Source of the DNA: Ereboglobus sp. PH5-10 | Lineage (GTDB): Bacteria > Verrucomicrobiota > Verrucomicrobiia > Opitutales > Opitutaceae | Assembly (NCBI RefSeq): GCF_029504735.1 | Contig: NZ_JAQFIP010000010.1 | Span: forward strand, 1-64,000 | DNA: 64,000 nucleotides | Direction of reading: 5' to 3' | Part shown: positions 1 to 64,000 of the stretch, one piece after another | How the letters are laid out: each line of letters starts with the position of its first letter | Position numbering within the stretch: the stretch's first letter is position 1 | Program-made: the position numbers and the translations under genes | Notes under the pieces: generated by a model | Seen by the model: only the letters and a program-made list of their open reading frames with translations | The model's database searches: none | Told to the model about the DNA's origin: nothing

Positions 1-746
1 AGGCACTTGTCCGAGATAAATAGTTTCGCGGTTTTGAGGCCCCGTTCTTTCAGGCGTCGCAGGAAATTTTGCCACGAGGCTTTGTCCTCTTTTGTGCCTT
101 CCTCGACTCCGAGCACTTCGCGGTAGCCCTCGGCGTTCACGCCAACTGCCACAAGGATGCTCACGTTTTTGACTTCGCCGCCCCAGCTGCGCTTCAGCCA
201 GATGCCGTCGAGATAGACGTAAACATGCCCGCCTTCGATTGGCCGCGCGCGCCAGCCGTCAATTTGCACCGCGATTTTCTGATTTAGTTCGCTCAGTGTC
301 GAGGGGCTCACCCGGCTGCCCCACAGCGCCTCGGTGATGTCCTCGACGCGGCGCACTGACACGCCCGCCAGATACATTTCCACCAGCGCTTCCTCCACGC
401 TGCTTTCGCGCCGCCGGTAGCGTTCGATGATGGCCGTCTCAAAGGGCAGTTTTCGCAGCTTGGGCATGCGCAGCGTCACCTCGCCCGCCTTGGTGTGGTA
501 TTGCCGCTCATAATGGCCCGCCCGGGTCGTGGCGCGTTGTTCGGTGTGCTCGTAGCGTCCGGCTTTGCATAGCAGCTCGGCCTCGGCGTCGAGCATCGCG
601 TTGAGCGTTTGTTCCACCGTGCTTAGCACCACCTTGTCCAGGTGGCCTTTGATCATGCTTTCGTCCACGCGGATCACTCCGCCAGACAGCGCTTTGCCGA
701 CGGCCTCGGTGCCGCCTTCATCTGGGTTTTCAGTTTTTTGGTTCAT
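1..746 (-). CDS. IS256-family (mutator-type) transposase, 3' end outside window
   Basis: The frame starts with ATG at 746 and is still open at base 1, giving about 248 N-terminal residues (start MNQKTENPDEGG). It reads as a mutator/IS256 transposase: a basic region with GHYERQYHTKAGEVTLRMPKL, then RRRESSVEEALVEMYLAGVS, SRVSPSTLSELN, and the first catalytic aspartate in YVYLDGIWLK. The second aspartate is in LFISDKC at the window edge; the catalytic Glu would lie outside. A DDE transposase of this family cuts and joins its own element. No stop or frameshift is seen in the visible part, so it may be intact. The likely upstream end of the element lies in the repeats at 807-886. Confidence 0.93.
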   Translation of the reverse strand, partial: MNQKTENPDEGGTEAVGKALSGGVIRVDESMIKGHLDKVVLSTVEQTLNAMLDAEAELLCKAGRYEHTEQRATTRAGHYERQYHTKAGEVTLRMPKLRKLPFETAIIERYRRRESSVEEALVEMYLAGVSVRRVEDITEALWGSRVSPSTLSELNQKIAVQIDGWRARPIEGGHVYVYLDGIWLKRSWGGEVKNVSILVAVGVNAEGYREVLGVEEGTKEDKASWQNFLRRLKERGLKTAKLFISDKC

Positions 747-806
747 CGGGAGTAGTCCCCCGCTGCTATAGCTTTAAAAAATGTGCGCAAGATTCCGGAC
801 GTTATC

Positions 807-886
807 TTCTTTGGGCAACAGCCCCCTTGACGGACACTACCTCCGTTTTCATTCTTTGGGCAACAGCCCCCTTGACGGACACTACC
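807..886. repeat. Two direct copies of a 35-base IS-end-like sequence
   Basis: Bases 807-841 and 852-886 are identical 35-mers spaced 45 bases apart. Read on the minus strand each begins GGTAGTGTCCGTCAAGGGGG. They sit just outside the start of the IS256-type transposase, where its terminal inverted repeat is expected. A partial echo (agtgtccactacct) follows near 924-937. I infer that one copy is the element's own end and the other a duplicated or older end. The partner end beyond base 1 is not visible, so the exact boundary is unproven. Confidence 0.6.
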
Positions 887-972
887 CTAACTCTTCCAAG
901 TTGCTAAGACCCTACTACGCAAAAGTGTCCACTACCTACACGATTCTCTCCTTCTCGACTTCATGAATAAAT

Positions 973-1878
973 TCAGGCGTGATTTACAGGAAAACCGTTC
1001 CCCGCAGGTGCGCTCTTAAAATTCTCTAGTATGCTTTTTACTCCATTAATAAATTCTTGCCGCGAATATCGCCCGTTTACTAGACATCCCTCGACGTAAT
1101 CCCTAAATTTGCTACTTTCACAACGTGATTGAAAAATTAAACACGCCCGAACGAAATGCTTTCCCTCACTCAATAAGCCATCACGATAATTTTCATACAT
1201 GAATTCAAGTGTGTCGAGCTCACTAAAAACATACATTATTCTCACAAACTCATCTTCATCCCTAGTTTGTTCTGGAGTAGAATTTCCACTGATATGTTGT
1301 CCAGACGTAATAATTGTTGCGCCACTTACTAGGGGCATGAGTTTAGTTTTTTCCCGGACTAAATCTTCATTAAGTGCCCTTCTCCGCTCAAATGAAACGC
1401 GGAAAAGCTCTGAACGTTGTGCCGCACGGGTAGCGAGAGCACTCATAACAAGGCCTACAACAATTCCGGCCCAAGCAGCCGCATTGGGGTCCCATAAGCT
1501 GGGATGTGTTGTGACCGGTATAGGGGTCCGCATGGACCATTTAGGTTCGGCCCAAGACTTTGTAAACGTGAACGTATCTTGTGGGAAAAAAAAGTCGCGA
1601 ATATTTTTAGGTGCGATTTCACAATTTACCACTCTGTGAGAAAAATATGGTATAAATCCGCCTAAAATACAAACAATCAAAACAACTAGATATTTGCTCC
1701 TGCGGTTCTTTATAAAAATCCACTTGATTCTTGAATCAAGCCATTCCATTTTTTTAGATGCATTTTTAGTAGGAACAAATCCTAATTCACGAATATATTT
1801 TTTAGGATTTTGGAATGCTTTGATTGCAGTCCAATGAAATTCTTTTGATTTACCTGTATTAGTTTTTTTTGAGGTCAT
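973..1878 (-). CDS. Two-TM membrane protein of unknown function, last gene of ABC operon
   Basis: This 301-residue protein is not one I recognise. It has a basic N-terminus, a first hydrophobic span near residues 63-80 (YLVVLIVCILGGFIPYF), a loop of about 50 residues, and a second span near 131-150 (AAAWAGIVVGLVMSALA). A cytosolic C-terminal half of mixed charge follows (FSELDTLEFMYENYRDG). Its ATG overlaps the stop of the methyltransferase gene by four bases, so the two are translationally coupled and it belongs to the transporter operon. The DNA is AT-rich, unlike the bulk of the window. It could be an accessory or sensor subunit, but nothing in the sequence fixes a role. Confidence 0.75.
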   Translation of the reverse strand: MTSKKTNTGKSKEFHWTAIKAFQNPKKYIRELGFVPTKNASKKMEWLDSRIKWIFIKNRRSKYLVVLIVCILGGFIPYFSHRVVNCEIAPKNIRDFFFPQDTFTFTKSWAEPKWSMRTPIPVTTHPSLWDPNAAAWAGIVVGLVMSALATRAAQRSELFRVSFERRRALNEDLVREKTKLMPLVSGATIITSGQHISGNSTPEQTRDEDEFVRIMYVFSELDTLEFMYENYRDGLLSEGKHFVRACLIFQSRCESSKFRDYVEGCLVNGRYSRQEFINGVKSILENFKSAPAGNGFPVNHA

Positions 1879-2861
1879 AGTGCTTTCACGAATAAAATTA
1901 TTGATTGAGGCACTGCAATGTCGCGAAACTTAGGGAATCCAATAAAATTTTTCCTCTGAAATTTAAATCCATATAGTTTTAGCAAATGAATCCAATCCGA
2001 TGTTGTTTTATAATTAAAGCACATTTCTACAGCACTATAACGAGCCAGCAATCGGACAGCTACGAAATCAAGTATCGCTTGCGCATGAAACTGAGAACGG
2101 CTATAATGTTTTAAATTTTCATTAGCAAGCATGCACCAAGATTCATATAAATTGGAATTATTATGCTTAGGCTTAACCTTTAAATCGCAAGCATCCTCAA
2201 TGACAAGCAGTTTTGTTCCAACTTTTACCGAGTCCCTTAACGCTTCAAACGTCTTTCTTAATTCTTGATCCGTTGAATGATGGAACACCCAGTTGCAAAT
2301 AATCATAGATACTGGTGCGTGTTTTTGTGATAATTTTTTTAAATATTCTTTGAACCAAAGTTTTTGATTTGCTACTGGCACTTGTTTAAAATCCAATCCA
2401 AGGCCATTTGACGCTTTTACCTCTTTCCAGTCGGCTTGAAAATCGACAGCATCAATACCTGTGACATACTGAGTAATTTTAGCATCGTGGATCCATTTTG
2501 AGACCCATCCTCGTCCACATCCCAAATCAACTACATGAGGCTCTTTATTTTTTATAAAAGGAAAAACATTTTTTGAAAAAAATTCGTGCCGATGGGCCTC
2601 ATATCTATTCCTATAGATAAAATCTAATTCTTTTCGGAAAATACGGTGAAAGCAATTTACGATATGTAACGCCTTTAAGTTTTTTTGAATTTTGTGCAGA
2701 GGTTTTAGCTTTTCGAGCAATTCCAATAAATTTTCTATTAACATCCGACTATGTCCAATTTCCCTAAGGGTAATACGCAGTGAATTATTTACATAATTAA
2801 AAGCCGCGGCATCATTCAACGCCTGATTAAGTTCATCCACACTATCTTGAGTGTTTTTCAT
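1875..2861 (-). CDS. Class I SAM-dependent methyltransferase
   Basis: The 328-residue protein has the Rossmann methyltransferase core: motif I VDLGCGRGW at residues 111-119, the acidic residue ending strand 2 in VTGIDAVDF (D137), and a later strand SMIICNWVFHHS typical of methyltransferase_11/25-type enzymes. About 105 residues precede the core and are helical and charged, which is longer than usual. The substrate cannot be read from sequence; nothing points clearly to rRNA or protein. It starts two bases after the ABC ATPase stop and overlaps the next gene by four bases, so it is an integral member of the transporter operon. That is an uncommon partner for a solute uptake system. Confidence 0.85.
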   Translation of the reverse strand: MKNTQDSVDELNQALNDAAAFNYVNNSLRITLREIGHSRMLIENLLELLEKLKPLHKIQKNLKALHIVNCFHRIFRKELDFIYRNRYEAHRHEFFSKNVFPFIKNKEPHVVDLGCGRGWVSKWIHDAKITQYVTGIDAVDFQADWKEVKASNGLGLDFKQVPVANQKLWFKEYLKKLSQKHAPVSMIICNWVFHHSTDQELRKTFEALRDSVKVGTKLLVIEDACDLKVKPKHNNSNLYESWCMLANENLKHYSRSQFHAQAILDFVAVRLLARYSAVEMCFNYKTTSDWIHLLKLYGFKFQRKNFIGFPKFRDIAVPQSIILFVKAL

Positions 2862-2863
2862 TT

Positions 2864-3928
2864 TTATCCGATTTTTTTAATTTTTCTTCCATCCACGAAA
2901 ATTTCGATTGCCTTATATTTCATTTCCATGGATCCAGACATTTTTAATTTTATTATGCTATTTGTAGATTTGGAACAAAGTGTCACAATCGGTCCGATTG
3001 CCGTCCAAGCCAAAGTCTCTATGTGAAAGGTTATTCCTTTTTTTGCAGTCAAAGCATTAGGTGGTATATACCAAATATGTTTATGGTTGTCATTCCAAAT
3101 GTTTTTTTGCCCCACTGGAGTGGAAAGCTTCAATCGCATTCCGCTATCAAGAATTAAGCACTCTGTTTCTTGGTCTAATTGTGCGCTTACAATATTCCCA
3201 ATATCCATAAATCGCGCAACAGATTCGTTTGGAGGGTGCGCAATGGCTTCTTCTGGGGAAATACAGTAACTACCATCCGGAAAAATAAAAAGGAGTCGAT
3301 CGCAAATTTCAACTATTTCTTGGTGCTCATGCGAGACAATCACCGTGACCCCTCCGCGCACCAAATGCAGGTCGCGTATATGCCGGCGGATAGCTGCCCG
3401 CATTGCAGGCTCGAATGCAGCCTTTACCGGCTCATCTAACAGCGCACACCTGCTATTAGATGCAAAAACTCTAGCCAAGGCCAAGCGCTGACGTTCACCT
3501 CCACTCAGCCGTTTTGGTGATACTGTTAAAAGTTCTGAAATCTCCAATAGCTTCGCAATTTTGTGAACTGACTCATTAATCACATTCAGGGAGTTGTTTT
3601 GACAATATAAGGGAAACGCAATATTTTCAAAAACAGACATATGTTCGTAGATGACTGGATCTTGAAAAAGCATCGAAACTCCTCTATCTTTGGGCCGAGC
3701 TTTAGTTACACAACGTCCATCTACTTTAACATTTCCAGTTGATGCTGCTTGAAGACCTGCAATAACACGCAATAAACTACTTTTCCCTACTCCCGATGGG
3801 CCCAAAATTCCGATAAGCTCACCTTTATTTGCCGAAAAATTCATTTCGGGAAAAAGCTGTAAGCCACCTTCATAGCGAATTGTGACACCTTCAACTGTAA
3901 GGAATGTCTTTGATACTTGTTCAGGCAT
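2864..3928 (-). CDS. ABC transporter ATP-binding protein (sugar/spermidine/iron MalK-PotA-like)
   Basis: The 354-residue ATPase has Walker A GPSGVGKSS (residues 43-51), a Q-loop (MLFQDP), the ABC signature LSGGERQRL and Walker B CALLDEP. About 110 residues beyond the nucleotide domain fit a TOBE-type regulatory domain as in MalK, PotA and FbpC. It would energise import through the two permeases encoded just upstream. One oddity is that the stretch after Walker B reads VKAAFEPAMR where the family normally has an S-x-LD type D-loop. The switch histidine is present (VIVSHEHQE). The gene sits two to three bases from both neighbours in the operon. Confidence 0.92.
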   Translation of the reverse strand: MPEQVSKTFLTVEGVTIRYEGGLQLFPEMNFSANKGELIGILGPSGVGKSSLLRVIAGLQAASTGNVKVDGRCVTKARPKDRGVSMLFQDPVIYEHMSVFENIAFPLYCQNNSLNVINESVHKIAKLLEISELLTVSPKRLSGGERQRLALARVFASNSRCALLDEPVKAAFEPAMRAAIRRHIRDLHLVRGGVTVIVSHEHQEIVEICDRLLFIFPDGSYCISPEEAIAHPPNESVARFMDIGNIVSAQLDQETECLILDSGMRLKLSTPVGQKNIWNDNHKHIWYIPPNALTAKKGITFHIETLAWTAIGPIVTLCSKSTNSIIKLKMSGSMEMKYKAIEIFVDGRKIKKIG

Positions 3929-3930
3929 GA

Positions 3931-4755
3931 CTATTTTGCTTCAACTTTGCTAAGACGTGACAAAAACCAAGAAAATGAAATAACTCCCAAAAGACAAGGG
4001 AGGAGAGAGAGTGCGCCGCCCATACATAAGCCTTGAAAATCTATGCGGAATTGTCCGATTGACGAAAAACAATAAACAGAAATTCCCTGCGCTTTTGGAG
4101 TTTCAGTCAAAAAGGAAACCAAAAGAAGCTCGTTCCAGCAACTCATAAACGCAAAGCACCAAGAAACAATTAATCCCGACTGAACCTGAGGCAAAATAAT
4201 CCTGCAACAAATTTGCCAAGTGGAGGCACCTTCTAAGAGTGCCTGCGAGACATGGGCTTTCTTTAGTGCGAGAAAGCTAGGAACAAGACAAGTCGCAGCC
4301 ACAATTGTGAACGCAAATGTATATACACAAATTAGGCCGAATAGTGTATTGATGAGATTCAATTTTGACAGAACAATATAATAAAATGGTATAAAGATAA
4401 CTGGTGGTAAAAAACGGAGTCCTAGAATAAGACCAATTGTATATGAAGACATCTTGCGTATCGGTAATGAGAGAATAAGTGCAATACCCCCCCCTCCTAT
4501 GACGGATGTTGTCGCGGAAAAAATTGATATGAGAATGGAATTTCTTAGCGATGAGAACAATTTAGGGTCGGACAAAAACCGCTTAATGGCCTCACTTAAT
4601 GATATGTCCAATAACCCTATTGGGGAAGAACTAAAAAACGAAGCATCACTCCGCATCGAACAAAAAATAACCCATGCAATTGGAAAGAAAAACACTATAA
4701 CTATCCCATATATAAAAAACGGATTAGAACGAGGTCGAAATGATATATTATACAT
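3931..4755 (-). CDS. ABC transporter permease (MalG/PotC-like)
   Basis: The 274-residue protein has about six hydrophobic spans and the cytoplasmic coupling (EAA) loop EGASTWQICCRIILPQVQSG, which docks on the ATPase. It belongs to the BPD_transp_1 family and is most like the second permease of carbohydrate-type importers. The first span (FFIYGIVIVFFFPIAWVIFC) and a long periplasmic loop fit MalG or UgpE. Its start overlaps the end of the other permease gene by eight bases, and the ATPase gene follows after two. The substrate is unknown; carbohydrate is the best guess from the family of the binding protein. Confidence 0.9.
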   Translation of the reverse strand: MYNISFRPRSNPFFIYGIVIVFFFPIAWVIFCSMRSDASFFSSSPIGLLDISLSEAIKRFLSDPKLFSSLRNSILISIFSATTSVIGGGGIALILSLPIRKMSSYTIGLILGLRFLPPVIFIPFYYIVLSKLNLINTLFGLICVYTFAFTIVAATCLVPSFLALKKAHVSQALLEGASTWQICCRIILPQVQSGLIVSWCFAFMSCWNELLLVSFLTETPKAQGISVYCFSSIGQFRIDFQGLCMGGALSLLPCLLGVISFSWFLSRLSKVEAK

Positions 4756-5632
4756 TGTATAGCTTTCCTAAAAAAATATCTTTAATTGTTTTTCTGCATA
4801 ATGTCAACGCCAACCCTAATGGCACACATAAGACAAAAGAAATAAAGGCGGCATAGGAACTGTTCCCATCTTGGAACATCAAACGATATAGATACATTGT
4901 GATTGTTTCTGCTTTAGGATTCGCGCCGCTTGCTCCCCACAATATGGCTGGGATATCAAAAATTCGAATTAGATCGAATCCGCGAATAATTATCAGTGCT
5001 AAAAACGTATTTTTAAGATGGGGAAGGAGGACAGAGAATAGTATACGTGTGCGAGAAGCTCCTTCAAGTTGTGCAATGGCGACATGTGCAGGATCAAGGT
5101 TATCTAGCTGAGAAGAAAGCACTAAAAATGTAAGAGGAAGCCATTGCCATGAATCAATAGCTATTATCGTTCCCCAAATGCCGATCTGATCGATAAATAG
5201 AAAGGACAAGTGTTGGTCACCTACCCCTATTAATGAGATTAATCCTATGCCAGGGGAACATAGCAAATAGAAACTCAATGCTGCGGTCCACGCTGGAAGC
5301 GAAGCAGGCAAAATCAGGAAAACCTTTGCTGCCTTTGAAAGAGATCCGATACATAACGTCATTAGCAATCCCAGCAAGAGTTGCAATGCGATCGAAACAA
5401 TTGTTATTACGGAGGTGTTAAGAAATGCACGCCCAAGGCGATCGTCCTCTATAAGGCGCTTTGTAAGTGTGAAAAAATCACTGGGAAAATCTCCAATGCT
5501 TTTAAAAAGAAATATGAAGGAGAGTAGCGCAATACCACCTAGAATAATGGCAAAGCTCATGCAAAGTGATCGAATGAAAATGCCTACCTGCGTAGTTTCT
5601 CCACTTGGTAGGTTTCTTTCTAAGCTGCGCAT
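4748..5632 (-). CDS. ABC transporter permease (MalF/UgpA-like)
   Basis: The 294-residue inner-membrane protein has about six spans. Its EAA coupling loop reads EGASRTRILFSVLLPHLKN. The tail, with RIFDIPAILWGASGANPKAE and a YLYRLMF segment, matches the first permease of family-1 carbohydrate uptake systems, where GGP..ST..L..Y-type sequence is usual. It pairs with the permease that overlaps it by eight bases. It begins 11 bases downstream of the binding-protein gene. No RBS-like purine run precedes its ATG. Confidence 0.9.
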   Translation of the reverse strand: MRSLERNLPSGETTQVGIFIRSLCMSFAIILGGIALLSFIFLFKSIGDFPSDFFTLTKRLIEDDRLGRAFLNTSVITIVSIALQLLLGLLMTLCIGSLSKAAKVFLILPASLPAWTAALSFYLLCSPGIGLISLIGVGDQHLSFLFIDQIGIWGTIIAIDSWQWLPLTFLVLSSQLDNLDPAHVAIAQLEGASRTRILFSVLLPHLKNTFLALIIIRGFDLIRIFDIPAILWGASGANPKAETITMYLYRLMFQDGNSSYAAFISFVLCVPLGLALTLCRKTIKDIFLGKLYNV

Positions 5633-5643
5633 GGATCTATATA

Positions 5644-6930
5644 CTAGTTCTTACTAATCTCAAGGAGTGCATTGTTGAGTTCTTGAAGCGTTTTATCTTC
5701 TGAAATCTCGTGTGATAAGAATTTTGTTAAATAAATAGAAATTGCGTCTTCCATGCGACTCCAACGTGCAGTTCTTGGACGAGGCGTAGAATTCTCTAAT
5801 GCAGTTGCTAGTGTAGGATAATAAAAATATGCATTCGGATCTTTTTCGTGAAGCATTTTAAATACACTTTTTCTTGTTGGTGGATTACCAAACTGAGCCG
5901 CTTCGTTTTGGTTCTCCATGAGCCACAAAATGAACTTTTCCGATGCTCCTTTAGACTTGGACGACGCAGGCATTGCAAGCAGCCAGTTACCTGACATCGA
6001 TGTCGTTTTCGCCCTTCCTCTAGGAGGTAGCGCAACCCCCCATTTTCTCTCTCCATTTGTATCACGAGTAATTTCCCGGTCTATATTTTTAACCGCAGCT
6101 GGCCAATTGAGTTCCAAAGCGCATTTTCCTTTAATAAAAGCGGCTGTCATTTCCGTCCAATCATAATTCAATCCACCTCGTGGACTTAAACGCATCAATT
6201 CTTTGTATGTTCTCAGTGCTTCTAATGCTGATGGGGTATTCATCGATGCCCGAGAATAGGCAGGTTCACCATCATAAATATCTGCTCCAGTCGCCCATAA
6301 TATAGGTAGAAAATCGGAGACCAACGGTGCACCAGATTTACCACGAATACAATAAACGTTTGAATCTGAACCGCTCACTTTACCGCCTAGTGACAAAACA
6401 GTGTTCCAATCGGTGGGCGGAGCGTTCAAGCCCCATTCATTGAGCAAATCCTTACGATAAAATAGGAGCTGACAATTTCCCACAAATGGTAAGGCCTTAA
6501 GTTGTCCTTGTGCTGACTTACCAAGTGCCAAACATGCTGGAATAAGATCCGATTCCAACGCGGGAGGAATCCCTGAAAATTGCGCAAGCTTACTTTCAAG
6601 TTCACTATACCATGGATCATCAATTAGCACAACATCATATACGGAGCGTGAGGAAGAAAGTGTTAAATTAAGCTTTTCTCTCAATGTCGTATAAGCTAAT
6701 TCAACAATTTCAATTTTTGCATGAGGATACTTTTTGGCCATCGATGCAATGGCGGCTCCTTCGTCTCCTGCATTAATCGCTATCACCAGGGTTGGCAACG
6801 CTTCCTCCGATGCTTTTTGCGCAGGTTTTTTTTCGCATCCTGTTAACAAAATTCCTAATCCAAATAATAGCATTGGCAGGATGCGGGGAAAAATTCTAGT
6901 TAGTTTTTTGAGAAGGAATGTGTTTTTCAT
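5644..6930 (-). CDS. Extracellular solute-binding lipoprotein (family 1), first gene of ABC operon
   Basis: The 428-residue protein starts with a lipoprotein signal peptide: basic residues, a hydrophobic core LPMLLFGLGILL, and lipobox LTGC with Cys32. The mature part resembles family-1 binding proteins of sugar importers: DVVLIDDPWYSELESKLAQ near the N-lobe, LLFYRKDLLNEWGL, and MSGNWLLAMPASSKSKGASE near the C-lobe hinge. It would capture the ligand in the periplasm while tethered to the inner membrane. It is the promoter-proximal gene of the six-gene operon. The upstream region (6931-7104) is AT-rich and may hold the promoter. The ligand cannot be named. Confidence 0.92.
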   Translation of the reverse strand: MKNTFLLKKLTRIFPRILPMLLFGLGILLTGCEKKPAQKASEEALPTLVIAINAGDEGAAIASMAKKYPHAKIEIVELAYTTLREKLNLTLSSSRSVYDVVLIDDPWYSELESKLAQFSGIPPALESDLIPACLALGKSAQGQLKALPFVGNCQLLFYRKDLLNEWGLNAPPTDWNTVLSLGGKVSGSDSNVYCIRGKSGAPLVSDFLPILWATGADIYDGEPAYSRASMNTPSALEALRTYKELMRLSPRGGLNYDWTEMTAAFIKGKCALELNWPAAVKNIDREITRDTNGERKWGVALPPRGRAKTTSMSGNWLLAMPASSKSKGASEKFILWLMENQNEAAQFGNPPTRKSVFKMLHEKDPNAYFYYPTLATALENSTPRPRTARWSRMEDAISIYLTKFLSHEISEDKTLQELNNALLEISKN

Positions 6931-7057
6931 TTAAAAATTGTTGTCAAAGTGTTTGGATCTGCAACGTAAAATCGTGACTATCCAGCTGGTTGGTCTTCCC
7001 CAATTAGTCCAGAAATGGGTGAGCAATCTCCGATGCATTGTTTGTGATTATCTGTGA

Positions 7058-7103
7058 AAGGTTCTGGCGGAGGGGGGCATAGGACGACCGCAGTCAGAAC
7101 CTT
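7058..7103. terminator. Inverted repeat just past the IS3 remnant
   Basis: A 9-base arm aaggttctg (7058-7066) pairs with cagaacctt (7095-7103) around a 28-base GC-rich loop. It lies directly after the stop of the IS3 transposase remnant. It could be part of the old IS3 end or a weak terminator. There is no U-tract, so a terminator role is doubtful. Confidence 0.3.
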
Positions 7104-7104
7104 G

Positions 7105-7214
7105 TTAAGTCGGTGTCATGGCAAAGTTACTCGGCCTGAGCAAGCCCAGAGATCGATGAGGGCGAACTTCGTTGTCGTAGTTTCTCCAGTCCGAAAAAAA
7201 CACTCGTGACTTGC
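7105..7214 (-). pseudogene. IS3-family transposase (OrfB) C-terminal remnant
   Basis: On the minus strand bases 7214 to 7105 read KSRVFFSDWRNYDNEVRPHR, then SLGLLRPSNFAMTPT and a stop. This is the classic C-terminal signature of IS3-group OrfB integrases (W-x-x-x-YN-x-x-RPH-x-SLG-x-x-P-x-x-F). Only the last 35 or so residues remain. The frame is open right up to 7214, where the MITE-like element begins. The rest of the gene is missing beyond the neighbouring insertions. It is dead, but it shows that the site was hit by at least three mobile elements. Confidence 0.8.
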
Positions 7215-7377
7215 TTAGGGGTTATCCCTAATTAAAATTGAATGTTTGCGTAATATATTGGTATCAAATGAATAATGAAAAAATTACGCAAGTCGATCAA
7301 TTTTGGACATTTTAACAAAATTATTTTGAAATCAATAAGTTACAACATATCTAAAGTTAATTAGGGATAACCCCTTA
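7215..7377. mobile_element. MITE-like element with 18-base inverted ends and TTA target duplication
   Basis: The left end GGGGTTATCCCTAATTAA (7218-7235) and right end TTAATTAGGGATAACCCC (7357-7374) are perfect inverted complements of 18 bases. Both are flanked by TTA (7215-7217 and 7375-7377), as expected of a 3-base target duplication. The 157-base element is AT-rich and has no coding capacity. It contains an inner inverted pair, ttgcgtaat and attacgcaa, so it can fold into a nested hairpin. It interrupts an IS3 transposase remnant on its left and directly abuts an IS1634-like element on its right. It must be moved in trans by an unidentified transposase. Confidence 0.75.
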
Positions 7378-7378
7378 A

Positions 7379-9269
7379 CCCGAGTTCGTCAGTTGGAAAA
7401 ACGCTTGTGTTGCAAATCAATGGGTTGCGCGATTTAAGGGGCGATTTTCGGCACTACATTCGCTATTTGCCTCGCGCTTGTCCCGAGGCCCTTGGCGCCC
7501 ATCCATTGCTCAAGCGAGCGCCACATCGCCAGCGCCAGAAAACACACCAGGATGTGCGCTTGCACGCGCTCCTGTTTGTGATGGAAAACAGGCCTCATCC
7601 CGAGGTCGCTTTTGCTTGTGCGAAACGCCGCCTCGGCCTGTGTGAGTTGGATATACCACCTCCAGAGTTACGCCGGGTCGGTTTCCTCGCAGTTGGTTCT
7701 CAATAGATACGCGCCTTTTTGACGGTTCGCCTTGCTCCCTTCCGCCAGTCGGCTGCTGATGCAAAGCGCGTTCGCCCGGCCTTGCGCGTCGCGCTCAACT
7801 CGCGCCTCGATGATCGCCGCCGCGGCGGGGTTTTTGCCAAGGTGTCTGCCGATGCGCCGGCCCACCGTTTCGTGGTCTTCTTGCGGTGAGCGTCGCAGCC
7901 ACGCGTCGATTTTGACCAGTTCGTCGGTGAGCCGCTCGCTTTGGCGTCGCAGCATCGCGCGTTCTTTTTCGGCCCGCGCCTCGCTTCGGCACAACACGTA
8001 ACGCTCGCCCGGCTCGCCGCCGGGCTGCTCCACGAGGCGCACTTCCAGGCCTTCGCGGATTTGCGTCCAGTTGTCGTTGTCCATGAGTGTTTGCTCGTGG
8101 GCTTTGAGCCAACTCTTGGGCGTGCCGACCAGGTAGCGCGCCTTGTTCGCGCGCAGCAACTCGATGTTGGCCTCGCTGACCATGCCCCGGTCCATCACCC
8201 AAACGCGGTTGGCCGCGCCGTATTTTTCCTCCATCGCGCGGACTATCTCCACCACAGTGGTCGCGTCGTTGCGGTTGCCCGCGAACACCTCGAAGGACAA
8301 GGGAAGTCCCTCGGGCGTGCACACAAGGCCGATGCACACTTGCTTGTTGCCGGGGCGCTGGTCGCGCGAGTAGCCGCGTTGCGCCTGCGGGTTGCGCGCG
8401 CACTCGCCTTCGAAGCAGGTGCTCGTCACCTCGTAGAGCACGAACTCGAAGCGCACGCCGAACCAGTCGCGGTAGCGCGCCATCAGGTGAGAGCACAGCG
8501 CGTCCTTGTGTTTGCCGACCCGGTCGAGCGCGCGGTAGAGCCTCGCGTCGTTGACTTGCGCGGTGTCGATGCCGAGCAGCTCGTCGAGGGCGGTCGAGTC
8601 GAACCACTGCTCGGCCACTCCCAGCTCGGAGCGCTGCGCGCAAAACCGCGCGACGGCCAGTAGCGCGGCGGTGTGCGACCAGCCGACCGACTCGCGCCCC
8701 GGGGGAAGGAGTCGGGCGAGCAACTCGTCGAGGCCGAGGCGGTGCCAGAGGGCCAGCGCGAGGTAGCACTCGCCGAAGTCGCGGCAACGCTCCACGCGCA
8801 CTTGCGAAAGCGCGCCGAGTTCCCAGCCGGGGGCCGGCGCGGCGTCGTCCGGCCCGGTGGCGGCGGACTGGGAAGGGGCGAAGCCGGGTAGCGGGGGCGT
8901 GTGCTCGCGGGGCTTGACGGCGGGGTGTTCGCCACGCAACAACGCGGGCAGCTCGTCCCACGAGTCGCGAATAGCGGACGCGTCCCGCTCGTCGAGTTTG
9001 CCGAGCGAGGCGACGATGCGCTGGCGCGGGCCTCGCGCGGTGCGCACCGTTTCGCACAGGTGCCAGTAACTGTAGCCTGCTCCACGGCACGATTTGGTTT
9101 TGCGACGCAAGAACATGCACGCAGTATCACGCAAAAGCCTTCGGGCATCAATGGGGTGTTCGGCACTACAAGCACTCCGGCGAACGGTTCCCCTATGAAG
9201 AGCCGCGCACGAAAAACGCGCCCTCCTATGAAACTTTTTCCAGACTTCTCTCCAATTGACGAACTCGGG
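7379..9269 (-). mobile_element. IS1634-like insertion sequence with 18-base terminal inverted repeats
   Basis: The ends are CCCGAGTTCGTCAGTTGG at 7379-7396 and its inverted copy CCAATTGACGAACTCGGG at 9252-9269, with one mismatch in 18. They enclose 1891 bases holding a single transposase gene on the minus strand, a normal size for an IS1634-group (IS4-like) element. I could not find a clear target-site duplication: the left flank is cttaa and the right flank ctaaa. The left end is one base from the MITE, so insertion next to or inside older mobile DNA is likely. Confidence 0.75.
7434..9116 (-). pseudogene. IS1634-family transposase, broken by an in-frame stop
   Basis: The start at 9116 (MFLRRKTKSCRGAGYSYW) matches the family N-terminus better than the upstream ATG at 9134. 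The frame runs through LYEVTSTCFEGECARN, where the usual Asp of the Y-D-x-T-S motif is Glu, and VWVMDRGMVSEAN with the second Asp. At 7668-7670 a TAA interrupts the conserved ..TDPA-x-LW motif where a Glu codon is expected (GAA to TAA). After it the same frame continues with the typical C-terminal core, LWRWYIQLTQAEAAFRTSK then DLGMRPVFHHKQERVQAHIL, to a stop at 7434. The catalytic Glu lies after the premature stop, so the product should be inactive unless read through. Confidence 0.85.
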
Positions 9270-9324
9270 CTAAAAAAGAAACATCGTTTGCCCCAAAAGG
9301 GGGGACGGCTGACTGCGTGCGCAC

Positions 9325-9358
9325 GGGTGCGCGAAATCTTGAAGATTTCTCCGCACCC
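9325..9358. terminator. Long hairpin downstream of topB
   Basis: The arm gggtgcg-c-gaaatctt pairs with aagatttc-tc-cgcaccc around a one-base apex, about 15 pairs in all with a small internal defect. It lies 60 bases past the topB stop on the topB-sense strand and just outside the IS1634-like element. There is no clear T-run after it, so it may end transcription by a Rho-independent-like fold or shield the 3' end. Confidence 0.4.
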
Positions 9359-9417
9359 ATGACTCGCGGTGTTTCTTTAAAAAGCCACCGAATCTTTTTT
9401 GCCCCGGCTTTGCGATT

Positions 9418-12279
9418 TTACCGCGGCGGGAACTCGAAATCGGCTTTTTTCTTGTCCTTGGACAATACCAGGTAGGCGTTGAACTGGCTGCCGCGCTTGC
9501 TCACGAAACCCTCAATTAAGGGGCTTTTGCCGTCGGCGAGCATTTGCTGAACGTCGTTAAGGGCGATGTCTTTTTGGCAGATGCTCTTTTTGCACTCAAA
9601 CACGATGCGGGGTTCGTCGTTCGCGCCGGGTTTGGCCACGATGTAGCTGTCCGTCGTTTCGTAGAGCGTGCCGCCTTCGTGCGCCTTGCTGTCGCCGATT
9701 TTGGTCGCTTTGGTGAGGTCGGGCGCAGCCTTGGTTTTGCGAGCTACGGGTTTGCCGTCCTTGCCGACTTTCGGGGCGCGGGGAGGGAACTCCCATGCAA
9801 TGCGCGCGCCTTTGCGCAGGAGATACGCGTCGAAGGGGCGTCCGCGTTTCGATATGAAGGCTTGGATAAGGTCGGTTTTGCCCTCGGTGACGAGCTTGAT
9901 GGCTTGGTCGAGTTCGATGGGCTTTTGGCACATGAGGCGCCCGACCGAGAAGGTCTGCTCCCAGCCGCCGTCGGCTTTTTCGTTGCGGCGGCGGAGGATG
10001 TAGTTGGTGGGCGCTTCGCAGAGTTCCTCGCCGGTTTTCGGGTCGGTCCAGACGGGCGTGAGCGCGGCGAGATCGACTTTGTTGCCGAAATCGAGCTCGA
10101 CCTTTTTTTGGCCTTCGTTTTTCGGGTCGTCGATGATGCGGAGTTTCGACGGGAAGCGGTTGCCGGTGCGGGGCGAAACAAAGCCGTCGAGCGGGCCGAT
10201 TTCGCCGGCGGCGACGAGCTGGCGGATTTCGTCCTCCTCGATTTTGCGGCCGGTGATGACTTTGTAGATGGCGAGCGCGCCGTCCTGCGATTTGTAGGCG
10301 CGGAGCGTTTCTTTCATCGGCTGGTTGTCGGTCGGGGAGATGATGTCGGTGACGCGCGCGGTGGTTTCGTCCTCCTCGAAGTTTTTCGTGCGTTCGACGA
10401 CGCCCTTGGTGACATCGACGATTTCGCGCATGAATTTGTCGCGTGTGTAATTGTTGTGCTCCATGAGGCGGAGCTTGTATTCCCACTCGCCGGTCATGTC
10501 GGGCTTGGTGAGCGCCTCGGCGCCGACGACGGAGAGAAACTCAAGGAGACCCTCGGCTTTCGGGGTGGGGGAGAGTTCGCGGCCGTTGCGCTCCATGTAT
10601 TTTTGGTAAATGAGGCCGTCGATCGTGTCGGCGCGGGTGGCGGGGGTGCCGAGGCCGCGTTCTTTCATGGCGTCGGCCATGTCCTCGTCGTCAACGAGTT
10701 TGCCGGCGCTTTCCATCGCGGAGAGGAGCGTGGCCTCGGTGTAGCGCGGGGGCGGCTTGGTGGCTTCGGCGTGGAGTTGTGTGGAAATCGTTTTGGCCTG
10801 GTTATTATCCGAAGGCGTGAGCGCGGGGAGAGGGGGCGCGATTTTGGATTTTGGATTTTGGATTTTGGATTGGGAGTCGGAGGTGGACGCGTTTTCCTCG
10901 TCGATGCTGGTGCGGCCGTAGACGGCGAGCCAGCCGGGGTTGGTGAGGACTTTGCCCTCGGTTTTGAAGTTGTGCTTTTGCGCGATGGTGCTGATGCGCG
11001 TGGTGACGTCGTATTCGGCGACGGGATAGAAGGCGGCGACAAAGCGGCGGGCGATCATGTCGAACACCCTGGCCTCCATGTCGTCGAGGTTCTTGTATTC
11101 GGAGCCGGTGGGGATGATGGCAAAGTGATCCGAGATTTGCGCGTTGTTGAAGATGCGTTTGTTCGGGCGCACGTAACCCTCGGCGAGGGCTTTTTGGGCG
11201 TGCGGGGCGAGGTTGCCCTCAAGGGCCTGGAGCGTGGTTTTGCAGGTGGGGATGTAGTCCTCGGGGAGCGCGCGCGAATCGGTGCGGGGGTAGGTGATCA
11301 TCTTGTGCTTCTCGTAGAGCGCCTGCGCGATTTGGAGCGTGCGGCGCGCGGAGAGGCCGAGGCGGTTGTTGGCCTCGCGCTGGAGGGTGGTGAGGTCGTA
11401 GAGGCGCGGGGCGATTTGCGTGGCGGCTTTTTTCTCCTCGGTGACGGCGGCGGGCGGGTTGCCCAGGCAGTCGGCGAGGACGGCCTCGGCGTCGGCCTTG
11501 TCCCAGAGGCGGTCGATGCGGTCGTGCGGATCGGCGTCGTTTTTCTTGTAACCGGGGCGTTGGTAAACGCCTTCGTAGGAGCCGTTGGGGATGCCGAATT
11601 GCGCGGTGATGCGCCAGTAGTCGCGGGAGACGAAGTTGCGGATTTCGAGCTCGCGGGCGACGACGAGGGCGAGGGTGGGGGTTTGCACGCGGCCGACGCT
11701 GGCGACGTTGCCGGCGCGTTTGCCAAACATGCGCTTGGTGAGGGCGCGGGTGCCGTTGATGCCGATGAGCCAGTCGGCCTCGGAGCGGCAGCGGGCGGCG
11801 TCGGCTAGGCCGGACATTTGTTCGGCGGTGCGCAGGTGGTTTTCCTCAAAGGCGGCGCGGATGCCCGCGGGCGTCATGGTTTGCATCCAGGCGCGGCGGA
11901 CGGGGAGTTTGGATTTCGCGAGCTGGTATATATAAGTGAAGATGAGTTCGCCCTCGCGACCGGCGTCGCAGGCGTTGATGACCTCGTCGATGTCCTTGCG
12001 GGCGAGGAGTTTTTTGAGGGCGCCGAAACGGTCCTTGGTTTTGTCGATGGGTTTGAGTTCGAAGCGGTTGGGAATGATGGGGAGGGTTTCGAGGCGCCAG
12101 AAGCCGTATTTCTTTTTATCAATGTCCTCGGGCATCTGAAGTTCCACAAGGTGGCCGACGGCGGAGGCGATGACGTATTGGTCGTTTTCGTAATGATCGC
12201 CCTTTTTGGGCACCTTGCCGAGGGCGCGCGCGAGGTCGGCGGCGACGGAGGGCTTTTCCGCGATGATGAGTGACTTCAT
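9418..12279 (-). CDS. topB: DNA topoisomerase III (type IA) with extended C-terminal repeats
   Basis: The 953-residue protein starts MKSLIIAEKPSVAADLARAL, the TopB toprim opening. It carries the toprim acidic motif DAGREGE near residues 105-111, the RVQTPTLALV segment, and the catalytic tyrosine in MITYPRTDS (Y330). Type IA enzymes cut one strand through a 5'-phosphotyrosine to relax or decatenate DNA. Beyond the core it carries at least three related C-terminal units (GFVSPRTGNRFPSKL, AFISKRGRPFDAYLL, GFVSKRGSQFNAYLV), so it is longer than E. coli TopB (about 650). A low-complexity insert near residue 475 is encoded by a 7-base tandem repeat. No Shine-Dalgarno precedes the ATG. Confidence 0.95.
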   Translation of the reverse strand: MKSLIIAEKPSVAADLARALGKVPKKGDHYENDQYVIASAVGHLVELQMPEDIDKKKYGFWRLETLPIIPNRFELKPIDKTKDRFGALKKLLARKDIDEVINACDAGREGELIFTYIYQLAKSKLPVRRAWMQTMTPAGIRAAFEENHLRTAEQMSGLADAARCRSEADWLIGINGTRALTKRMFGKRAGNVASVGRVQTPTLALVVARELEIRNFVSRDYWRITAQFGIPNGSYEGVYQRPGYKKNDADPHDRIDRLWDKADAEAVLADCLGNPPAAVTEEKKAATQIAPRLYDLTTLQREANNRLGLSARRTLQIAQALYEKHKMITYPRTDSRALPEDYIPTCKTTLQALEGNLAPHAQKALAEGYVRPNKRIFNNAQISDHFAIIPTGSEYKNLDDMEARVFDMIARRFVAAFYPVAEYDVTTRISTIAQKHNFKTEGKVLTNPGWLAVYGRTSIDEENASTSDSQSKIQNPKSKIAPPLPALTPSDNNQAKTISTQLHAEATKPPPRYTEATLLSAMESAGKLVDDEDMADAMKERGLGTPATRADTIDGLIYQKYMERNGRELSPTPKAEGLLEFLSVVGAEALTKPDMTGEWEYKLRLMEHNNYTRDKFMREIVDVTKGVVERTKNFEEDETTARVTDIISPTDNQPMKETLRAYKSQDGALAIYKVITGRKIEEDEIRQLVAAGEIGPLDGFVSPRTGNRFPSKLRIIDDPKNEGQKKVELDFGNKVDLAALTPVWTDPKTGEELCEAPTNYILRRRNEKADGGWEQTFSVGRLMCQKPIELDQAIKLVTEGKTDLIQAFISKRGRPFDAYLLRKGARIAWEFPPRAPKVGKDGKPVARKTKAAPDLTKATKIGDSKAHEGGTLYETTDSYIVAKPGANDEPRIVFECKKSICQKDIALNDVQQMLADGKSPLIEGFVSKRGSQFNAYLVLSKDKKKADFEFPPR
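10840..10867. repeat. Heptamer tandem repeat (gattttg)x4 inside topB
   Basis: Four perfect copies of gattttg run from 10840 to 10867, followed by gatt. On the coding strand they give the low-complexity peptide SKIQNPKSKI in a linker between topoisomerase domains. Because the unit is 7 bases, gain or loss of one copy shifts the reading frame. Confidence 0.85.
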
Positions 12280-12465
12280 GATGTTTTAAGAGGCGAGCGG
12301 TTATGGGGGTGGCGCAAGGATTTCAAGGTTTTGTTTTTTGGGGGGTGTGAAAAACACGGATTTTTGACAAAGCGCAAAGTCACGAAATTGCAATGGGATG
12401 CGCATGCAAAATGGCCGCCGTTCGATGGGCGAATATTCCGGCAATAATTTTTTTCCGAGGGCCGG

Positions 12466-12517
12466 GCGCGGCGGTTTGCAGAACGTCGCCGTGCGCGGAA
12501 CGGCAAAACCGCCGCGC
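12466..12517. terminator. GC-rich inverted repeat between topB and the diadenylate cyclase gene
   Basis: The perfect 12-base arms gcgcggcggttt (12466-12477) and aaaccgccgcgc (12506-12517) enclose a 28-base loop. They lie 49-100 bases past the stop of the EIIA-DAC gene and before topB, both on the minus strand. It could end the upstream transcript; there is no strong T-run. The rest of the 286-base gap holds no gene that I can support. Confidence 0.4.
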
Positions 12518-12565
12518 CGTCCGCCTGCCGGCGACCCGGCCCTTGCCGCAGTTCGTCGGAAGCCC

Positions 12566-13930
12566 TTAGACCTTGGCCATCTTGCCCTTTTCCATCAGCG
12601 TGAGCATGACGCCGCGGCGAAAGAGTGTCACCTGGCCGGTGCTCGACGAAATCGCGATTGAGATGCAGTTGGTGGCGACCGAAATCGCCGCGGCGGCCGC
12701 GTGGCGCGCGCCAAGGCCGCCGGGGAGCGCGTGGCCGTTGTCCGCCGCCTGGATCAGGCTGCCGGCGGAGATGACCACGCCGTCGCCGCGGATCACGAAC
12801 GCGCCGTCAATCGACGAAAACTCCTTGATGGTTTCGTCCATGAAGGGGTTGAGGATGTTGCGATCCTCCTCCTTGTATCCATAAAATGGATTCAGCACGA
12901 GCGGCTTGGTGAGTTTTTCCACGTGCGCGTTGTCGCCGAGGACGAAGAGGCTGCCCACGGGCTTGCCCTCGCGCCCCTCGATGGCGAGTTCGCTCGCGAC
13001 GGCGATCACGCGCTCGAACACCTCGGGCTTCACGTCGTCGGGCAGCAGGTCGGTGTTTTGCGTGAGCAGTGTTTGGAATTCGCGCCCCACATCGACGACC
13101 ACGATTGTGTCGAACTGGTTGTTGCCGGTCAGTCCCGCGAGGCAGCAGATGCGGTCGTCGAATGAAATGATGCCGCGGGTCAGCCCGACGATGATCGCGC
13201 TGCGCAGTTGCGCGAGCCGCTGGCTTGAGAAGGAGCGCACTTGTATGACCTCGGCGAATTTTCCCTGCGCCTGCGAGGAGTCGACCAGGTTGCGAGTCAC
13301 AAGCAGCGATTTGACCTTGGAGGACCAATGCCCGAGCTCGACGCCGCTGTTGAACGTGTCGCCGAACACCATGATCATGCCGCACGCCGTGCCTTTGGCG
13401 ACGCGCTCCGCCTCGGCGATCATCGTGCGGTTCATGCTGTTTTGCTGCACTTGCACGGGGCGCGCGGTCATGCCGCCGAAGGCCGAGTAGAGGCGTTCGT
13501 AAACGTCGTCGAGCTTGGGCGCGGTGAGCAGCGTTTTTACGAAATCCGCGTCGTCAATGATGCGCGCCAGGGCGGCGAGCACCTGCAGGTAGTCGCGCGC
13601 GCGGTCATCCGCAAGGAGCATGAAGATCAGGTTGATCGCCTCGTCGGCCTTCGTGCCGTCGTGGCGTATGCCCGCGACACTGCGGCCCACTGCGAGGATG
13701 TAGCGGCGTTCGCCGCCGAGCTTCACGCGCACGTGCGGGAGCGCGACGCCGTTGCCGAGATAGGTGGTCATCGTGCTCTCGCGCTGGAGCAGGCCCTTGA
13801 GCAGCACTTCCTGCTTCAGGTTGGGGAAGCGGCTGATGGACACCTCGAGCAATTCCTCCAGCGCGCTGGTGATGTCGGGGCTGCCGAGTTCAACAATTCT
13901 GCTCCGGGCGATGATTTTTTCTAGCCGCAT
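12566..13930 (-). CDS. PTS EIIA domain fused to diadenylate cyclase (c-di-AMP synthase)
   Basis: The 454-residue protein has two recognisable ends. Residues 1 to about 145 look like a PTS EIIA (fructose/nitrogen type) domain with the phosphorylatable histidine in GVALPHVRV (H66). The C-terminus is a DAC domain: DGA at 375-377, then GGLGARHAAAAAIS with RH at 409-410, and a strand ending SSSTGQVTLF. DAC enzymes join two ATP into c-di-AMP. The third residue of the usual RHR motif is Ala here. The middle (about 170-340, CGMIMVFGDTFNSGVELG) resembles the extra domain found in DacZ-type cyclases. It sits downstream of nuoA with a 42-base gap. The role of the EIIA part as a phosphorylation switch is inference. 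Confidence 0.85.
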   Translation of the reverse strand: MRLEKIIARSRIVELGSPDITSALEELLEVSISRFPNLKQEVLLKGLLQRESTMTTYLGNGVALPHVRVKLGGERRYILAVGRSVAGIRHDGTKADEAINLIFMLLADDRARDYLQVLAALARIIDDADFVKTLLTAPKLDDVYERLYSAFGGMTARPVQVQQNSMNRTMIAEAERVAKGTACGMIMVFGDTFNSGVELGHWSSKVKSLLVTRNLVDSSQAQGKFAEVIQVRSFSSQRLAQLRSAIIVGLTRGIISFDDRICCLAGLTGNNQFDTIVVVDVGREFQTLLTQNTDLLPDDVKPEVFERVIAVASELAIEGREGKPVGSLFVLGDNAHVEKLTKPLVLNPFYGYKEEDRNILNPFMDETIKEFSSIDGAFVIRGDGVVISAGSLIQAADNGHALPGGLGARHAAAAAISVATNCISIAISSSTGQVTLFRRGVMLTLMEKGKMAKV

Positions 13931-13972
13931 GGAATGAATCTAGTGGGGGGAGGGGAGGGCGGACGGGCCGTG

Positions 13973-14347
13973 TTACTTTTCCCATTTAAGCGCGCCCTTT
14001 TTCACCTCGTAGAAAAGGCCGAGCACGATCACGCCGATGAAAACCAGGATCGGCGCGACAATTTCAATGTTGTTGGCGAGGAAATCGCGATAGATGAACG
14101 CCCAGGGGATGAGAAAAACGACCTCGATGTCGAAAAGGATGAACAGCATCACGGTGACGTAAAACTTCACCGAAAAACGCGTGTGCGGGTTGCCGTCCGA
14201 CTTGACGCCGCACTCATAGGGGGTGTCCTTGATGGCGTTTCTGCGCGCGCGCTGTCCCAGCAACTGCGAGGTGAGGAGCACGCCCGCCGTGAGCGCGATG
14301 GCGAGGCAGATTTGGACGAGGATGGGAAAATAAGCCGCGGAGGACAT
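13973..14347 (-). CDS. nuoA: NADH-quinone oxidoreductase subunit A, orphan copy
   Basis: The 124-residue membrane protein has three hydrophobic spans and the NuoA signatures DTPYECGVKSDGN and FSVKFYVTVMLFILFDIEVVF, which include the acidic residues of the family. NuoA is a small proton-arm subunit of complex I. The normal neighbours nuoB to nuoN are absent: downstream is the c-di-AMP synthase gene and upstream a divergent esterase. The rest of complex I may be elsewhere, or this may be a second copy. No start alternatives are needed; the ATG at 14347 gives the usual N-terminus. Confidence 0.95.
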   Translation of the reverse strand: MSSAAYFPILVQICLAIALTAGVLLTSQLLGQRARRNAIKDTPYECGVKSDGNPHTRFSVKFYVTVMLFILFDIEVVFLIPWAFIYRDFLANNIEIVAPILVFIGVIVLGLFYEVKKGALKWEK

Positions 14348-14596
14348 GGTGAGATAAATTTGAGAAGCGAAAAACGCAGCCTGTTACATGGCCGCAGAAC
14401 AGCCGTGGAGACAAGGGATTTTTTGGATGGTTGCGTGTTGGCGCCGTTAAGTGCCGCTAAAGGCCATTCGCGCAAGATGATGGCCTGCCCGGGATGCCGC
14501 CAAATCAGGAGGGCGTAAAAATAATATGAGTTTTCATTCTTGAGTCTTGGGCTTTGGATTTCTATCCAATCACCTTCTCCCCCTTTTAGCCGCCCT

Positions 14597-15742
14597 ATGC
14601 AAAACCCTAGACCCATGCCTCGCTTATTCCATTCCATGAGCGCGCTGCCCGTATTTTTGGCATTGCTGCTGTTTTCCGCCGCCGGACTTTTCGCCGCGGA
14701 CGCGCCCAAAAAAGCGCCTCAAAAGGAAATCGTGTGGCACGACGCCGCGCAGTGGAAACCAGGCGGCCGCGCCTGGGACGACACGCCCTCGCACTACTCG
14801 CGCCTCCCTCAACGCGCAGAGGGCAAGGTCACCAAGGCAGTCTGGCGACTCTCTCGCAACTCGGCGGGCCTCGTTGTCTATTTCAGAACCAACGCGCCGG
14901 TGATCCACACGCGTCACGAAGTCTCGGGCGAGTTGGCGAAACCGCACATGACCGCAACCGGCGTCAGCGGTCTCGACCTGTATGCGCGCGCTCCGAACGG
15001 CCAGTGGCGCTGGGCGGGCTCGTCGAAACCCAAGAACAAAATCCACGAGGAAAAAATCCTCAACGGAGCGACCCCCGAATGGCGCGACTACATGCTCTAT
15101 CTGCCGCTCTACAACAACACCGTTTCGGTCGAAATCGGCGTCCCCGAGGGCAGCTCGCTCGAACCCGTCGCGCCGCCCCAGGCCAAGCCGATCGTTTATT
15201 ACGGCACCTCCATCGCGCATGGCTGCTCCGCGTCGCGTCCCGGCATGACTACGCCGGCAATACTCGGACGCAAGCTCGACACGCCCGTCATCAACCTCGG
15301 TTTTTCCGGCAACGGCAAAATGGAACCGGCGATGGCCGGCCTCGTCGCGGAAATCGACGCCTCGGTCTTCGTTCTCGACTGCCTGCCCAACATGAGCTCG
15401 CTCGCCGCGGACGAGATCACCAAGCGCACGGAAAACTGCATCCGCGCCATCCGCAAAAAACACCCGGCGACCCCGATCATATTGATGGAGGATCGCAGCT
15501 ACGCGAACGCGTGGATACTGCCCCGGCAGTTCAAGAAAAACGAAACCGCCCGCGCCGCGCTGCGCTCCGTTTATGACAGCCTCACTGCCGAAGGCGTGAA
15601 GGGCATCACCTACGTCACCGGCGGCCAGTTGCTCGGCGACGACGACGAAGGCACCGTTGACAGCTCGCACCCCACCGACCTCGGCATGTATCGCCAGGCC
15701 GAAGTCCTCCTGCCCGTGCTCAAGCGGACATTGGGGAAATGA
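14597..15742 (+). CDS. Secreted SGNH/GDSL-type esterase
   Basis: The start at 14597 (or 14615) is chosen because it puts a signal peptide at the N-terminus (ALPVFLALLLFSAAGLFAADA). A beta-rich SGNH N-terminal domain precedes the hydrolase. The nucleophile is Ser205 in YYGTSIAHGCSASRPGM. Gly and Asn of blocks II and III are in GFSGNGK and DCLPNMSS, and the D-x-x-H block is DSSHPTD (D355, H358). Such proteins remove acetyl or other acyl groups from polysaccharides in the periplasm or outside. It is the first of three plus-strand genes for polysaccharide-active proteins. There is no Shine-Dalgarno before either ATG. Confidence 0.88.
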   Translation: MQNPRPMPRLFHSMSALPVFLALLLFSAAGLFAADAPKKAPQKEIVWHDAAQWKPGGRAWDDTPSHYSRLPQRAEGKVTKAVWRLSRNSAGLVVYFRTNAPVIHTRHEVSGELAKPHMTATGVSGLDLYARAPNGQWRWAGSSKPKNKIHEEKILNGATPEWRDYMLYLPLYNNTVSVEIGVPEGSSLEPVAPPQAKPIVYYGTSIAHGCSASRPGMTTPAILGRKLDTPVINLGFSGNGKMEPAMAGLVAEIDASVFVLDCLPNMSSLAADEITKRTENCIRAIRKKHPATPIILMEDRSYANAWILPRQFKKNETARAALRSVYDSLTAEGVKGITYVTGGQLLGDDDEGTVDSSHPTDLGMYRQAEVLLPVLKRTLGK

Positions 15743-15871
15743 ACCGAACGGGCGCGCCCCGCACGCGCCCTCTCGCGCGTGTTCCCAAGGCAAACGCGCG
15801 CAAACAGTCTTTCACAAACCCATCAAGGCGCCCGCAAGGCGCGCCCGCCCACACCCAACCCACACTATCCC

Positions 15872-18800
15872 ATGAAAAACACCCCCGCACTGCTCATTGC
15901 CTCCATCCTCGCGCTCGCACTCGCGCCCGCGACCCGCGCCGCCGACGTCTTTTGGGGCGGCGGCACAGGCGCCATCACCGACAACAACTGGTATTCCAGC
16001 GCCGCGCTCACCACTGCCGCGACCCGCGCCAACAGCGATACCATCAACCTCGCCAGCGGCACCGTTTTCATCACCGACAACGCCACCGTTTACGACACCA
16101 ACATCGGCCTCGCCGCTGGCGATAACGCCGCCGTCATCGTCTCCGGCACGTGGACCAACACCAACCTCGAAATTTCCATAGGCGGCGTCAGCGGCACCAG
16201 CGCGCTTTACCCCGTCCCGACTGGAGGCGACGGCTCTCTCACCATCCTCAGCTCCGGCTCCGTTCGCGCCTACACCTTTTACGTTGGCAGTTACGGCTCG
16301 GGCACCTTCCACCTCGCCAAAGGCGCCGGGCTCACCAACACCGCCAACGCTTGGTTCGGACGCAACGCCGCCCCTGCCCCCGCCTACAACACTGCCATCA
16401 TCGACGGCACTTGGAACGTCGGCGGCTATTTTCGCCTTGGCCACTCCCTCAACACATCCAGCACCCTCATCGTCAACGGCCTCATCCAAGTCGACAGCAC
16501 TACCGGAATCAATTCCATCGGCTATACGGGAAACAACAAAACAGCGACTGACACATCGGCTTCCGGCGTCCTCGTCATCGCCCAAACCGGCACCGTCGCC
16601 TTCAGCGGCACCGAAACCACCCTCGGCCACCTTGGACGGGGATCCACCGATGACTACCACAGCAATGCTTCCGGCACCGCCATTGTGAACGGCGTTTGGT
16701 TGCAGAACAACGCCACCCTCATTGTCGGGCGCTCCGGCGCGGGCCATCTTCATGTTGGACAAACGGGCACCGCCACCGCCGGGCGCCACACCATCATCGG
16801 CCAGTATAAGGTTTTCAACGCCAAGCACCCCGTCGGCAGTCCCACCGACGGCCCCAGTGGCGGCACGCTTATTGTGGACGGTTATTTTAGCACCGGCACC
16901 TACGTTCATGTCGCTTCCAGCGCCAACTCGCGCGGCAATGTCGATGTCTCCGGGCGATGGGCTGTCGGCACCTCCTTCCAAGTCGGCTATCAGGGATCCG
17001 GCACGCTCAATATCACCGAAACAGGCACCGTCACTGTCGGCACCTACTCATCCCTCGGCGGCCAAAATAGCGGTCATGGCACCGCCACCGTCGCGGGACT
17101 CTGGACCAACAAGACTCATTTTTACCTTGGGCGCAATCCCACCGTGTCCCCCGCCGCCGGCAACGTCGGCACCGGGATTCTCAATATTCTCCCCACCGGC
17201 ACTGTCACTGTTGGCGGCGATTTTCGCGCCGCAGCCAGCGCAAATTCCGGCCAGAGCAACAACGCCGGCGTCTATTCCACCGGCACCGCCAGCGTCGCCG
17301 GGCTTCTCGACATCAGCGGCAACCTCGCCCTCGGCGAGCTTGGCGACGCCCATCTTCACATCATCTCCGACGGCGCCGTCCTCGTTGGCGGCAACTATTC
17401 CCAAAACGCCCAATCCTCGCTTGCCGTCACGCTCGACAGCGCGCGAGCCACCCCTTGCGTCACCATCTCCGGAGCCGCCGCGCTCGGCGGCGCGCTCCGA
17501 CTCGAAGGCGTTGGGGATTTTTCCACGCCGGCCGACAAGTCCGGCGACCTCCGGTCAGCCTTCGTCCTGCTCGCCGGCGGCGGCATCACGGGTGACTTCG
17601 CCACAATCACACCCGCCTTCACCGGCACCGCTGGTCTGCCCGATTATATCTTCCTCGGGAGGAATGTTCTTAACTTAAGCGAATACCACGTCGGCCATTT
17701 CCTCGCATGGAATGCCCCTGCCGCCAACGCCCACGGCGCCTTCACCGTTGACGCGGGCAAGACCTTCACCATCGACACCCCGCTTGCCGACCGCACTGGC
17801 GTGGCCCGCTTCACTTCGGGCTGGGATGGAAAATCGCTCGTCAAACGCGGTGCCGGCACGCTCGTTCTCGCCGCGGCTGACACGCGCACCGGCGACACCA
17901 CCATCGAGTCCGGCACGCTCCGTGTCGCCACCCCCGCCGTATCCCTTGGCAACCTCATCAACACCGCCGTCCTTGACCTTGGTGGCTCCACCGTCGGCGG
18001 TTATCACACTGCGGAAGCCCTCACTCTCGTTGGCTCCGGCACCATCATCCTCGCCCTTGAAAGCGCCGCCCCCGGCGCCGCCGGCGACAAACTCATCATT
18101 AATGGCGACGCCTCCGGCACGCATGCCACTTATGTTTCCATCAATGGCGCCGCGCCCGTTGCCGCCACCCCCGCTCAAATCGCCGCCCGCATCACTGTCG
18201 CGGGCAGCAACACCGCCACTTTCGACGGCACAGGCGTCCCCGCCGGCCTCGCCGTTACATTCAACCCGCAAGGCGGCACCGTTTCCCCCGCCAGCAAGGC
18301 CATCCAGCGAAACACCGCCTATGGCGCGCTCCCGACACCCGTGCGCGGCAGCACCGTCTTCGACGGCTGGTGGACCGCTCCCACCGGAGGCACGCAAGTC
18401 ACCTCGGGCACCATGGTCGCTTCCGACGCAACCAGCCACATTCTCTACGCACGTTGGAAAACCGGGCACCAAGACATCATCCCCGAAGTCGGAAACGATC
18501 TCTACGGCTCCATCATGGATGAAACCGGCGCGCCCGTCGAAGGCGTTGTTGTCAGCGACGGATACTCATGCGTCAAAACCGACGCCAACGGCGTTTACCA
18601 AATGAAACGCAATACCAAGGCCCGCGTGGTCTATTATTCCACGCCTGAAAACTACGCCATCAACACCCTCGGCACCCCCGCCAAGCCCGGCATGGCCCTG
18701 TTTCACGCAAAGCTCTCCGACAGCCAACAGCGCTATGACTTCGACCTCGTGAGACTTCCCGCGCCCGAAAAGGACTTCATCCTTCTCGGCGTCGGCGATC

Positions 18801-21800
18801 CCCAAGTGAGAAATACCAGCAATCTCGCCCGCTACAAAAACGAAACCATTGCCGACCTCATCCAATTCCGCAAAACCGCCACCCTGCCGGTCTACGCCAT
18901 CCTCCTCGGCGATATTTGCTACGACAGCCTGCCCTTGCTCGGCTCCATCCGCGACACCACCAATCTCGCGGGCATCCCCCACTTTGGCGTCATCGGAAAC
19001 CACGACCACGATCAGACTATTTCCGACGACTACGCCTCCAGCGCGGAATACGAGGAGACTTACGGCCCGGCCAACTACTCCTTCAACCGCGGCGACGTCC
19101 ACATCATCGGCCTCGACAACGTCATCTACAAAGCCAGCCAGTCTTATGACGCCGGCTTCACCGACGAACAAGTCGAGTGGCTCCGCCAGGACCTGCTCCA
19201 TGTTCCAAAGAGCAAGTTCCTTATCGTCGCCTATCACATCCCCATTCGCAACACCACCACCATCAAAAACTACACGGCGGTGATGAACCTCCTAAAAGGC
19301 TTCGCGGGCGTCCACTTCATGGCCGGGCACACCCACTATCATCAAAACGTCCGCATCACCGCCGTGCCCGGCGGCTACGAGCACATCCACGGAGGCGCCT
19401 GCGGCGCATGGTGGAACTCCTTGGTCAATCTTGACGGAGCGCCAAACGGCTACGGCGTCTTCACCTTCAGCGAAAACAAAATCAACGATTGGTATTACAA
19501 ACCCACCGGCTACAGCGACACCTACCAAATGCGCATGTATCGCGGCAACGCCTCCTTCGGCGGCACCCACGGCACATACACCTACGGCAAGGCCTCCAAC
19601 GTCATCGTCGTTGACGCCTGGAATTCCGACACGGACTGGACGCTTGTGGCCTACGAGGACGGCGTCGAGGCCGGCACATTGACAAAAGACTCGGCAAGAT
19701 CGGACGCCTATGCCAGCGGCTATCACAAGGGTGTCCTCGGACGCACCTCGGACAGTTACAACGGCAATAAAAACAACCACCTGTATTACCACACCCTGAA
19801 GAACCCCGCCGCCACCCGTATTGAAATCCGGGCCACCGACCCCTTCGGAAAAACCTACACGCTCTCCGACTTCACCACCGACCTCGACGAGTTCCCCGCC
19901 AACTTCGCCTCGCCCGAAATCACCGCGCACCCGGCGGACGCCACTGCGAATGCCGGCCAGTCAGTCACCTTCACCGCCGCCGCCGCCGCCGCCCCGGCTC
20001 CTTGGTTTAAATGGCAGTCCTCCGGCGATGGCGCCACCTGGGCCGATGTCTCCGCAGCCAGCGCCACCGCGCTCACACTCACCGCCACCGCCCCGATGGA
20101 CGGCGTGCAATATCGCTTTGTTGCAACCAACGCGCGAGGCAGTGCCACCAGCGCCGCCGCCACGCTCACCGTCAACCAAGCGCCTGCCATCACCACGCAG
20201 CCTTCCAATCAAAGTGTCATCGAAGGCCAGAACGCCACCTTCACGGTCGCCGCCACCGGCAAACCAACGCCAACCTTCCAGTGGCAGTCCGCGCCCGCCG
20301 GCAGCAACACATGGGGCGACATCTCCGGCGCGACTTTTGCCGCCTACACCGCCGCCGCCGCCACCACTGCGCAGAACGGCATGCAATACCGCTGCGTCGC
20401 CTCAAACGGCATCAATCCGGACGCCACCAGCGCCACCGCCATCCTCACCGTCACCAGCAAAGCGGTCGCTGATGCGCAAACCCTCAAAAACCAACTCGAA
20501 GCACCCGGCACTGGAACCGTCACGGTGAGCGGCACGGTTGACCTTTCGCTGGTCGGCGGCGCGACGCTCGCCCCCGGCAAGACCATCGTCGGCGCGGACG
20601 CCAACTCCACCATCACCGGCAACCTTACCATCCCGGAAAGTGCGAGCGGCGCCGTCATCACAGGCGTCAATTTCACCGGCGGCACGCTGACTATCAACGG
20701 CGCGAACGACGTGGACGTTTCCCATTGCTCCTTCACCGACGCCCCCGTCTCCATCACCGGCGAATCGGACAATATAGCCTTCTCATGGAATAAATTTACC
20801 GCAACGGGCGGCAGCGGCTCGGCCATGACAATCGCCAACGCCGGCGCTTCCACCGGCATCCTCCTGCACAACAACCTGTGGGATGACGGACTCAAATCCG
20901 ACATGCCACGCGTAACCAACGCGCAGGTTTACATGTTCAACAACTACATCACCGCGACGGGCAACACCACCGCGACCGTTGCTGGCGCGGGCGCGCAAAT
21001 CCTCTCGGTCAACAACCTCTACGAAGGCACCAACAACCCGCTCACCACAGAGCCCACCGGCAAGCTGCACGCCTCGGGCAATGACACGACCACGACCACC
21101 GGCACGACCGCGACTGGCGCCGACGCGGTGTTTGTCCCCGCGTATTCGCACGTCATCACTCCCGTCGACACGCTTGCGACCCTCATCGCGGCGAACGCCG
21201 GCAACACCGCGGGCCAAAGCTCGGTGACGCCTCCCGCGTTCAACGGCACCGTCGCAATCAGCGCAACCGTGACCGGCGTCGGCTCGGGCACGACCAGCGT
21301 CAGCGCCAATGTGCCCGCGATGGGCGGCTTCACGCTCACGGCAAACGCAACCGGCTTCACACCCGACGCATGGCAATGGTATCGCGGCAACAGCGCCATC
21401 GAGGGCGCGACCTCCGCCACCTACGCCGTGACCAGCGCGGACAAGGACACGCACGCCGGAACGTATGCCGTGGCATTGACGGCCGCCACGGGCGAAATCG
21501 TGACCTCCGGCGCGTTCACGGTGACGGTGGGCGAACTCGCCGCGCCGGTCATCACAACGCAACCCGCGTCAAAAACAATCAAAGTGGGTGACAGCACGAC
21601 ATTCACGGTCACGGCGACAGGCGCTGGACTGACCTACCAATGGAAGAAAAACGGAACGGATATTCCCGGCGCGACTAATGCGAACCTTGTGGTAACCAAC
21701 GCCCAAAAATCCGACGCCGGCAGCTACACCGTTGTCGTTACCAATCCCGCCGGTTCCAAAACCAGCAACCCCGCAACGCTCACCGTCAACACCGCAAGCT

Positions 21801-21913
21801 CCGACGGCGGCGGTGGCGGTGGCGGCGCGCCTTCGCTGTTCCTCATCCCCGCACTGTTACTCCTTCTGGCAGGGCGAAGCCTCCGGCTGGGCCGAAAACC
21901 ACGAAAACCATAA
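15872..21913 (+). CDS. Giant secreted multidomain protein: passenger repeats, metallophosphoesterase, Ig-like, pectate-lyase-like
   Basis: The ATG at 15872 gives a signal peptide (LLIASILALALAPATRAAD) and 2013 residues; the frame opens further upstream without purpose. In order: an autotransporter-style beta-repeat passenger (about 20-640); a PATR unit (LVKRGAGTLVLAAADTRTG, about 655-700); an InlB B-like repeat (YGALPTPVRGSTVFDGWW, about 790-865); a MetallophosN-like domain (about 874-960); a calcineurin-like phosphoesterase with GDPQ (D976), LLGDICYDS, GNHDHD and GHTHYHQ; two Ig-like domains (about 1345-1530); a PL1-like beta-helix (VDVSHCSF, FSWNKFT, LLHNNLWDD, MPRVTNAQVYMFNNY; about 1530-1780); two more Ig-like domains; and a Gly-rich, hydrophobic, basic tail like a sorting signal. 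The combination of phosphoesterase and lyase modules is unusual. Confidence 0.85.
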   Translation: MKNTPALLIASILALALAPATRAADVFWGGGTGAITDNNWYSSAALTTAATRANSDTINLASGTVFITDNATVYDTNIGLAAGDNAAVIVSGTWTNTNLEISIGGVSGTSALYPVPTGGDGSLTILSSGSVRAYTFYVGSYGSGTFHLAKGAGLTNTANAWFGRNAAPAPAYNTAIIDGTWNVGGYFRLGHSLNTSSTLIVNGLIQVDSTTGINSIGYTGNNKTATDTSASGVLVIAQTGTVAFSGTETTLGHLGRGSTDDYHSNASGTAIVNGVWLQNNATLIVGRSGAGHLHVGQTGTATAGRHTIIGQYKVFNAKHPVGSPTDGPSGGTLIVDGYFSTGTYVHVASSANSRGNVDVSGRWAVGTSFQVGYQGSGTLNITETGTVTVGTYSSLGGQNSGHGTATVAGLWTNKTHFYLGRNPTVSPAAGNVGTGILNILPTGTVTVGGDFRAAASANSGQSNNAGVYSTGTASVAGLLDISGNLALGELGDAHLHIISDGAVLVGGNYSQNAQSSLAVTLDSARATPCVTISGAAALGGALRLEGVGDFSTPADKSGDLRSAFVLLAGGGITGDFATITPAFTGTAGLPDYIFLGRNVLNLSEYHVGHFLAWNAPAANAHGAFTVDAGKTFTIDTPLADRTGVARFTSGWDGKSLVKRGAGTLVLAAADTRTGDTTIESGTLRVATPAVSLGNLINTAVLDLGGSTVGGYHTAEALTLVGSGTIILALESAAPGAAGDKLIINGDASGTHATYVSINGAAPVAATPAQIAARITVAGSNTATFDGTGVPAGLAVTFNPQGGTVSPASKAIQRNTAYGALPTPVRGSTVFDGWWTAPTGGTQVTSGTMVASDATSHILYARWKTGHQDIIPEVGNDLYGSIMDETGAPVEGVVVSDGYSCVKTDANGVYQMKRNTKARVVYYSTPENYAINTLGTPAKPGMALFHAKLSDSQQRYDFDLVRLPAPEKDFILLGVGDPQVRNTSNLARYKNETIADLIQFRKTATLPVYAILLGDICYDSLPLLGSIRDTTNLAGIPHFGVIGNHDHDQTISDDYASSAEYEETYGPANYSFNRGDVHIIGLDNVIYKASQSYDAGFTDEQVEWLRQDLLHVPKSKFLIVAYHIPIRNTTTIKNYTAVMNLLKGFAGVHFMAGHTHYHQNVRITAVPGGYEHIHGGACGAWWNSLVNLDGAPNGYGVFTFSENKINDWYYKPTGYSDTYQMRMYRGNASFGGTHGTYTYGKASNVIVVDAWNSDTDWTLVAYEDGVEAGTLTKDSARSDAYASGYHKGVLGRTSDSYNGNKNNHLYYHTLKNPAATRIEIRATDPFGKTYTLSDFTTDLDEFPANFASPEITAHPADATANAGQSVTFTAAAAAAPAPWFKWQSSGDGATWADVSAASATALTLTATAPMDGVQYRFVATNARGSATSAAATLTVNQAPAITTQPSNQSVIEGQNATFTVAATGKPTPTFQWQSAPAGSNTWGDISGATFAAYTAAAATTAQNGMQYRCVASNGINPDATSATAILTVTSKAVADAQTLKNQLEAPGTGTVTVSGTVDLSLVGGATLAPGKTIVGADANSTITGNLTIPESASGAVITGVNFTGGTLTINGANDVDVSHCSFTDAPVSITGESDNIAFSWNKFTATGGSGSAMTIANAGASTGILLHNNLWDDGLKSDMPRVTNAQVYMFNNYITATGNTTATVAGAGAQILSVNNLYEGTNNPLTTEPTGKLHASGNDTTTTTGTTATGADAVFVPAYSHVITPVDTLATLIAANAGNTAGQSSVTPPAFNGTVAISATVTGVGSGTTSVSANVPAMGGFTLTANATGFTPDAWQWYRGNSAIEGATSATYAVTSADKDTHAGTYAVALTAATGEIVTSGAFTVTVGELAAPVITTQPASKTIKVGDSTTFTVTATGAGLTYQWKKNGTDIPGATNANLVVTNAQKSDAGSYTVVVTNPAGSKTSNPATLTVNTASSDGGGGGGGAPSLFLIPALLLLLAGRSLRLGRKPRKP

Positions 21914-21951
21914 TGCTCGCCGCGCAGCTTCCGGCGTTTCAAAAATCCTGC

Positions 21952-23742
21952 ATGAAAATGCTCCCTAAATTTGCGGCAGCCATCCTGCTTCTCACCCTCG
22001 CCACGGCGGTGCAAAACACCGCCTTGGCGCTCCCGCCTGTTTTCGGTCCCGAATACGATGGCAAAACCCAAAAGGACACGCTCGCCCGCGCACTCATTTC
22101 GCCGCAACGCATCGTGTGGAAAAACGACGGCGGCGAAAAACTCGTTGCCAACGAAGCCGTCCTCCTCCGGCGGGGCGACAGCCAGTCCGTGCTTGGCCGC
22201 CGCAACATGTGCGTGATGAAAAGCACCGGCACCAAAACCGCGTCCATCCTCCTCGACTACGGCAGGGAAATCCACGGCGGCTTGCAACTCGTCATGGGCA
22301 GCTCAGCGCGCCGCGAACCCTCGCTCGTGCGCATTCGCTTCGGCGAGTCGGTCGGCGAGTGCAACAGCGAAACCAACAACAGCGAATGGATGGTCGGCCG
22401 CTCCACCGACGACCACGCCAAGCGCGACATCGTCATGGAAATCCCCCGCGACGGCATGATCGAAATCGGCAACACGGGGTTTCGTTTTGTGCGCATCGAC
22501 CTCCTCCAAAAAAACACCGCCATCCACATCAAGGAGGCGCGCGCCATTCTCCGCTATCGCGACATTCCCTACCTCGGCTCCTTCAAAAGCAGCGACCCGC
22601 GCCTCGACCAAATCTGGCTCACCGGCGCCTACACCGTGCACCTGAACATGCAGGAATACCTATGGGACGGCATCAAGCGCGACCGGCTCGTCTGGCTCGG
22701 CGACATGCACCCCGAGGTCTCCTCCATCCGCGCCGTCTTTGGCGACAACGAAACCGTTCCCAAGAGCCTCGACCTCGCGTGCGCGCAATTTCCCCTTCCC
22801 GGTTGGATGAACAAAATCCCCACCTATTCGCTCTGGTATCTCATCATCCATCACGACTGGTATATGCAAAACGGCGACCTCGCCTTCATGCAAAAACACA
22901 GGAGCTACATCCTCGGACTGATCGACCAAATCGACCGTCACATCGACGAAAACGGCATTGAAAAAACCAAGACCCGCGAATTCCTCGACTGGCCCTCCAG
23001 CCCCAACGCGGAAGGCGTCAAGGCCGGCTGCCGCGCCCTCATGGTTTGGGCCATGCAACACGCCGCCAAACTCTGCGCCTGGCTCGACGAGCCGGAATAC
23101 ATCAAAAAAACCGGGGCCATCACCACCCGGCTGAACCGCTCAATCAAGGATCACAACAATCTCAAGCAAGCCGCCGCGCTCATGGCGCTCGCGGGAATCC
23201 TGCCTCCGGAAAAGGCGTGCGACGAGGTCGTGTCTGTCGGCGGCCCGAAAAACTTCTCCACCTTCTACGGCTATTACATGCTCGAAGCCCAGGCGCTCGC
23301 CGGGCAGCACCGGCAGGCGATTGACATTATTCGCGCCTACTGGGGCGGCATGCTCGACATGGGCGCCACGACCTTCTGGGAGGATTTTGATCTCGAATGG
23401 ACAAAAAACGCCGCGCGTCTCGACGAACTCACGCCCCCCGGAAAGAAGGACATTCACGGCGATTTTGGCGCCTATTGTTATCCCGGATACCGGCACAGTT
23501 TTTGTCACGGCTGGGCGTCCGGCCCGACCGCGTGGATGAGCGCGCACATACTTGGAATCCAGGTGCTGGAACCCGGTTGCAAAACGATAAAAATCGCCCC
23601 GCACCTCGGCGACCTCGACTGGGCCGAGGGCGCATATCCCACTCCGCTCGGCGTGTTGAAAGTGAGGCATGAAAAAGACGCCTCCGGAAAAATCACCACC
23701 ACCATCGACGCCCCCGCGGGCATAAAAATCGTGCGCCCATAG
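21952..23742 (+). CDS. Secreted GH78-type alpha-L-rhamnosidase
   Basis: The ATG at 21952 follows a spurious upstream frame that overlaps the previous gene. It gives a signal peptide (FAAAILLLTLATAVQNTALA) and 596 residues. The catalytic (alpha/alpha)6 region shows EYLWDGIKRDRLVWLGDMHP, close to the GH78 consensus DG-x-x-R-E/D-R-x-x-W-x-GD, and later GATTFWEDFD, where a catalytic Glu is expected. The C-terminal region has LEPGCKTIKIAPHLGDLDWAEG, as in bacterial rhamnosidase C domains. GH78 enzymes release L-rhamnose from pectins and other glycans. The N-terminal part is shorter than in large GH78 proteins. It begins 38 bases after the giant protein gene, so co-transcription is likely. Confidence 0.85.
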   Translation: MKMLPKFAAAILLLTLATAVQNTALALPPVFGPEYDGKTQKDTLARALISPQRIVWKNDGGEKLVANEAVLLRRGDSQSVLGRRNMCVMKSTGTKTASILLDYGREIHGGLQLVMGSSARREPSLVRIRFGESVGECNSETNNSEWMVGRSTDDHAKRDIVMEIPRDGMIEIGNTGFRFVRIDLLQKNTAIHIKEARAILRYRDIPYLGSFKSSDPRLDQIWLTGAYTVHLNMQEYLWDGIKRDRLVWLGDMHPEVSSIRAVFGDNETVPKSLDLACAQFPLPGWMNKIPTYSLWYLIIHHDWYMQNGDLAFMQKHRSYILGLIDQIDRHIDENGIEKTKTREFLDWPSSPNAEGVKAGCRALMVWAMQHAAKLCAWLDEPEYIKKTGAITTRLNRSIKDHNNLKQAAALMALAGILPPEKACDEVVSVGGPKNFSTFYGYYMLEAQALAGQHRQAIDIIRAYWGGMLDMGATTFWEDFDLEWTKNAARLDELTPPGKKDIHGDFGAYCYPGYRHSFCHGWASGPTAWMSAHILGIQVLEPGCKTIKIAPHLGDLDWAEGAYPTPLGVLKVRHEKDASGKITTTIDAPAGIKIVRP

Positions 23743-23790
23743 GGAATACTCACCGAGCGCGCCGATGAAATACTGCTTAAGTTTTTAATA

Positions 23791-24927
23791 TCATTCCTTT
23801 GGAAACTGCGTTTCGAGCAAATCGCGCATGCCGTCGATTTCTTTGGAGAAAACATCCTCCAATTTGCGAATATGAACAACTAGCCAATCGATCATTTTAG
23901 GCCAGTTTTCGCGATCATAGCCTTCGCCATTCACAGATTTGGCATAGCCGATGGCTCCGGTTTTGTCGCGCATGCGCCATTGAAGCGGTGCCCCAAAGGC
24001 ATCCTCGATTTTGGTTTTCTTTCCCTCCAAATAAGCAAATAAGGCGTGGTTTTTTGCTTCAACCTTGCGTCCAATGGTGAATTCCACGCGCACGCCTTCC
24101 TGTCCGAAAAACATGAGATAGCTTATTCCGGCCATGCCTGCGCCTGCGTTAATCCACGAGTCTTTGCTCGGACTGACATTACTATAAAGTGCGACTCTTG
24201 CCTTTTCCAAGGCGGCCAGTGTTTTGGTCCAAAACTCTTTGCGCAATACATGCCTGCGAGCCTGGCGCTCTTCAACCGCTTGTTCTTCTTTTTCCTTTTC
24301 GGAAATTCCGATCATGTATTCCTGCGCCTCTGGAAGCGGAATAATTTGTTCAAAATCCACATAAAGTGAATCCCCATGGCGCAGCGGCGTAACCTTGAAG
24401 CATTGCAATTTCAATTGGTGCTCCAAGAGCCATAGCGCCGTTGAGGTGACCTCCTTTCTGAAGTGTGCCGCCACCAGTATTATTCGCAGGGTTCTTTTTG
24501 GATTTAGTGTGATTTCATCAAAATTATCTTTTCCAAGGAAGCCGCATATTTTTTCTTTGGCAGAGGATTTGTCGCCGGATTGTTCCAGATAATCCTGATA
24601 TATTTCGACTATTTTCGATGTGCCCAGGGTCGAGCAGTAAGAGGCGTATTTCAGGCTTTGCCATACGACGTCCCTTCCAGAGTCATCGAGTTTGTTTTCA
24701 ATTACGACCAAGTATCCATTTTCATCAATGGCCAGCAAATCAAGCCGTTCCTTGGTGTCATCAAAGCCGTCAAATTCCTTTTGTATAATAAGCAATTTTT
24801 CGCCGAGGGCGCTGGGTTGGTTCGCTATCCATTCTTGCAGGTGTTGTCTTTCCCTAAATCCAAGCTCCGAAAAGGAGACAGATGGAATTTCTTTTATGGA
24901 ATTTGAGGAACGGTCTATGGAAAACAT
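23791..24927 (-). CDS. PD-(D/E)XK nuclease-like protein (DUF4268-like C-terminus)
   Basis: The 378-residue protein has an N-terminal nuclease-like fold signature: Asp63 in ERLDLLAIDENG, then VVIENK with E77 and K79, and a downstream Q90 in VVWQSLKYASYCS. This is the D-x(n)-E-x-K plus Q/Y pattern of the PD-(D/E)XK group. The C-terminal half (FWTKTLAALEKARVALYSNVSPSKDSW) resembles DUF4268, which is often found next to restriction and defence genes. It stands alone between polysaccharide genes and converges on the rhamnosidase gene with a 48-base gap. Nuclease activity is inferred only; a defence role is possible but no partner genes are present. Confidence 0.7.
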   Translation of the reverse strand: MFSIDRSSNSIKEIPSVSFSELGFRERQHLQEWIANQPSALGEKLLIIQKEFDGFDDTKERLDLLAIDENGYLVVIENKLDDSGRDVVWQSLKYASYCSTLGTSKIVEIYQDYLEQSGDKSSAKEKICGFLGKDNFDEITLNPKRTLRIILVAAHFRKEVTSTALWLLEHQLKLQCFKVTPLRHGDSLYVDFEQIIPLPEAQEYMIGISEKEKEEQAVEERQARRHVLRKEFWTKTLAALEKARVALYSNVSPSKDSWINAGAGMAGISYLMFFGQEGVRVEFTIGRKVEAKNHALFAYLEGKKTKIEDAFGAPLQWRMRDKTGAIGYAKSVNGEGYDRENWPKMIDWLVVHIRKLEDVFSKEIDGMRDLLETQFPKE

Positions 24928-24980
24928 GGGGAATGGTTTATATGTTGTTTGTCTAAAATAGCACGGTGGAGATAAGGGGC

Positions 24981-26486
24981 TCAGTAGTTTTTGTCCTGAA
25001 CCCTCGCGGCGGGTTCGCCCCTGAGCCGGCGTTCCACGTTTTCGATGTAGATCTCGTCGGGCTTGGGCATACCGGCATAATACCGGTTCAATTCATCGCG
25101 CAATTTCTTCTCCATCTGCGCGGCTTTTTCGGGATATTTTTTGACCAGGTTGTTTGATTCGCGCGGGTCGATGTTGAGGTTGTAGAGCTCGTCGCCCTCG
25201 CCGTTGAAGAGCATTTGGTATTTCCAGTTGTCCTCGTCTTTCATGGCCGCGCTTGCGTATTGGCCCCAGTGCATGCGGGTGCTGGGGAAATACCAAACGA
25301 AGGTTCGCGCGGGGAGTTTTTCCTGCGTGCCCAAGGCGAGCGGGAGCAGCGAAAGGCCGTCGCCGTCGTGACTGTCAGGAAACGCGGTTCCGGCGGCGGC
25401 AAGCATGGTGTGGGGCAGGTCGTAGATGTTGATCTCGCTGTGGTTTTCCGCTCCGGGCTTGATTTTCGCCTCCCATGTCAGCGACGCGGGCATTCGTATG
25501 CCGCCTTGATAGGTCGAGTTTTTTCCGCCGCGATAGGGGGTCTTGATGAGCCAGTTTGTCAGTGGTCCATTGTCCGAGTAAAAAATGATCAGCGTGTTTT
25601 CATACACGCCCTTCTTTTTGAGCGCGGCGACGACGCGTCCCACGCTTTCATCGACACTCTCAATCATGGCGGCGTAAATGGCGCAGCGGTCGTCCATGGC
25701 CGGGTTTTCAAAATACCGCGTGCCCTTGGCGTCGTAAAAATACTCCTCGTTCATGCCGGCGAGGCGTTTTGCCTTTTGCCTGTATTTCTCGATTTTCTCC
25801 GGCTTTGCCTGATGGGGTGTGTGCACGGCGAAATGCCACAGGTTGAGGAAAAACGGGGCGCTTGTGTCATGCTTTTCGATGAGCCGGAGCGCCTCGTCGG
25901 TGAGTCTGTCGGTGAGGTATTCGCCCTCGCGCCCGCCTTCCTCCAGGCCCGGCACGCGGGAGCGCGTGGGCACTTTTTCGATGGGACGGTTGCGGTTCTT
26001 TTTATACGGCCAGAAATACGACGCGGGCGCCCACGCCTCCCAGCCGGCGATGTTGACGTCGAACCCGACATCGTGCGGAAGCGTTTTGTTGGCGGGGCTT
26101 CCGCAATGCCATTTGCCGACGTGCCACGTCGCGTAGCCGGCGTCCTTGAGGCGGTTGGCGACGGTTATGGAATTGTCGGGCATGTGATGATAGTGATTCC
26201 ACATGCCGAGTTTGAGCGGATGTTTTCCGGTCATGGCGGAGGCGCGGGCGGGCGCGCAGATCGCCACGGGTGTGTAGGCGTTTGTGAAGCGCATGCCGCG
26301 CGCGATGAGATTGTCGATGTTGGGCGTTTCGTAAAAGCTCGCGCCAAACGCGCCGATGTCGGAAATGCCGAGGTCATCAACGAGGATAAAAACGATGTTG
26401 GGACGCGCGTCGTCCGCCGAAAAAACGGGGGCGGCGCACGCAAGCAGCCCTGCGGCCGCGGCGGATATTTTGGTTTTCATGTTCAA
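24981..26486 (-). CDS. Secreted sulfatase (S1 arylsulfatase family)
   Basis: The 501-residue protein has a signal peptide (AAAAGLLACAAPVFSADD) and the sulfatase fold: metal-binding Asp pair in ILVDDLG (D37-D38), and the formylglycine motif CAPAR at 77-81, where Cys77 would be oxidised. Later motifs include YATWHVGKWHCG and IIFYSDNGPLTNW. The C-terminus has ELYNLNIDPRESNN, common in heparan/N-sulfoglucosamine-type and polysaccharide sulfatases. It removes sulfate esters from glycans outside the cytoplasm. A maturation enzyme is needed but not encoded here. The regulator gene 27 bases upstream on the same strand is probably cotranscribed. The start may also be the ATG at 26480. Confidence 0.93.
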   Translation of the reverse strand: MNMKTKISAAAAGLLACAAPVFSADDARPNIVFILVDDLGISDIGAFGASFYETPNIDNLIARGMRFTNAYTPVAICAPARASAMTGKHPLKLGMWNHYHHMPDNSITVANRLKDAGYATWHVGKWHCGSPANKTLPHDVGFDVNIAGWEAWAPASYFWPYKKNRNRPIEKVPTRSRVPGLEEGGREGEYLTDRLTDEALRLIEKHDTSAPFFLNLWHFAVHTPHQAKPEKIEKYRQKAKRLAGMNEEYFYDAKGTRYFENPAMDDRCAIYAAMIESVDESVGRVVAALKKKGVYENTLIIFYSDNGPLTNWLIKTPYRGGKNSTYQGGIRMPASLTWEAKIKPGAENHSEINIYDLPHTMLAAAGTAFPDSHDGDGLSLLPLALGTQEKLPARTFVWYFPSTRMHWGQYASAAMKDEDNWKYQMLFNGEGDELYNLNIDPRESNNLVKKYPEKAAQMEKKLRDELNRYYAGMPKPDEIYIENVERRLRGEPAARVQDKNY

Positions 26487-26513
26487 TGCTGTGTTAATGC
26501 GGGATTGTGTTGC

Positions 26514-27692
26514 TTACGGTAAATTGGGGGCGATAAGCGTGGCGCCTTTTTGATAGTCGGGCATGATGCGGAGGCGGTGCTTCAAAATGGGCGCGCCGTC
26601 CACGGTTTGCATGATGAGCTTGAAAAGGCGGCGGGCAAAGGCGGCGGAGTCGAACGAGTAGCGCGTGGGCACGGGCCTTGTGTAGTCGAGAAACGTGTCG
26701 TCGTCGCGGCACATCAAGGAAACGTCGCCGGGCACGCGAAGCCCGAGTTCGTGCAGGTAGGTTTGCGCGAGAATATAAAAATGCGGGTGCGCGACGAGCA
26801 TCGCGGTGGGGCGGTCTTCCCTGGCGCGCAACTTGTCCAGTAATTTCATCACGCTTTGCCTTGTGTTATCGTGGCGCATGATCTGGCCGCGCGCCTGCGA
26901 GTCGCTGGCGGCGGCGATGCCGTCCATGAATCCGCGCTCGCTTTCCAAGTCGCCGGCCTTGGTCGAGTTTTCTGTTACAAACACGATCCGCTTGTGGCCG
27001 AGTCCGGTCATTTGTCCCGCCGCGTGACGGCAGAGCGCGTAATAATCCAGGTCCACAAACGGCAGGCCGATGTCCGGATCGCAAGTGCCCGACACCACGC
27101 AGGGGATGTTCCGGTCGCGAAACCATTTTTTCACCTTGTCGGGCGCAAGCGTGAGCACCCAGCAATCGTGCGGGTGCCCGGCGACGAGGCGCTGGAGCCT
27201 CGAGTTGGCCCCGGACGAAAAATACTGCCCGCCGTGAAACGTGCGCAGCCTGTATCCGCATTCCGCCAGCTGCCCGCGCAGCTCGTCGATGATGAGCGCG
27301 ATTTTGGGGCGCAACATGGTGATGGGCTCGGGCGTGAGGAGCGCCACGATGCGGCTTTGTTTTGCCGGAGCCGTGGCTGTCTTGCGCTGGCCGAGAATCT
27401 TTGTGCCGTGGGGCCGTTGCGCCCGAACCATGCCCATTTTTTCCAGTTGCGCCAGTGCCGCGCGCAAGGTGCTGCGGCTCACATGCAGGCTTTCCGCGAG
27501 CGCGCGCTCGGAGGGCAGCCATTCCTGCCAGGTGCGTTTTTGGATGCCCGCTTGAATTATCTCCACAACCTGCCCGGCCAGCGAGTGGCGCAGGGGAATG
27601 CCGCCGTCGAGTTTTTCAAGCAGCTCGCCGCCGTGCGCGGACGCGCGTTTTGTTTTTTTTGAGGGTTTTGTCGGCGGCGTGGCTGAAAGCAT
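26514..27692 (-). CDS. GntR-type HTH regulator with LacI-like sugar-binding domain
   Basis: The 392-residue protein joins a GntR winged helix (about 35-100: LAGQVVEIIQAGIQKRTW, LPSERALAESLHVSRSTLRA) to a periplasmic-binding-like domain of the LacI/GalR kind (about 125-390: RIVALLTPEPITMLRPKIAL, HKRIVFVTENSTKAGDLES). Such AraR-type regulators bind operators and release them when a sugar ligand binds. It precedes the sulfatase gene with a 27-base gap, so it likely controls that gene and perhaps the polysaccharide locus. I could not identify an operator palindrome with confidence. Confidence 0.88.
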   Translation of the reverse strand: MLSATPPTKPSKKTKRASAHGGELLEKLDGGIPLRHSLAGQVVEIIQAGIQKRTWQEWLPSERALAESLHVSRSTLRAALAQLEKMGMVRAQRPHGTKILGQRKTATAPAKQSRIVALLTPEPITMLRPKIALIIDELRGQLAECGYRLRTFHGGQYFSSGANSRLQRLVAGHPHDCWVLTLAPDKVKKWFRDRNIPCVVSGTCDPDIGLPFVDLDYYALCRHAAGQMTGLGHKRIVFVTENSTKAGDLESERGFMDGIAAASDSQARGQIMRHDNTRQSVMKLLDKLRAREDRPTAMLVAHPHFYILAQTYLHELGLRVPGDVSLMCRDDDTFLDYTRPVPTRYSFDSAAFARRLFKLIMQTVDGAPILKHRLRIMPDYQKGATLIAPNLP

Positions 27693-27823
27693 GGGGAAGG
27701 GCGGGCGGGCGGCGGGTTCGCGGATTTTAGAGAGGGTGGAGGGGCGATTGGTTTGGTTTGTAAACCATGAGTGTCTTGCTTGTCCACCACTCTGTTTTTT
27801 GGGGCGGTTTTGCCGGGGGCGCC

Positions 27824-28870
27824 CTAGTCCAGATGCAGGCGGCGCATTTTTTCCAAATCCACTTGCAGCACCTTGCGCAGATAATTTTCCACGCTGCCGT
27901 GGTCTTTTTTCATCTGTTCGAAGCCGGCGCGCAGGAACTCGGGGCTCACGCGGTAAAGCGGTTCGAGTTGCGGGTTCTTTTTGACCAGGGGCTCGTATTT
28001 TCCGGCGAGGTATCGGTTGGAGAGCATGTAATCCTCAAAGATTGTTTTTTCATCCACTCCGAGCGACGCGAGAAACAGGGCCGCGCCCATGCCCGTGCGG
28101 TCTTTTCCCGCCGAGCAATGAAACATCAACGGCAGTTTGCCCTCGTCCTGCAGCAGTTTGAAAAACTTCCGATACTGTCCGATTATGCGTTCGTCGGTCA
28201 CAAAAAGGCGGTTCATTTCGATCATGAATTCCTCCGTTTGTTTTTTTGTGAATTTGTTCAGGTCGTCCGCGCTTGTCAGGTTGCCGGGCGTGATCGAGTA
28301 GGCGTATTGATGGCGCACCGACGGCGCGGGAAGATCGGGCGCGGCCTTGATCTCGGACTCCGAGCGGAAATCGACAATCGAGGTTATCGGAACGCTTGCC
28401 AGGTAGGCGAGGTCCTCCGTCGTGAGTTTGTTTAAATCATCCGTGCGAAACACGCGTCCCCACCGCACGCGTTTCCCGTCGGCGGTTTTGTATCCGCCCA
28501 GATCGCGAAAATTGTAACCGCCGGCCATGGGCAGGTGCCGCTCCGCGAGCACGGTCTCGCCCAGGGTGCTTTTGACTCGAAAAAACGCATGGTCCGCATT
28601 TTTCAAGGGCAGCTCAACGCGTCCCGTTTGCGCGCCTTCGAGCAGAGGCGTGGTCATGTCGATTTTCCCAACCGACGCGCCGGCGTAAACGCTCCACTTT
28701 CCCGGCGCGTTCACCACTAGAAACGCCCGCTTGCCCGGCGCCTCGCGTTCGATTGAAAAAACTTCGTCGGCGGTTTGTTTTTCCGCCCGCTGGCTTTTCC
28801 CGCATCCGGCGAAAGCCAGCAACGCGGCGATTCCCACAAGTGTGCTTCTGATCAGGCGTGCGTGTTTCAT
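27824..28870 (-). CDS. Lipoprotein tyrosine phosphatase (PTP/DSP-like)
   Basis: The ATG at 28870 is preferred over the one at 28957 because it begins a lipoprotein signal (LIRSTLVGIAALLAFAGC with lipobox FAGC). The catalytic P-loop HCSAGKDRTG has Cys252 and Arg258. GGYNFRDLGGYKT before it is the typical N-terminal mark of tyrosine/serine phosphatase family 3 (Y_phosphatase3). The enzyme would act in the periplasm, on phosphoprotein, phosphosugar or inositol-phosphate substrates. It lies downstream of the large unknown membrane-anchored gene. Being at the edge of the polysaccharide locus, a role there is possible but unproven. Length is 348 residues. Confidence 0.88.
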   Translation of the reverse strand: MKHARLIRSTLVGIAALLAFAGCGKSQRAEKQTADEVFSIEREAPGKRAFLVVNAPGKWSVYAGASVGKIDMTTPLLEGAQTGRVELPLKNADHAFFRVKSTLGETVLAERHLPMAGGYNFRDLGGYKTADGKRVRWGRVFRTDDLNKLTTEDLAYLASVPITSIVDFRSESEIKAAPDLPAPSVRHQYAYSITPGNLTSADDLNKFTKKQTEEFMIEMNRLFVTDERIIGQYRKFFKLLQDEGKLPLMFHCSAGKDRTGMGAALFLASLGVDEKTIFEDYMLSNRYLAGKYEPLVKKNPQLEPLYRVSPEFLRAGFEQMKKDHGSVENYLRKVLQVDLEKMRRLHLD

Positions 28871-28953
28871 GATTAAATACTTTTTGCGAGGCGAAGCGCG
28901 GCAACGCCAAAGTGCGGCGTGCATCCAGCCCAGGGCGACACCCTCGCGCGCAA

Positions 28954-31227
28954 TCAATCCCGGGCACGCACTTCAAATTCGAATGAATGCTCGGGCGCGT
29001 GGAGGGCGTAGCGGCCGGCGGGGAGCGGGCGTTGCGCGCGGATGACATACAGGCCCGGTTCGGTTTCGGAGCGGTCTATGATGACGCGCTCGCTTGCCTT
29101 GCCGAAGGTTGCCGCGGCGTCGCCGAGGCGCTCGAGTTCGGCGACGCGTTTGCGCCCCCTGCCCTTGATTTCCAAGGGGGCGACTTCGATTGGCGGCAGT
29201 CCGACGGGTGTGCCGGGATACGTGACAAAGGCGCCTCGAAACGCGAGCAACACATCGCGCCCGGAAACCGAGGGCGGGATGTCCGTGCCGTCGAATGTGA
29301 GCGTGCCGGTTTCCTGTTTCTCGGGGCGCGTCTTGATGAGCGAGATTGCGGAGCTCCACACGCCGCCGACTTTTTGGAGTGTCGAGCGCACGACCCTGGC
29401 GTTGTTGGAGGGAAGCGGACGCCACGCGGTTTCGTCCCAGATATACGCGCCATCGGCCCCGGGCGGCGGCGTGGCGGGCGATGCGGGAACGGGCCGGGTG
29501 GGCGGGGCGGCGTTTCCCGGAAGCGGGGCGATGTTGATGGCGTCCTGACTGGCGGCGTGTTTCCGCCCGGCGCGCGCGCGGGCGAGCGCATCGACCTCGG
29601 CGAGAAACTCCGCGCCGGCGGGTTCCAGCGTGACCGGGCTCGCCTCGATCATGCGTATTGAACCTTTGAATACATTTCCGTTTTCGAGGCGGAGGCTGAG
29701 ACCGATGGAGGGAATGTTGGGTTGTGTCGAGTCGAGCGTGGTGAGGAGGCGGACGGGGAAGCCGCCGGAGCGGGCGGGGCTGGCGATGAGCGAGCCCTGA
29801 AGCTCGTGTTTCCAGGGGCCGTGTATGTTTTCAATGGTCGCGGTGAGCGCGCCGGTGGCCGGGTTTTGTGTTTTGAAGCGCAGGAGCAGGTCGCCTTCCG
29901 TCTCGGTGTGGACGCGATAGGCGCGGCCGGGGCGCGTGGCGTCGAGGAGTTTTTGCTCGGAGGCGCTGAAGGTGGCGATCATGGAGGCGCGGCTGGAGTC
30001 GGGAACGCGCGCAAGTTTGCACGACCATTCGCCCGCGTCGCCGGTGAGTTCGGAGCCGGAAAAATGGAGCGTGATGCGAAAGGGTTTTGCGCCGGCGACG
30101 GCGAGGCCTGAGGCGCTGACGACGGGAAGGCCCGCGCGCGCGGAGAGTGTGATTGTGAAGAGGTCGCTGCCGGTGTCGTAGCCGTAACGGCCTTCGAGGG
30201 GGCGGGCGTCGATCCACGAGCTGTCGGCGCGGAGGTTGGCGCGGAGGGTGGAGGCGTCGCGGTCGATCGAAACGATTTCAAGGCAGATGTCCGGCATGGC
30301 TTGCCGTCCGGGGAGGGTGGCCTTGCCGGAGTAGAGAGCGCCGGGGGTGAGTTGGGCGAGCTTGGCGGAGACCACGCGCGTGGCGTTGGCGGCGAGCTCG
30401 GCGCGGTGGCGTTCGCGGGCTGCCTCGACGCGGCGGAGCGTCTCGCCGGTCTGCGCGACGGCGCGGCGCAGCGCGGCGATGTCGGATTCGCGGGTGATGT
30501 CGATGAGGCGTCCGCTGAATTTGCCGAGGGGCTCGCCTTGGGGAAGGGGCGTTTTCGGCGTGAGGGAAACGATGTGTGTCCGCCATTCGTCGCCGGCGCG
30601 GGATGCCTCGATGTGCGCGCCCATTTCGAAGCGCGCCCCCGCGCGCGCGGTTTCACGAATCAGGCGCATGGAGGCGAGCGAGGCGGTGTCGTTGCCGATG
30701 CCCGCGAGTTCGCGGATGCGCGGGCCGCCGGGGCCGCGAAGGATTTCCTCGATTTTTCGCTCGGGGGAGGTGTCGAGTTTCAATTCGCGCTCGATGTAGT
30801 CGATGGTGTTGACCGGGGCGTAGAGTGTCTCGGCGAGTTTTGCGGTGAGTGTCGCCTTGTAGTGAAGGCGTCCGTCGGGGGCGGGGGCGGCGGCAACCGG
30901 GGAGACGGGCGAGACGGGGCTGGCGCCGGCGGGTTGTATTGGGGAAGTGGATAAGGGCGCGCGGTCGAGCGCGGGGCCGGGCGTGAAATGCGCGAGCGTG
31001 TAAAGGCCGCCGTGGCGCGTCCCGAGCGCGGCGGCGGCGGCGGATTCGAGGGCGGCGGGCGGGGGGGCTTTTGAGGGCGAGAAAAGGATGCGGTGCCCGA
31101 GGATTGCGACGAGGGTGAGGACTGCGGCGCCGAGCGCGCCAAACGCGAGATTGCGCGGTTGCAAAAGTGTCCGGACAAACGGGGGGCGTGGTCGCCGCTG
31201 GCTGGCGTTGGAAGTGGCGGGAGGCAT
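28954..31227 (-). CDS. Large membrane-anchored protein of unknown function
   Basis: The 757-residue protein has one N-terminal membrane span (about 27-49, NLAFGALGAAVLTLVAILGH) and a long Ala/Pro-rich, presumably periplasmic, part. Segments such as LRRAVAQTGETLRRVEAARE look coiled-coil, and several beta-rich stretches follow (YGYDTGSDLFTITLSARAGL, PFRITLHFSGSELTG). I recognise no family. It is the middle gene between a response regulator (137 bases upstream, behind a terminator) and the lipoprotein phosphatase. Proline-rich linkers occur near 85-115 and 575-605. Codon use and GC are like the chromosome, so it is probably native and lineage-specific. Confidence 0.75.
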   Translation of the reverse strand: MPPATSNASQRRPRPPFVRTLLQPRNLAFGALGAAVLTLVAILGHRILFSPSKAPPPAALESAAAAALGTRHGGLYTLAHFTPGPALDRAPLSTSPIQPAGASPVSPVSPVAAAPAPDGRLHYKATLTAKLAETLYAPVNTIDYIERELKLDTSPERKIEEILRGPGGPRIRELAGIGNDTASLASMRLIRETARAGARFEMGAHIEASRAGDEWRTHIVSLTPKTPLPQGEPLGKFSGRLIDITRESDIAALRRAVAQTGETLRRVEAARERHRAELAANATRVVSAKLAQLTPGALYSGKATLPGRQAMPDICLEIVSIDRDASTLRANLRADSSWIDARPLEGRYGYDTGSDLFTITLSARAGLPVVSASGLAVAGAKPFRITLHFSGSELTGDAGEWSCKLARVPDSSRASMIATFSASEQKLLDATRPGRAYRVHTETEGDLLLRFKTQNPATGALTATIENIHGPWKHELQGSLIASPARSGGFPVRLLTTLDSTQPNIPSIGLSLRLENGNVFKGSIRMIEASPVTLEPAGAEFLAEVDALARARAGRKHAASQDAINIAPLPGNAAPPTRPVPASPATPPPGADGAYIWDETAWRPLPSNNARVVRSTLQKVGGVWSSAISLIKTRPEKQETGTLTFDGTDIPPSVSGRDVLLAFRGAFVTYPGTPVGLPPIEVAPLEIKGRGRKRVAELERLGDAAATFGKASERVIIDRSETEPGLYVIRAQRPLPAGRYALHAPEHSFEFEVRARD

Positions 31228-31301
31228 GGAGACGTTGCGCCTAGTTTTACCGCGCCAGCCCGCTGCTCAAGAAAATTGGCTGACGGCGGGGCGGGGCGGG
31301 C

Positions 31302-31340
31302 GAAAAAAAAGCGGCGCCCCGGTTTTTTCGGGACGCCGTT
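31302..31340 (-). terminator. Rho-independent terminator after the response regulator gene
   Basis: On the minus strand the sequence forms a stem cggcgtcccg / cggggcgccg around an A-rich loop and is followed by eight T. It lies 25 bases past the stop of the response regulator gene. On the plus strand the same stem is followed by tttttgttttt, so it can work in both directions. Confidence 0.8.
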
Positions 31341-31364
31341 TTTGTTTTTCTGACAAGGTTTTTC

Positions 31365-32123
31365 TCAGTTGTTTTCCGCGGGTTGCGATTGCGCGTTTTC
31401 GGGCTCGAAGATGTAGCCGATGCTGTGCACGGTGCGGAACGAGTCCAGGCTCAGGCCGTTTGCGCGAAACAGCTCGCGGACTTTCACGATGTATTGGTCG
31501 AGCGAGCGGCTTTTCACGTCGGCGTGGATGCCCCACACGGAATGGATGAGCGCCTTGCGGGTGATGACGATGCCGCGGTTTTGGTTGAGGTAGGAAATAA
31601 TGCCGAGCTCCTTGCGCCCGAGTTTGACGGTTGCGCCGTTCGGGAACTCAACCTCGAGGCGAACCGGGATGACTTTTGCGCCGCAAAACTCGAACGGCTC
31701 GTCGCTGACTTTCGCGTTTTTGGTGACGTTAAGGTCGCTGACCGATTCGGCGCGGCGGAGCACGGCGCGAATGCGCGCGATCAATTCCGGGTAGCTGAAG
31801 GGCTTGGTGATGTAGTCGTCGCCGCCCATGTCGAGCCCGCGGACCTTGCTCGTCTCGAGCGTGTTGCCGGTGAGGAAAATCGTCGGAACTGAAATGTCGC
31901 TCTTCTTGAGCTCATCGAGGAGTTGAAAACCCGATTGGTCGGGCAGATTGATGTCGAGCAGGAGCAGATTGGCAAAGTTGCGCTGCAAAAAACGCATTGC
32001 ATGAGCACAACGTGTGTAAACCTGCGTCTGCATGCCCGCTTCCTCAAGCTGGGCGGCGATGAGCTTGGCGAGCTCTTCCTCGTCTTCTACTATGACAATC
32101 AGTGGTTTTGGTGCGGATCTCAT
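31365..32123 (-). CDS. OmpR-family response regulator
   Basis: The 252-residue protein has a receiver domain with acidic pocket EDEEE (13-17), phospho-acceptor Asp57 in LLLLDINLPDQSG, Thr in FLTGNTLET, and Lys in DYITKPFSYPEL. A winged-helix DNA-binding domain follows (LGRKELGIISYLNQN, IHADVKSRSLDQYIVKVREL, VHSIGYIF). It binds DNA when phosphorylated. No histidine kinase gene is adjacent, so its partner is elsewhere. It is divergent from hisG, with about 170 bases between the starts, and is followed by a strong terminator. Confidence 0.93.
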   Translation of the reverse strand: MRSAPKPLIVIVEDEEELAKLIAAQLEEAGMQTQVYTRCAHAMRFLQRNFANLLLLDINLPDQSGFQLLDELKKSDISVPTIFLTGNTLETSKVRGLDMGGDDYITKPFSYPELIARIRAVLRRAESVSDLNVTKNAKVSDEPFEFCGAKVIPVRLEVEFPNGATVKLGRKELGIISYLNQNRGIVITRKALIHSVWGIHADVKSRSLDQYIVKVRELFRANGLSLDSFRTVHSIGYIFEPENAQSQPAENN

Positions 32124-32294
32124 GGGAATTTAAGTGATGAACGGCATTTTTTACAAATGGTCTAAATTGTAAAGTTTAAACAAGGCTCTTTTGCAAACGA
32201 GAGGCAACAGAAGGCGCGAAAACTGCCAAAGATTTTGCTGTTTTTTGAAAAAAACTTGAAGCCTGTAAAACATGCGTTTGCCTTGCTCACCACT

Positions 32295-33179
32295 ATGTCA
32301 AACCCAGCGCCATTGCTCATGATCGGACTGCCCAAGGGCAGCCTCGAAGAATCCACCAAAAGTCTTTTTGCCAAAGCAGGTTGGGTAATTACGACCAGTT
32401 CCAGATCATACAAGCCAAGCATCAACGATCCCGAGCTCGACGGTCGTTTTATCCGCGCCCAGGAGGTGAGCCGTTATGTCGAGCACGGCTTCTTTGATTG
32501 CGGCCTCACGGGATATGATTGGGTGCAGGAAAACCAGTCCGACGTGGTTGAAGTTTGTGATTTAATTTACAGTCGCGCGAGCACGCAAAAGTCGCGCTGG
32601 GTGCTTTGTGTTCCCGAAAATTCGCCCGTTCAGAAACCCGAGGACCTCGCCGGCAAGCGCGTCGCCACCGAGATGGTCGGCACGGTGAAACGCTATTTTG
32701 AAAAACGAAACATTCCCGTGACCGTGGAGTTCTCCTGGGGCGCGACCGAGGTGAAGGTGCCCGACCTCGTCGATGCGATTGTGGACATCACCGAGACCGG
32801 CTCCTCGCTCCGCGCGAACAAGCTGCGCATCGTTGACACGCTCCTCACCACGAACACCAAGCTCATCGCGAACAAGGCCAGCTGGGCCAATCCCGAGAAG
32901 CGCAAAAAAATCGAAACCATCGCGCTCATGCTCACCGCCGCGCTCGAGGCCGGAAGCAAGGTCGGGCTCAAGCTCAACGCGCCGAAGGCAAAACTCGACG
33001 ACCTTCTCAAATCGCTTCCCTCGCTCCGCAACCCCACGATCTCGCCGCTCTCATCGACCGAGTGGGTCGCGCTCGAAACAATCATCGACGAAAAAGTCGT
33101 GCGCGAAATCATTCCCCAGCTCAAGGCAATGGGCGCCGAGGGCATCATCGAATATCCGCTGAACAAGGTGGTGTATTAA
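32295..33179 (+). CDS. hisG: ATP phosphoribosyltransferase, long (HisG-L) form
   Basis: The ATG at 32295 (MSNPAPLLMIGLPKGSLEES) matches the family N-terminus; the upstream ATG would add 20 residues of no known kind. The 294-residue length and a C-terminal ACT-like regulatory domain (LMLTAALEAGSKVGLKLN to ELGA/IIEYPLNKVVY) make it the long form that works without HisZ. The PRPP-binding loop is in DIVDITETGSSLRANKL. It catalyses the first step of histidine synthesis from ATP and PRPP and is normally inhibited by histidine. No other his gene is next to it. Confidence 0.95.
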   Translation: MSNPAPLLMIGLPKGSLEESTKSLFAKAGWVITTSSRSYKPSINDPELDGRFIRAQEVSRYVEHGFFDCGLTGYDWVQENQSDVVEVCDLIYSRASTQKSRWVLCVPENSPVQKPEDLAGKRVATEMVGTVKRYFEKRNIPVTVEFSWGATEVKVPDLVDAIVDITETGSSLRANKLRIVDTLLTTNTKLIANKASWANPEKRKKIETIALMLTAALEAGSKVGLKLNAPKAKLDDLLKSLPSLRNPTISPLSSTEWVALETIIDEKVVREIIPQLKAMGAEGIIEYPLNKVVY

Positions 33180-33198
33180 AACCGGGACTGCCGGTTTT
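33178..33198 (+). terminator. Terminator hairpin at the end of hisG
   Basis: aaaaccgg and ccggtttt form an 8-pair stem with a 5-base loop, overlapping the hisG stop codon and ending in four T. The stretch that follows up to 33445 is GC-rich with palindromic pieces (gccggacgcgccaacggcgcg) but shows no gene. Confidence 0.7.
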
Positions 33199-33445
33199 GA
33201 CGGACTGTGCCGCATCCCTCCCGGTTCCGGGGGGCGTGTCACTTTGCGCGGACTTCGCATGCGCCGGACGCGCCAACGGCGCGCCCTGTTTGGCGGACGA
33301 AAGCGCGAGGGCGCGCGTTGCGCCTCGTCCGGCGGCCTGGAGACCGCCGCTCCCCGGCCCGCGTGTGATTTCGTGACACCACTTTGAATTGCCCCCGCAT
33401 GCGCTCGCCCTTGTTATTTTCAAAAGACAACCTATTGTTTCGCGC

Positions 33446-33670
33446 ATGGATTTGTTAACCGTAGTCGTCATCTACTGCTTTGCCGTTGGAGGATTCTTCA
33501 TGGGCTTGTGGTTGTTTTACGGACGGCGCGAGTATTCGCTTTTCGAGCAGGCGCGCCGCAAGACGACGTTTCTTTGCGCGCGGTGCAACAAATTGTATGC
33601 GGCGGCGGGAAGCCCGGAGACGTGCGTCTGCCCGCGTTGCGGCCACGAAAACGCGAGGCTGAAATTCTAG
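33446..33670 (+). CDS. Small membrane protein with C-terminal zinc ribbon
   Basis: The ATG at 33446 gives 74 residues: one N-terminal membrane span (LLTVVVIYCFAVGGFFMGLWLF) and a four-cysteine ribbon, CARC and CPRC (FLCARCNKLY, CVCPRCGHEN), that would bind zinc in the cytosol. No family name is known to me. It is 19 bases upstream of the potassium transporter gene and likely shares its transcript. A structural or accessory role for that transporter is possible but cannot be shown. Confidence 0.75.
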   Translation: MDLLTVVVIYCFAVGGFFMGLWLFYGRREYSLFEQARRKTTFLCARCNKLYAAAGSPETCVCPRCGHENARLKF

Positions 33671-33689
33671 GGTTCAAACCGGTCTCATC

Positions 33690-35483
33690 ATGCGATCCTT
33701 TTTATCCGACACCTCCGGGCAGCAAAAGATTTTGCGCGTGCTGAACGCGACGCTGGTTTTGTGCGCGCTGGGCGCGTGCGCGCTTTTTGTGCTGCTGATC
33801 GGCTGGCCGCTTTCCAGCCAGAAGGAGTGGATGCTGCATGTGCTCACGCGCATTGTGCTGGGTGTTTTTGTGCTGCAAGAAATCGTGCGGCTGCTGATCA
33901 ACCCTCACAGGATGCAGCACCTCCGCGAACGAAAACTGGAGTCGGCGCTCGCCGTGCTTGTGCTGCTGGAGTCGCTTTTCAGCCACCACGTGGACGGGGT
34001 GATCAGCGGCTGGATTCCTGATGCGAAGCCGGGCACGATCGCGTTGTTCGTGCTGGCGTTTTCGCAACTCACACTGATCGGGCTCATTTGTTTGCGGGGG
34101 CTGAGGCGCATTCCGGCGATCGCGTCGAGAAACCTCACGCCGGGCGGCGCGCTTATCCTGAGCTTTGCGCTGATTATCACGGCGGGCATGTTGCTTTTGA
34201 AAATGCCGCGCGCGACGCTCGACGGGATTTCCTGGATTGACGCGCTCTTCACCTCGACGAGCGCGGTGTGCGTGACGGGGCTGACGGTGTTGGACACGTC
34301 GCAGGCGTTCACCCAGGAGGGGCAGCTCATAATTCTCGGGCTCGTGCAGGTGGGCGGATTGGGGATCATGACGCTCACGTATTTTTTCGCGCACTTCCTG
34401 ACCGGTGGCGTGTCGTTTCGGAACCGCATCGCGCTGCAGGATTTGTTGAGCGAGGAAAACCTGGGGCAGATCGGCATGGTGCTGGGCATCATTGTCGGCT
34501 TCACGTTTTCCTTCGAGCTGGCGGGCGCGGCGGCGATTTACTGGTCGGTGGACCACGTGCCGGGAGTGGGGACGGTGGATCGTTTGTTCTTCGCGGGGTT
34601 TCACTCGGTCATGTCGTTTTGCAACGCGGGGTTCAGCACGGTTCCCGACGGGCTCGCGAACACCGTGTTGCGTGGCAACGTGGGCCTGATCACCGCGGTG
34701 ATGCTGCTCGTGAGCGCGGGCGGCATCGGGTTTCCGGTGGTGAAAAATCTCTGGCAGGTGGCGGTGGCCGTGGCGCGCAGGGCGTTGCGTTTGCGCGTGG
34801 CGGCGCCGCCTCGGCTCACGATCAACAGCCGCGTGGTGCTGGTCGCGTCGCTGTGCCTGACCGTTGGCGGAGCGGTGTTTATTTTCTTCTCGGAGTATGT
34901 TTTTGCCGGGAGCGACACGGGCGGCTTTCCCTCGTGGCTGGCGGCTTTGTTTCACTCGGTCACGGCGCGGTCGGGCGGTTTTAACATTACCGACACGAGG
35001 ATGCACGCTCCCGCGACGATTGTGATTTTGCTGTTCCTGATGTTCATCGGCGGCAGCCCGGCGAGCACGGCGGGCGGCGTGAAAACCTCGACGCTGGCGG
35101 TGGCGGTGCTGGCGCTGCGCCGCGTGCTGCTCGGGCGCGCCGAGATCGAGGCGTTTGGCCGCCGCGTGAACGACGAGACCGCGAATCGCGCGCTCGCGGT
35201 CATGCTGCTGGCGGGGGCGTTTTTCACCCTGGTGCTCGTCGTGCTGTGCATGCTGCACCCCGAGCTTTCGACGATGGACATGGCGTTCGAATCCATAAGC
35301 GCGATCAGCACGACGGGGCTGACGCGGGGCGTCGCGCCGCTGCTTGGCGGCGCGGGGAAATGCGTGATGGTGCTGGCGATGTTCGTCGGGCGCATCGGCG
35401 TGCTGATGGTGCTGCTCGCGATCATGCCCCGGCACCCGCAGGCGGGTTTCCGCCTGCCGGAAGGCCACATTGTGATCACTTGA
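33690..35483 (+). CDS. ktrB: Potassium uptake channel subunit, TrkH/KtrB family
   Basis: The 597-residue membrane protein has the four pore (selectivity-filter) motifs of the SKT superfamily: TSAVCVTGLTVLD, SFCNAGFSTV, TARSGGFNITD and ISTTGLTRG. KtrB/TrkH proteins form the ion path for K+ (or Na+-coupled K+) uptake and are gated by a cytosolic KtrA/TrkA ring. That partner is encoded 37 bases downstream. An N-terminal extension of about 130 residues with several hydrophobic spans is longer than in KtrB of Bacillus. The symbol is a family-level guess; trkH would be equally fair. Confidence 0.92.
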   Translation: MRSFLSDTSGQQKILRVLNATLVLCALGACALFVLLIGWPLSSQKEWMLHVLTRIVLGVFVLQEIVRLLINPHRMQHLRERKLESALAVLVLLESLFSHHVDGVISGWIPDAKPGTIALFVLAFSQLTLIGLICLRGLRRIPAIASRNLTPGGALILSFALIITAGMLLLKMPRATLDGISWIDALFTSTSAVCVTGLTVLDTSQAFTQEGQLIILGLVQVGGLGIMTLTYFFAHFLTGGVSFRNRIALQDLLSEENLGQIGMVLGIIVGFTFSFELAGAAAIYWSVDHVPGVGTVDRLFFAGFHSVMSFCNAGFSTVPDGLANTVLRGNVGLITAVMLLVSAGGIGFPVVKNLWQVAVAVARRALRLRVAAPPRLTINSRVVLVASLCLTVGGAVFIFFSEYVFAGSDTGGFPSWLAALFHSVTARSGGFNITDTRMHAPATIVILLFLMFIGGSPASTAGGVKTSTLAVAVLALRRVLLGRAEIEAFGRRVNDETANRALAVMLLAGAFFTLVLVVLCMLHPELSTMDMAFESISAISTTGLTRGVAPLLGGAGKCVMVLAMFVGRIGVLMVLLAIMPRHPQAGFRLPEGHIVIT

Positions 35484-35520
35484 CCCTCAAACAATCCTCA
35501 ACCCAACAAAATCCAACTTT

Positions 35521-36231
35521 ATGAAATGCTGCATTATCGGACTTGGTGTTTTCGGAAAAAACCTGGCGCGCGACCTCGCGCAACTCGGCGCGGACGTGCT
35601 CACGATCGACCGGCGCGATGACAACATCGCGCAAATCAAGGACGAGGTCGGCGCGGCCGTGGTGATGGATTTCGACGATCCGACGCCGCTGGCGCATTTC
35701 CCGATCTCGGAAATGGACGCGGTGATCGTGGCGATCGGCGACGACTTCGAGCATTCGATGGCGCTGACGATGAAGTCGCAGGAGCTCGGCGCGAAACGCA
35801 TCGTGTGCCGCGTGCTCTCGCCGATGCACGAGCGGCTTTTGCGTTTGCTCAAGGTTGACCGCCTCGTGGTGCCCGAGGAGGTCGCGGCGCGCGGGCTCGC
35901 GCATTCGCTGCTGATGCGCGGCGTGCTGGACGGCTTCGACATGGGCAACAACCATTCGATCATCGAGGCCACGGTGCCGGCAAAGCTGGTCGGCAAATCG
36001 CTCACGGAAAGCGCGGAGGATTTTAAGGTCGCCGGCGTGCGCATCGTGACGATCAAGCGCGTCGAAAAGGGGCTGCTCGATGGATTGCGAAAAATATCGG
36101 ACCAGTCCGTCAAGCGCCGCACGCTTGGCGTTGTGACGATGTCCGAGATTTTTCAGGCCGATGATATTTTTGTGCTCTTCGGCCCCGAGAAGAACCTGCG
36201 TTCATTTCTGGAAACGTATTCGGGCGATTGA
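35521..36231 (+). CDS. ktrA: Potassium transport regulatory subunit, TrkA/KtrA family (RCK)
   Basis: The 236-residue cytosolic protein opens with an RCK_N Rossmann motif IGLGVFGKNLARDLAQLG and the acidic strand end TIDRRDD, which binds nucleotide. A C-terminal RCK_C domain follows (VPAKLVGKSLTESAEDFKVA, ADDIFVLFGPEKNLRSFLE). It forms a ring under KtrB and gates it in response to ATP/ADP or NADH. In some bacteria the RCK_C domain binds c-di-AMP, which is of note because a c-di-AMP synthase is encoded at 12566-13930. That link is inference only. Confidence 0.93.
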   Translation: MKCCIIGLGVFGKNLARDLAQLGADVLTIDRRDDNIAQIKDEVGAAVVMDFDDPTPLAHFPISEMDAVIVAIGDDFEHSMALTMKSQELGAKRIVCRVLSPMHERLLRLLKVDRLVVPEEVAARGLAHSLLMRGVLDGFDMGNNHSIIEATVPAKLVGKSLTESAEDFKVAGVRIVTIKRVEKGLLDGLRKISDQSVKRRTLGVVTMSEIFQADDIFVLFGPEKNLRSFLETYSGD

Positions 36232-36297
36232 GCAGTGCGTGTTTGTGCCAGCCTTGCCGAACACGACATGCGCAAGGCTCGCGTTGCCGCGGGCTCG

Positions 36298-36316
36298 AAA
36301 ACCCCAACGGGGTTTT
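36298..36316. terminator. Hairpin after ktrA
   Basis: aaaacccc-aac-ggggtttt is a perfect 8-pair stem ending in T and lies 67 bases past the ktrA stop. It is related in sequence to palindromes in the cluster at 52090-52330 (caaccccaacggggttgc), so it may be a dispersed repeat used as a terminator. Confidence 0.65.
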
Positions 36317-36394
36317 ATAATATAGAAGACATGGAAGCCCTTCAGGCTTCGTGTCGGCATGCCGTCCAAATGGGCTTTCGCGGCAATCGGAGGG

Positions 36395-37099
36395 TCATTG
36401 CGTCGTTGCGCCGCTGACGAAAAACACATCGCGGATGGTTTTGAGTATTTCGGGGTCGGTGGCGATGCTGACCGCGCCGTTCACCACAAACTGCACGCCC
36501 ATGCACATGAGGAGCAGCCCCATGATTTGTGTCATGGCGCTGATGCCCGTGGGGCCGAGAACTCCGTTCATGCGAATGGCGAGCCGCAGAAAAAGATAAC
36601 ACGCGAGCGCGACCACGCAGATGCCGAGAATGATGGCGACGTAGTGGAGCCACGACGTCGCGAGCGACGCGAAACCGATGGTGACGCTGATGGAGCCCGG
36701 GCCGCCGAGAATCGGCATCGCGAGCGGCGAGAACGAAACGTCGTTTTTCGCGAGGGCCTCCTGGTGGGCTTTCCTGTTGCGTGTTCCTTCCGGGCGGTTC
36801 GGGGAGAGCATACGCATGCCGATGCCCGCGACGATGATGCCGCCCGCGATGCGGAGACCGGGAATCGAGATGCCGAAAAAGTTCATCACAAACGAACCGC
36901 ACAACAGCGAGCCGCTCAAAATGAACACCACGTAAACGCAGGCCTTGCGGACTTGCTCGATGCGGCGCGCCTCGGAGTCGCCCGTGGTGATGGCGAGAAA
37001 AGTGGGCGCGGCGGCGAGCGGATTCATGATGGGCAGGATGCCGATGATCGTGCCCAGAAACAGCCCCCAGAGCTTGAAAATGCTTTCATGCATGGGCAA
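36395..37099 (-). CDS. MarC/NAAT-family membrane protein
   Basis: The 234-residue protein has six hydrophobic spans and the family marks ILPIMNPLAAAPTFLAITTG near the start, FGISIPGLRIAGGIIVAGIGMRML in the middle, and PLAMPILGGPGSISVTIGF. The MarC family has no firmly set function; early claims of multidrug resistance were withdrawn, and some archaeal members carry amino acids. It stands alone and converges on ktrA. A leader ATG at 37099 matches the family start. Confidence 0.88.
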   Translation of the reverse strand: MPMHESIFKLWGLFLGTIIGILPIMNPLAAAPTFLAITTGDSEARRIEQVRKACVYVVFILSGSLLCGSFVMNFFGISIPGLRIAGGIIVAGIGMRMLSPNRPEGTRNRKAHQEALAKNDVSFSPLAMPILGGPGSISVTIGFASLATSWLHYVAIILGICVVALACYLFLRLAIRMNGVLGPTGISAMTQIMGLLLMCMGVQFVVNGAVSIATDPEILKTIRDVFFVSGATTQ

Positions 37100-37248
37100 C
37101 GGGTGTAGTCAGCCATTCCGCCCGCGTCGAGCGCGGACTGGCTGGGCGCGCTCAAAACGGCGGGGCGGGCGAACCGTCCCCGATGTGCCGCGAATGGCTT
37201 TTGTTTCAACCGAAGTTTTGTTCGCAAAAACAAGAAGCTCCGGGCGCC

Positions 37249-39780
37249 TCAAAGCGAATCCAAGTCGGCGATAATTTCGCGGGGTTTGGAGCCGTTTTCA
37301 GGGCCTACGATGCCGCGCTCCTCCATCATGTCCATCATGCGCGCGGCGCGGTTGTAGCCGATGCCGAGCTTGCGCTGGAGCGCGGAGGTCGAGGCGCGGC
37401 GCGTGTGCTTTACGACGGCGAGCGCCTCGTTGTAGAGCTCGTTGTCGTCCATGTCGGAATAGTCTTTTTTGCCGTTGTCGTCCTCGCCGTCGATCGGGGC
37501 GGATTCGATTTCGTCCTGCACGTCCTGCGCGTATTGCGGGGGGCCGTTGAAGCGTTTGAGGTAATCGACGAAACCCTTCACTTCCTCGTCGGAGACGAAG
37601 GCGCCCTGCGCGCGCACGACGCGCGAGGTGCCGGGCGGGGTGAAGAGCATGTCGCCGCGTCCGATCAGGGATTCCGCGCCCTTGCCGTCGAGGATGGTGC
37701 GCGAGTCGATTTGCGAGGCGACTTGAAACGCGATGCGCGAGGGAAGGTTGGCCTTGATGAGGCCGGTGATGACGTTCACCGAGGGGCGTTGCGTGGCGAT
37801 GATGATGTGGATGCCCGCGGCGCGCGCGAGCTGCGCGAGGCGCGCGATGGAGGTTTCGACCTCGGCGGCGGCGACCATCATAAGGTCGGCGAGCTCGTCC
37901 ATGATGACCACGATGTAGGGCAGGTGGTCGGGCACTTCGAGCTCGTCGAGCGGATCGACGCCCTCGAGCTTGGCCTGCTCCTCCTCGTTTGGAAGAAGGT
38001 CGTCTTTTTCGTCGATCGGGAACGCGGGGGCCTCGTGTTTTTTGCGGTTGTTGAAGCCGGTGATGTTGCGCACGCCCGTCTTGCCGAAAAGCTGGTAGCG
38101 CTGGGCCATTTCCTGGAGCAGCCACTTGAGCGCGGCGGGCGCGCGCTTGGGCGCGGTGACGACCGGGATGAACATGTGGGGCAGGGCGTTGAAGACCTGG
38201 AGCTCGACGACCTTGGGATCGACCATGATGAGGCGCACGTCCTTGGGGCTCTTGCGAAACACAATCGAGGCGATGATGGAGTTTACGCACACGGATTTGC
38301 CCGAGCCGGTCGCGCCGGCGATGAGGAGGTGGGGCATGCGCGTGAGGTCGGAAATGAGCGGGCGGCCGGAGACGTCCTTGCCGAGCGCGATGGGAATCTC
38401 GGCCTTGCTGTTCGCCCAGTCCTCGGATTCGAGGATGTCCCTCATGCCGACGGGCATGGGGATTTTGTTCGGCATTTCGATGCCGACCGCGGCCTTGCCG
38501 GGAATCGGGGCGAGAATGCGCACGGATTGCGCCTTCATGTGCAGCGCGATGTTTTTGTCGAGGTTGGCGATTTTCTCGACGCGCACGCCCGCGGCGGGAA
38601 CCACCTCGTAGCAGGTGATGACGGGGCCGACGTGAATCTCGCCCGGCGAGACGGTGATGCCGTATTCGCCAATGATGCGCACGAGGTCGGCCATGTTGTT
38701 GGCGTATTCCTCGTCGGTGTCCGTGTCCGAGCTTTTCGGGTATTCCTTGAGGAGCGCGAGCGGGGGAAATTGGTAATTGTCCTCCGTGGCGGGAACGGCG
38801 GCGTTTTTGGCTTTTTTGGTTTCCTCGGGTTTGACGATGGAGAGCGCTCCGGGCTTGGTGGCGGCGGAATCCGTGCCGCGAAAAATTTTTGGCGACAATT
38901 TGGGTTGTTCGGGATCGTCAACAGGCGGCGGATCGTCGTCCGCGTGGCCGCCCGCGTCGGTTGCGGTGGGTTGGGGCGGTGCGTCCGTGTTGTCATCGCT
39001 TGCCTTGCCGTTTGCCGCGCCGTCTTTTGTTTTTCCCTCCAGGTCAAAGGGCGTGTGCGTGACCGCCGGGTCGTAGCCGCCCTTGGCGCGGGCCTTCGCG
39101 CGGGCGCGATCCTCGGCGGCGATGCGGCGGATTTCGGCGCGCTCGGCGCGGATTTGCGCGCGGCGGGCGCGCCACGCGGCGAACATGGCGGCGACTTTTT
39201 CGAGCTCGGCGAAAATATCCTTCGTGAAAATGAGCATGAGCCCGATTGCGTAGAGCAGCACGAGCACGACCCCGGCGCCGGCGGGGCCGATGGCTTCCGA
39301 AAGGAAATCGCCGTAGAGCGCCTTGCCGAGCATGCCGCCGGGGCCGGACGGGAAATAGTCGGTGGGGTTGCTTTTGCCGAAGAGCTCGCCGAAAAGCGTG
39401 GCGAGGCTTGAGAACGTGACGACGCACAGGACCATCGCCAGCGCGCGGGTGAGCGCGAGGATGCGGGCGTTGCGAATGGAGGTGAAGGCCATCCAGAAGA
39501 AAAACAGCGGCAGGTAAAAAGTGCTCAGGCCGAGAAACGTGAGCGTCCAATACGAGCCCTCCGCGCCGAGCATGCCGACGAGGTTGTGCTCGCGCACCGG
39601 ATCGTTGATCTGGAGGCTCTGGTGCGGCGCGTAATCGAGGAGCGCGATGGAGGCCAGCACGCCGGCGACAATGCACACGACAAAGACAACCCAATGGCGC
39701 GGATGGCGCGCGGTGCCGAGCTGCTCGGCTTGGGCGGCGGATTGTTTTTTATTTGTGTTTGAACTCGCGGAACTGGCCAT
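37249..39780 (-). CDS. ftsK: DNA translocase FtsK/SpoIIIE
   Basis: The 843-residue protein has an N-terminal membrane part (about 25-210, with four spans and a periplasmic-style loop), an acidic/proline linker (about 245-345), and the motor domain. The motor has Walker A AGATGSGKS, Walker B PYIVVIMDELADLM, and RPSVNVITGLIKANLPSRIAFQV. A C-terminal gamma winged helix (STSALQRKLGIGYNRAARMM) reads KOPS-like polarity sequences. It pumps DNA at the closing septum to complete chromosome segregation. It diverges from manA, with 125 bases between the two ATG codons. Confidence 0.96.
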   Translation of the reverse strand: MASSASSNTNKKQSAAQAEQLGTARHPRHWVVFVVCIVAGVLASIALLDYAPHQSLQINDPVREHNLVGMLGAEGSYWTLTFLGLSTFYLPLFFFWMAFTSIRNARILALTRALAMVLCVVTFSSLATLFGELFGKSNPTDYFPSGPGGMLGKALYGDFLSEAIGPAGAGVVLVLLYAIGLMLIFTKDIFAELEKVAAMFAAWRARRAQIRAERAEIRRIAAEDRARAKARAKGGYDPAVTHTPFDLEGKTKDGAANGKASDDNTDAPPQPTATDAGGHADDDPPPVDDPEQPKLSPKIFRGTDSAATKPGALSIVKPEETKKAKNAAVPATEDNYQFPPLALLKEYPKSSDTDTDEEYANNMADLVRIIGEYGITVSPGEIHVGPVITCYEVVPAAGVRVEKIANLDKNIALHMKAQSVRILAPIPGKAAVGIEMPNKIPMPVGMRDILESEDWANSKAEIPIALGKDVSGRPLISDLTRMPHLLIAGATGSGKSVCVNSIIASIVFRKSPKDVRLIMVDPKVVELQVFNALPHMFIPVVTAPKRAPAALKWLLQEMAQRYQLFGKTGVRNITGFNNRKKHEAPAFPIDEKDDLLPNEEEQAKLEGVDPLDELEVPDHLPYIVVIMDELADLMMVAAAEVETSIARLAQLARAAGIHIIIATQRPSVNVITGLIKANLPSRIAFQVASQIDSRTILDGKGAESLIGRGDMLFTPPGTSRVVRAQGAFVSDEEVKGFVDYLKRFNGPPQYAQDVQDEIESAPIDGEDDNGKKDYSDMDDNELYNEALAVVKHTRRASTSALQRKLGIGYNRAARMMDMMEERGIVGPENGSKPREIIADLDSL

Positions 39781-39905
39781 GTGTTTTATCGGACCTGCTT
39801 GGACGATCTGACTGCGCAGGGGAAGTGCATTTCCTGATGCAACGCCAGAGCGGTCAAATCCAATATTTCACCACCGAAACAAAAACACACGGCAAAATTA
39901 TCAAC

Positions 39906-40877
39906 ATGACCCAATTCCTTCGTTTTCAACCCCTGTATCAGGACCGTGTTTGGGGCGGTCGCGTTCTCGAAACCTCACTCGGGCGCAAGCTGCCCGCGAC
40001 CGGCAAGCCCGTCGGCGAGAGCTGGGAAATTGTGGACCGGCCCGAGGCGCAATCCGTCGTGCAAGGCGGCAAATACGACGGGCTCGCGATTCGCGCGCTG
40101 ATCGAGCGGCACGCCGCCGACATCATGGGGCCGAAATGGGACGCCTCGCGCGCGTTTCCGATTTTGGTGAAGTGGCTGGACTGTCGCGAGCGACTGAGCC
40201 TGCAGGTGCACCCGCCCGCGTCGGTCGCGCCGGAGTTGAAGGGCGAGCCGAAAACGGAAAACTGGTATATCGCCGATTGCGCGGAGGGCGCGAACCTGAT
40301 CGTGGGGCTGCGCCGCGGTGTGACACGCGAGGAGTTTGAGCAGGCGGTCAAAAACCTGACGCTCGAAAACTGCGTGCACCGTTTCCCTGTGTCGAAGGGC
40401 GACTCGATTCTCGTGCACAGCGGGCAGATTCACGCCATCGACGGCGGCAACCTGATCCTCGAAATCCAGCAAAACTCGGACACCACTTATCGCGTTTACG
40501 ACTGGGGCAGGGTGGGGCTCGACGGAAAACCGCGCCAGATGCACGTCGACGAATCGCTCAAATCGATCAAATGGGACGACTTTGAGCCGAAGCCCGTGCG
40601 CGGCGAGCGCAAGAACGCCGTCATTGCCGATGCGAACGAATTCCGCATCCGCCGCGTGCCGCTGGCAAAAGGCGAGAAACTGCGCGTCGCCGCGGGCGAG
40701 CAGGCGCGGATTCTGAGCGTCGTGGACGGCGCCGTGCGCGAAACGCTCTCATCGTCCGCGGACGACACCGCCGCCACGCTCACACGCGGCGAAAACGTGG
40801 TGCTGCCCTACGCGGGCGGTTTCGCCTTCGAGGCGACGGAGGACAGCCTGCTGCTGCTGACGGAAAACTTCGGGTAA
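39906..40877 (+). CDS. manA: Type I mannose-6-phosphate isomerase-like protein
   Basis: The ATG at 39906 (MTQFLRFQPLYQDRVWGGR) fits the family N-terminus; the frame is open upstream into ftsK without meaning. The 323-residue protein has the zinc-site motifs LSLQVHPPASVAP and the metal-binding Glu region of KTENWYIADC, and HSGQIHAIDGGNLILEIQQNSDTTYRVYDWGR, a hallmark of short bacterial PMI. It interconverts mannose-6-P and fructose-6-P. It is a short, Bacillus-type form rather than the longer E. coli type. It is followed by the repeat region. Confidence 0.93.
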   Translation: MTQFLRFQPLYQDRVWGGRVLETSLGRKLPATGKPVGESWEIVDRPEAQSVVQGGKYDGLAIRALIERHAADIMGPKWDASRAFPILVKWLDCRERLSLQVHPPASVAPELKGEPKTENWYIADCAEGANLIVGLRRGVTREEFEQAVKNLTLENCVHRFPVSKGDSILVHSGQIHAIDGGNLILEIQQNSDTTYRVYDWGRVGLDGKPRQMHVDESLKSIKWDDFEPKPVRGERKNAVIADANEFRIRRVPLAKGEKLRVAAGEQARILSVVDGAVRETLSSSADDTAATLTRGENVVLPYAGGFAFEATEDSLLLLTENFG

Positions 40878-41664
40878 AATATCTCCGCGAGAACCGACCA
40901 AGTTTGCGATTAGGTCGGCGGCAGCTTTTTCAGTTTTATCAAGAGACGGCGTCGTTTGTTTTGGAGTGCGGTGGCAGAGGGCGAAGCCCGGCGACACCGC
41001 TTTTGCGCGCAGTGAAAATCCGTGAATCGCTCAAAGCGGTGTCGCCGCTTCGCTTTGCCTCCGCACTCCCAAAAAAGCATCGGTTTTGCGAGCTAGGTCA
41101 GTGTGAAATAATTCGAAAATCAACAAACAGCGTCCCGACCCCTTCGGCTATTCCCAACAAACAGCGTCCCGACCCCTTCGGCTATTCCCATCGGTTTTGC
41201 GAGCTAGGTCAGTGTGAAATAATTCGAAAATCAACAAACAGCGTCCCGACCCCCTCGGCTATTCTTCCTCGAATTGCTCAAAGCGGTGTCGCCGCTTCGC
41301 TTTGCCACCGCACTCCCAAAAAAGCATCGGTTTTGCGAGCTAGGTCAGTGTGAAATAATTCGAAAATCAACAAACAACGTCCCGACCCCCTCGGCTATTA
41401 CCCAACAAACAACGTCCCGACCCCCTCGGCTATTACCACCCCCTCGGCTATTACCACATCGCGCGCGATTTTAGCGCGCACGCCGACGCGGGCGGGATGG
41501 CAGACTGCGCACCGAGCGAAGCGAGGGAGCAAGCAGACGGCGTGACGGGCGCGGCCTCCGCGCCGCGATTGGCGCGACGTGTGCCGCAGGACGTTCGAGT
41601 GACGTTGCCGCGTGCGATTGCGTGCGAGTGGCGTTCGTTCGCGTTGCTGCGGCTAAAGGGAAAA
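40878..41664. repeat. Gene-free region packed with mixed direct and inverted repeats
   Basis: From about 41031 to 41455 the DNA is made of nested repeats. A 75-base unit (starting catcggttttgcgagctagg) occurs three times at 41078-41152, 41189-41263 and 41325-41399. Inside it a shorter unit (caacaaacarcgtcccgacc plus cctcggctatt) recurs on its own near 41155 and 41403, and once more near 41668. A flank (gctcaaagcggtgtcgccgc) occurs near 41029 and 41277 and is partly palindromic with 40969-40999. Bases 41456-41664 are GC-rich, without repeats and without a supported gene. It is not a CRISPR: there are no unique spacers of even length. Confidence 0.85.
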
Positions 41665-42204
41665 TCAACAAACAACGTCCCGACCCCTTCGCCTGTTTCC
41701 CATGATAGATGCGGCGTGAATAATAACAGCATTTTCTTGAGAGCTTCCATTTCCACCTGAGTATTTAAATTCGAACTGCTGTGGCCGACTTGCTGGAGGC
41801 ATGGGACTCTCTCGTTTAGCTTCAGAATTTAGGATATGTTCTGGATTTGAGTGGAACGGTGCCGGTTTTGTTTTATATAACGCATTCGCCATATTCTCAA
41901 TAATTTGGGGTATAGTGAGCCCAGTTTCTATATGAGAGGCGTGCAGTTTTACTGCGAGTATTCGAGCTTCTTTTAGCGTCAAGAAACCTAATGAGTGTCC
42001 GAGTTTTTGATTTTGCTGATTAATTAATTCTACAGTTAATCGTAAGCGCAGTCTGGCTTCGTCCATGCTTATGTGCGTTTTTGTTCCAGCAAACTGCTGT
42101 TCTTGTATCTTCGCAACGCACTCTTCTTCGAAGCGTAATCCCTTTTGGGTAATGTGTAAAAAAGCAATTGCTCCGATAAGTATAATAATTATCAATATTA
42201 TCAT
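41665..42204 (-). CDS. Small membrane-anchored hypothetical protein
   Basis: The 179-residue frame has a strongly hydrophobic N-terminus (MIILIIIILIGAIAFLHI) that is either a membrane anchor or a signal, then a charged helical part (FEEECVAKIQEQQFAGTKTH, ISMDEARLRLRLTVELINQQ) and a Pro/Ser-rich tail. No family is known to me. The DNA is more AT-rich than its surroundings. The last residues (GNRRRGRDVVC) are encoded by the edge of the repeat region, so the 3' end may have been altered by repeat insertion. Start and reading frame look sound, but expression is uncertain. Confidence 0.6.
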   Translation of the reverse strand: MIILIIIILIGAIAFLHITQKGLRFEEECVAKIQEQQFAGTKTHISMDEARLRLRLTVELINQQNQKLGHSLGFLTLKEARILAVKLHASHIETGLTIPQIIENMANALYKTKPAPFHSNPEHILNSEAKRESPMPPASRPQQFEFKYSGGNGSSQENAVIIHAASIMGNRRRGRDVVC

Positions 42205-42327
42205 GGCATAAATTATTTTTGACTAATGTTACCAATTATCCTTGCGGGGACAATTTGTTGATAAACTGTTGTGAAAAACGAATCAAGTTTCGTTGATTTT
42301 TAGCGAATGATATTCTGTCTGCTATTT

Positions 42328-43833
42328 TTATTCGATTTCCTCAACAGTCGCTTCCACCCGGCGGTCGCCGATGGTCATGGCGTATTTTAGGACGTTGCCG
42401 GCGGTGCCTGCCTCAGCCGTGGGTGCGGGGGAGGGCGCGGAGGCTTTTGCGGCAGGCGCGGGGGCTGTCGGTGCTGCGGCAGGAGCCGCGGGTGCGGGTT
42501 GCGCGTAGAGTTCCTTGAGTTGTTGCGGGAACATGGCGTAGATGACGCAGTGTTCATCGTCCGTGGGGAGCTTGTTTTGCGCGAGTTCGGCTCGGAGGGT
42601 TTCCATCCTCGGCTTGATGAGGTCGGCGGGACGGCAGGTGATGGGGTCTTTTTTCGCGGTCGCGGCGGCGAGTTTCTGGATTTCGGGATCGACAGGCGCG
42701 GGGGTGCGGCCGAAGTAACCGAGCGCGATGTTCATCGCGCCGGGGATGAAGTTTTTCCATCGGCCAAACTTCACGTTCATCACGGCTTGCGTGCCGACGA
42801 TTTGCGAGGTGGGCGTGACGAGCGGGATCCAGCCGAGTTTTTCGCGCACATAGGGGATTTCGGCAAAGACTTCGTCGAAGCGGTCCTCCATTTTCATCTC
42901 GGTGAGTTGCGAGCGGAAGTTGCTGAGCATGCCGCCGGGGACTTCGTAGGTGATGGCGTCGGTGTCCACGACTTCGTTGGCGTGGCGCGTGAACTTGGAG
43001 AGTTGCGCGTAGACGGGTTTGAGGGCCTCGGAGATTTCGCGGACTTTTTTGAGGTCGTAGTCGGCGGCTTTGCGGGGGGCGTTTTCGAGGAGGGCGGTCA
43101 TGCGCAGGTGGTCGGGTTGCGCGGTGCCGTCGGCGAAGGGGCGGATGCCGACGTCGATGGTGTCCACTCCGGCTTCGATGGCGGCGAGGTAGGCGGCGGA
43201 GCCGAGGCCGGCGGTTTCGTGGGTGTGGAGGATGACGGGGATTTTGATTTGCGCCTTGAGACCCTTGATGATGGCGGCGGCGATGTAGGGGGGAATGAGG
43301 CCGGCCATGTCCTTGATGCAGATGCTGTTGCAGCCCATGGCGGCGAGCTCGGCGCCCATTTTGACGAAGCCTTCGATGGTGTGGACGGGGGACTTGGTGT
43401 AGCAGATGGTGCCTTGGGCGTGGCCACCGGCTTTTTTGGTGGCGGCGATGGCGGTCTGCATGTTGCGCGTGTCGTTGAGCGCGTCGAAGATGCGGAGAAT
43501 GTTCATGCCGTGCGCGATGGATTTTTGCACGAAGGCGGTGACGACGTCGTCGGGGTTTTGGTCGTAGGCGACGATGTTTTGTCCGCGCAGGAGCATCATG
43601 TGCGGGGTCTTGGTTTTGGCGCGGATGGCGTCGAGGCGCTTGAAGGGGAACTCCTTCAGGAAGCGCAGGCCGGAGTCGATGGTGGCGCCGCCCCAGGTTT
43701 CGAGCGCGGCGTAACCGAGGGAGTCGAGCGGCACGAGGAGGGGGAGCATTTGCTCGGTGGCCATGCGGGTGGCGGCAAGCGATTGGTGGCCGTCGCGCAG
43801 GACGGTGTTGTTGAAGGTGACGGGTTTGCTCAT
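42328..43833 (-). CDS. Biotin-dependent carboxyltransferase (OadA/PycB-like) without biotinyl domain
   Basis: The 501-residue protein starts with VTFNNTVLRDGHQSLAATRM, the metal-binding DGHQS opening of OadA/PycB carboxyltransferases. The metal-site HTHETAGLGSA and the lysine-bearing NSICIKDMAGLIPP follow, so the TIM-barrel active site looks complete. The C-terminus is an Ala/Pro linker (about 445-482) and then only the first strand of a biotinyl-like domain (LKYAMTIGDRRVEATVEEIE) before the stop; the biotin-accepting MKM is absent. It would move a carboxyl group between biotin and pyruvate or oxaloacetate, using a separate carrier protein. It stands alone, divergent from the DHS-like gene. 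Confidence 0.9.
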   Translation of the reverse strand: MSKPVTFNNTVLRDGHQSLAATRMATEQMLPLLVPLDSLGYAALETWGGATIDSGLRFLKEFPFKRLDAIRAKTKTPHMMLLRGQNIVAYDQNPDDVVTAFVQKSIAHGMNILRIFDALNDTRNMQTAIAATKKAGGHAQGTICYTKSPVHTIEGFVKMGAELAAMGCNSICIKDMAGLIPPYIAAAIIKGLKAQIKIPVILHTHETAGLGSAAYLAAIEAGVDTIDVGIRPFADGTAQPDHLRMTALLENAPRKAADYDLKKVREISEALKPVYAQLSKFTRHANEVVDTDAITYEVPGGMLSNFRSQLTEMKMEDRFDEVFAEIPYVREKLGWIPLVTPTSQIVGTQAVMNVKFGRWKNFIPGAMNIALGYFGRTPAPVDPEIQKLAAATAKKDPITCRPADLIKPRMETLRAELAQNKLPTDDEHCVIYAMFPQQLKELYAQPAPAAPAAAPTAPAPAAKASAPSPAPTAEAGTAGNVLKYAMTIGDRRVEATVEEIE

Positions 43834-44156
43834 GGTGTTTGTAAAAAAATGACTGCGGTTGGTGGCGGCGAAATTGCCGGTTTCAACTTTGAAAACAGTT
43901 TTTGCGCGGGTGGCGAGTGTTCGTTTTGAGGGCGGGTGATTTTTCAGTTCGGAGCATCAATTCTCCAGTCCGTTTGACCGCTCTACGAACCTGCGAGTGG
44001 CCTGACATTGCACGGATATGCACGGATGGCGAATCGGGCGTCGCAAGCGACGCCCCTACGGCATTTATCCGTGTCGATCCGTGTAATCCGTGGTCATCTG
44101 ATGTTTTTGGTGGCGTTGGTTGCGTGGTGGCGTTTAGTTGCAGGGTTTAAATTTCC
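43834..44156. promoter_or_regulatory. Divergent intergenic region with a perfect hairpin
   Basis: This 323-base gap separates two outward-facing genes and must hold both promoters, though I see no convincing -35/-10 pair. It contains a perfect hairpin gggcgtcgc-aa-gcgacgccc at 44036-44055 and short direct repeats of ccgtg/cacggat (for example 44013-44026 and 44069-44090). No coding frame is supportable here. Confidence 0.5.
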
Positions 44157-45200
<1,044 letters not shown>

Positions 45201-45207
45201 CGAAGCG

Positions 45208-45229
45208 CGCGCGTTGAGCGCGCGGTTTT
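45208..45229 (+). terminator. Terminator hairpin after the DHS-like gene
   Basis: A GC-only 6-pair stem cgcgcg-ttgag-cgcgcg followed by gttttcatttt lies 8 bases after the stop codon, a good Rho-independent terminator. Confidence 0.75.
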
Positions 45230-45257
45230 CATTTTACAGCTTGCTGTCCACTGCTGG

Positions 45258-45283
45258 GCGCCGCCGCTTTCTTGCGGCGGCGC
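45258..45283. terminator. Perfect 10-pair GC hairpin between converging DHS-like and secA genes
   Basis: gcgccgccgc-tttctt-gcggcggcgc is a perfect stem-loop in the gap between convergent genes. It could end transcripts from either side. There is no T-run. Confidence 0.45.
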
Positions 45284-45431
45284 ATCAGGCGCGGTGTGCG
45301 AGGCGGGCCTTGGTTATGCGCTCGCGGATGCCGCCGCGTTTATCTCTGGTAATTCTCGACGCGCTCGGCGAGCACGCCCTACCCGTTAACGCCGAAAACT
45401 CCGCAGGGTGGGGCGCATGCGCGCCGCACCC

Positions 45432-48400
45432 TTACATCCCGCCGTGGCAGTTTTTGTATTTTTTGCCGCTGCCGCAGGGGCACGGGTCGTTGCGACCCAC
45501 TTTCGGGGTCTCGCGACGGATGGTGACTTTCGGGAGCTTGATTTCGCCTTCGGGCGAGTTGGTCGAGAGCTGTTGTTGCGCGGGGCCGCTGTGCGTGACG
45601 GTGGTGCGCACGCTCGGGCCGGAAGCCTCGGCGTTTTCGGGGCCTTGCAACTTTGCGCCGCGCGAGAGCATCGCGAGCATGTTTTCGAAGGCTTGCAGGT
45701 TGCTCGCGCTGCGGAAGAGGCCGGTGCAGATTTGCAGGCGCACGGCGTCCATGAGCTCCTCGAAATATTTGTAGGCTTCGTTTTTATACTCCACGAGCGG
45801 GTCCTTCTGGCCGTAGCTGCGGAGGCTCACCGACTGGCGGAGGCTTTCCATCTCGGTGAGATGCTCCTGCCAGTGCTGGTCGATGGCGTTGATAATTGTG
45901 TAGCGTTCGAGTCCGCCGAGGGCCTCGGGGACTTCGGCGGATTCCTTTATCGCGTAGGCGTCCTTGATGCGGTCAACGATGAGCATCCTTGAGGCGGTGG
46001 CGTCGAGGTTTTGGATTTCCGCGGGCTTGATGGAGGTGCGGAAGTGCTGGTTGACCCAGCCGACGAGTCCGTCGATCGAGCTTTGCGTGGAGCCGCCTTT
46101 TTCACCGATGCCGGCGACGGCGACGCGGTTTTCAATTTCCTCGTCAACTTGCTCGAAGATGAGGTCCTTGGCGCGGTCGGCGTGGATGGCGGCGTTGCGG
46201 ATGTCGTAGACGACCTGGCGCTGGAGGTTGAGGACGTCGTCGTATTGGAGGAGGCGTTTGCGGGCGGAGAAGTTTTGCTGCTCGACTTTTTTCTGCGCGC
46301 TTTCGATGGAGCGGTTGAGGAGCGGGTGCTGGAGCTCCTCGCCCTCCTTCATCGTGCCTTCCATGAGGCGCGAGGCGAGGTTGCCTTGGAGGAAGAGGCG
46401 CATGAGCTCGTCCTCGAGCGAGAGGAAGAACTTGGTGAGGCCGGGGTCGCCCTGGCGCGAGCAGCGCCCGCGGAGCTGGCGGTCGACGCGGCGTGATTGA
46501 TGGCGCTCGGTGCCGATGACGTAGAGGCCGCCGGTTTCCTTTGTGCTTGGCGTCAGGCAGAGGTCGTAGGCCTCGTCGCTGTCGGAGTCGTATTTTTTGA
46601 CCTCGCCGGTCTTGGGTTCGGTGAGCGTGTATTGGAAGATTTTCTTCGCGGCCTTCTCGGGGTCTTCGTGCGGGCCGTAGGTGACGTTGAAACGGACGCC
46701 CTCGCCGAGTTTGATGTCGGTGCCGCGGCCGGCCATGTTGGTGGCGATGGTGACGGCGCCGCGCTGTCCGGCGCGGGCGACGATGTCGGCTTCCTGCGCG
46801 TGGAACTTGGCATTGAGCACGGTGTGCACGATGTTCGCGCGCTTGAGCATGCGCGAAAGGACCTCGGAGGATTCGACCGAGGCGGTGCCGACGAGGACGG
46901 GCTGGCCGCGTTTGTGAGCGGCCTCGATTTCGCGGACGACGGCGTTGTATTTGTCGCGGCGGGTTTTGTAGATGGAGTCGTTTTTGTCGATGCGGATGCA
47001 GGGTCTGTTTGTCGGGATGACCTGCACGGAAAGTTTGTAGATGTCGTTGAACTCGGTGGCCTCGGTCTCGGCGGTGCCGGTCATGCCCGCGAGTTTTTCA
47101 TACATGCGGAAGTAGTTTTGGATGGTGATCGTCGCGTAGGTGCGGGTTTCGTTTTCGATGGCGACGTTTTCCTTGGCCTCGATGGCTTGGTGGAGCCCGT
47201 CGGACCAGCGACGGCCGGGCATGACGCGACCGGTGTTTTCGTCGACGATCATGACCTTGCCCTCCTGCACAACGTATTCGACGTCCTTTTCGTAAAGCGA
47301 GTAGGCGCGGAGCAGTTGCGAGATGGCGTGGATGTCCTCGGAAATGACGGCGTATTCGGCCTCGGCCTTGCGCTTGATGTCCTCGCGTTGCTCGGGCGTG
47401 TATTGCTCGTCCTTTTCGAGGAGGGCGAACTGGGTCGCGAGGTCGGGGAGGACGAAGGCGTCGGGGTTGTCCGGGCGGAGATGGTTGCGGCCTTTGAGCG
47501 AGAGGTCGGCCTGGTGCTGGCGCTCGTCGATGGAGTAGTAGAGTTCCTCCTTGAGGGCGTAGAGTTGCGATTTTTGGAAATCGGAGTGGAGCTCGGTTTC
47601 GACCTTGTCGAGGAGCTTGCGCCATTCGGGTTGCTCGAGGAGGCGGAGGAGTTGCTTGTTGTTGGGCGCGCCAAACTTGACCTGGAGCATCTTGAGGCTG
47701 GCGGCGTGGATGTCGTCCTTGGACGCGTCGGTTTTTTCGAGGAGTTCCCTGGCCTCGGCGACGAGGTTGTTGCAAAGGCGGGTTTGCGCGGCGGCGAGGC
47801 GCTCGATGCCGGGCTTGAGGCGGGTGAAGGGTTGCTCGCGCTCGATGGGCGCGGGGCCGGAAATGATGAGCGGCGTGCGCGCCTCGTCCACGAGGATCGA
47901 GTCGATTTCGTCAACGATGCAATACCAGTGCTCGCGCTGGACCTGGTCTTCCTTGCGGGTGGCCATGCCGTTGTCGCGGAGGTAGTCGAAGCCGAACTCG
48001 GAGGCGGTGCCGTAGGTGATGTCGCGCGAATACATTTCGCGGCGCACGTCGTTTGGCATTTGCTGCTGGATGCAGCCGACGGTGAGGCCGAGGAAGTTGT
48101 AGAGGTAGCCCATCCACTCGGAGTCGCGGCGGGCGAGGTAGTCGTTGACGGTGACGAGCTGGGCGTTGCGACCGTTGAGGGCGTTGAGGTAGAGGGGGAG
48201 GGTGGAGACGAGGGTTTTGCCCTCGCCGGTGGCCATTTCGGCGATGCGGCCCTCGTGGATGGCCATGCCGCCGATGAGCTGCACGTCGAAGTGCACCATG
48301 TTCCATTCGAGCTCGTGCTCGCAAACGACGAGTTTCTGGCCGCAGAGGCGGCGGGCTGCGTTCTTGACGGCGGCAAATGCCTCGGGGAGGAGCGCGTCGA

Positions 48401-48578
48401 GGGTTTCGCCGGCTTTGACGCGGTCGCGGAATTCGTCGGTTTTGGCGCGGAGCTGCTCGTCAGTGAGCGACTGGTAGGAAACTTCGATTTCGTTGATGCG
48501 CGCAACGACGGGACGGCAGCGTTCGAGGAACTTGCGATAATGGCGGCCGGAAAACTTTTTAATGAGCCAGGAAATCAT
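45432..48578 (-). CDS. secA: Preprotein translocase ATPase SecA
   Basis: The ATG at 48578 ([20 protein letters not shown]) is chosen because the frame upstream overlaps rsmB and is not SecA-like. The 1048-residue protein has Walker [15 protein letters not shown], the DEAD-type [41 protein letters not shown], and [11 protein letters not shown]. The C-terminal zinc tail [20 protein letters not shown] binds SecB and phospholipid. SecA drives unfolded exported proteins through SecYEG. About 80-100 extra residues between the first nucleotide fold and the preprotein domain (near 255-340) make it longer than E. coli SecA (901). Many of its likely clients are in this window. Confidence 0.96.
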
Positions 48579-48750
48579 TTGGAATGCGGAATGATGAAAA
48601 AGACTGAATGACTGAAGAGCTGAAAGGCTGAAGAATGCGGAATGGTTGGGAAAATTAAAAAAGAAAAAATGTGCAGGGCCGCGGCGTCCGTTGCAACGGA
48701 AGAATTTTGCGGTCAAAACCGAAAAGTGGAGGCGTTGTTCGGGGCGATTT

Positions 48751-50085
48751 TTATCGCCGTCGCAACAGAAACGCGCACGCGCCATCGTGGCCGTCCATCC
48801 ACGGGAACGATTGCACTGATTTTTCCAAGGCAAACCGTCCATGTCCGCCGGGGCCGTGCGGGCGTTCGAGAAACGCGGTGACGACGTGCTCGTTTTCCTC
48901 GGCATCAATGCTGCACGTGCTGTAAATCAGCCGTCCGCCGTGGCGAACGCGCCGCGCCGCGGCTTCGAGCAAGGCCAGTTGCTGGCGCGCGTGCTTCGTG
49001 AAATCGTTCGGCTGCAGGCGCCACTTCACGTCCACGCGGTGGCGCATCACGCCTGTGTTTGAGCAGGGCGCGTCGAGCAGCACCGCGTTGTATTCCGCGG
49101 GCAGGTTGTGCTCGTCGAAGAGCGGCGGGCGCGCCGCGAGCAAGTCGCCCTGCACCAGCGCCACGTTCATTCCCTCCGGCGCGCGCGACAGGTTTTCCTT
49201 CAATCGGTCAACGCGCGCGCCCGGCAAATCCATCGCGACAAGCAGCGTTTTTTCCAATTTTTCGGCGTCCGCGTTCGCGCGTATCGCGTCGGCAATGGCG
49301 AGGCATTTCCCGCCCGGGGCGGCGCACGCGTCGAGAATGCTCTCGCCCGCCTGCGGCGCGAGCAGCCCGACCGCGAGGCGAGTCGAGGGATCCTGCAAAT
49401 ACAAATCGCCCGCTGTGATCGCCGCCTCCACGGAGGGCCAGTTGCCCGCCCTCACCTCATAAAATTGCTCCCATCTCGACGGCGCCAGCCATGCCAGCTC
49501 CGCCTCGGACGGCGCGCGCGAGGCCCGCCAGCGCGCATGCACCGGCGCGGGTTTCTGGTTCCACTCAAGCAATGCGCGCGCGCCCGCCGCGCCGAATTGC
49601 GCGAGCCAGCGTTGCACGAGCCAGGCGGGGTGCGAGAACCACGCGGCGAGTTGTTCCGCGCCCGCCAGTTTTGCGGGAGGTTTTTCCTCCGCAAGCGCCG
49701 CGGCGAGTTTGCGCACCACGGCGTTCACCATCCGCGCCTCGGGCTGGCTTGCGAGCGTCTTGGTTTGTTCCACCGCATGGTGCACGACGCGCGCCGCGTG
49801 CCCCTCGTCGCCGCCCTCGATCAACTCAAAGCCCGCCACCAGCAGGACGGCGCTCAATCGCGGACGCGGCGCGCGCGCGACCAGCCGCTGCAGGTGCGAG
49901 TCGACGCGCCCCTTGTGCCGCAACGCGCCGAACAGCAAGTGTTGGCAGCGCGCGCGTTCCACGCCGGCCACCTCGCGGGGCAGCGAGTCGAGCAGCGCGT
50001 CGGCGCGCTCGGATTTTTCGAGCCAGCGCGTGATCAGCATCACTGCGAGCGACCAGGGAGTCGTGGGCTGTTCGTTTGTGGACAT
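48751..50085 (-). CDS. rsmB: 16S rRNA (cytosine-967-C5)-methyltransferase, RsmB/NOP2 family
   Basis: The ATG at 50085 ([17 protein letters not shown]) is preferred, giving 444 residues with the NusB-like RNA-binding domain first (about 8-135) and the methyltransferase domain after it. SAM motif I is [16 protein letters not shown]. The two catalytic cysteines are in [17 protein letters not shown] and [13 protein letters not shown]. It methylates C967 of 16S rRNA in the cytosol. It is divergent from the P-loop hypothetical gene (119-base gap) and lies about 170 bases upstream of secA on the same strand. Confidence 0.93.
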
Positions 50086-50204
50086 TGCGCAAAGTTCGCC
50101 GCCCTTGTTCCGCAAATCAAAGAAAATCGCCGCGACGGGTGAAATGACTGCGCATAGTTTTTTGCGGGACATTTGCCGGATGCCGTCCAACCTTTCGGCA
50201 AAAC

Positions 50205-51014
50205 ATGAACGACATATCGAAACCTTTTGTTTATCTGGTCATTGGCGCCACGGGGTCGGGGCGGCGCGGGATGCTGGCGGATATTCTTGCCGAGGGGCTT
50301 GATGCCGGGGATCGCCCGCTTGTCATGCTTGCCGAAAACGAGGCGGCGGACGCAGCGGACGCCTCGCTGGGCGAGATCGCGCGCTGGCAATGGCGCGCGC
50401 AGGGCGGCGGACCGGAGGGCATGGACGGACGCATCGAGGCGGAGGGCGTCGATATCGCGGGGCGGACGCATGTGTTTTTCGTGACTGACGGAAGGCGCAA
50501 TCCGATCGACCAGATTGAGGCGTTGAAACCGTGGCTGACCGAGGCGGGCGGCGAGCTGGCGCGCGTTGTGTGCGTGGTGAACTGCCAACTGGCCGAGCAA
50601 AACCGATCGCTGATGACGTGGTATGACGCGTGCATCCATTTTTCGGACATCGTGCTGCTGGCGAGGCGCGACGGGGTGACCAACAAGTGGGTGTCCGATT
50701 TTCAGGCGCGGTATAAAAATAAATTTTATCCGTGCCTGTTTGAGTTTGTGAAAGACGGGCGCGTGCGGAATCCGTCGCTGGTGCTGGAGCCCGAGGCTCG
50801 GCGCATGTCGCATTATTTCGAGGAGGCGGATTATGAACTCGCCGGCGGAGGCGACATCGAGGAGGGCATTGACGACGATGACAAGCCGCGCAAACGGCAA
50901 AGCGACGAGGAGATCGAGGTCACCGAGCAGCTTGACGAATACCTCGCGCGGCGCGCGGGCGGACGCCGGGTGAAGGAGATTCCGGATATCGCGAAATTTC
51001 TGGACGCCGACTAA
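50205..51014 (+). CDS. Hypothetical protein with degenerate P-loop
   Basis: The 269-residue protein has an N-terminal beta-strand and loop IGATGSGRRGMLADILAEG, a Walker A shape in which the usual GK-S/T is RR, so ATP or GTP binding may be lost or changed. A second strand HVFFVTDGRRNPIDQIEAL and VVCVVNCQLAEQNRSLM recall CobW/G3E GTPases. The C-terminus is very acidic (GGGDIEEGIDDDDKP) and ends KEIPDIAKFLDAD. No name can be given. Its last four bases overlap the end of the converging hprK gene. It may be specific to this lineage. Confidence 0.7.
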   Translation: MNDISKPFVYLVIGATGSGRRGMLADILAEGLDAGDRPLVMLAENEAADAADASLGEIARWQWRAQGGGPEGMDGRIEAEGVDIAGRTHVFFVTDGRRNPIDQIEALKPWLTEAGGELARVVCVVNCQLAEQNRSLMTWYDACIHFSDIVLLARRDGVTNKWVSDFQARYKNKFYPCLFEFVKDGRVRNPSLVLEPEARRMSHYFEEADYELAGGGDIEEGIDDDDKPRKRQSDEEIEVTEQLDEYLARRAGGRRVKEIPDIAKFLDAD

Positions 51015-52045
51015 CGCTCGGCGTTGATGCGGGATGGGAACTCGGTGGGGTCGGAGGGGCGGACTTTTATCTGGAAGGGTGAGTCGAGTTTTTTCTTGGG
51101 ATCGGCCATGTGGGCGACGAGGCGGTTGTTAAACTCCTCGGCGGAGTGGATGCCGACGCGCTTGAGCGCCTGGGTGAGGGCGGCGACCTCGATGAGGCGG
51201 GCCATGTCGCGCCCGGGGCGGACGTAGAGGGTGATGTGCGGGATTTTTTGGCCGAGGATTTCGTAATAGTTGTCGGCAAGGCCGGTGCGCTCCTCGATGG
51301 CGTCGGGAGTCCATTCATACATGGAGACGACGAGGTCGATGCGTTTTTCGGGGCGCACGGCGCGCACGCCGAACATTTCGACGATGTTGATGATTCCGAT
51401 GCCGCGGCATTCGAGGTAGCCGAAGTTGAGCTCGCGGCTGGATGCGGTGAGCTCGCGCTCGTCGAGGAGGCGGAGCACGGTGTAGTCGTCGGCGACGAGT
51501 GAGTGGCCGCGCTCGATGAGGGCGAGGGCGCATTCGCTTTTGCCGACGCCGGAGCCGCCGCGAATCATGACGCCGATGCCGCGAACATCGACCGTGGTGG
51601 CGTGCTCGGTGATGGGGCTGTGAAATTCGTTGTCGATGAAATGCGTCGCCTGGTTGATGAACTTCATCGTGATGAGCGGCGTGCGGAAGAGGGGCAGGTT
51701 GCACTCCTTGGCGACGGCGAGCAGCTCGGGGGTGGGGTGAAAACTGCGCGTGAGGATGAGGCAGGGAATCTGGTGCTTGAACATGCCCCGGAAAATCTCG
51801 ACCTGGCGCTCGGGGTTGAGCGTCTTGATGAAGGTCATTTCGGCGGCGCCGAGAACCTGGATGCGCTTGTTGGCGAAGTAGCGGAAGAAGCCGGTGAGGG
51901 CGAGTGAGGGGCGGTTGATGCTGCCCTCGCGAATGACCCGGTGCAGGCCGCCCGCGCCTGTGACGAGTTCCATTTTGAGTTTCGCGCCGTAGGTTTGGAA
52001 AAAGTGCGCGACTGTGATGCCGTTGATCGTGTTGGCTTTGCTCAT
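51011..52045 (-). CDS. hprK: HPr kinase/phosphorylase
   Basis: The ATG at 52045 (MSKANTINGITVAHFFQTYG) is the family start; the longer frame runs into the palindrome cluster. The 344-residue protein has an N-terminal HprK_N domain, the Walker A GGSGVGKSECALAL and the K/P-loop signature LECRGIGIINIVEMFG. It phosphorylates or dephosphorylates HPr (or NPr) on a serine in response to sugar phosphates. In proteobacteria hprK also lies near lptB and ptsN. Here lptB is next to it on the same strand, upstream, with about 360 bases of palindromes between. No HPr gene is in the window. Confidence 0.95.
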   Translation of the reverse strand: MSKANTINGITVAHFFQTYGAKLKMELVTGAGGLHRVIREGSINRPSLALTGFFRYFANKRIQVLGAAEMTFIKTLNPERQVEIFRGMFKHQIPCLILTRSFHPTPELLAVAKECNLPLFRTPLITMKFINQATHFIDNEFHSPITEHATTVDVRGIGVMIRGGSGVGKSECALALIERGHSLVADDYTVLRLLDERELTASSRELNFGYLECRGIGIINIVEMFGVRAVRPEKRIDLVVSMYEWTPDAIEERTGLADNYYEILGQKIPHITLYVRPGRDMARLIEVAALTQALKRVGIHSAEEFNNRLVAHMADPKKKLDSPFQIKVRPSDPTEFPSRINAER

Positions 52046-52409
52046 GGGGAAGGGGATGTTATTAGGGAGTGCAAAATAGAAGGGACATGGCTTGAAGCCC
52101 AACGGGCTTCCGTCCCTTAGCCCAGGGTTGCGAGCTTCGCGAGCTACCCTGGGAATAACGAACACAACAAACAACCCCAACGGGGTTGCGGCCTGTGTGT
52201 TCGGCGGGTGTTTTCCGAGGGTGCAACCCCTCCAGGGTTGTGGGTTCTTTTTCATGGCACCCGGGGTAGGCGCTCGCAGCTCGCGCCAACCCCGGGCTAA
52301 TGGATGCATCCCCGTTGGGGATGGGCAAACGACAAACTCGTGTTTTCATGTCGGTGTTATTTTGCACTCATTAATAAGTTTTAAATTCCAAGGAGGGAGC
52401 GCGCCGACT
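52046..52409. repeat. Cluster of REP-like palindromes between lptB and hprK
   Basis: The 364-base gap carries at least five hairpins in tandem: gaagcccaacgggcttc (52093-52109), an 8-10-pair stem agcccagggt to accctggg around 52119-52153, caaccccaacggggttgc (about 52173-52190), gcaacccctccagggttg (about 52221-52238), a long stem around acccggggtaggcg to ccaaccccgggc (about 52259-52297), and catccccgttggggatg (about 52306-52322). They share a CCCC-x-ACGGGG theme, also found after ktrA. There is no coding frame here. Confidence 0.75.
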
Positions 52410-53168
52410 TTACATGTTAAAATCCTTGCCGAGGTAAAACTCGCGCGCCTGAGGGTCGTTGATGAGATGCTCGCTGGTGCCGCTGGTGAGGACTTTGCCC
52501 TGGTGAATGAGGTAGGCGCGGTCGACGACGCGGAGGGTTTCGCGGACGTTGTGGTCGGTGATGATGACGCCGATGCCGCGCGATTTTAGTTCGAGGACGA
52601 TGCGCTGCACTTCGGCGACGGAGATGGGGTCGATGGCGGCGAAGGGTTCGTCCATGAGGAGAAACTTTGGCTCGGTGACGAGCGCGCGCGCGATTTCGAG
52701 GCGGCGGCGTTCGCCACCGGAGAGGGTGTAGGCTTTTTGCTTGGCGACGTGGGTGAGGTGCAGCTCCTCGAGATGGCGTTGCACGCGGGCGGGACGCTCC
52801 TTGCGGGGAATGGGCAGCAGCTCGACGATGGCGAGGATGTTTTCCTCGACGGTGAGTTTGCGGAAGGTGGACGCCTCCTGTGGCAGGTAGCCGAGGCCGA
52901 GGCGTGCGCGCTCGTGCATGCGGAGCGGGGTGGCGTCGACGCCGTTCAGGTAAACGCGGCCCGATGTCGCGGGCACAAGGCCGACGATCATGTAGAAGGT
53001 GGTGGTTTTGCCCGCGCCGTTGGGCCCGAGGAGCCCGACGATTTCGCCGGCGCGCGCGTTGATGTCGACTCCGTTGACGACGTTGCGCTGGCCATAGGTT
53101 TTGACGAGCGCCTGCGTGGTGATTTCCGCGGGCGTCGGGGTTGCGGTGGTGTCGGCTTGGGCGCTCAT
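52410..53168 (-). CDS. lptB: LPS export ABC transporter ATP-binding protein
   Basis: The ATG at 53168 (MSAQADTTATPTPAEITTQA) gives 252 residues; the upstream frame overlaps the divergent regulator's promoter. It has Walker A GLLGPNGAGKTTTFYMIVGL, Q-loop LGYLPQEASTFRKLTVEEN, signature TLSGGERRRLEIARAL and Walker B KFLLMDEPFAAIDPISV, all close to LptB. With LptFG it pulls lipopolysaccharide out of the inner membrane, which implies a diderm envelope. It is divergent from the sigma-54 activator, and hprK lies downstream. Confidence 0.95.
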   Translation of the reverse strand: MSAQADTTATPTPAEITTQALVKTYGQRNVVNGVDINARAGEIVGLLGPNGAGKTTTFYMIVGLVPATSGRVYLNGVDATPLRMHERARLGLGYLPQEASTFRKLTVEENILAIVELLPIPRKERPARVQRHLEELHLTHVAKQKAYTLSGGERRRLEIARALVTEPKFLLMDEPFAAIDPISVAEVQRIVLELKSRGIGVIITDHNVRETLRVVDRAYLIHQGKVLTSGTSEHLINDPQAREFYLGKDFNM

Positions 53169-53324
53169 TATTTTGTTAACGCGAAAAAGAGTCTGGAAAG
53201 GTTTGAGGATGACAACAGGAATATGACGAAAATTGAGCGTGGTGCGCGCGTCGCGCCGGGAGTTTTTTATTTGCGTTTTCCGCATTGCGGAGCGGTGGCG
53301 TTTGCGCGTTTCATTGGCGGCAAC

Positions 53325-54674
53325 ATGCGCATTTTGATTGTCGATGATGATGCCGGCATCCGGAAAACGACGGGGATGGCGGTGGAGCTTATGGGGCACC
53401 AAGTCGAGCTGGCCCCGGGCGGCGCGCGCGCACTCAAAATAATCGGGGAGGAGCCGTGCGACGTGTGTTTTCTCGATGTGAACCTGGTCGGCGAGAACGG
53501 GCTCGATTTGCTGGAAAAAATCCAGAAGGCGCAGCCGGGGATCGTGGCCGTGATGTTCACCGCGTATGCAAACATCAGCACTGCGGTGGAGGCGATGCGC
53601 CGGGGGGCGTTTGATTTTATTCCGAAGCCGTTCACGCCGGACCAGATCCGGCAGGTGCTCGGCAAGATCGAGCGCGAGCGAAAACTCGAGCAGCGCGTGA
53701 GGCAGCTCGAGTCGCAGCTCACCGCCGGGGCTCCCGAGATCGACTTTGAGTCAACGGAGCCCGCGATGCAGCGCGCGTTGCAGATTGTGTTCAAGGCGGC
53801 GGAAACCCAGGCCACGATTTTGCTGCTCGGGCCGAGCGGCACGGGCAAGAGCGTGCTGGCGCGCGAGGCGCACCGGCGCGGCGCGCAACGCGACGGCGCG
53901 TTTGTGACGGTGAACTGCCCGAGCCTCTCGCGCGAGTTGCTCGAGAGCGAATTGTTCGGCCATGTGCGGGGCGCGTTCACCGGCGCGGTCGGCGACACGA
54001 CGGGCAAGGTGGCCGCCGCGGAGGGCGGGACATTGTTTCTCGACGAGATCGGCGAGCTGCCGCTGGAGATCCAGCCGAAGTTGCTGCGCCTGCTCCAGGA
54101 GCGCGAATACGAGCGCGTCGGCGAGCCGAAGGTGCGCCGCGCCAATGTGCGCGTGATTGCGGCGACAAACCGCGATCTCGAGGCCGAGGTGAAGGCGGGG
54201 CGCTTCCGGGAGGATTTGTTTTACCGGCTCAACGTCATCAATGTGGCGCTGCCGCCGTTGCGCGGGCGCCCGGGCGACTTGACGCGGCTGGCGGACGCGG
54301 CGCTGCAATTTTTCGGCGCGGGCATGGGCAAGCGCGTCAAGGGCTTTTCGCCGGAGGTGGTCGAGGCGTTCGCGCGCTACGAGTGGCCGGGCAATTTGCG
54401 CGAGCTGCGCAATGTGATCGAGCGCGCCGTGATTCTTTCGTCGGGGGAGGAAATCGCGATGGCGGATTTGCCGGAGCAGTTTTCAAGTTGCGGTGGCTCC
54501 GCGGTGCAGGTGGGCTCGCCGGTGACAATCGAGCAGTTGGAAAACGAGCACATCCGCCGCATCGTCGCGTCGGCGAAAAGTCTCGAACTGGCGGCGCGCA
54601 CGCTGGGGATTGATCCGGCGACGCTGTATCGCAAACGGCAGAAGATGGCGGGCGGGCAGGGGAGCGCTGAATAG
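53325..54674 (+). CDS. Sigma-54-dependent response regulator (NtrC family)
   Basis: The ATG at 53325 (MRILIVDDDAGIRKTTGM) starts the receiver domain, giving 449 residues; the longer frame upstream overlaps lptB. Phospho-acceptor is Asp51 (CFLDVNLVGENGLDLL). The AAA+ domain has Walker A GPSGTGKSVL, GAFTGA at residues 216-221 (the loop that touches sigma-54), Walker B GGTLFLDEIGE and the arginine region GRFREDLFYRLNVI. A Fis-type helix-turn-helix ends the protein (LELAARTLGIDPATLYRKR). It remodels sigma-54 RNA polymerase at -24/-12 promoters. The kinase gene follows after 27 bases. Confidence 0.95.
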   Translation: MRILIVDDDAGIRKTTGMAVELMGHQVELAPGGARALKIIGEEPCDVCFLDVNLVGENGLDLLEKIQKAQPGIVAVMFTAYANISTAVEAMRRGAFDFIPKPFTPDQIRQVLGKIERERKLEQRVRQLESQLTAGAPEIDFESTEPAMQRALQIVFKAAETQATILLLGPSGTGKSVLAREAHRRGAQRDGAFVTVNCPSLSRELLESELFGHVRGAFTGAVGDTTGKVAAAEGGTLFLDEIGELPLEIQPKLLRLLQEREYERVGEPKVRRANVRVIAATNRDLEAEVKAGRFREDLFYRLNVINVALPPLRGRPGDLTRLADAALQFFGAGMGKRVKGFSPEVVEAFARYEWPGNLRELRNVIERAVILSSGEEIAMADLPEQFSSCGGSAVQVGSPVTIEQLENEHIRRIVASAKSLELAARTLGIDPATLYRKRQKMAGGQGSAE

Positions 54675-54701
54675 GGATGGCGCGCGAATCCCACAAACAC
54701 C

Positions 54702-56531
54702 ATGTTGCGCAATAAACTTTATCTCGGGCTGCTGCCGTTGCTTGCGCTGTTGATTTTGGTCGGCGTTGCGGGGATTCTCGTCAACCGCGATCTGGCGCGT
54801 TCGAGCTCGGAAAAAATCGATCGCGGTTACTCGATGGTGATGGGCGAGCATGAAATGCGCGGCGCGGCGCTCGGCATGGTCACCGCAATGCACTCGGCGC
54901 TCCGTGGCAACGTGCTGGAGGTGCGCGGCGCGTATGAGGAGCAGCGCGGCCTGTTCAAGCAGACGCTGATGGCGCAGTCGTTTTCCGCCGCGGGCACGGA
55001 GCGCGAGAAGGCGGTCAGGCAGGTTTCGCGCGCGTTTGGCCGGTTTGAAAACATAGGCGATTCGCTGATGGTGATCGGCGGCAGTTTCCAGGATGCGGGT
55101 TATGAGGATGTGGAGCGGGCGTATTTCGGCGTGCTGCATTCGTTGGATGAATTGCTGCGGACGGACTCGCGCGTCATGCAGGTCGAGTCGGAGCGCGTGG
55201 CCGGCATTGCGCGCGTGAGCATCGGCGTGCTCGTGGTGGTGATGGTGATCGGCATTGCGCTGTCGGTGCTGCTGGCGTTCAGGCTTGCGCGCATGTTCAT
55301 CGGGCCGATCAGCGCATTGACGGAGTCGTCCCGCGCGCTTGGCGAGGGCAACTTGGAAAAGGACGTGCCCGTGACTTCGCGCGACGAACTCGGCGTGCTC
55401 GCGCAGTCCTTCAACGCGATGGCGGCGAGCCTGCGCGAATATCGCGACGCGATGGCGGCGCGCGTGCTGCGGGCGCAACGCACGATGGAGGCCACGCTCA
55501 CCTCGACGCCCGATCCGCTTTTTGTGGTTTCGCCGGACGGCAAGTCAGACATTCGCAACCCCGCCGCGGAGAGGCTCGCCGCGCTGCCGGAATTTGCCGA
55601 CGGATTTCCCGAGCCGCTCGACGCGCACGTGCGGGAGGTGCTGCGCACGCGCGAGCATTTTCTGCCGACGGGCTACGACCAGGTGATTCCGGTGAGCATC
55701 GACCACGACGAGCGTTTTTACCTGCCGCGCATCCTTTCGGTCAGCGACAAGCTCACGGGGCGGGAGGGCGGTGCGGCGATTTTGTTGCAGGACGTGACCA
55801 AGTTTCGCCTGCTCGACGACGCGAAAAACAATCTCGTGGGAACGGTGAGCCACGAGCTGAAAACGCCGCTCACGAGTCTGCGCATGGCCGTCTACCTGCT
55901 GCTCGAGCAAAACACCGGCGCGCTGACGCCCGCGCAACGCGACTTGCTCGAAACCGCGCGCGACGACGCCGACCGGCTCCTGCGCATCCTGAACGACATT
56001 CTCGACCTCGCGCGCATCGAAAGCGGCACCGCGGCGCTCAGCCGTTGCGAGGTCGAGCCGGCGGCGCTCCTTGAGGAAATGGCGCGCGAAATGCGCCCGC
56101 TCATCGAGGATGCGGGGCAACGCTTGGAAGTGCGCGTCGCGCCGGGCGCTGGTGTTGACGGAAAGGTGTTCCTAGACCCCGACCGCATTCGGCACGTGTT
56201 TGTAAACCTGCTGGGCAACGCATCGAAATACACGCCGGAGGGCGGTCGGATTGAGCTTTACGCCGAACCCGACGCCGAGCCGGGCGCGGTGCGCTTTGGC
56301 GTGCGCGACACCGGCGCGGGCATCGCCGAGACGGACCTGCCCTGCGTGTTTCAAAAATTCTACCGCGCGCCGGGCCAAAAACGCCGGGGCGCCGGGCTCG
56401 GCCTGAGCATCGCGCGCGAAGTCGTGCTTGCGCACGGCGGCACCATCGCATGCGCGAGCAAGGCGGGGGCGGGCAGCGATTTTTATTTCACCATCCCCCC
56501 GCGCCGCCCCGAAAACGCCGCGGCTTCTTAA
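54702..56531 (+). CDS. Membrane sensor histidine kinase, partner of the NtrC-type regulator
   Basis: The 609-residue protein has two membrane spans (about 8-28 and 170-193) with a helical periplasmic sensor of about 140 residues between them. A HAMP domain follows (FIGPISALTESSRALGEGNL), then a PAS-like segment (about 265-360), the HisKA motif VSHELKTPLTSLRMAV with His384, and the ATPase boxes FVNLLGNASKYTPEGG (N), FGVRDTGAGI (G1) and RRGAGLGLSIA (G2). It autophosphorylates and passes the phosphate to the upstream regulator. The signal is unknown; a NtrY- or KinB-like envelope or nutrient cue is possible. Confidence 0.93.
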   Translation: MLRNKLYLGLLPLLALLILVGVAGILVNRDLARSSSEKIDRGYSMVMGEHEMRGAALGMVTAMHSALRGNVLEVRGAYEEQRGLFKQTLMAQSFSAAGTEREKAVRQVSRAFGRFENIGDSLMVIGGSFQDAGYEDVERAYFGVLHSLDELLRTDSRVMQVESERVAGIARVSIGVLVVVMVIGIALSVLLAFRLARMFIGPISALTESSRALGEGNLEKDVPVTSRDELGVLAQSFNAMAASLREYRDAMAARVLRAQRTMEATLTSTPDPLFVVSPDGKSDIRNPAAERLAALPEFADGFPEPLDAHVREVLRTREHFLPTGYDQVIPVSIDHDERFYLPRILSVSDKLTGREGGAAILLQDVTKFRLLDDAKNNLVGTVSHELKTPLTSLRMAVYLLLEQNTGALTPAQRDLLETARDDADRLLRILNDILDLARIESGTAALSRCEVEPAALLEEMAREMRPLIEDAGQRLEVRVAPGAGVDGKVFLDPDRIRHVFVNLLGNASKYTPEGGRIELYAEPDAEPGAVRFGVRDTGAGIAETDLPCVFQKFYRAPGQKRRGAGLGLSIAREVVLAHGGTIACASKAGAGSDFYFTIPPRRPENAAAS

Positions 56532-56618
56532 AACCCAAAAATGTAAATTAGAGTTGTCACGGGCGCGGTTCCTGATGAGAACAACACCCGACCACACCCA
56601 CACAACCAAGCAATATTG

Positions 56619-57299
56619 ATGGCAAATTCGTTCCCTTACGCCGGTCCAAGACGCGGCCCATACCAACGACGCTCGAACAACGATCCGTTCGCGAGCATTC
56701 GCCGTAATCAACGCATCAGGGCCGCGCAGGCCCGCGTTATCAGCCCCGAGGGCAAGCAGCTCGGCATCATGCCAACCGAGAAGGCGTTGCAACTCGCCAT
56801 CCAAGTGGGTCTCGATCTCGTCGAGATCGCGCCCAACGCCCAGCCGCCCGTCTGCCGCATCATGGACTTCGGCAAGTATGTTTACGAGGAGCAGAAAAAA
56901 AGTTCCCACGCCAAGGCCACCGCGGGCAAGGTCAAGGAGGTCGAGTTCACCGCGCGCATCGCCGACAACGACTTCATGACCAAGCTCCGGCGCACGGAGC
57001 AATTTCTCAACATGGGCAGCAAGGTGAAGCTTCGCCTCAAGTTTCGCGGGCGCGAACTCGCGCATCCCGAGATCGGCTTCGGCGTCATCAACAAGGCGCT
57101 CGCCGAATTGACGGAAATGGGGCATCCCGACTCGCCCCCCAAGCTTCTTGGCAAACACATCAACGTGATGCTCACGCCGCTGCCCGCAAACAAACGCAAG
57201 CCCAAGTTCCTGCGACCCGACGACGAAGGCGAGGACGATATCCCCGACGATTCCGCATCCGACGCCGACAATCCCGGCGATGGTGAAGGGGATAAATAA
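56619..57299 (+). CDS. infC: Translation initiation factor IF-3 with extended tail
   Basis: The ATG at 56619 is chosen; a TTG directly before it could also serve. The 226-residue protein has the N-domain core (ARVISPEGKQLGIMPTEKAL, LDLVEIAPNAQPPVCRIMDF), the linker GKYVYEEQKKSSHAKATAGK, and the C-domain (VKEVEFTARIADNDFMTKLR, PSKVKL-like GSKVKLRLKFRGRELAHPEIG). IF-3 checks start codons on the 30S subunit. About 30 acidic residues at the end (DDEGEDDIPDDSASDADNPG) are extra. The usual next genes rpmI and rplT are absent; the downstream gene is an amidase. Confidence 0.95.
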   Translation: MANSFPYAGPRRGPYQRRSNNDPFASIRRNQRIRAAQARVISPEGKQLGIMPTEKALQLAIQVGLDLVEIAPNAQPPVCRIMDFGKYVYEEQKKSSHAKATAGKVKEVEFTARIADNDFMTKLRRTEQFLNMGSKVKLRLKFRGRELAHPEIGFGVINKALAELTEMGHPDSPPKLLGKHINVMLTPLPANKRKPKFLRPDDEGEDDIPDDSASDADNPGDGEGDK

Positions 57300-57372
57300 A
57301 ACGCCCGCGCGCATTCATGTTTTGCGCGCGCGCGCCGGCTCGCCCCCGTCAATCGGCGCGGTCGTTTCACGC

Positions 57373-58533
57373 ATGTTGCGAGGATTGCTCGCGTGCGCCC
57401 TGTTCGCGGCGGCGCACATCGCCGCGGATGCGCAGGATGCCAGCCGTCCGCTGAGCTCGCCCACGCGCCCCGGCGCGGCCTCGAGCCAGCATTCAAACAT
57501 TCCGCTTTCAAAACCAACCGCCCCCTCGGCCTCCGGCGCAAGCGGCGCGAAGGCGTCTTCCAAGCCGGCAAACACCGGCGCGAAAAAGAAATCGTCCGCC
57601 TCCAGAACCGTCGTCAGCCTGGGCGGGTTGAACCACATCGACTTGGTGCCGTTTGCAAAAACGATGGGCTATTCCGCGACATGGCAAAACGACGGCAAGC
57701 AGCTTACCCTGAAAAAAGGAGGCACCCGAATCGAGATTACGGGCGAGTCGCGCGAATTCCTGCTCAACGGCACGCGGGTTTTTGCGGGCTCGGCGTTCAG
57801 AATCTATCGCCGCAGCCTGTGGGTCAGCCGCATCGACGCCGACACCCTTTTGGCGCCGATCATGGACCCGAGGCGCGGACGCGGCACCGTGATACCGCTG
57901 AAAGTTATCGCAATCGACGCCGGGCACGGGGGCATTGACAAAGGCAAGATCAACGAGCGCCTGAAAATCTACGAGAAGGACATGGTGCTCGACACGGCCA
58001 AGCGCCTCAAAACCCTTCTCGAAAAACGCGGCTACAAGGTCGTGATGACGCGCACGTCCGACAAAAAAGTCGAGCTCGGCGACCGTCCCGAGATCGCGGC
58101 CAAGGCAGGCGCGGATTTGTTCATCAGCATCCATTACAATTCCGTCGCGTCGAGGCCGCAGAGTGTTTCCGGCGCGGAAGTCTATCGTTTCACGCCTCGC
58201 TACCAAGTGCCGATGCGCCGCGAAAAATCGCAGCCGTCCGACGCGCTTTGGAATCCCGGCGATGCGCACGGCTTTTGGAGTTCCGTGGCGGGGATTAAAA
58301 TCCAGCAGGCGCTGCTCTCGTCGCTGAAAGTTTCCGACCGCGGCTTCAAGCATGACAAGCTGGCCGTCCTGCGCCTTGCGAAGTGTCCGGCGGTTTTGGT
58401 CGAGGCGGGTTTTCTCTCGCACAATGCCGAGGCGCGCAAAATCGCCACGCCCGCCTACCGCCAGCAAATCGCCGAGGCCATCGCCAAGGGCGTTGATGCT
58501 TACGCCGCCGCCGTGGCCGCCGCGCGGAAGTAG
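57373..58533 (+). CDS. N-acetylmuramoyl-L-alanine amidase (Amidase_3, AmiC-like)
   Basis: The ATG at 57373 (MLRGLLACALFAAAHIAADA) gives a signal peptide and 386 residues; the frame also opens within infC. A Ser/Ala/Lys-rich linker leads to a small beta-rich domain (about 75-195, VSLGGLNHIDLVPFAKTMGY) that may bind other envelope parts. The zinc amidase domain then follows with IDAGHGGIDKG, the Glu of IYEKDMVLDTA, ISIHYNSVASRPQ and LVEAGFLSHNAEA. It cuts the bond between muramic acid and L-Ala in peptidoglycan, for example at division. It lies right after infC. Confidence 0.92.
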   Translation: MLRGLLACALFAAAHIAADAQDASRPLSSPTRPGAASSQHSNIPLSKPTAPSASGASGAKASSKPANTGAKKKSSASRTVVSLGGLNHIDLVPFAKTMGYSATWQNDGKQLTLKKGGTRIEITGESREFLLNGTRVFAGSAFRIYRRSLWVSRIDADTLLAPIMDPRRGRGTVIPLKVIAIDAGHGGIDKGKINERLKIYEKDMVLDTAKRLKTLLEKRGYKVVMTRTSDKKVELGDRPEIAAKAGADLFISIHYNSVASRPQSVSGAEVYRFTPRYQVPMRREKSQPSDALWNPGDAHGFWSSVAGIKIQQALLSSLKVSDRGFKHDKLAVLRLAKCPAVLVEAGFLSHNAEARKIATPAYRQQIAEAIAKGVDAYAAAVAAARK

Positions 58534-58842
58534 GCTGCGCGCCAGCGCGTCCCCGTGTCCGCTTGCGTTCAATGTCTCGGAGCCCGCTCTGTTTTTTGCC
58601 TAAATCCTTGGTGGAAAACATTCACGGCAGGCAAAGAATCTGGAAGAATCCGTCCGATGGAAAATATTTTGCAACAAGGATGGTCTTGTTTTTCATTACT
58701 TTTTGCAGGGCAATTAATTACGGGATATATGCGGCATCTGTGCATATTGAAAAACAGCTTGCGCTTTCCGGCTTACCTCCCTGCTTTTAGATGCCCATTT
58801 TTCTTATTCTCATCAACTGCATAGCACAAACGTAAAAAACAT
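58534..58842. promoter_or_regulatory. AT-richer leader region before the giant adhesin gene
   Basis: This 309-base gap holds no gene that I can support. It is more AT-rich than its surroundings in its second half, with T-runs near 58780-58810, and probably holds the promoter of the adhesin gene. I see no Shine-Dalgarno before 58843 and no clear hairpin. Confidence 0.4.
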
Positions 58843-61800
58843 ATGAATAACAAACCCTCGGATTCACCGGTTCAGCGTGAAATCAAGAATTTCCGCTCAA
58901 AGCCTTCCCGGCTTTCTACGATAAAAAGATCGCCGTTCATTTGTGGCACGTTTGCCGCCGTTTTCATGCTGGCTCTTGTGCTGGGATCGACGGTGGAGAT
59001 GTTGGGGGCCAACATTTACTCTAGTATTTTTGACACGGACCCATACGCCACGCACCAAGGCACCCAGTCTCTTAACATTACTACCCAAGGAAATTATTCC
59101 ACAGCATACAACGCAACTCCGACAGCCACAATCTACACGGGCACCAATGCGTCGGGTGACTATTTCTACAATCGATATTACGCTTACAACAAGGACATGA
59201 ACGCCGTGTTGAACGGCGTCGCGGGAACGGGTGGCGTGGTTTCCATTACCCATGACAACACAGGCGCCCTAGCTGCCGACGGCAATCTCAACGTCACCAC
59301 CTCCGGCAACAACAGCAATTATGCGCTGGATCTGACCAATCAGAGCCTCGACGGCACCACCACGGTTACTCTCAACAACGCATCCTTTGTTGGCACCACC
59401 AGTGGTGTCCGCCTCATTACCCCGTCCACGGGCGCCAGCTCGATCGCCCTGGGATCCAATGTCACCGTGAATGCAACCACGGCATTGTATTTTAGCTCCC
59501 TGAGTGGCGCGACGACAATCAACAACGCCGGCACAATTACTGGTGCTGATTCAGCCATCCAGAACGCCAACGGCGGCACCGCCGCAGTGCGCCTCGTCAA
59601 CACCGGCAACCTCATTTCACAAGGGCTTAGCGGCCTCTCCTCGGCGGTCGAGCTCTACTCGGACTCAGGCGATATCACGGTCGAGCACAACGCCGGCACC
59701 ATTGTCGCCCAGAACCAGGCCTCCACGGGCCACGCCATCGACCTCGCCTCGACCTCCGGCAACCTCGCCGTCACCACGGCGGCGGGCGCCACGGTCACGG
59801 CGGCGGGCAGCGGACGCGGCATCGATGCCACTTCATCGACCGGCGACATCGCTATTGCCGCAGGCGGTGCCGTGACCGTGCAAAACGGCGACGGCATTTA
59901 TGCCAGCAGCGCGGGCGATATCGACATCACCACCACCGGCAACGTCATCGCCACCGGCAATGGCCGCGGCATCGTTGCCGCCGGCACCGGAACCGAGGAC
60001 ATCAACATTACCGCCAGCGGCGGCGTCATCAGGACGGCCAATAATTCCGGCATCGTGGCCACAAACAATGCCGCCGGTGCGGGCGATATCACCATCGACA
60101 CCACCGGCGCCACGCTCGACATCAATGTCAGCGGCTCCCAAGGCATTCAGGCCACCCTCGGCAGTGTCTCGGCCACGGGCGACATCTCCGTCACCACCGG
60201 CACGGGCACCATCAGGCTGGGCGTCAACGGCGACGACGGCATCCAGGCCCTCAACTACGGCTCCGGCAAAGTCACCGTGGACAACAGCGCCAACATTTAC
60301 AACCAGGGCCAGCTTGCCCACCACTACGGCATCGTTGCGATTTCCGGATACAGCTCCACCACCGACGGTGGCGCGGTCTCCGTGACCAACAGCGGACGGA
60401 TCGAAACCAATGCCGGTCCCTCCATCCTTGCCTCCGCCCGGAACAACGCGGACGGCGACGCCGTCACCGTTGTCAACAACGGCGTGCTCAAGAGCGAGAA
60501 TCACAGCGGCATCGTCGCCACAAACGCCGGCGGGGCGGGCGCGGTCAACGTCACCAATTCCAGCACCATTGACGCTTACAGCCACGGCATTGAGGCCGTC
60601 GTCGCCACTGGCACGGCCACAATCACCAACACCGGCCTCATCACCACCGAAAACGGCTCGGGCGTGCGTGTCAGTGCCGGCTCCGGGCTGGCGGTCGTGC
60701 GAAACCAGAACGGAATTCTCGCCCAAGGCATCGGCATGCACGGCGTCGAGATCAACGGCTCCGGCACCGTCACCAACACCGGCGTCATTGAAAGCGAAAA
60801 CGTCAACGGCGACGGCGTGCGCATCACCGGCACGGGCTACGTGGACAACCAGCTCAATGCCGTCATCAAATCTGGCGGCGGCAACGGCATCCACGTCGGC
60901 TCGGGCACGGTCTCCAACTCAGGTCGCGTCGATGCCGCGGACGGCACGGGCGTGCTCATCGACAACGCGGGACTCGTGGTGAACACCGGCAGCGTCAACG
61001 CCGCCAGCGGCGTGTTCGTGGGCGGCGTCGCCCGCGTGGACAACTCCGGGCGCATCAAGGCGACCGAGGGTCACGGCGTGCGTGTCAATTCCGGCCTTGT
61101 GCAAAACCTCGGCGCGACCGGCAGCATCGAGGCGGACGGGGCGAACCACCACGGCGTGTTCATCGACACAACCGGCACCCTCATCAACCAGGGGCTCGTC
61201 CAGGCCTCCGGCGCCAACGGCCACGGCGTGAACATTGGCGGCGACGGCGCGGTCGGCAACACCGGCGCGATCACCGCGATCAACGGCCACGGCGTGACCA
61301 TTGGCGGCGACGGACTCGTCGAAAACACTGGCGCGGGCAGCATCCAGGCTGGCGGCGCGGATCATCACGGCGTGTTCATCGCCGGTTCCGGCACCGTCAT
61401 CAACGAAGGCTCCATCAAGGCCACCGGCGCCAATGGCGACGGCATCAACATCGGCCCCGGCCTTGTCCAGAACGAAAACCTCATCGAAGCCAACCACAGC
61501 GGCATTGTCATCAACGGCTCGGGCACGGCCCTGAACACCGTCACCGGCAACATCTTCGCAGGAAACGGCAACGGCATCCAAATCAACGACGCTGGCGCTG
61601 ACTTAAACCGCGTCGAAAACGCGGGTAACATCTCCCTCGGCGTCAACACCGGCGCGCGCGGCATCGAAGTCACATCCCAAGGCGGCAATATCGACATCAT
61701 CAACACGGGCAAGGTCGCCAACCTCCACGGCACCGGCGGGGCCGGCATCTACGCCACCACCACTGCCACCGGCGAAATCAACATCACGCAAACCGGCGCG

Positions 61801-64000
61801 GGCGCCGAAATCCGCACCGGGCACGCCACGGGCATCTTCGCCGAGGCGGAGGATGGCGCGATCAACGTCGTTCTTGATGAAGGCATCCTGAGGGCCACCG
61901 ACGCCGCGGGCATCGTGGCGCGCACCCAGGACGGCGACATCCTCGTCGACACCACCGGCGCCACCGTCCAAATCAGTGCCATTGCCGCCAACGAGCACGG
62001 CATCGAAGGCTCCTCCTCCGGCGCGGGCAGCGTCCAAATCGTCACAGGCGACCCCGCCACAGTCATTTCCACCATTGGCACCGGCGCCAACGGCATCCGT
62101 GCCACCAGCGATACTGGCGCGGCCGTCACAGTTGACATGCAGGGCGGCTCCATCACGACCGCCGGCCCCGACGCCACGGGCATTTACGCCGCGCTCACCG
62201 GCGCCGCCGCCACCGGCGATGTGGGCGTCCGCCTTGCCGGCTCCATCACGACCACCGGCAATGTTTCCCACGGCATCTCCGCCACCAATGCGGGCTCCGG
62301 CGACTCCATCGTCGAACTGGCCGACACCGCGGCAATCACCACCTCCAACGGCTCGGCGGTTCACGCCACCACGGTTGACGGCGACATCTTCGTCACCGGC
62401 ACAAAGGCCACCATCAACGCCGTCACCCGCGACGACGCCCTCAACGCCCTCAACACGGTCTCCACCGGCGCGGGTAACATCGAGGTCCTCGCCGCCGGCA
62501 ACTACACCACCCACGGAGACGGCGCGCACGGCTGGAACCTCCAGACCGACGGCGGCAACATCCTTGCGATTCACAACAACGGCGCGCTCACCACGAGCGG
62601 CGAGCTTTCGCACGCCGTCAACGCCGAGACCACCGGCGCGGGCACCGTCACGATCGGCCTGTCCGACGACACGGTTATCAGCACGGTTGACGGCTCGGCG
62701 GTCAACGCGCTCTCCGAGGACGGCGACATCATCATTTCCGCCACAGGCGCAACCATCGACGCGAACACCGTGACCGACGGCATCGCCGCGCTCAACGCGG
62801 TCGCCACCGGCGCGGGCGACATTCAGGTTGCTGCCCAAGGCAACTACACCACCACGGGCGACGGCTCGCATGGCTGGAACCTCCAGTCCGACGGCGGCAA
62901 CATCACCGCGATTCACAACAACGGCGCGATCAAGACCTCTGGCGAAGTTTCGCACGCCGTCAACGCCGAGACCACCGGCGCGGGCAGCGTCACGATCGGC
63001 CTTTCCGACGACAGCGTGATCAGCACGGTTGACGGCTCGGCGGTCAACGCGCTCTCCGCGGACGGAGACATCATCATTTCCGCCACCGGCGCGACCATAA
63101 CCGCGAACACTGTCACCGACGGCCTCGCCGCGCTCAACGCGGTCGCCACCGGCACGGGCAATGTGTATGTTAAGACACAAGGCGACTACACCACCGCGGG
63201 CGACGGCGCGCACGGCTGGAATCTCCAATCCAATGGCGGCGCTATCGAGGCGATTCACGGCGGCGGCGCAATCACCACGACCGGCGAAATTTCGCACGCC
63301 ATCAACGCCGAGACCAGCGGCGCGGGCTCGGTTGTCGTTTCCATATCCGACGACACCGTGATCAGCACGGCGGACGGCTCGGCGGTCAACGCGCTCTCCG
63401 GGGACGGCGACATCACGATTGTCTCCGGCACTGCCACGAGCATCACCGCGAACACCGTGACCGACGGCATCCACGGCCTCAGCGCGGTTGCCACTGGCAC
63501 CGGCAGCATCCTCGTTGCGACGCAAGGCGACTACACCACTGCGGGCGACGGCGCGCACGGCTGGAACCTTGCGTCCAACGGCGGCAACATCCTCGCCCTG
63601 CACTCAAATGGCGCAATCACCACGACCGGCGAAATCTCGCACGCCATCAACGCCGAGACCAGCGGCACGGGCGCGGTTGTCGTTTCCATATCCGACGACA
63701 CCGTGATCAGCACGGCGGATGGCTCGGCGGTCAACGCGGTCTCCGAGGACGGTGACATCACGATCGTCTCCGGCACCGCTACGAGCATCACCGCGAACAC
63801 CGTGACCGACGGCATCCACGGCCTCAGCGCGGTTGCCACTGGCACCGGCAGCATCCTCGTTGCGACGCAAGGCGACTACACCACCGCGGGCGACGGCGCG
63901 CACGGCTGGAACCTTGAATCCAACGGCGGCAACATTGTCGCCTATTATGGCGGCGGCGCGCTTACGACGACCGGCGAGGTTTCCCACGCGATCAACGCCA
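58843..64000 (+). CDS. Giant adhesin-like secreted protein (autotransporter-type passenger), 3' end outside window
   Basis: The frame opens at 58843 (MNNKPSDSPVQREIKNFRSK) and runs to the window end, over 1719 residues. An extended basic leader of about 32 residues precedes a hydrophobic span (CGTFAAVFMLALVLGSTVEM), as in long autotransporter signal peptides. The rest is low-charge, rich in Gly, Ala, Thr, Asn and Val, and made of short beta-helix-type turns (GSGTVTNTGVIESENVNGDG, LVQNENLIEANHSGIVINGS). From 62239 the chain is built from 114-115-residue tandem repeats. A beta-barrel or sorting domain would be expected after the window. A surface-exposed adhesin is inferred from architecture only. 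Confidence 0.88.
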   Translation, partial: MNNKPSDSPVQREIKNFRSKPSRLSTIKRSPFICGTFAAVFMLALVLGSTVEMLGANIYSSIFDTDPYATHQGTQSLNITTQGNYSTAYNATPTATIYTGTNASGDYFYNRYYAYNKDMNAVLNGVAGTGGVVSITHDNTGALAADGNLNVTTSGNNSNYALDLTNQSLDGTTTVTLNNASFVGTTSGVRLITPSTGASSIALGSNVTVNATTALYFSSLSGATTINNAGTITGADSAIQNANGGTAAVRLVNTGNLISQGLSGLSSAVELYSDSGDITVEHNAGTIVAQNQASTGHAIDLASTSGNLAVTTAAGATVTAAGSGRGIDATSSTGDIAIAAGGAVTVQNGDGIYASSAGDIDITTTGNVIATGNGRGIVAAGTGTEDINITASGGVIRTANNSGIVATNNAAGAGDITIDTTGATLDINVSGSQGIQATLGSVSATGDISVTTGTGTIRLGVNGDDGIQALNYGSGKVTVDNSANIYNQGQLAHHYGIVAISGYSSTTDGGAVSVTNSGRIETNAGPSILASARNNADGDAVTVVNNGVLKSENHSGIVATNAGGAGAVNVTNSSTIDAYSHGIEAVVATGTATITNTGLITTENGSGVRVSAGSGLAVVRNQNGILAQGIGMHGVEINGSGTVTNTGVIESENVNGDGVRITGTGYVDNQLNAVIKSGGGNGIHVGSGTVSNSGRVDAADGTGVLIDNAGLVVNTGSVNAASGVFVGGVARVDNSGRIKATEGHGVRVNSGLVQNLGATGSIEADGANHHGVFIDTTGTLINQGLVQASGANGHGVNIGGDGAVGNTGAITAINGHGVTIGGDGLVENTGAGSIQAGGADHHGVFIAGSGTVINEGSIKATGANGDGINIGPGLVQNENLIEANHSGIVINGSGTALNTVTGNIFAGNGNGIQINDAGADLNRVENAGNISLGVNTGARGIEVTSQGGNIDIINTGKVANLHGTGGAGIYATTTATGEINITQTGAGAEIRTGHATGIFAEAEDGAINVVLDEGILRATDAAGIVARTQDGDILVDTTGATVQISAIAANEHGIEGSSSGAGSVQIVTGDPATVISTIGTGANGIRATSDTGAAVTVDMQGGSITTAGPDATGIYAALTGAAATGDVGVRLAGSITTTGNVSHGISATNAGSGDSIVELADTAAITTSNGSAVHATTVDGDIFVTGTKATINAVTRDDALNALNTVSTGAGNIEVLAAGNYTTHGDGAHGWNLQTDGGNILAIHNNGALTTSGELSHAVNAETTGAGTVTIGLSDDTVISTVDGSAVNALSEDGDIIISATGATIDANTVTDGIAALNAVATGAGDIQVAAQGNYTTTGDGSHGWNLQSDGGNITAIHNNGAIKTSGEVSHAVNAETTGAGSVTIGLSDDSVISTVDGSAVNALSADGDIIISATGATITANTVTDGLAALNAVATGTGNVYVKTQGDYTTAGDGAHGWNLQSNGGAIEAIHGGGAITTTGEISHAINAETSGAGSVVVSISDDTVISTADGSAVNALSGDGDITIVSGTATSITANTVTDGIHGLSAVATGTGSILVATQGDYTTAGDGAHGWNLASNGGNILALHSNGAITTTGEISHAINAETSGTGAVVVSISDDTVISTADGSAVNAVSEDGDITIVSGTATSITANTVTDGIHGLSAVATGTGSILVATQGDYTTAGDGAHGWNLESNGGNIVAYYGGGALTTTGEVSHAINA
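62239..64000 (+). repeat. Tandem 342-345-base repeats in the adhesin gene
   Basis: Units begin at 62239, 62581, 62923, 63265, 63610 and 63955; spacing is 342, 342, 342, 345 and 345 bases, always in frame. Each encodes a 114-115-residue module with GEVSHAVNAET, VISTVDGSAVNAL, DGDIIISATGATI, NTVTDG, GNYTTTGDGSHGWNL. Unit 1 is clearly diverged. Units 4 and 5 are nearly identical in DNA over several hundred bases, which points to recent duplication. The array continues beyond base 64000. Confidence 0.92.

Follow-up and report, generated by a model that had tools for sequence, protein, structure and literature searches.

Within the window (the whole 64,000-nucleotide stretch of Ereboglobus sp. PH5-10 DNA analysed here), a single gene on the minus strand (12566..13930) encodes a protein, P0001, in which a PTS EIIA-Ntr-type domain is fused, by way of a pyruvate-kinase-like middle domain, to a diadenylate cyclase (DAC) domain that is the only DAC match in the genome. 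Taken as a whole, we lean by a little over even chances towards the reading that this sole DAC is phosphorylated on His66 by the PTS, and that this phosphorylation state and a ligand of the middle domain jointly set c-di-AMP. The frame, taken from the window's list of open reading frames, is intact and 454 residues long, with an ATG start that is shared in the sense that most homologues likewise align from residue 1.

Three Pfam domains were recovered in P0001, all of them exceeding the curated cut-offs—an EIIA-Ntr (PtsN)-like domain at residues 1-155 (13466..13930, minus strand; PTS_EIIA_2, PF00359, E 1.9e-20, 73.8 bits against a cut-off of 27), a DacZ_P domain at residues 159-287 (13070..13456, minus strand; PF21755, E 5.9e-19), and a DAC domain at residues 298-447 (12590..13039, minus strand; PF02457, E 1.5e-19, 70.1 bits against a cut-off of 27). 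An AlphaFold model built on an alignment of 57 sequences attained a mean pLDDT of 87.3 and a pTM of 0.58, the latter indicating domains that are well defined in an arrangement that is undefined. Three folds are predicted from this model (VIA-align): residues 1-155 superpose on EIIA-Ntr (1a6j_A; Z 21.1, rmsd 1.9, 148 aligned), residues 159-287 on the C-terminal part of M. tuberculosis pyruvate kinase (5ws9_A, 344-471; Z 15.1, rmsd 3.3, 121 aligned), and residues ~295-447 on both DisA (9y9y_A; Z 15.8, rmsd 2.2, 126 aligned) and CdaA (8c4n_B; Z 14.9, rmsd 3.0, 131 aligned). When the middle domain was modelled alone (pTM 0.80; best fold match Z 14.6), all 50 of the matches listed were pyruvate kinases, in their C-terminal part, and the same fold has been assigned to DacZ and its bacterial relatives by homology modelling, as reported in PMC6741144. 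DacZ_P was found by Pfam in all seven family proteins tested, fused and non-fused, one of them below the cut-off. Structure prediction, which the preliminary description had suggested as a check, thus bore out an N-terminal EIIA domain carrying H66 (Z 21) and a C-terminal DAC domain with DGA and RH-A motifs (Z 15-16 to DisA and CdaA); the description's two-domain reading holds for these two parts and had overlooked the third, the DacZ_P domain between them (Z 15).

The fusion recurs widely among relatives. Across 57 related genomes, the window's own included, it was matched end to end in 49, in pieces in three, by the EIIA part only in one, and not at all in four, so that the search for the fusion in related genomes, likewise suggested beforehand, shows it to be neither an assembly artefact nor a product of chance. 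Natural gene fission was considered for one of the genomes matched in pieces (G047), whose EIIA and DAC parts fall on separate contigs, and is unsupported, as the EIIA part runs into the contig end. In a sample of the class, 183 of 189 genomes had a DAC; the 38 from the window's order included 36 with a DAC, 34 of which had exactly one, and each of these 36 carries a DacZ_P protein whose open frame spans 450-487 residues, except for one of 594 (G028). DAC was absent from four genomes of the order (G053, G054, G175, G435). Other DAC matches in the class had E-values of 1e-31 to 1e-41, and 14 of the best 20 loci carried RHRAA, as in CdaA, the motif in the remaining six being one that the pattern did not read cleanly. 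Another family of the class (f25) contributed four genomes with matches at 2.3e-23 to 2.7e-22, and both sequences read from it are EIIA fusions. Outside the class, the fusion was found in four genomes of one family (f79) and one of another (f119), by near-full-length alignment and, for one, by Pfam. G205 carries two DacZ-type proteins, the second of them unfused.

DacZ-type loci without the fusion occur commonly in Thermodesulfobacteriota, Nitrospinota, and Planctomycetota, and we therefore rejected a reading of DacZ as exclusively archaeal. No EIIA domain was found in the ORFs of 80 such loci, the best among at least 549 relatives that a non-fused query matched (the 80 include the near-copies L112, L113, and L114), a result that does not show the fusion to be confined to one phylum. 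One apparent member of the phylum (L087, on contig C25 of G436) was dropped, its protein being 100% identical to that of Smithella sp. D17; it is probably a contaminant, L113 looks like the same contig, and L087 still stands in the two alignments used here (A1 and A2).

The class to which P0001 belongs has probably been catalogued already as DacD, an identity suggested by named representatives. Those given in PMC6741144, which credits the DAC class names to Corrigan and Gruendling 2013 and Commichau 2018, are Lacunisphaera limnophila, a Puniceicoccaceae bacterium, a Coraliomargarita sp., a 'Verrucomicrobia bacterium', and an 'Opitutae bacterium'. By NCBI taxonomy, Lacunisphaera belongs to Opitutales and Coraliomargarita to the same class, Opitutia; four of the five thus bear names of class Opitutia, the fifth being the 'Verrucomicrobia bacterium', and they fit the order whose genomes usually have this fusion as their one DAC, provided that it is Opitutales, as is probable. 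A survey of DAC architectures has reportedly been made by Galperin in 2023 ('All DACs in a row'). With DacZ/DacY (CdaZ; Euryarchaeota and some bacteria), P0001 shares a DAC clade, a pyruvate-kinase-C-like domain before the DAC domain, and the DGA and RH-x motifs, but it adds the N-terminal EIIA domain, and at 120.5 bits against a cut-off of 430 for NCBIfam NF041371 it is not a DacZ equivalog in NCBI's sense. None of the 14 genomes used as controls, which include those of H. volcanii and M. jannaschii, matched PF21755, so the evidence that the middle domain is akin to archaeal DacZ comes from the fold and from the DAC part. With the CdaA/DacA-type proteins of the rest of the class, P0001 has in common the DAC domain and the slot of usual sole DAC; it differs in having RHA where most of the best class loci have RHRAA, and an EIIA and a pyruvate-kinase-like domain in place of the N-terminal membrane helices described for CdaA (PMC6741144). 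Laboratory E. coli, according to the same paper, encodes no DAC. We found no study of the EIIA-DAC fusion, or biochemistry of its class, in the open-licence literature, and as far as that literature reaches, regulation of the class is unstudied.

We consider that c-di-AMP is probably made in this group, given the sole DAC, a PgpH-type phosphodiesterase, and riboswitches in eight relatives. The PgpH-type 7TMR-HDED phosphodiesterase domain was found in the window's own genome and in 67 of 77 genomes examined, a hand-picked set in which four genomes lack a DAC and seven lie outside the order. It is lacking in three of the four DAC-less genomes versus seven of the 73 with a DAC (Fisher p 0.006), a statistic to which we attach little weight, two of the three belonging to one genus. 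The c-di-AMP riboswitch RF00379 was matched in eight of the 77 genomes, all from the window's family, among them four (G005, G036, G112, and G023) that have the fusion as their only DAC; the window's own genome gave no match among the 36 candidates, of 42, that were scored with strict filters. Three riboswitch loci that we read (L195, L196, and L197) lie upstream of a Band_7 protein, an amino-acid permease, and a KUP K+ transporter, the last in G005. c-di-AMP usually restrains K+ uptake, and a candidate downstream target may lie in the window itself, in a K+ uptake pair (33690..36231) comprised of TrkH (33690-35483, plus strand; PF02386, E 9e-48) and a TrkA-like protein (35521-36231, plus strand; TrkA_N, PF02254, E 3e-21). 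The latter had been described as a KtrA-type subunit; a K+ uptake protein is indeed present, but it is TrkA-like, has TrkH as its neighbour, and matches TrkA_C at 23 bits, below the cut-off of 27. The window also encodes a protein with PYC_OADA and HMGL-like domains (42328-43833, minus strand), of the oxaloacetate decarboxylase alpha or pyruvate carboxylase C-terminal type; the pyruvate carboxylase of Listeria is a c-di-AMP receptor, according to PMC7288161.

Whether the DAC domain is catalytically competent had been questioned on account of its RHA (residues 409-411; 12698..12706, minus strand), which stands in place of the full RHR motif. The motif is as described, and the doubt that it raised is largely answered, RHA being usual in this DAC clade. 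D375 and G376 of the DGA motif (residues 375-377; 12800..12808, minus strand), together with R409 and H410, are invariant across the 57 rows of alignment A1; in the 66 fused rows, which count the window protein twice (P0001 and L001) and thus comprise 65 distinct proteins, D375 is kept in all and A377 in 63. None of the 65 distinct EIIA-fused proteins in the alignment has the third Arg, its position being held by Ala in 57 rows, Ser in four, Thr in four, and Val in one; two more fused proteins, which come from a different family of the class, have Glu there. The third Arg is missing likewise in 71 of the 80 non-fused DacZ-type loci, with Arg in only nine (seven RHRA, two RHRS); two loci missed by the motif pattern read RHM and RHY, and two haloarchaeal proteins annotated as DacZ read RHH. 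This variation across fused and non-fused proteins shows RHA to be the normal state of the clade and no sign of a dead enzyme, and we set that interpretation of the motif aside. A broader form of it holds that the domain is dead through both RHA and a Ser at position 429, P0001 serving as a sensor of ATP or c-di-AMP. In its favour, changing RHR to AAA abolishes the activity of M. tuberculosis DacA (PMC3328451), and position 429 is Ser in 50 fused rows (Glu in eight, Ala in five, Gly in three) where the matching site is Glu in 63 of the 80 non-fused loci (Gln in nine, Gly in seven, one unread). The AAA mutant, however, also lacked R and H, both of which are invariant here, and H. volcanii DacZ, a member of the DacZ class, is reported in PMC6741144 to be essential and, with Mn2+, to produce c-di-AMP in vitro. 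Against it also stand the freedom of the third position among non-fused and haloarchaeal proteins, the standing of P0001 as sole DAC in a genome that also encodes a PgpH domain, and the riboswitches of its relatives, and we regard a dead DAC as very improbable.

In the EIIA domain, the predicted phospho-acceptor His66 (13733..13735, minus strand), in the context GVALPHVR, and Arg50 align with H73 and R57 of E. coli PtsN (1a6j). As in the EIIA-Ntr of PTS-Ntr, the fold is the same and the relay has no PF02378 permease; unlike PtsN, the domain is fused to an enzyme, an HPr kinase is encoded in the same genomes, and a well-conserved Tyr114 stands at the position of PtsN H120, which we take to be the second active-site His. 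His66 is kept in 61 of the 65 distinct fused proteins (62 of 66 rows), ranking 14th of 154 EIIA columns in conservation, and is also present in three more fused proteins read later. Mean column entropy over the 66 fused rows was 1.68 bits for EIIA, 1.71 for DacZ_P, and 0.95 for DAC. EI, HPr, and HPr kinase were each found in 74 of the 77 genomes, and all three are present in the window's own genome. The HPr kinase that the preliminary description had placed in the window is indeed there, unlinked to the fusion (HPr kinase/phosphorylase, 51011..52309, minus strand; PF07475, E 2.7e-52; PF02603, E 7.1e-36). B. subtilis has an HPr kinase and was not among the three of 14 genomes matched in the control for this search, which can thus miss such proteins. 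The permease family PTS_EIIC (PF02378) was found in only five of the 77 genomes, and a profile search for this one EIIC family found none in the window's own genome; EI and HPr in the company of no PF02378 permease suggest a relay that resembles PTS-Ntr and looks regulatory.

Loss of His66 does not follow loss of the PTS. The residue is replaced by Tyr in G039 (L064), by Ser in G179 (L091) and G209 (L092), and by Cys in G439 (L094), and all four genomes retain EI, HPr, and intact DAC motifs, which is the opposite of what a co-loss test predicted. The last three belong to one family, in which the EIIA domain is eroding—of two members scanned with Pfam, L092 scored 26.0 bits against the cut-off of 27 and L094 gave no match—and G039 belongs to another. 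Conversely, His66 is kept in assemblies without the full relay: G042 (93% complete) is without EI, HPr, and HPr kinase, G044 (95% complete) without HPr or HPr kinase, and G049 (82% complete) without EI. Both patterns count against strict coupling of the PTS to the DAC.

In the mechanism that we propose, phosphate would pass from PEP through EI and HPr to His66 of the EIIA-Ntr-type domain, in a PTS without a PF02378 permease, and c-di-AMP would be made where two ATP-bound DAC domains from two chains pair. The phosphorylation state of His66, together with the ligand of the pyruvate-kinase-C-like domain, would alter this pairing and with it the level of c-di-AMP, which would act on K+ transport and be cleared by the PgpH-type phosphodiesterase. 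That phosphorylation of His66 may set DAC activity is plausible. As for polarity, we guess, by barely more than the toss of a coin, that phosphorylated His66 raises c-di-AMP. The guess is drawn from analogy: in Caulobacter, phosphorylated EIIA-Ntr raises (p)ppGpp (PMC4848567), and in several bacteria the unphosphorylated form is reported to promote K+ uptake through KdpD (PMC9239096), where K+ uptake would suit low c-di-AMP.

Two other readings take the DAC to be active and give the EIIA domain a different or lesser part. It may serve mainly as a docking or PTS-output module, which binds partners such as K+ transporters or a kinase according to its phosphorylation and leaves catalysis unchanged, the fusion placing synthesis near PTS targets. 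EIIA-Ntr does bind partners such as KdpD (PMC9239096), the EIIA domain is less conserved than the DAC domain, and the DAC motifs are intact where His66 has been lost; yet the fusion is kept across most of the order and in other families of the phylum, beyond what we would expect of independent halves, and we judge this reading unlikely. Less likely still, control could act chiefly through a metabolite effector of the DacZ_P domain, as presumably in non-fused DacZ, with EIIA minor and in some lineages vestigial. The presence of DacZ_P in fused and non-fused proteins alike would agree with this, as would its fold, for which all 50 matches listed fall in the C-terminal part of pyruvate kinases, which binds effectors (PMC6741144), and the erosion of EIIA in one family; against it, His66 is kept in all but four of the distinct proteins, and DacZ_P is no better conserved than EIIA.

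The fusion gene has a conserved neighbour. A nuoA-like gene (13973..14347, minus strand; PF00507, E 1.7e-30) lies 42 bp upstream on the same strand, its product containing FDIEVVFLIPW, which we take to be the conserved NuoA motif region, and the two genes are probably co-transcribed. The pair recurs in 55 of the 60 genomes of the order in which the locus was read, with gaps of 3-224 bp and one of 522; of six DacZ loci read outside the order, five being EIIA fusions and the sixth (L083) without EIIA, none has it. Four of the five exceptions are without this NuoA altogether and the fifth (G039) has it elsewhere, and the DAC-less genomes G054 and G435 retain it, so the pairing, though conserved, is not obligatory. 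The window's own genome encodes another NuoA elsewhere, with 30% identity to this one. Also in the window, a transposase gene occupies 7668-9134 (minus strand; DDE_Tnp_1, with DUF4277 just under its cut-off).

Extended to most of the order, our reading would have the sole c-di-AMP synthase wired into a permease-less PTS and a pyruvate-kinase-type effector domain and co-transcribed with a complex I subunit gene, such that c-di-AMP, and thus K+ and osmotic balance, would read out PEP and pyruvate status; we offer this tentatively, at somewhat less than even chances. In our judgement, c-di-AMP biology is weak on the question of what controls diadenylate cyclases. If our reading is true, the covalent fusion of a cyclase to a PTS phospho-acceptor would connect PEP flux, within a single protein and in a way that can be tested, with a second messenger that is often essential, and would give a reason for the presence of the fusion in this order in place of the CdaA-type DAC found elsewhere in the class. 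Two known regulators of K+, EIIA-Ntr and c-di-AMP, meet here in one polypeptide, and switching of P0001 could tie carbon status to salt balance across a bacterial order.

On the origin of the fusion, a quick tree placed the fused proteins in one clade with a support of 62. In a more careful tree, with two rows added and the long-branch row L090 removed, the fusion needs three changes, and a single change sufficed in 1% of 200 bootstrap trees; an AU test did not reject one clade for the fusion (p 0.40). One genome (G228) encodes an EIIA fusion and a second, CdaA-like DAC (L200, 402 aa) with RHA for RHR. The interval between pntAB-type genes and the EIIA-DAC gene holds, in two f79 genomes out of four, a Zn_ribbon_9-EIIA_2 protein, identified by Pfam in L085 (7258-8145, minus strand) and by similarity in L084 (2706-3620, plus strand), and a further conserved gene, which is radical SAM in L085.
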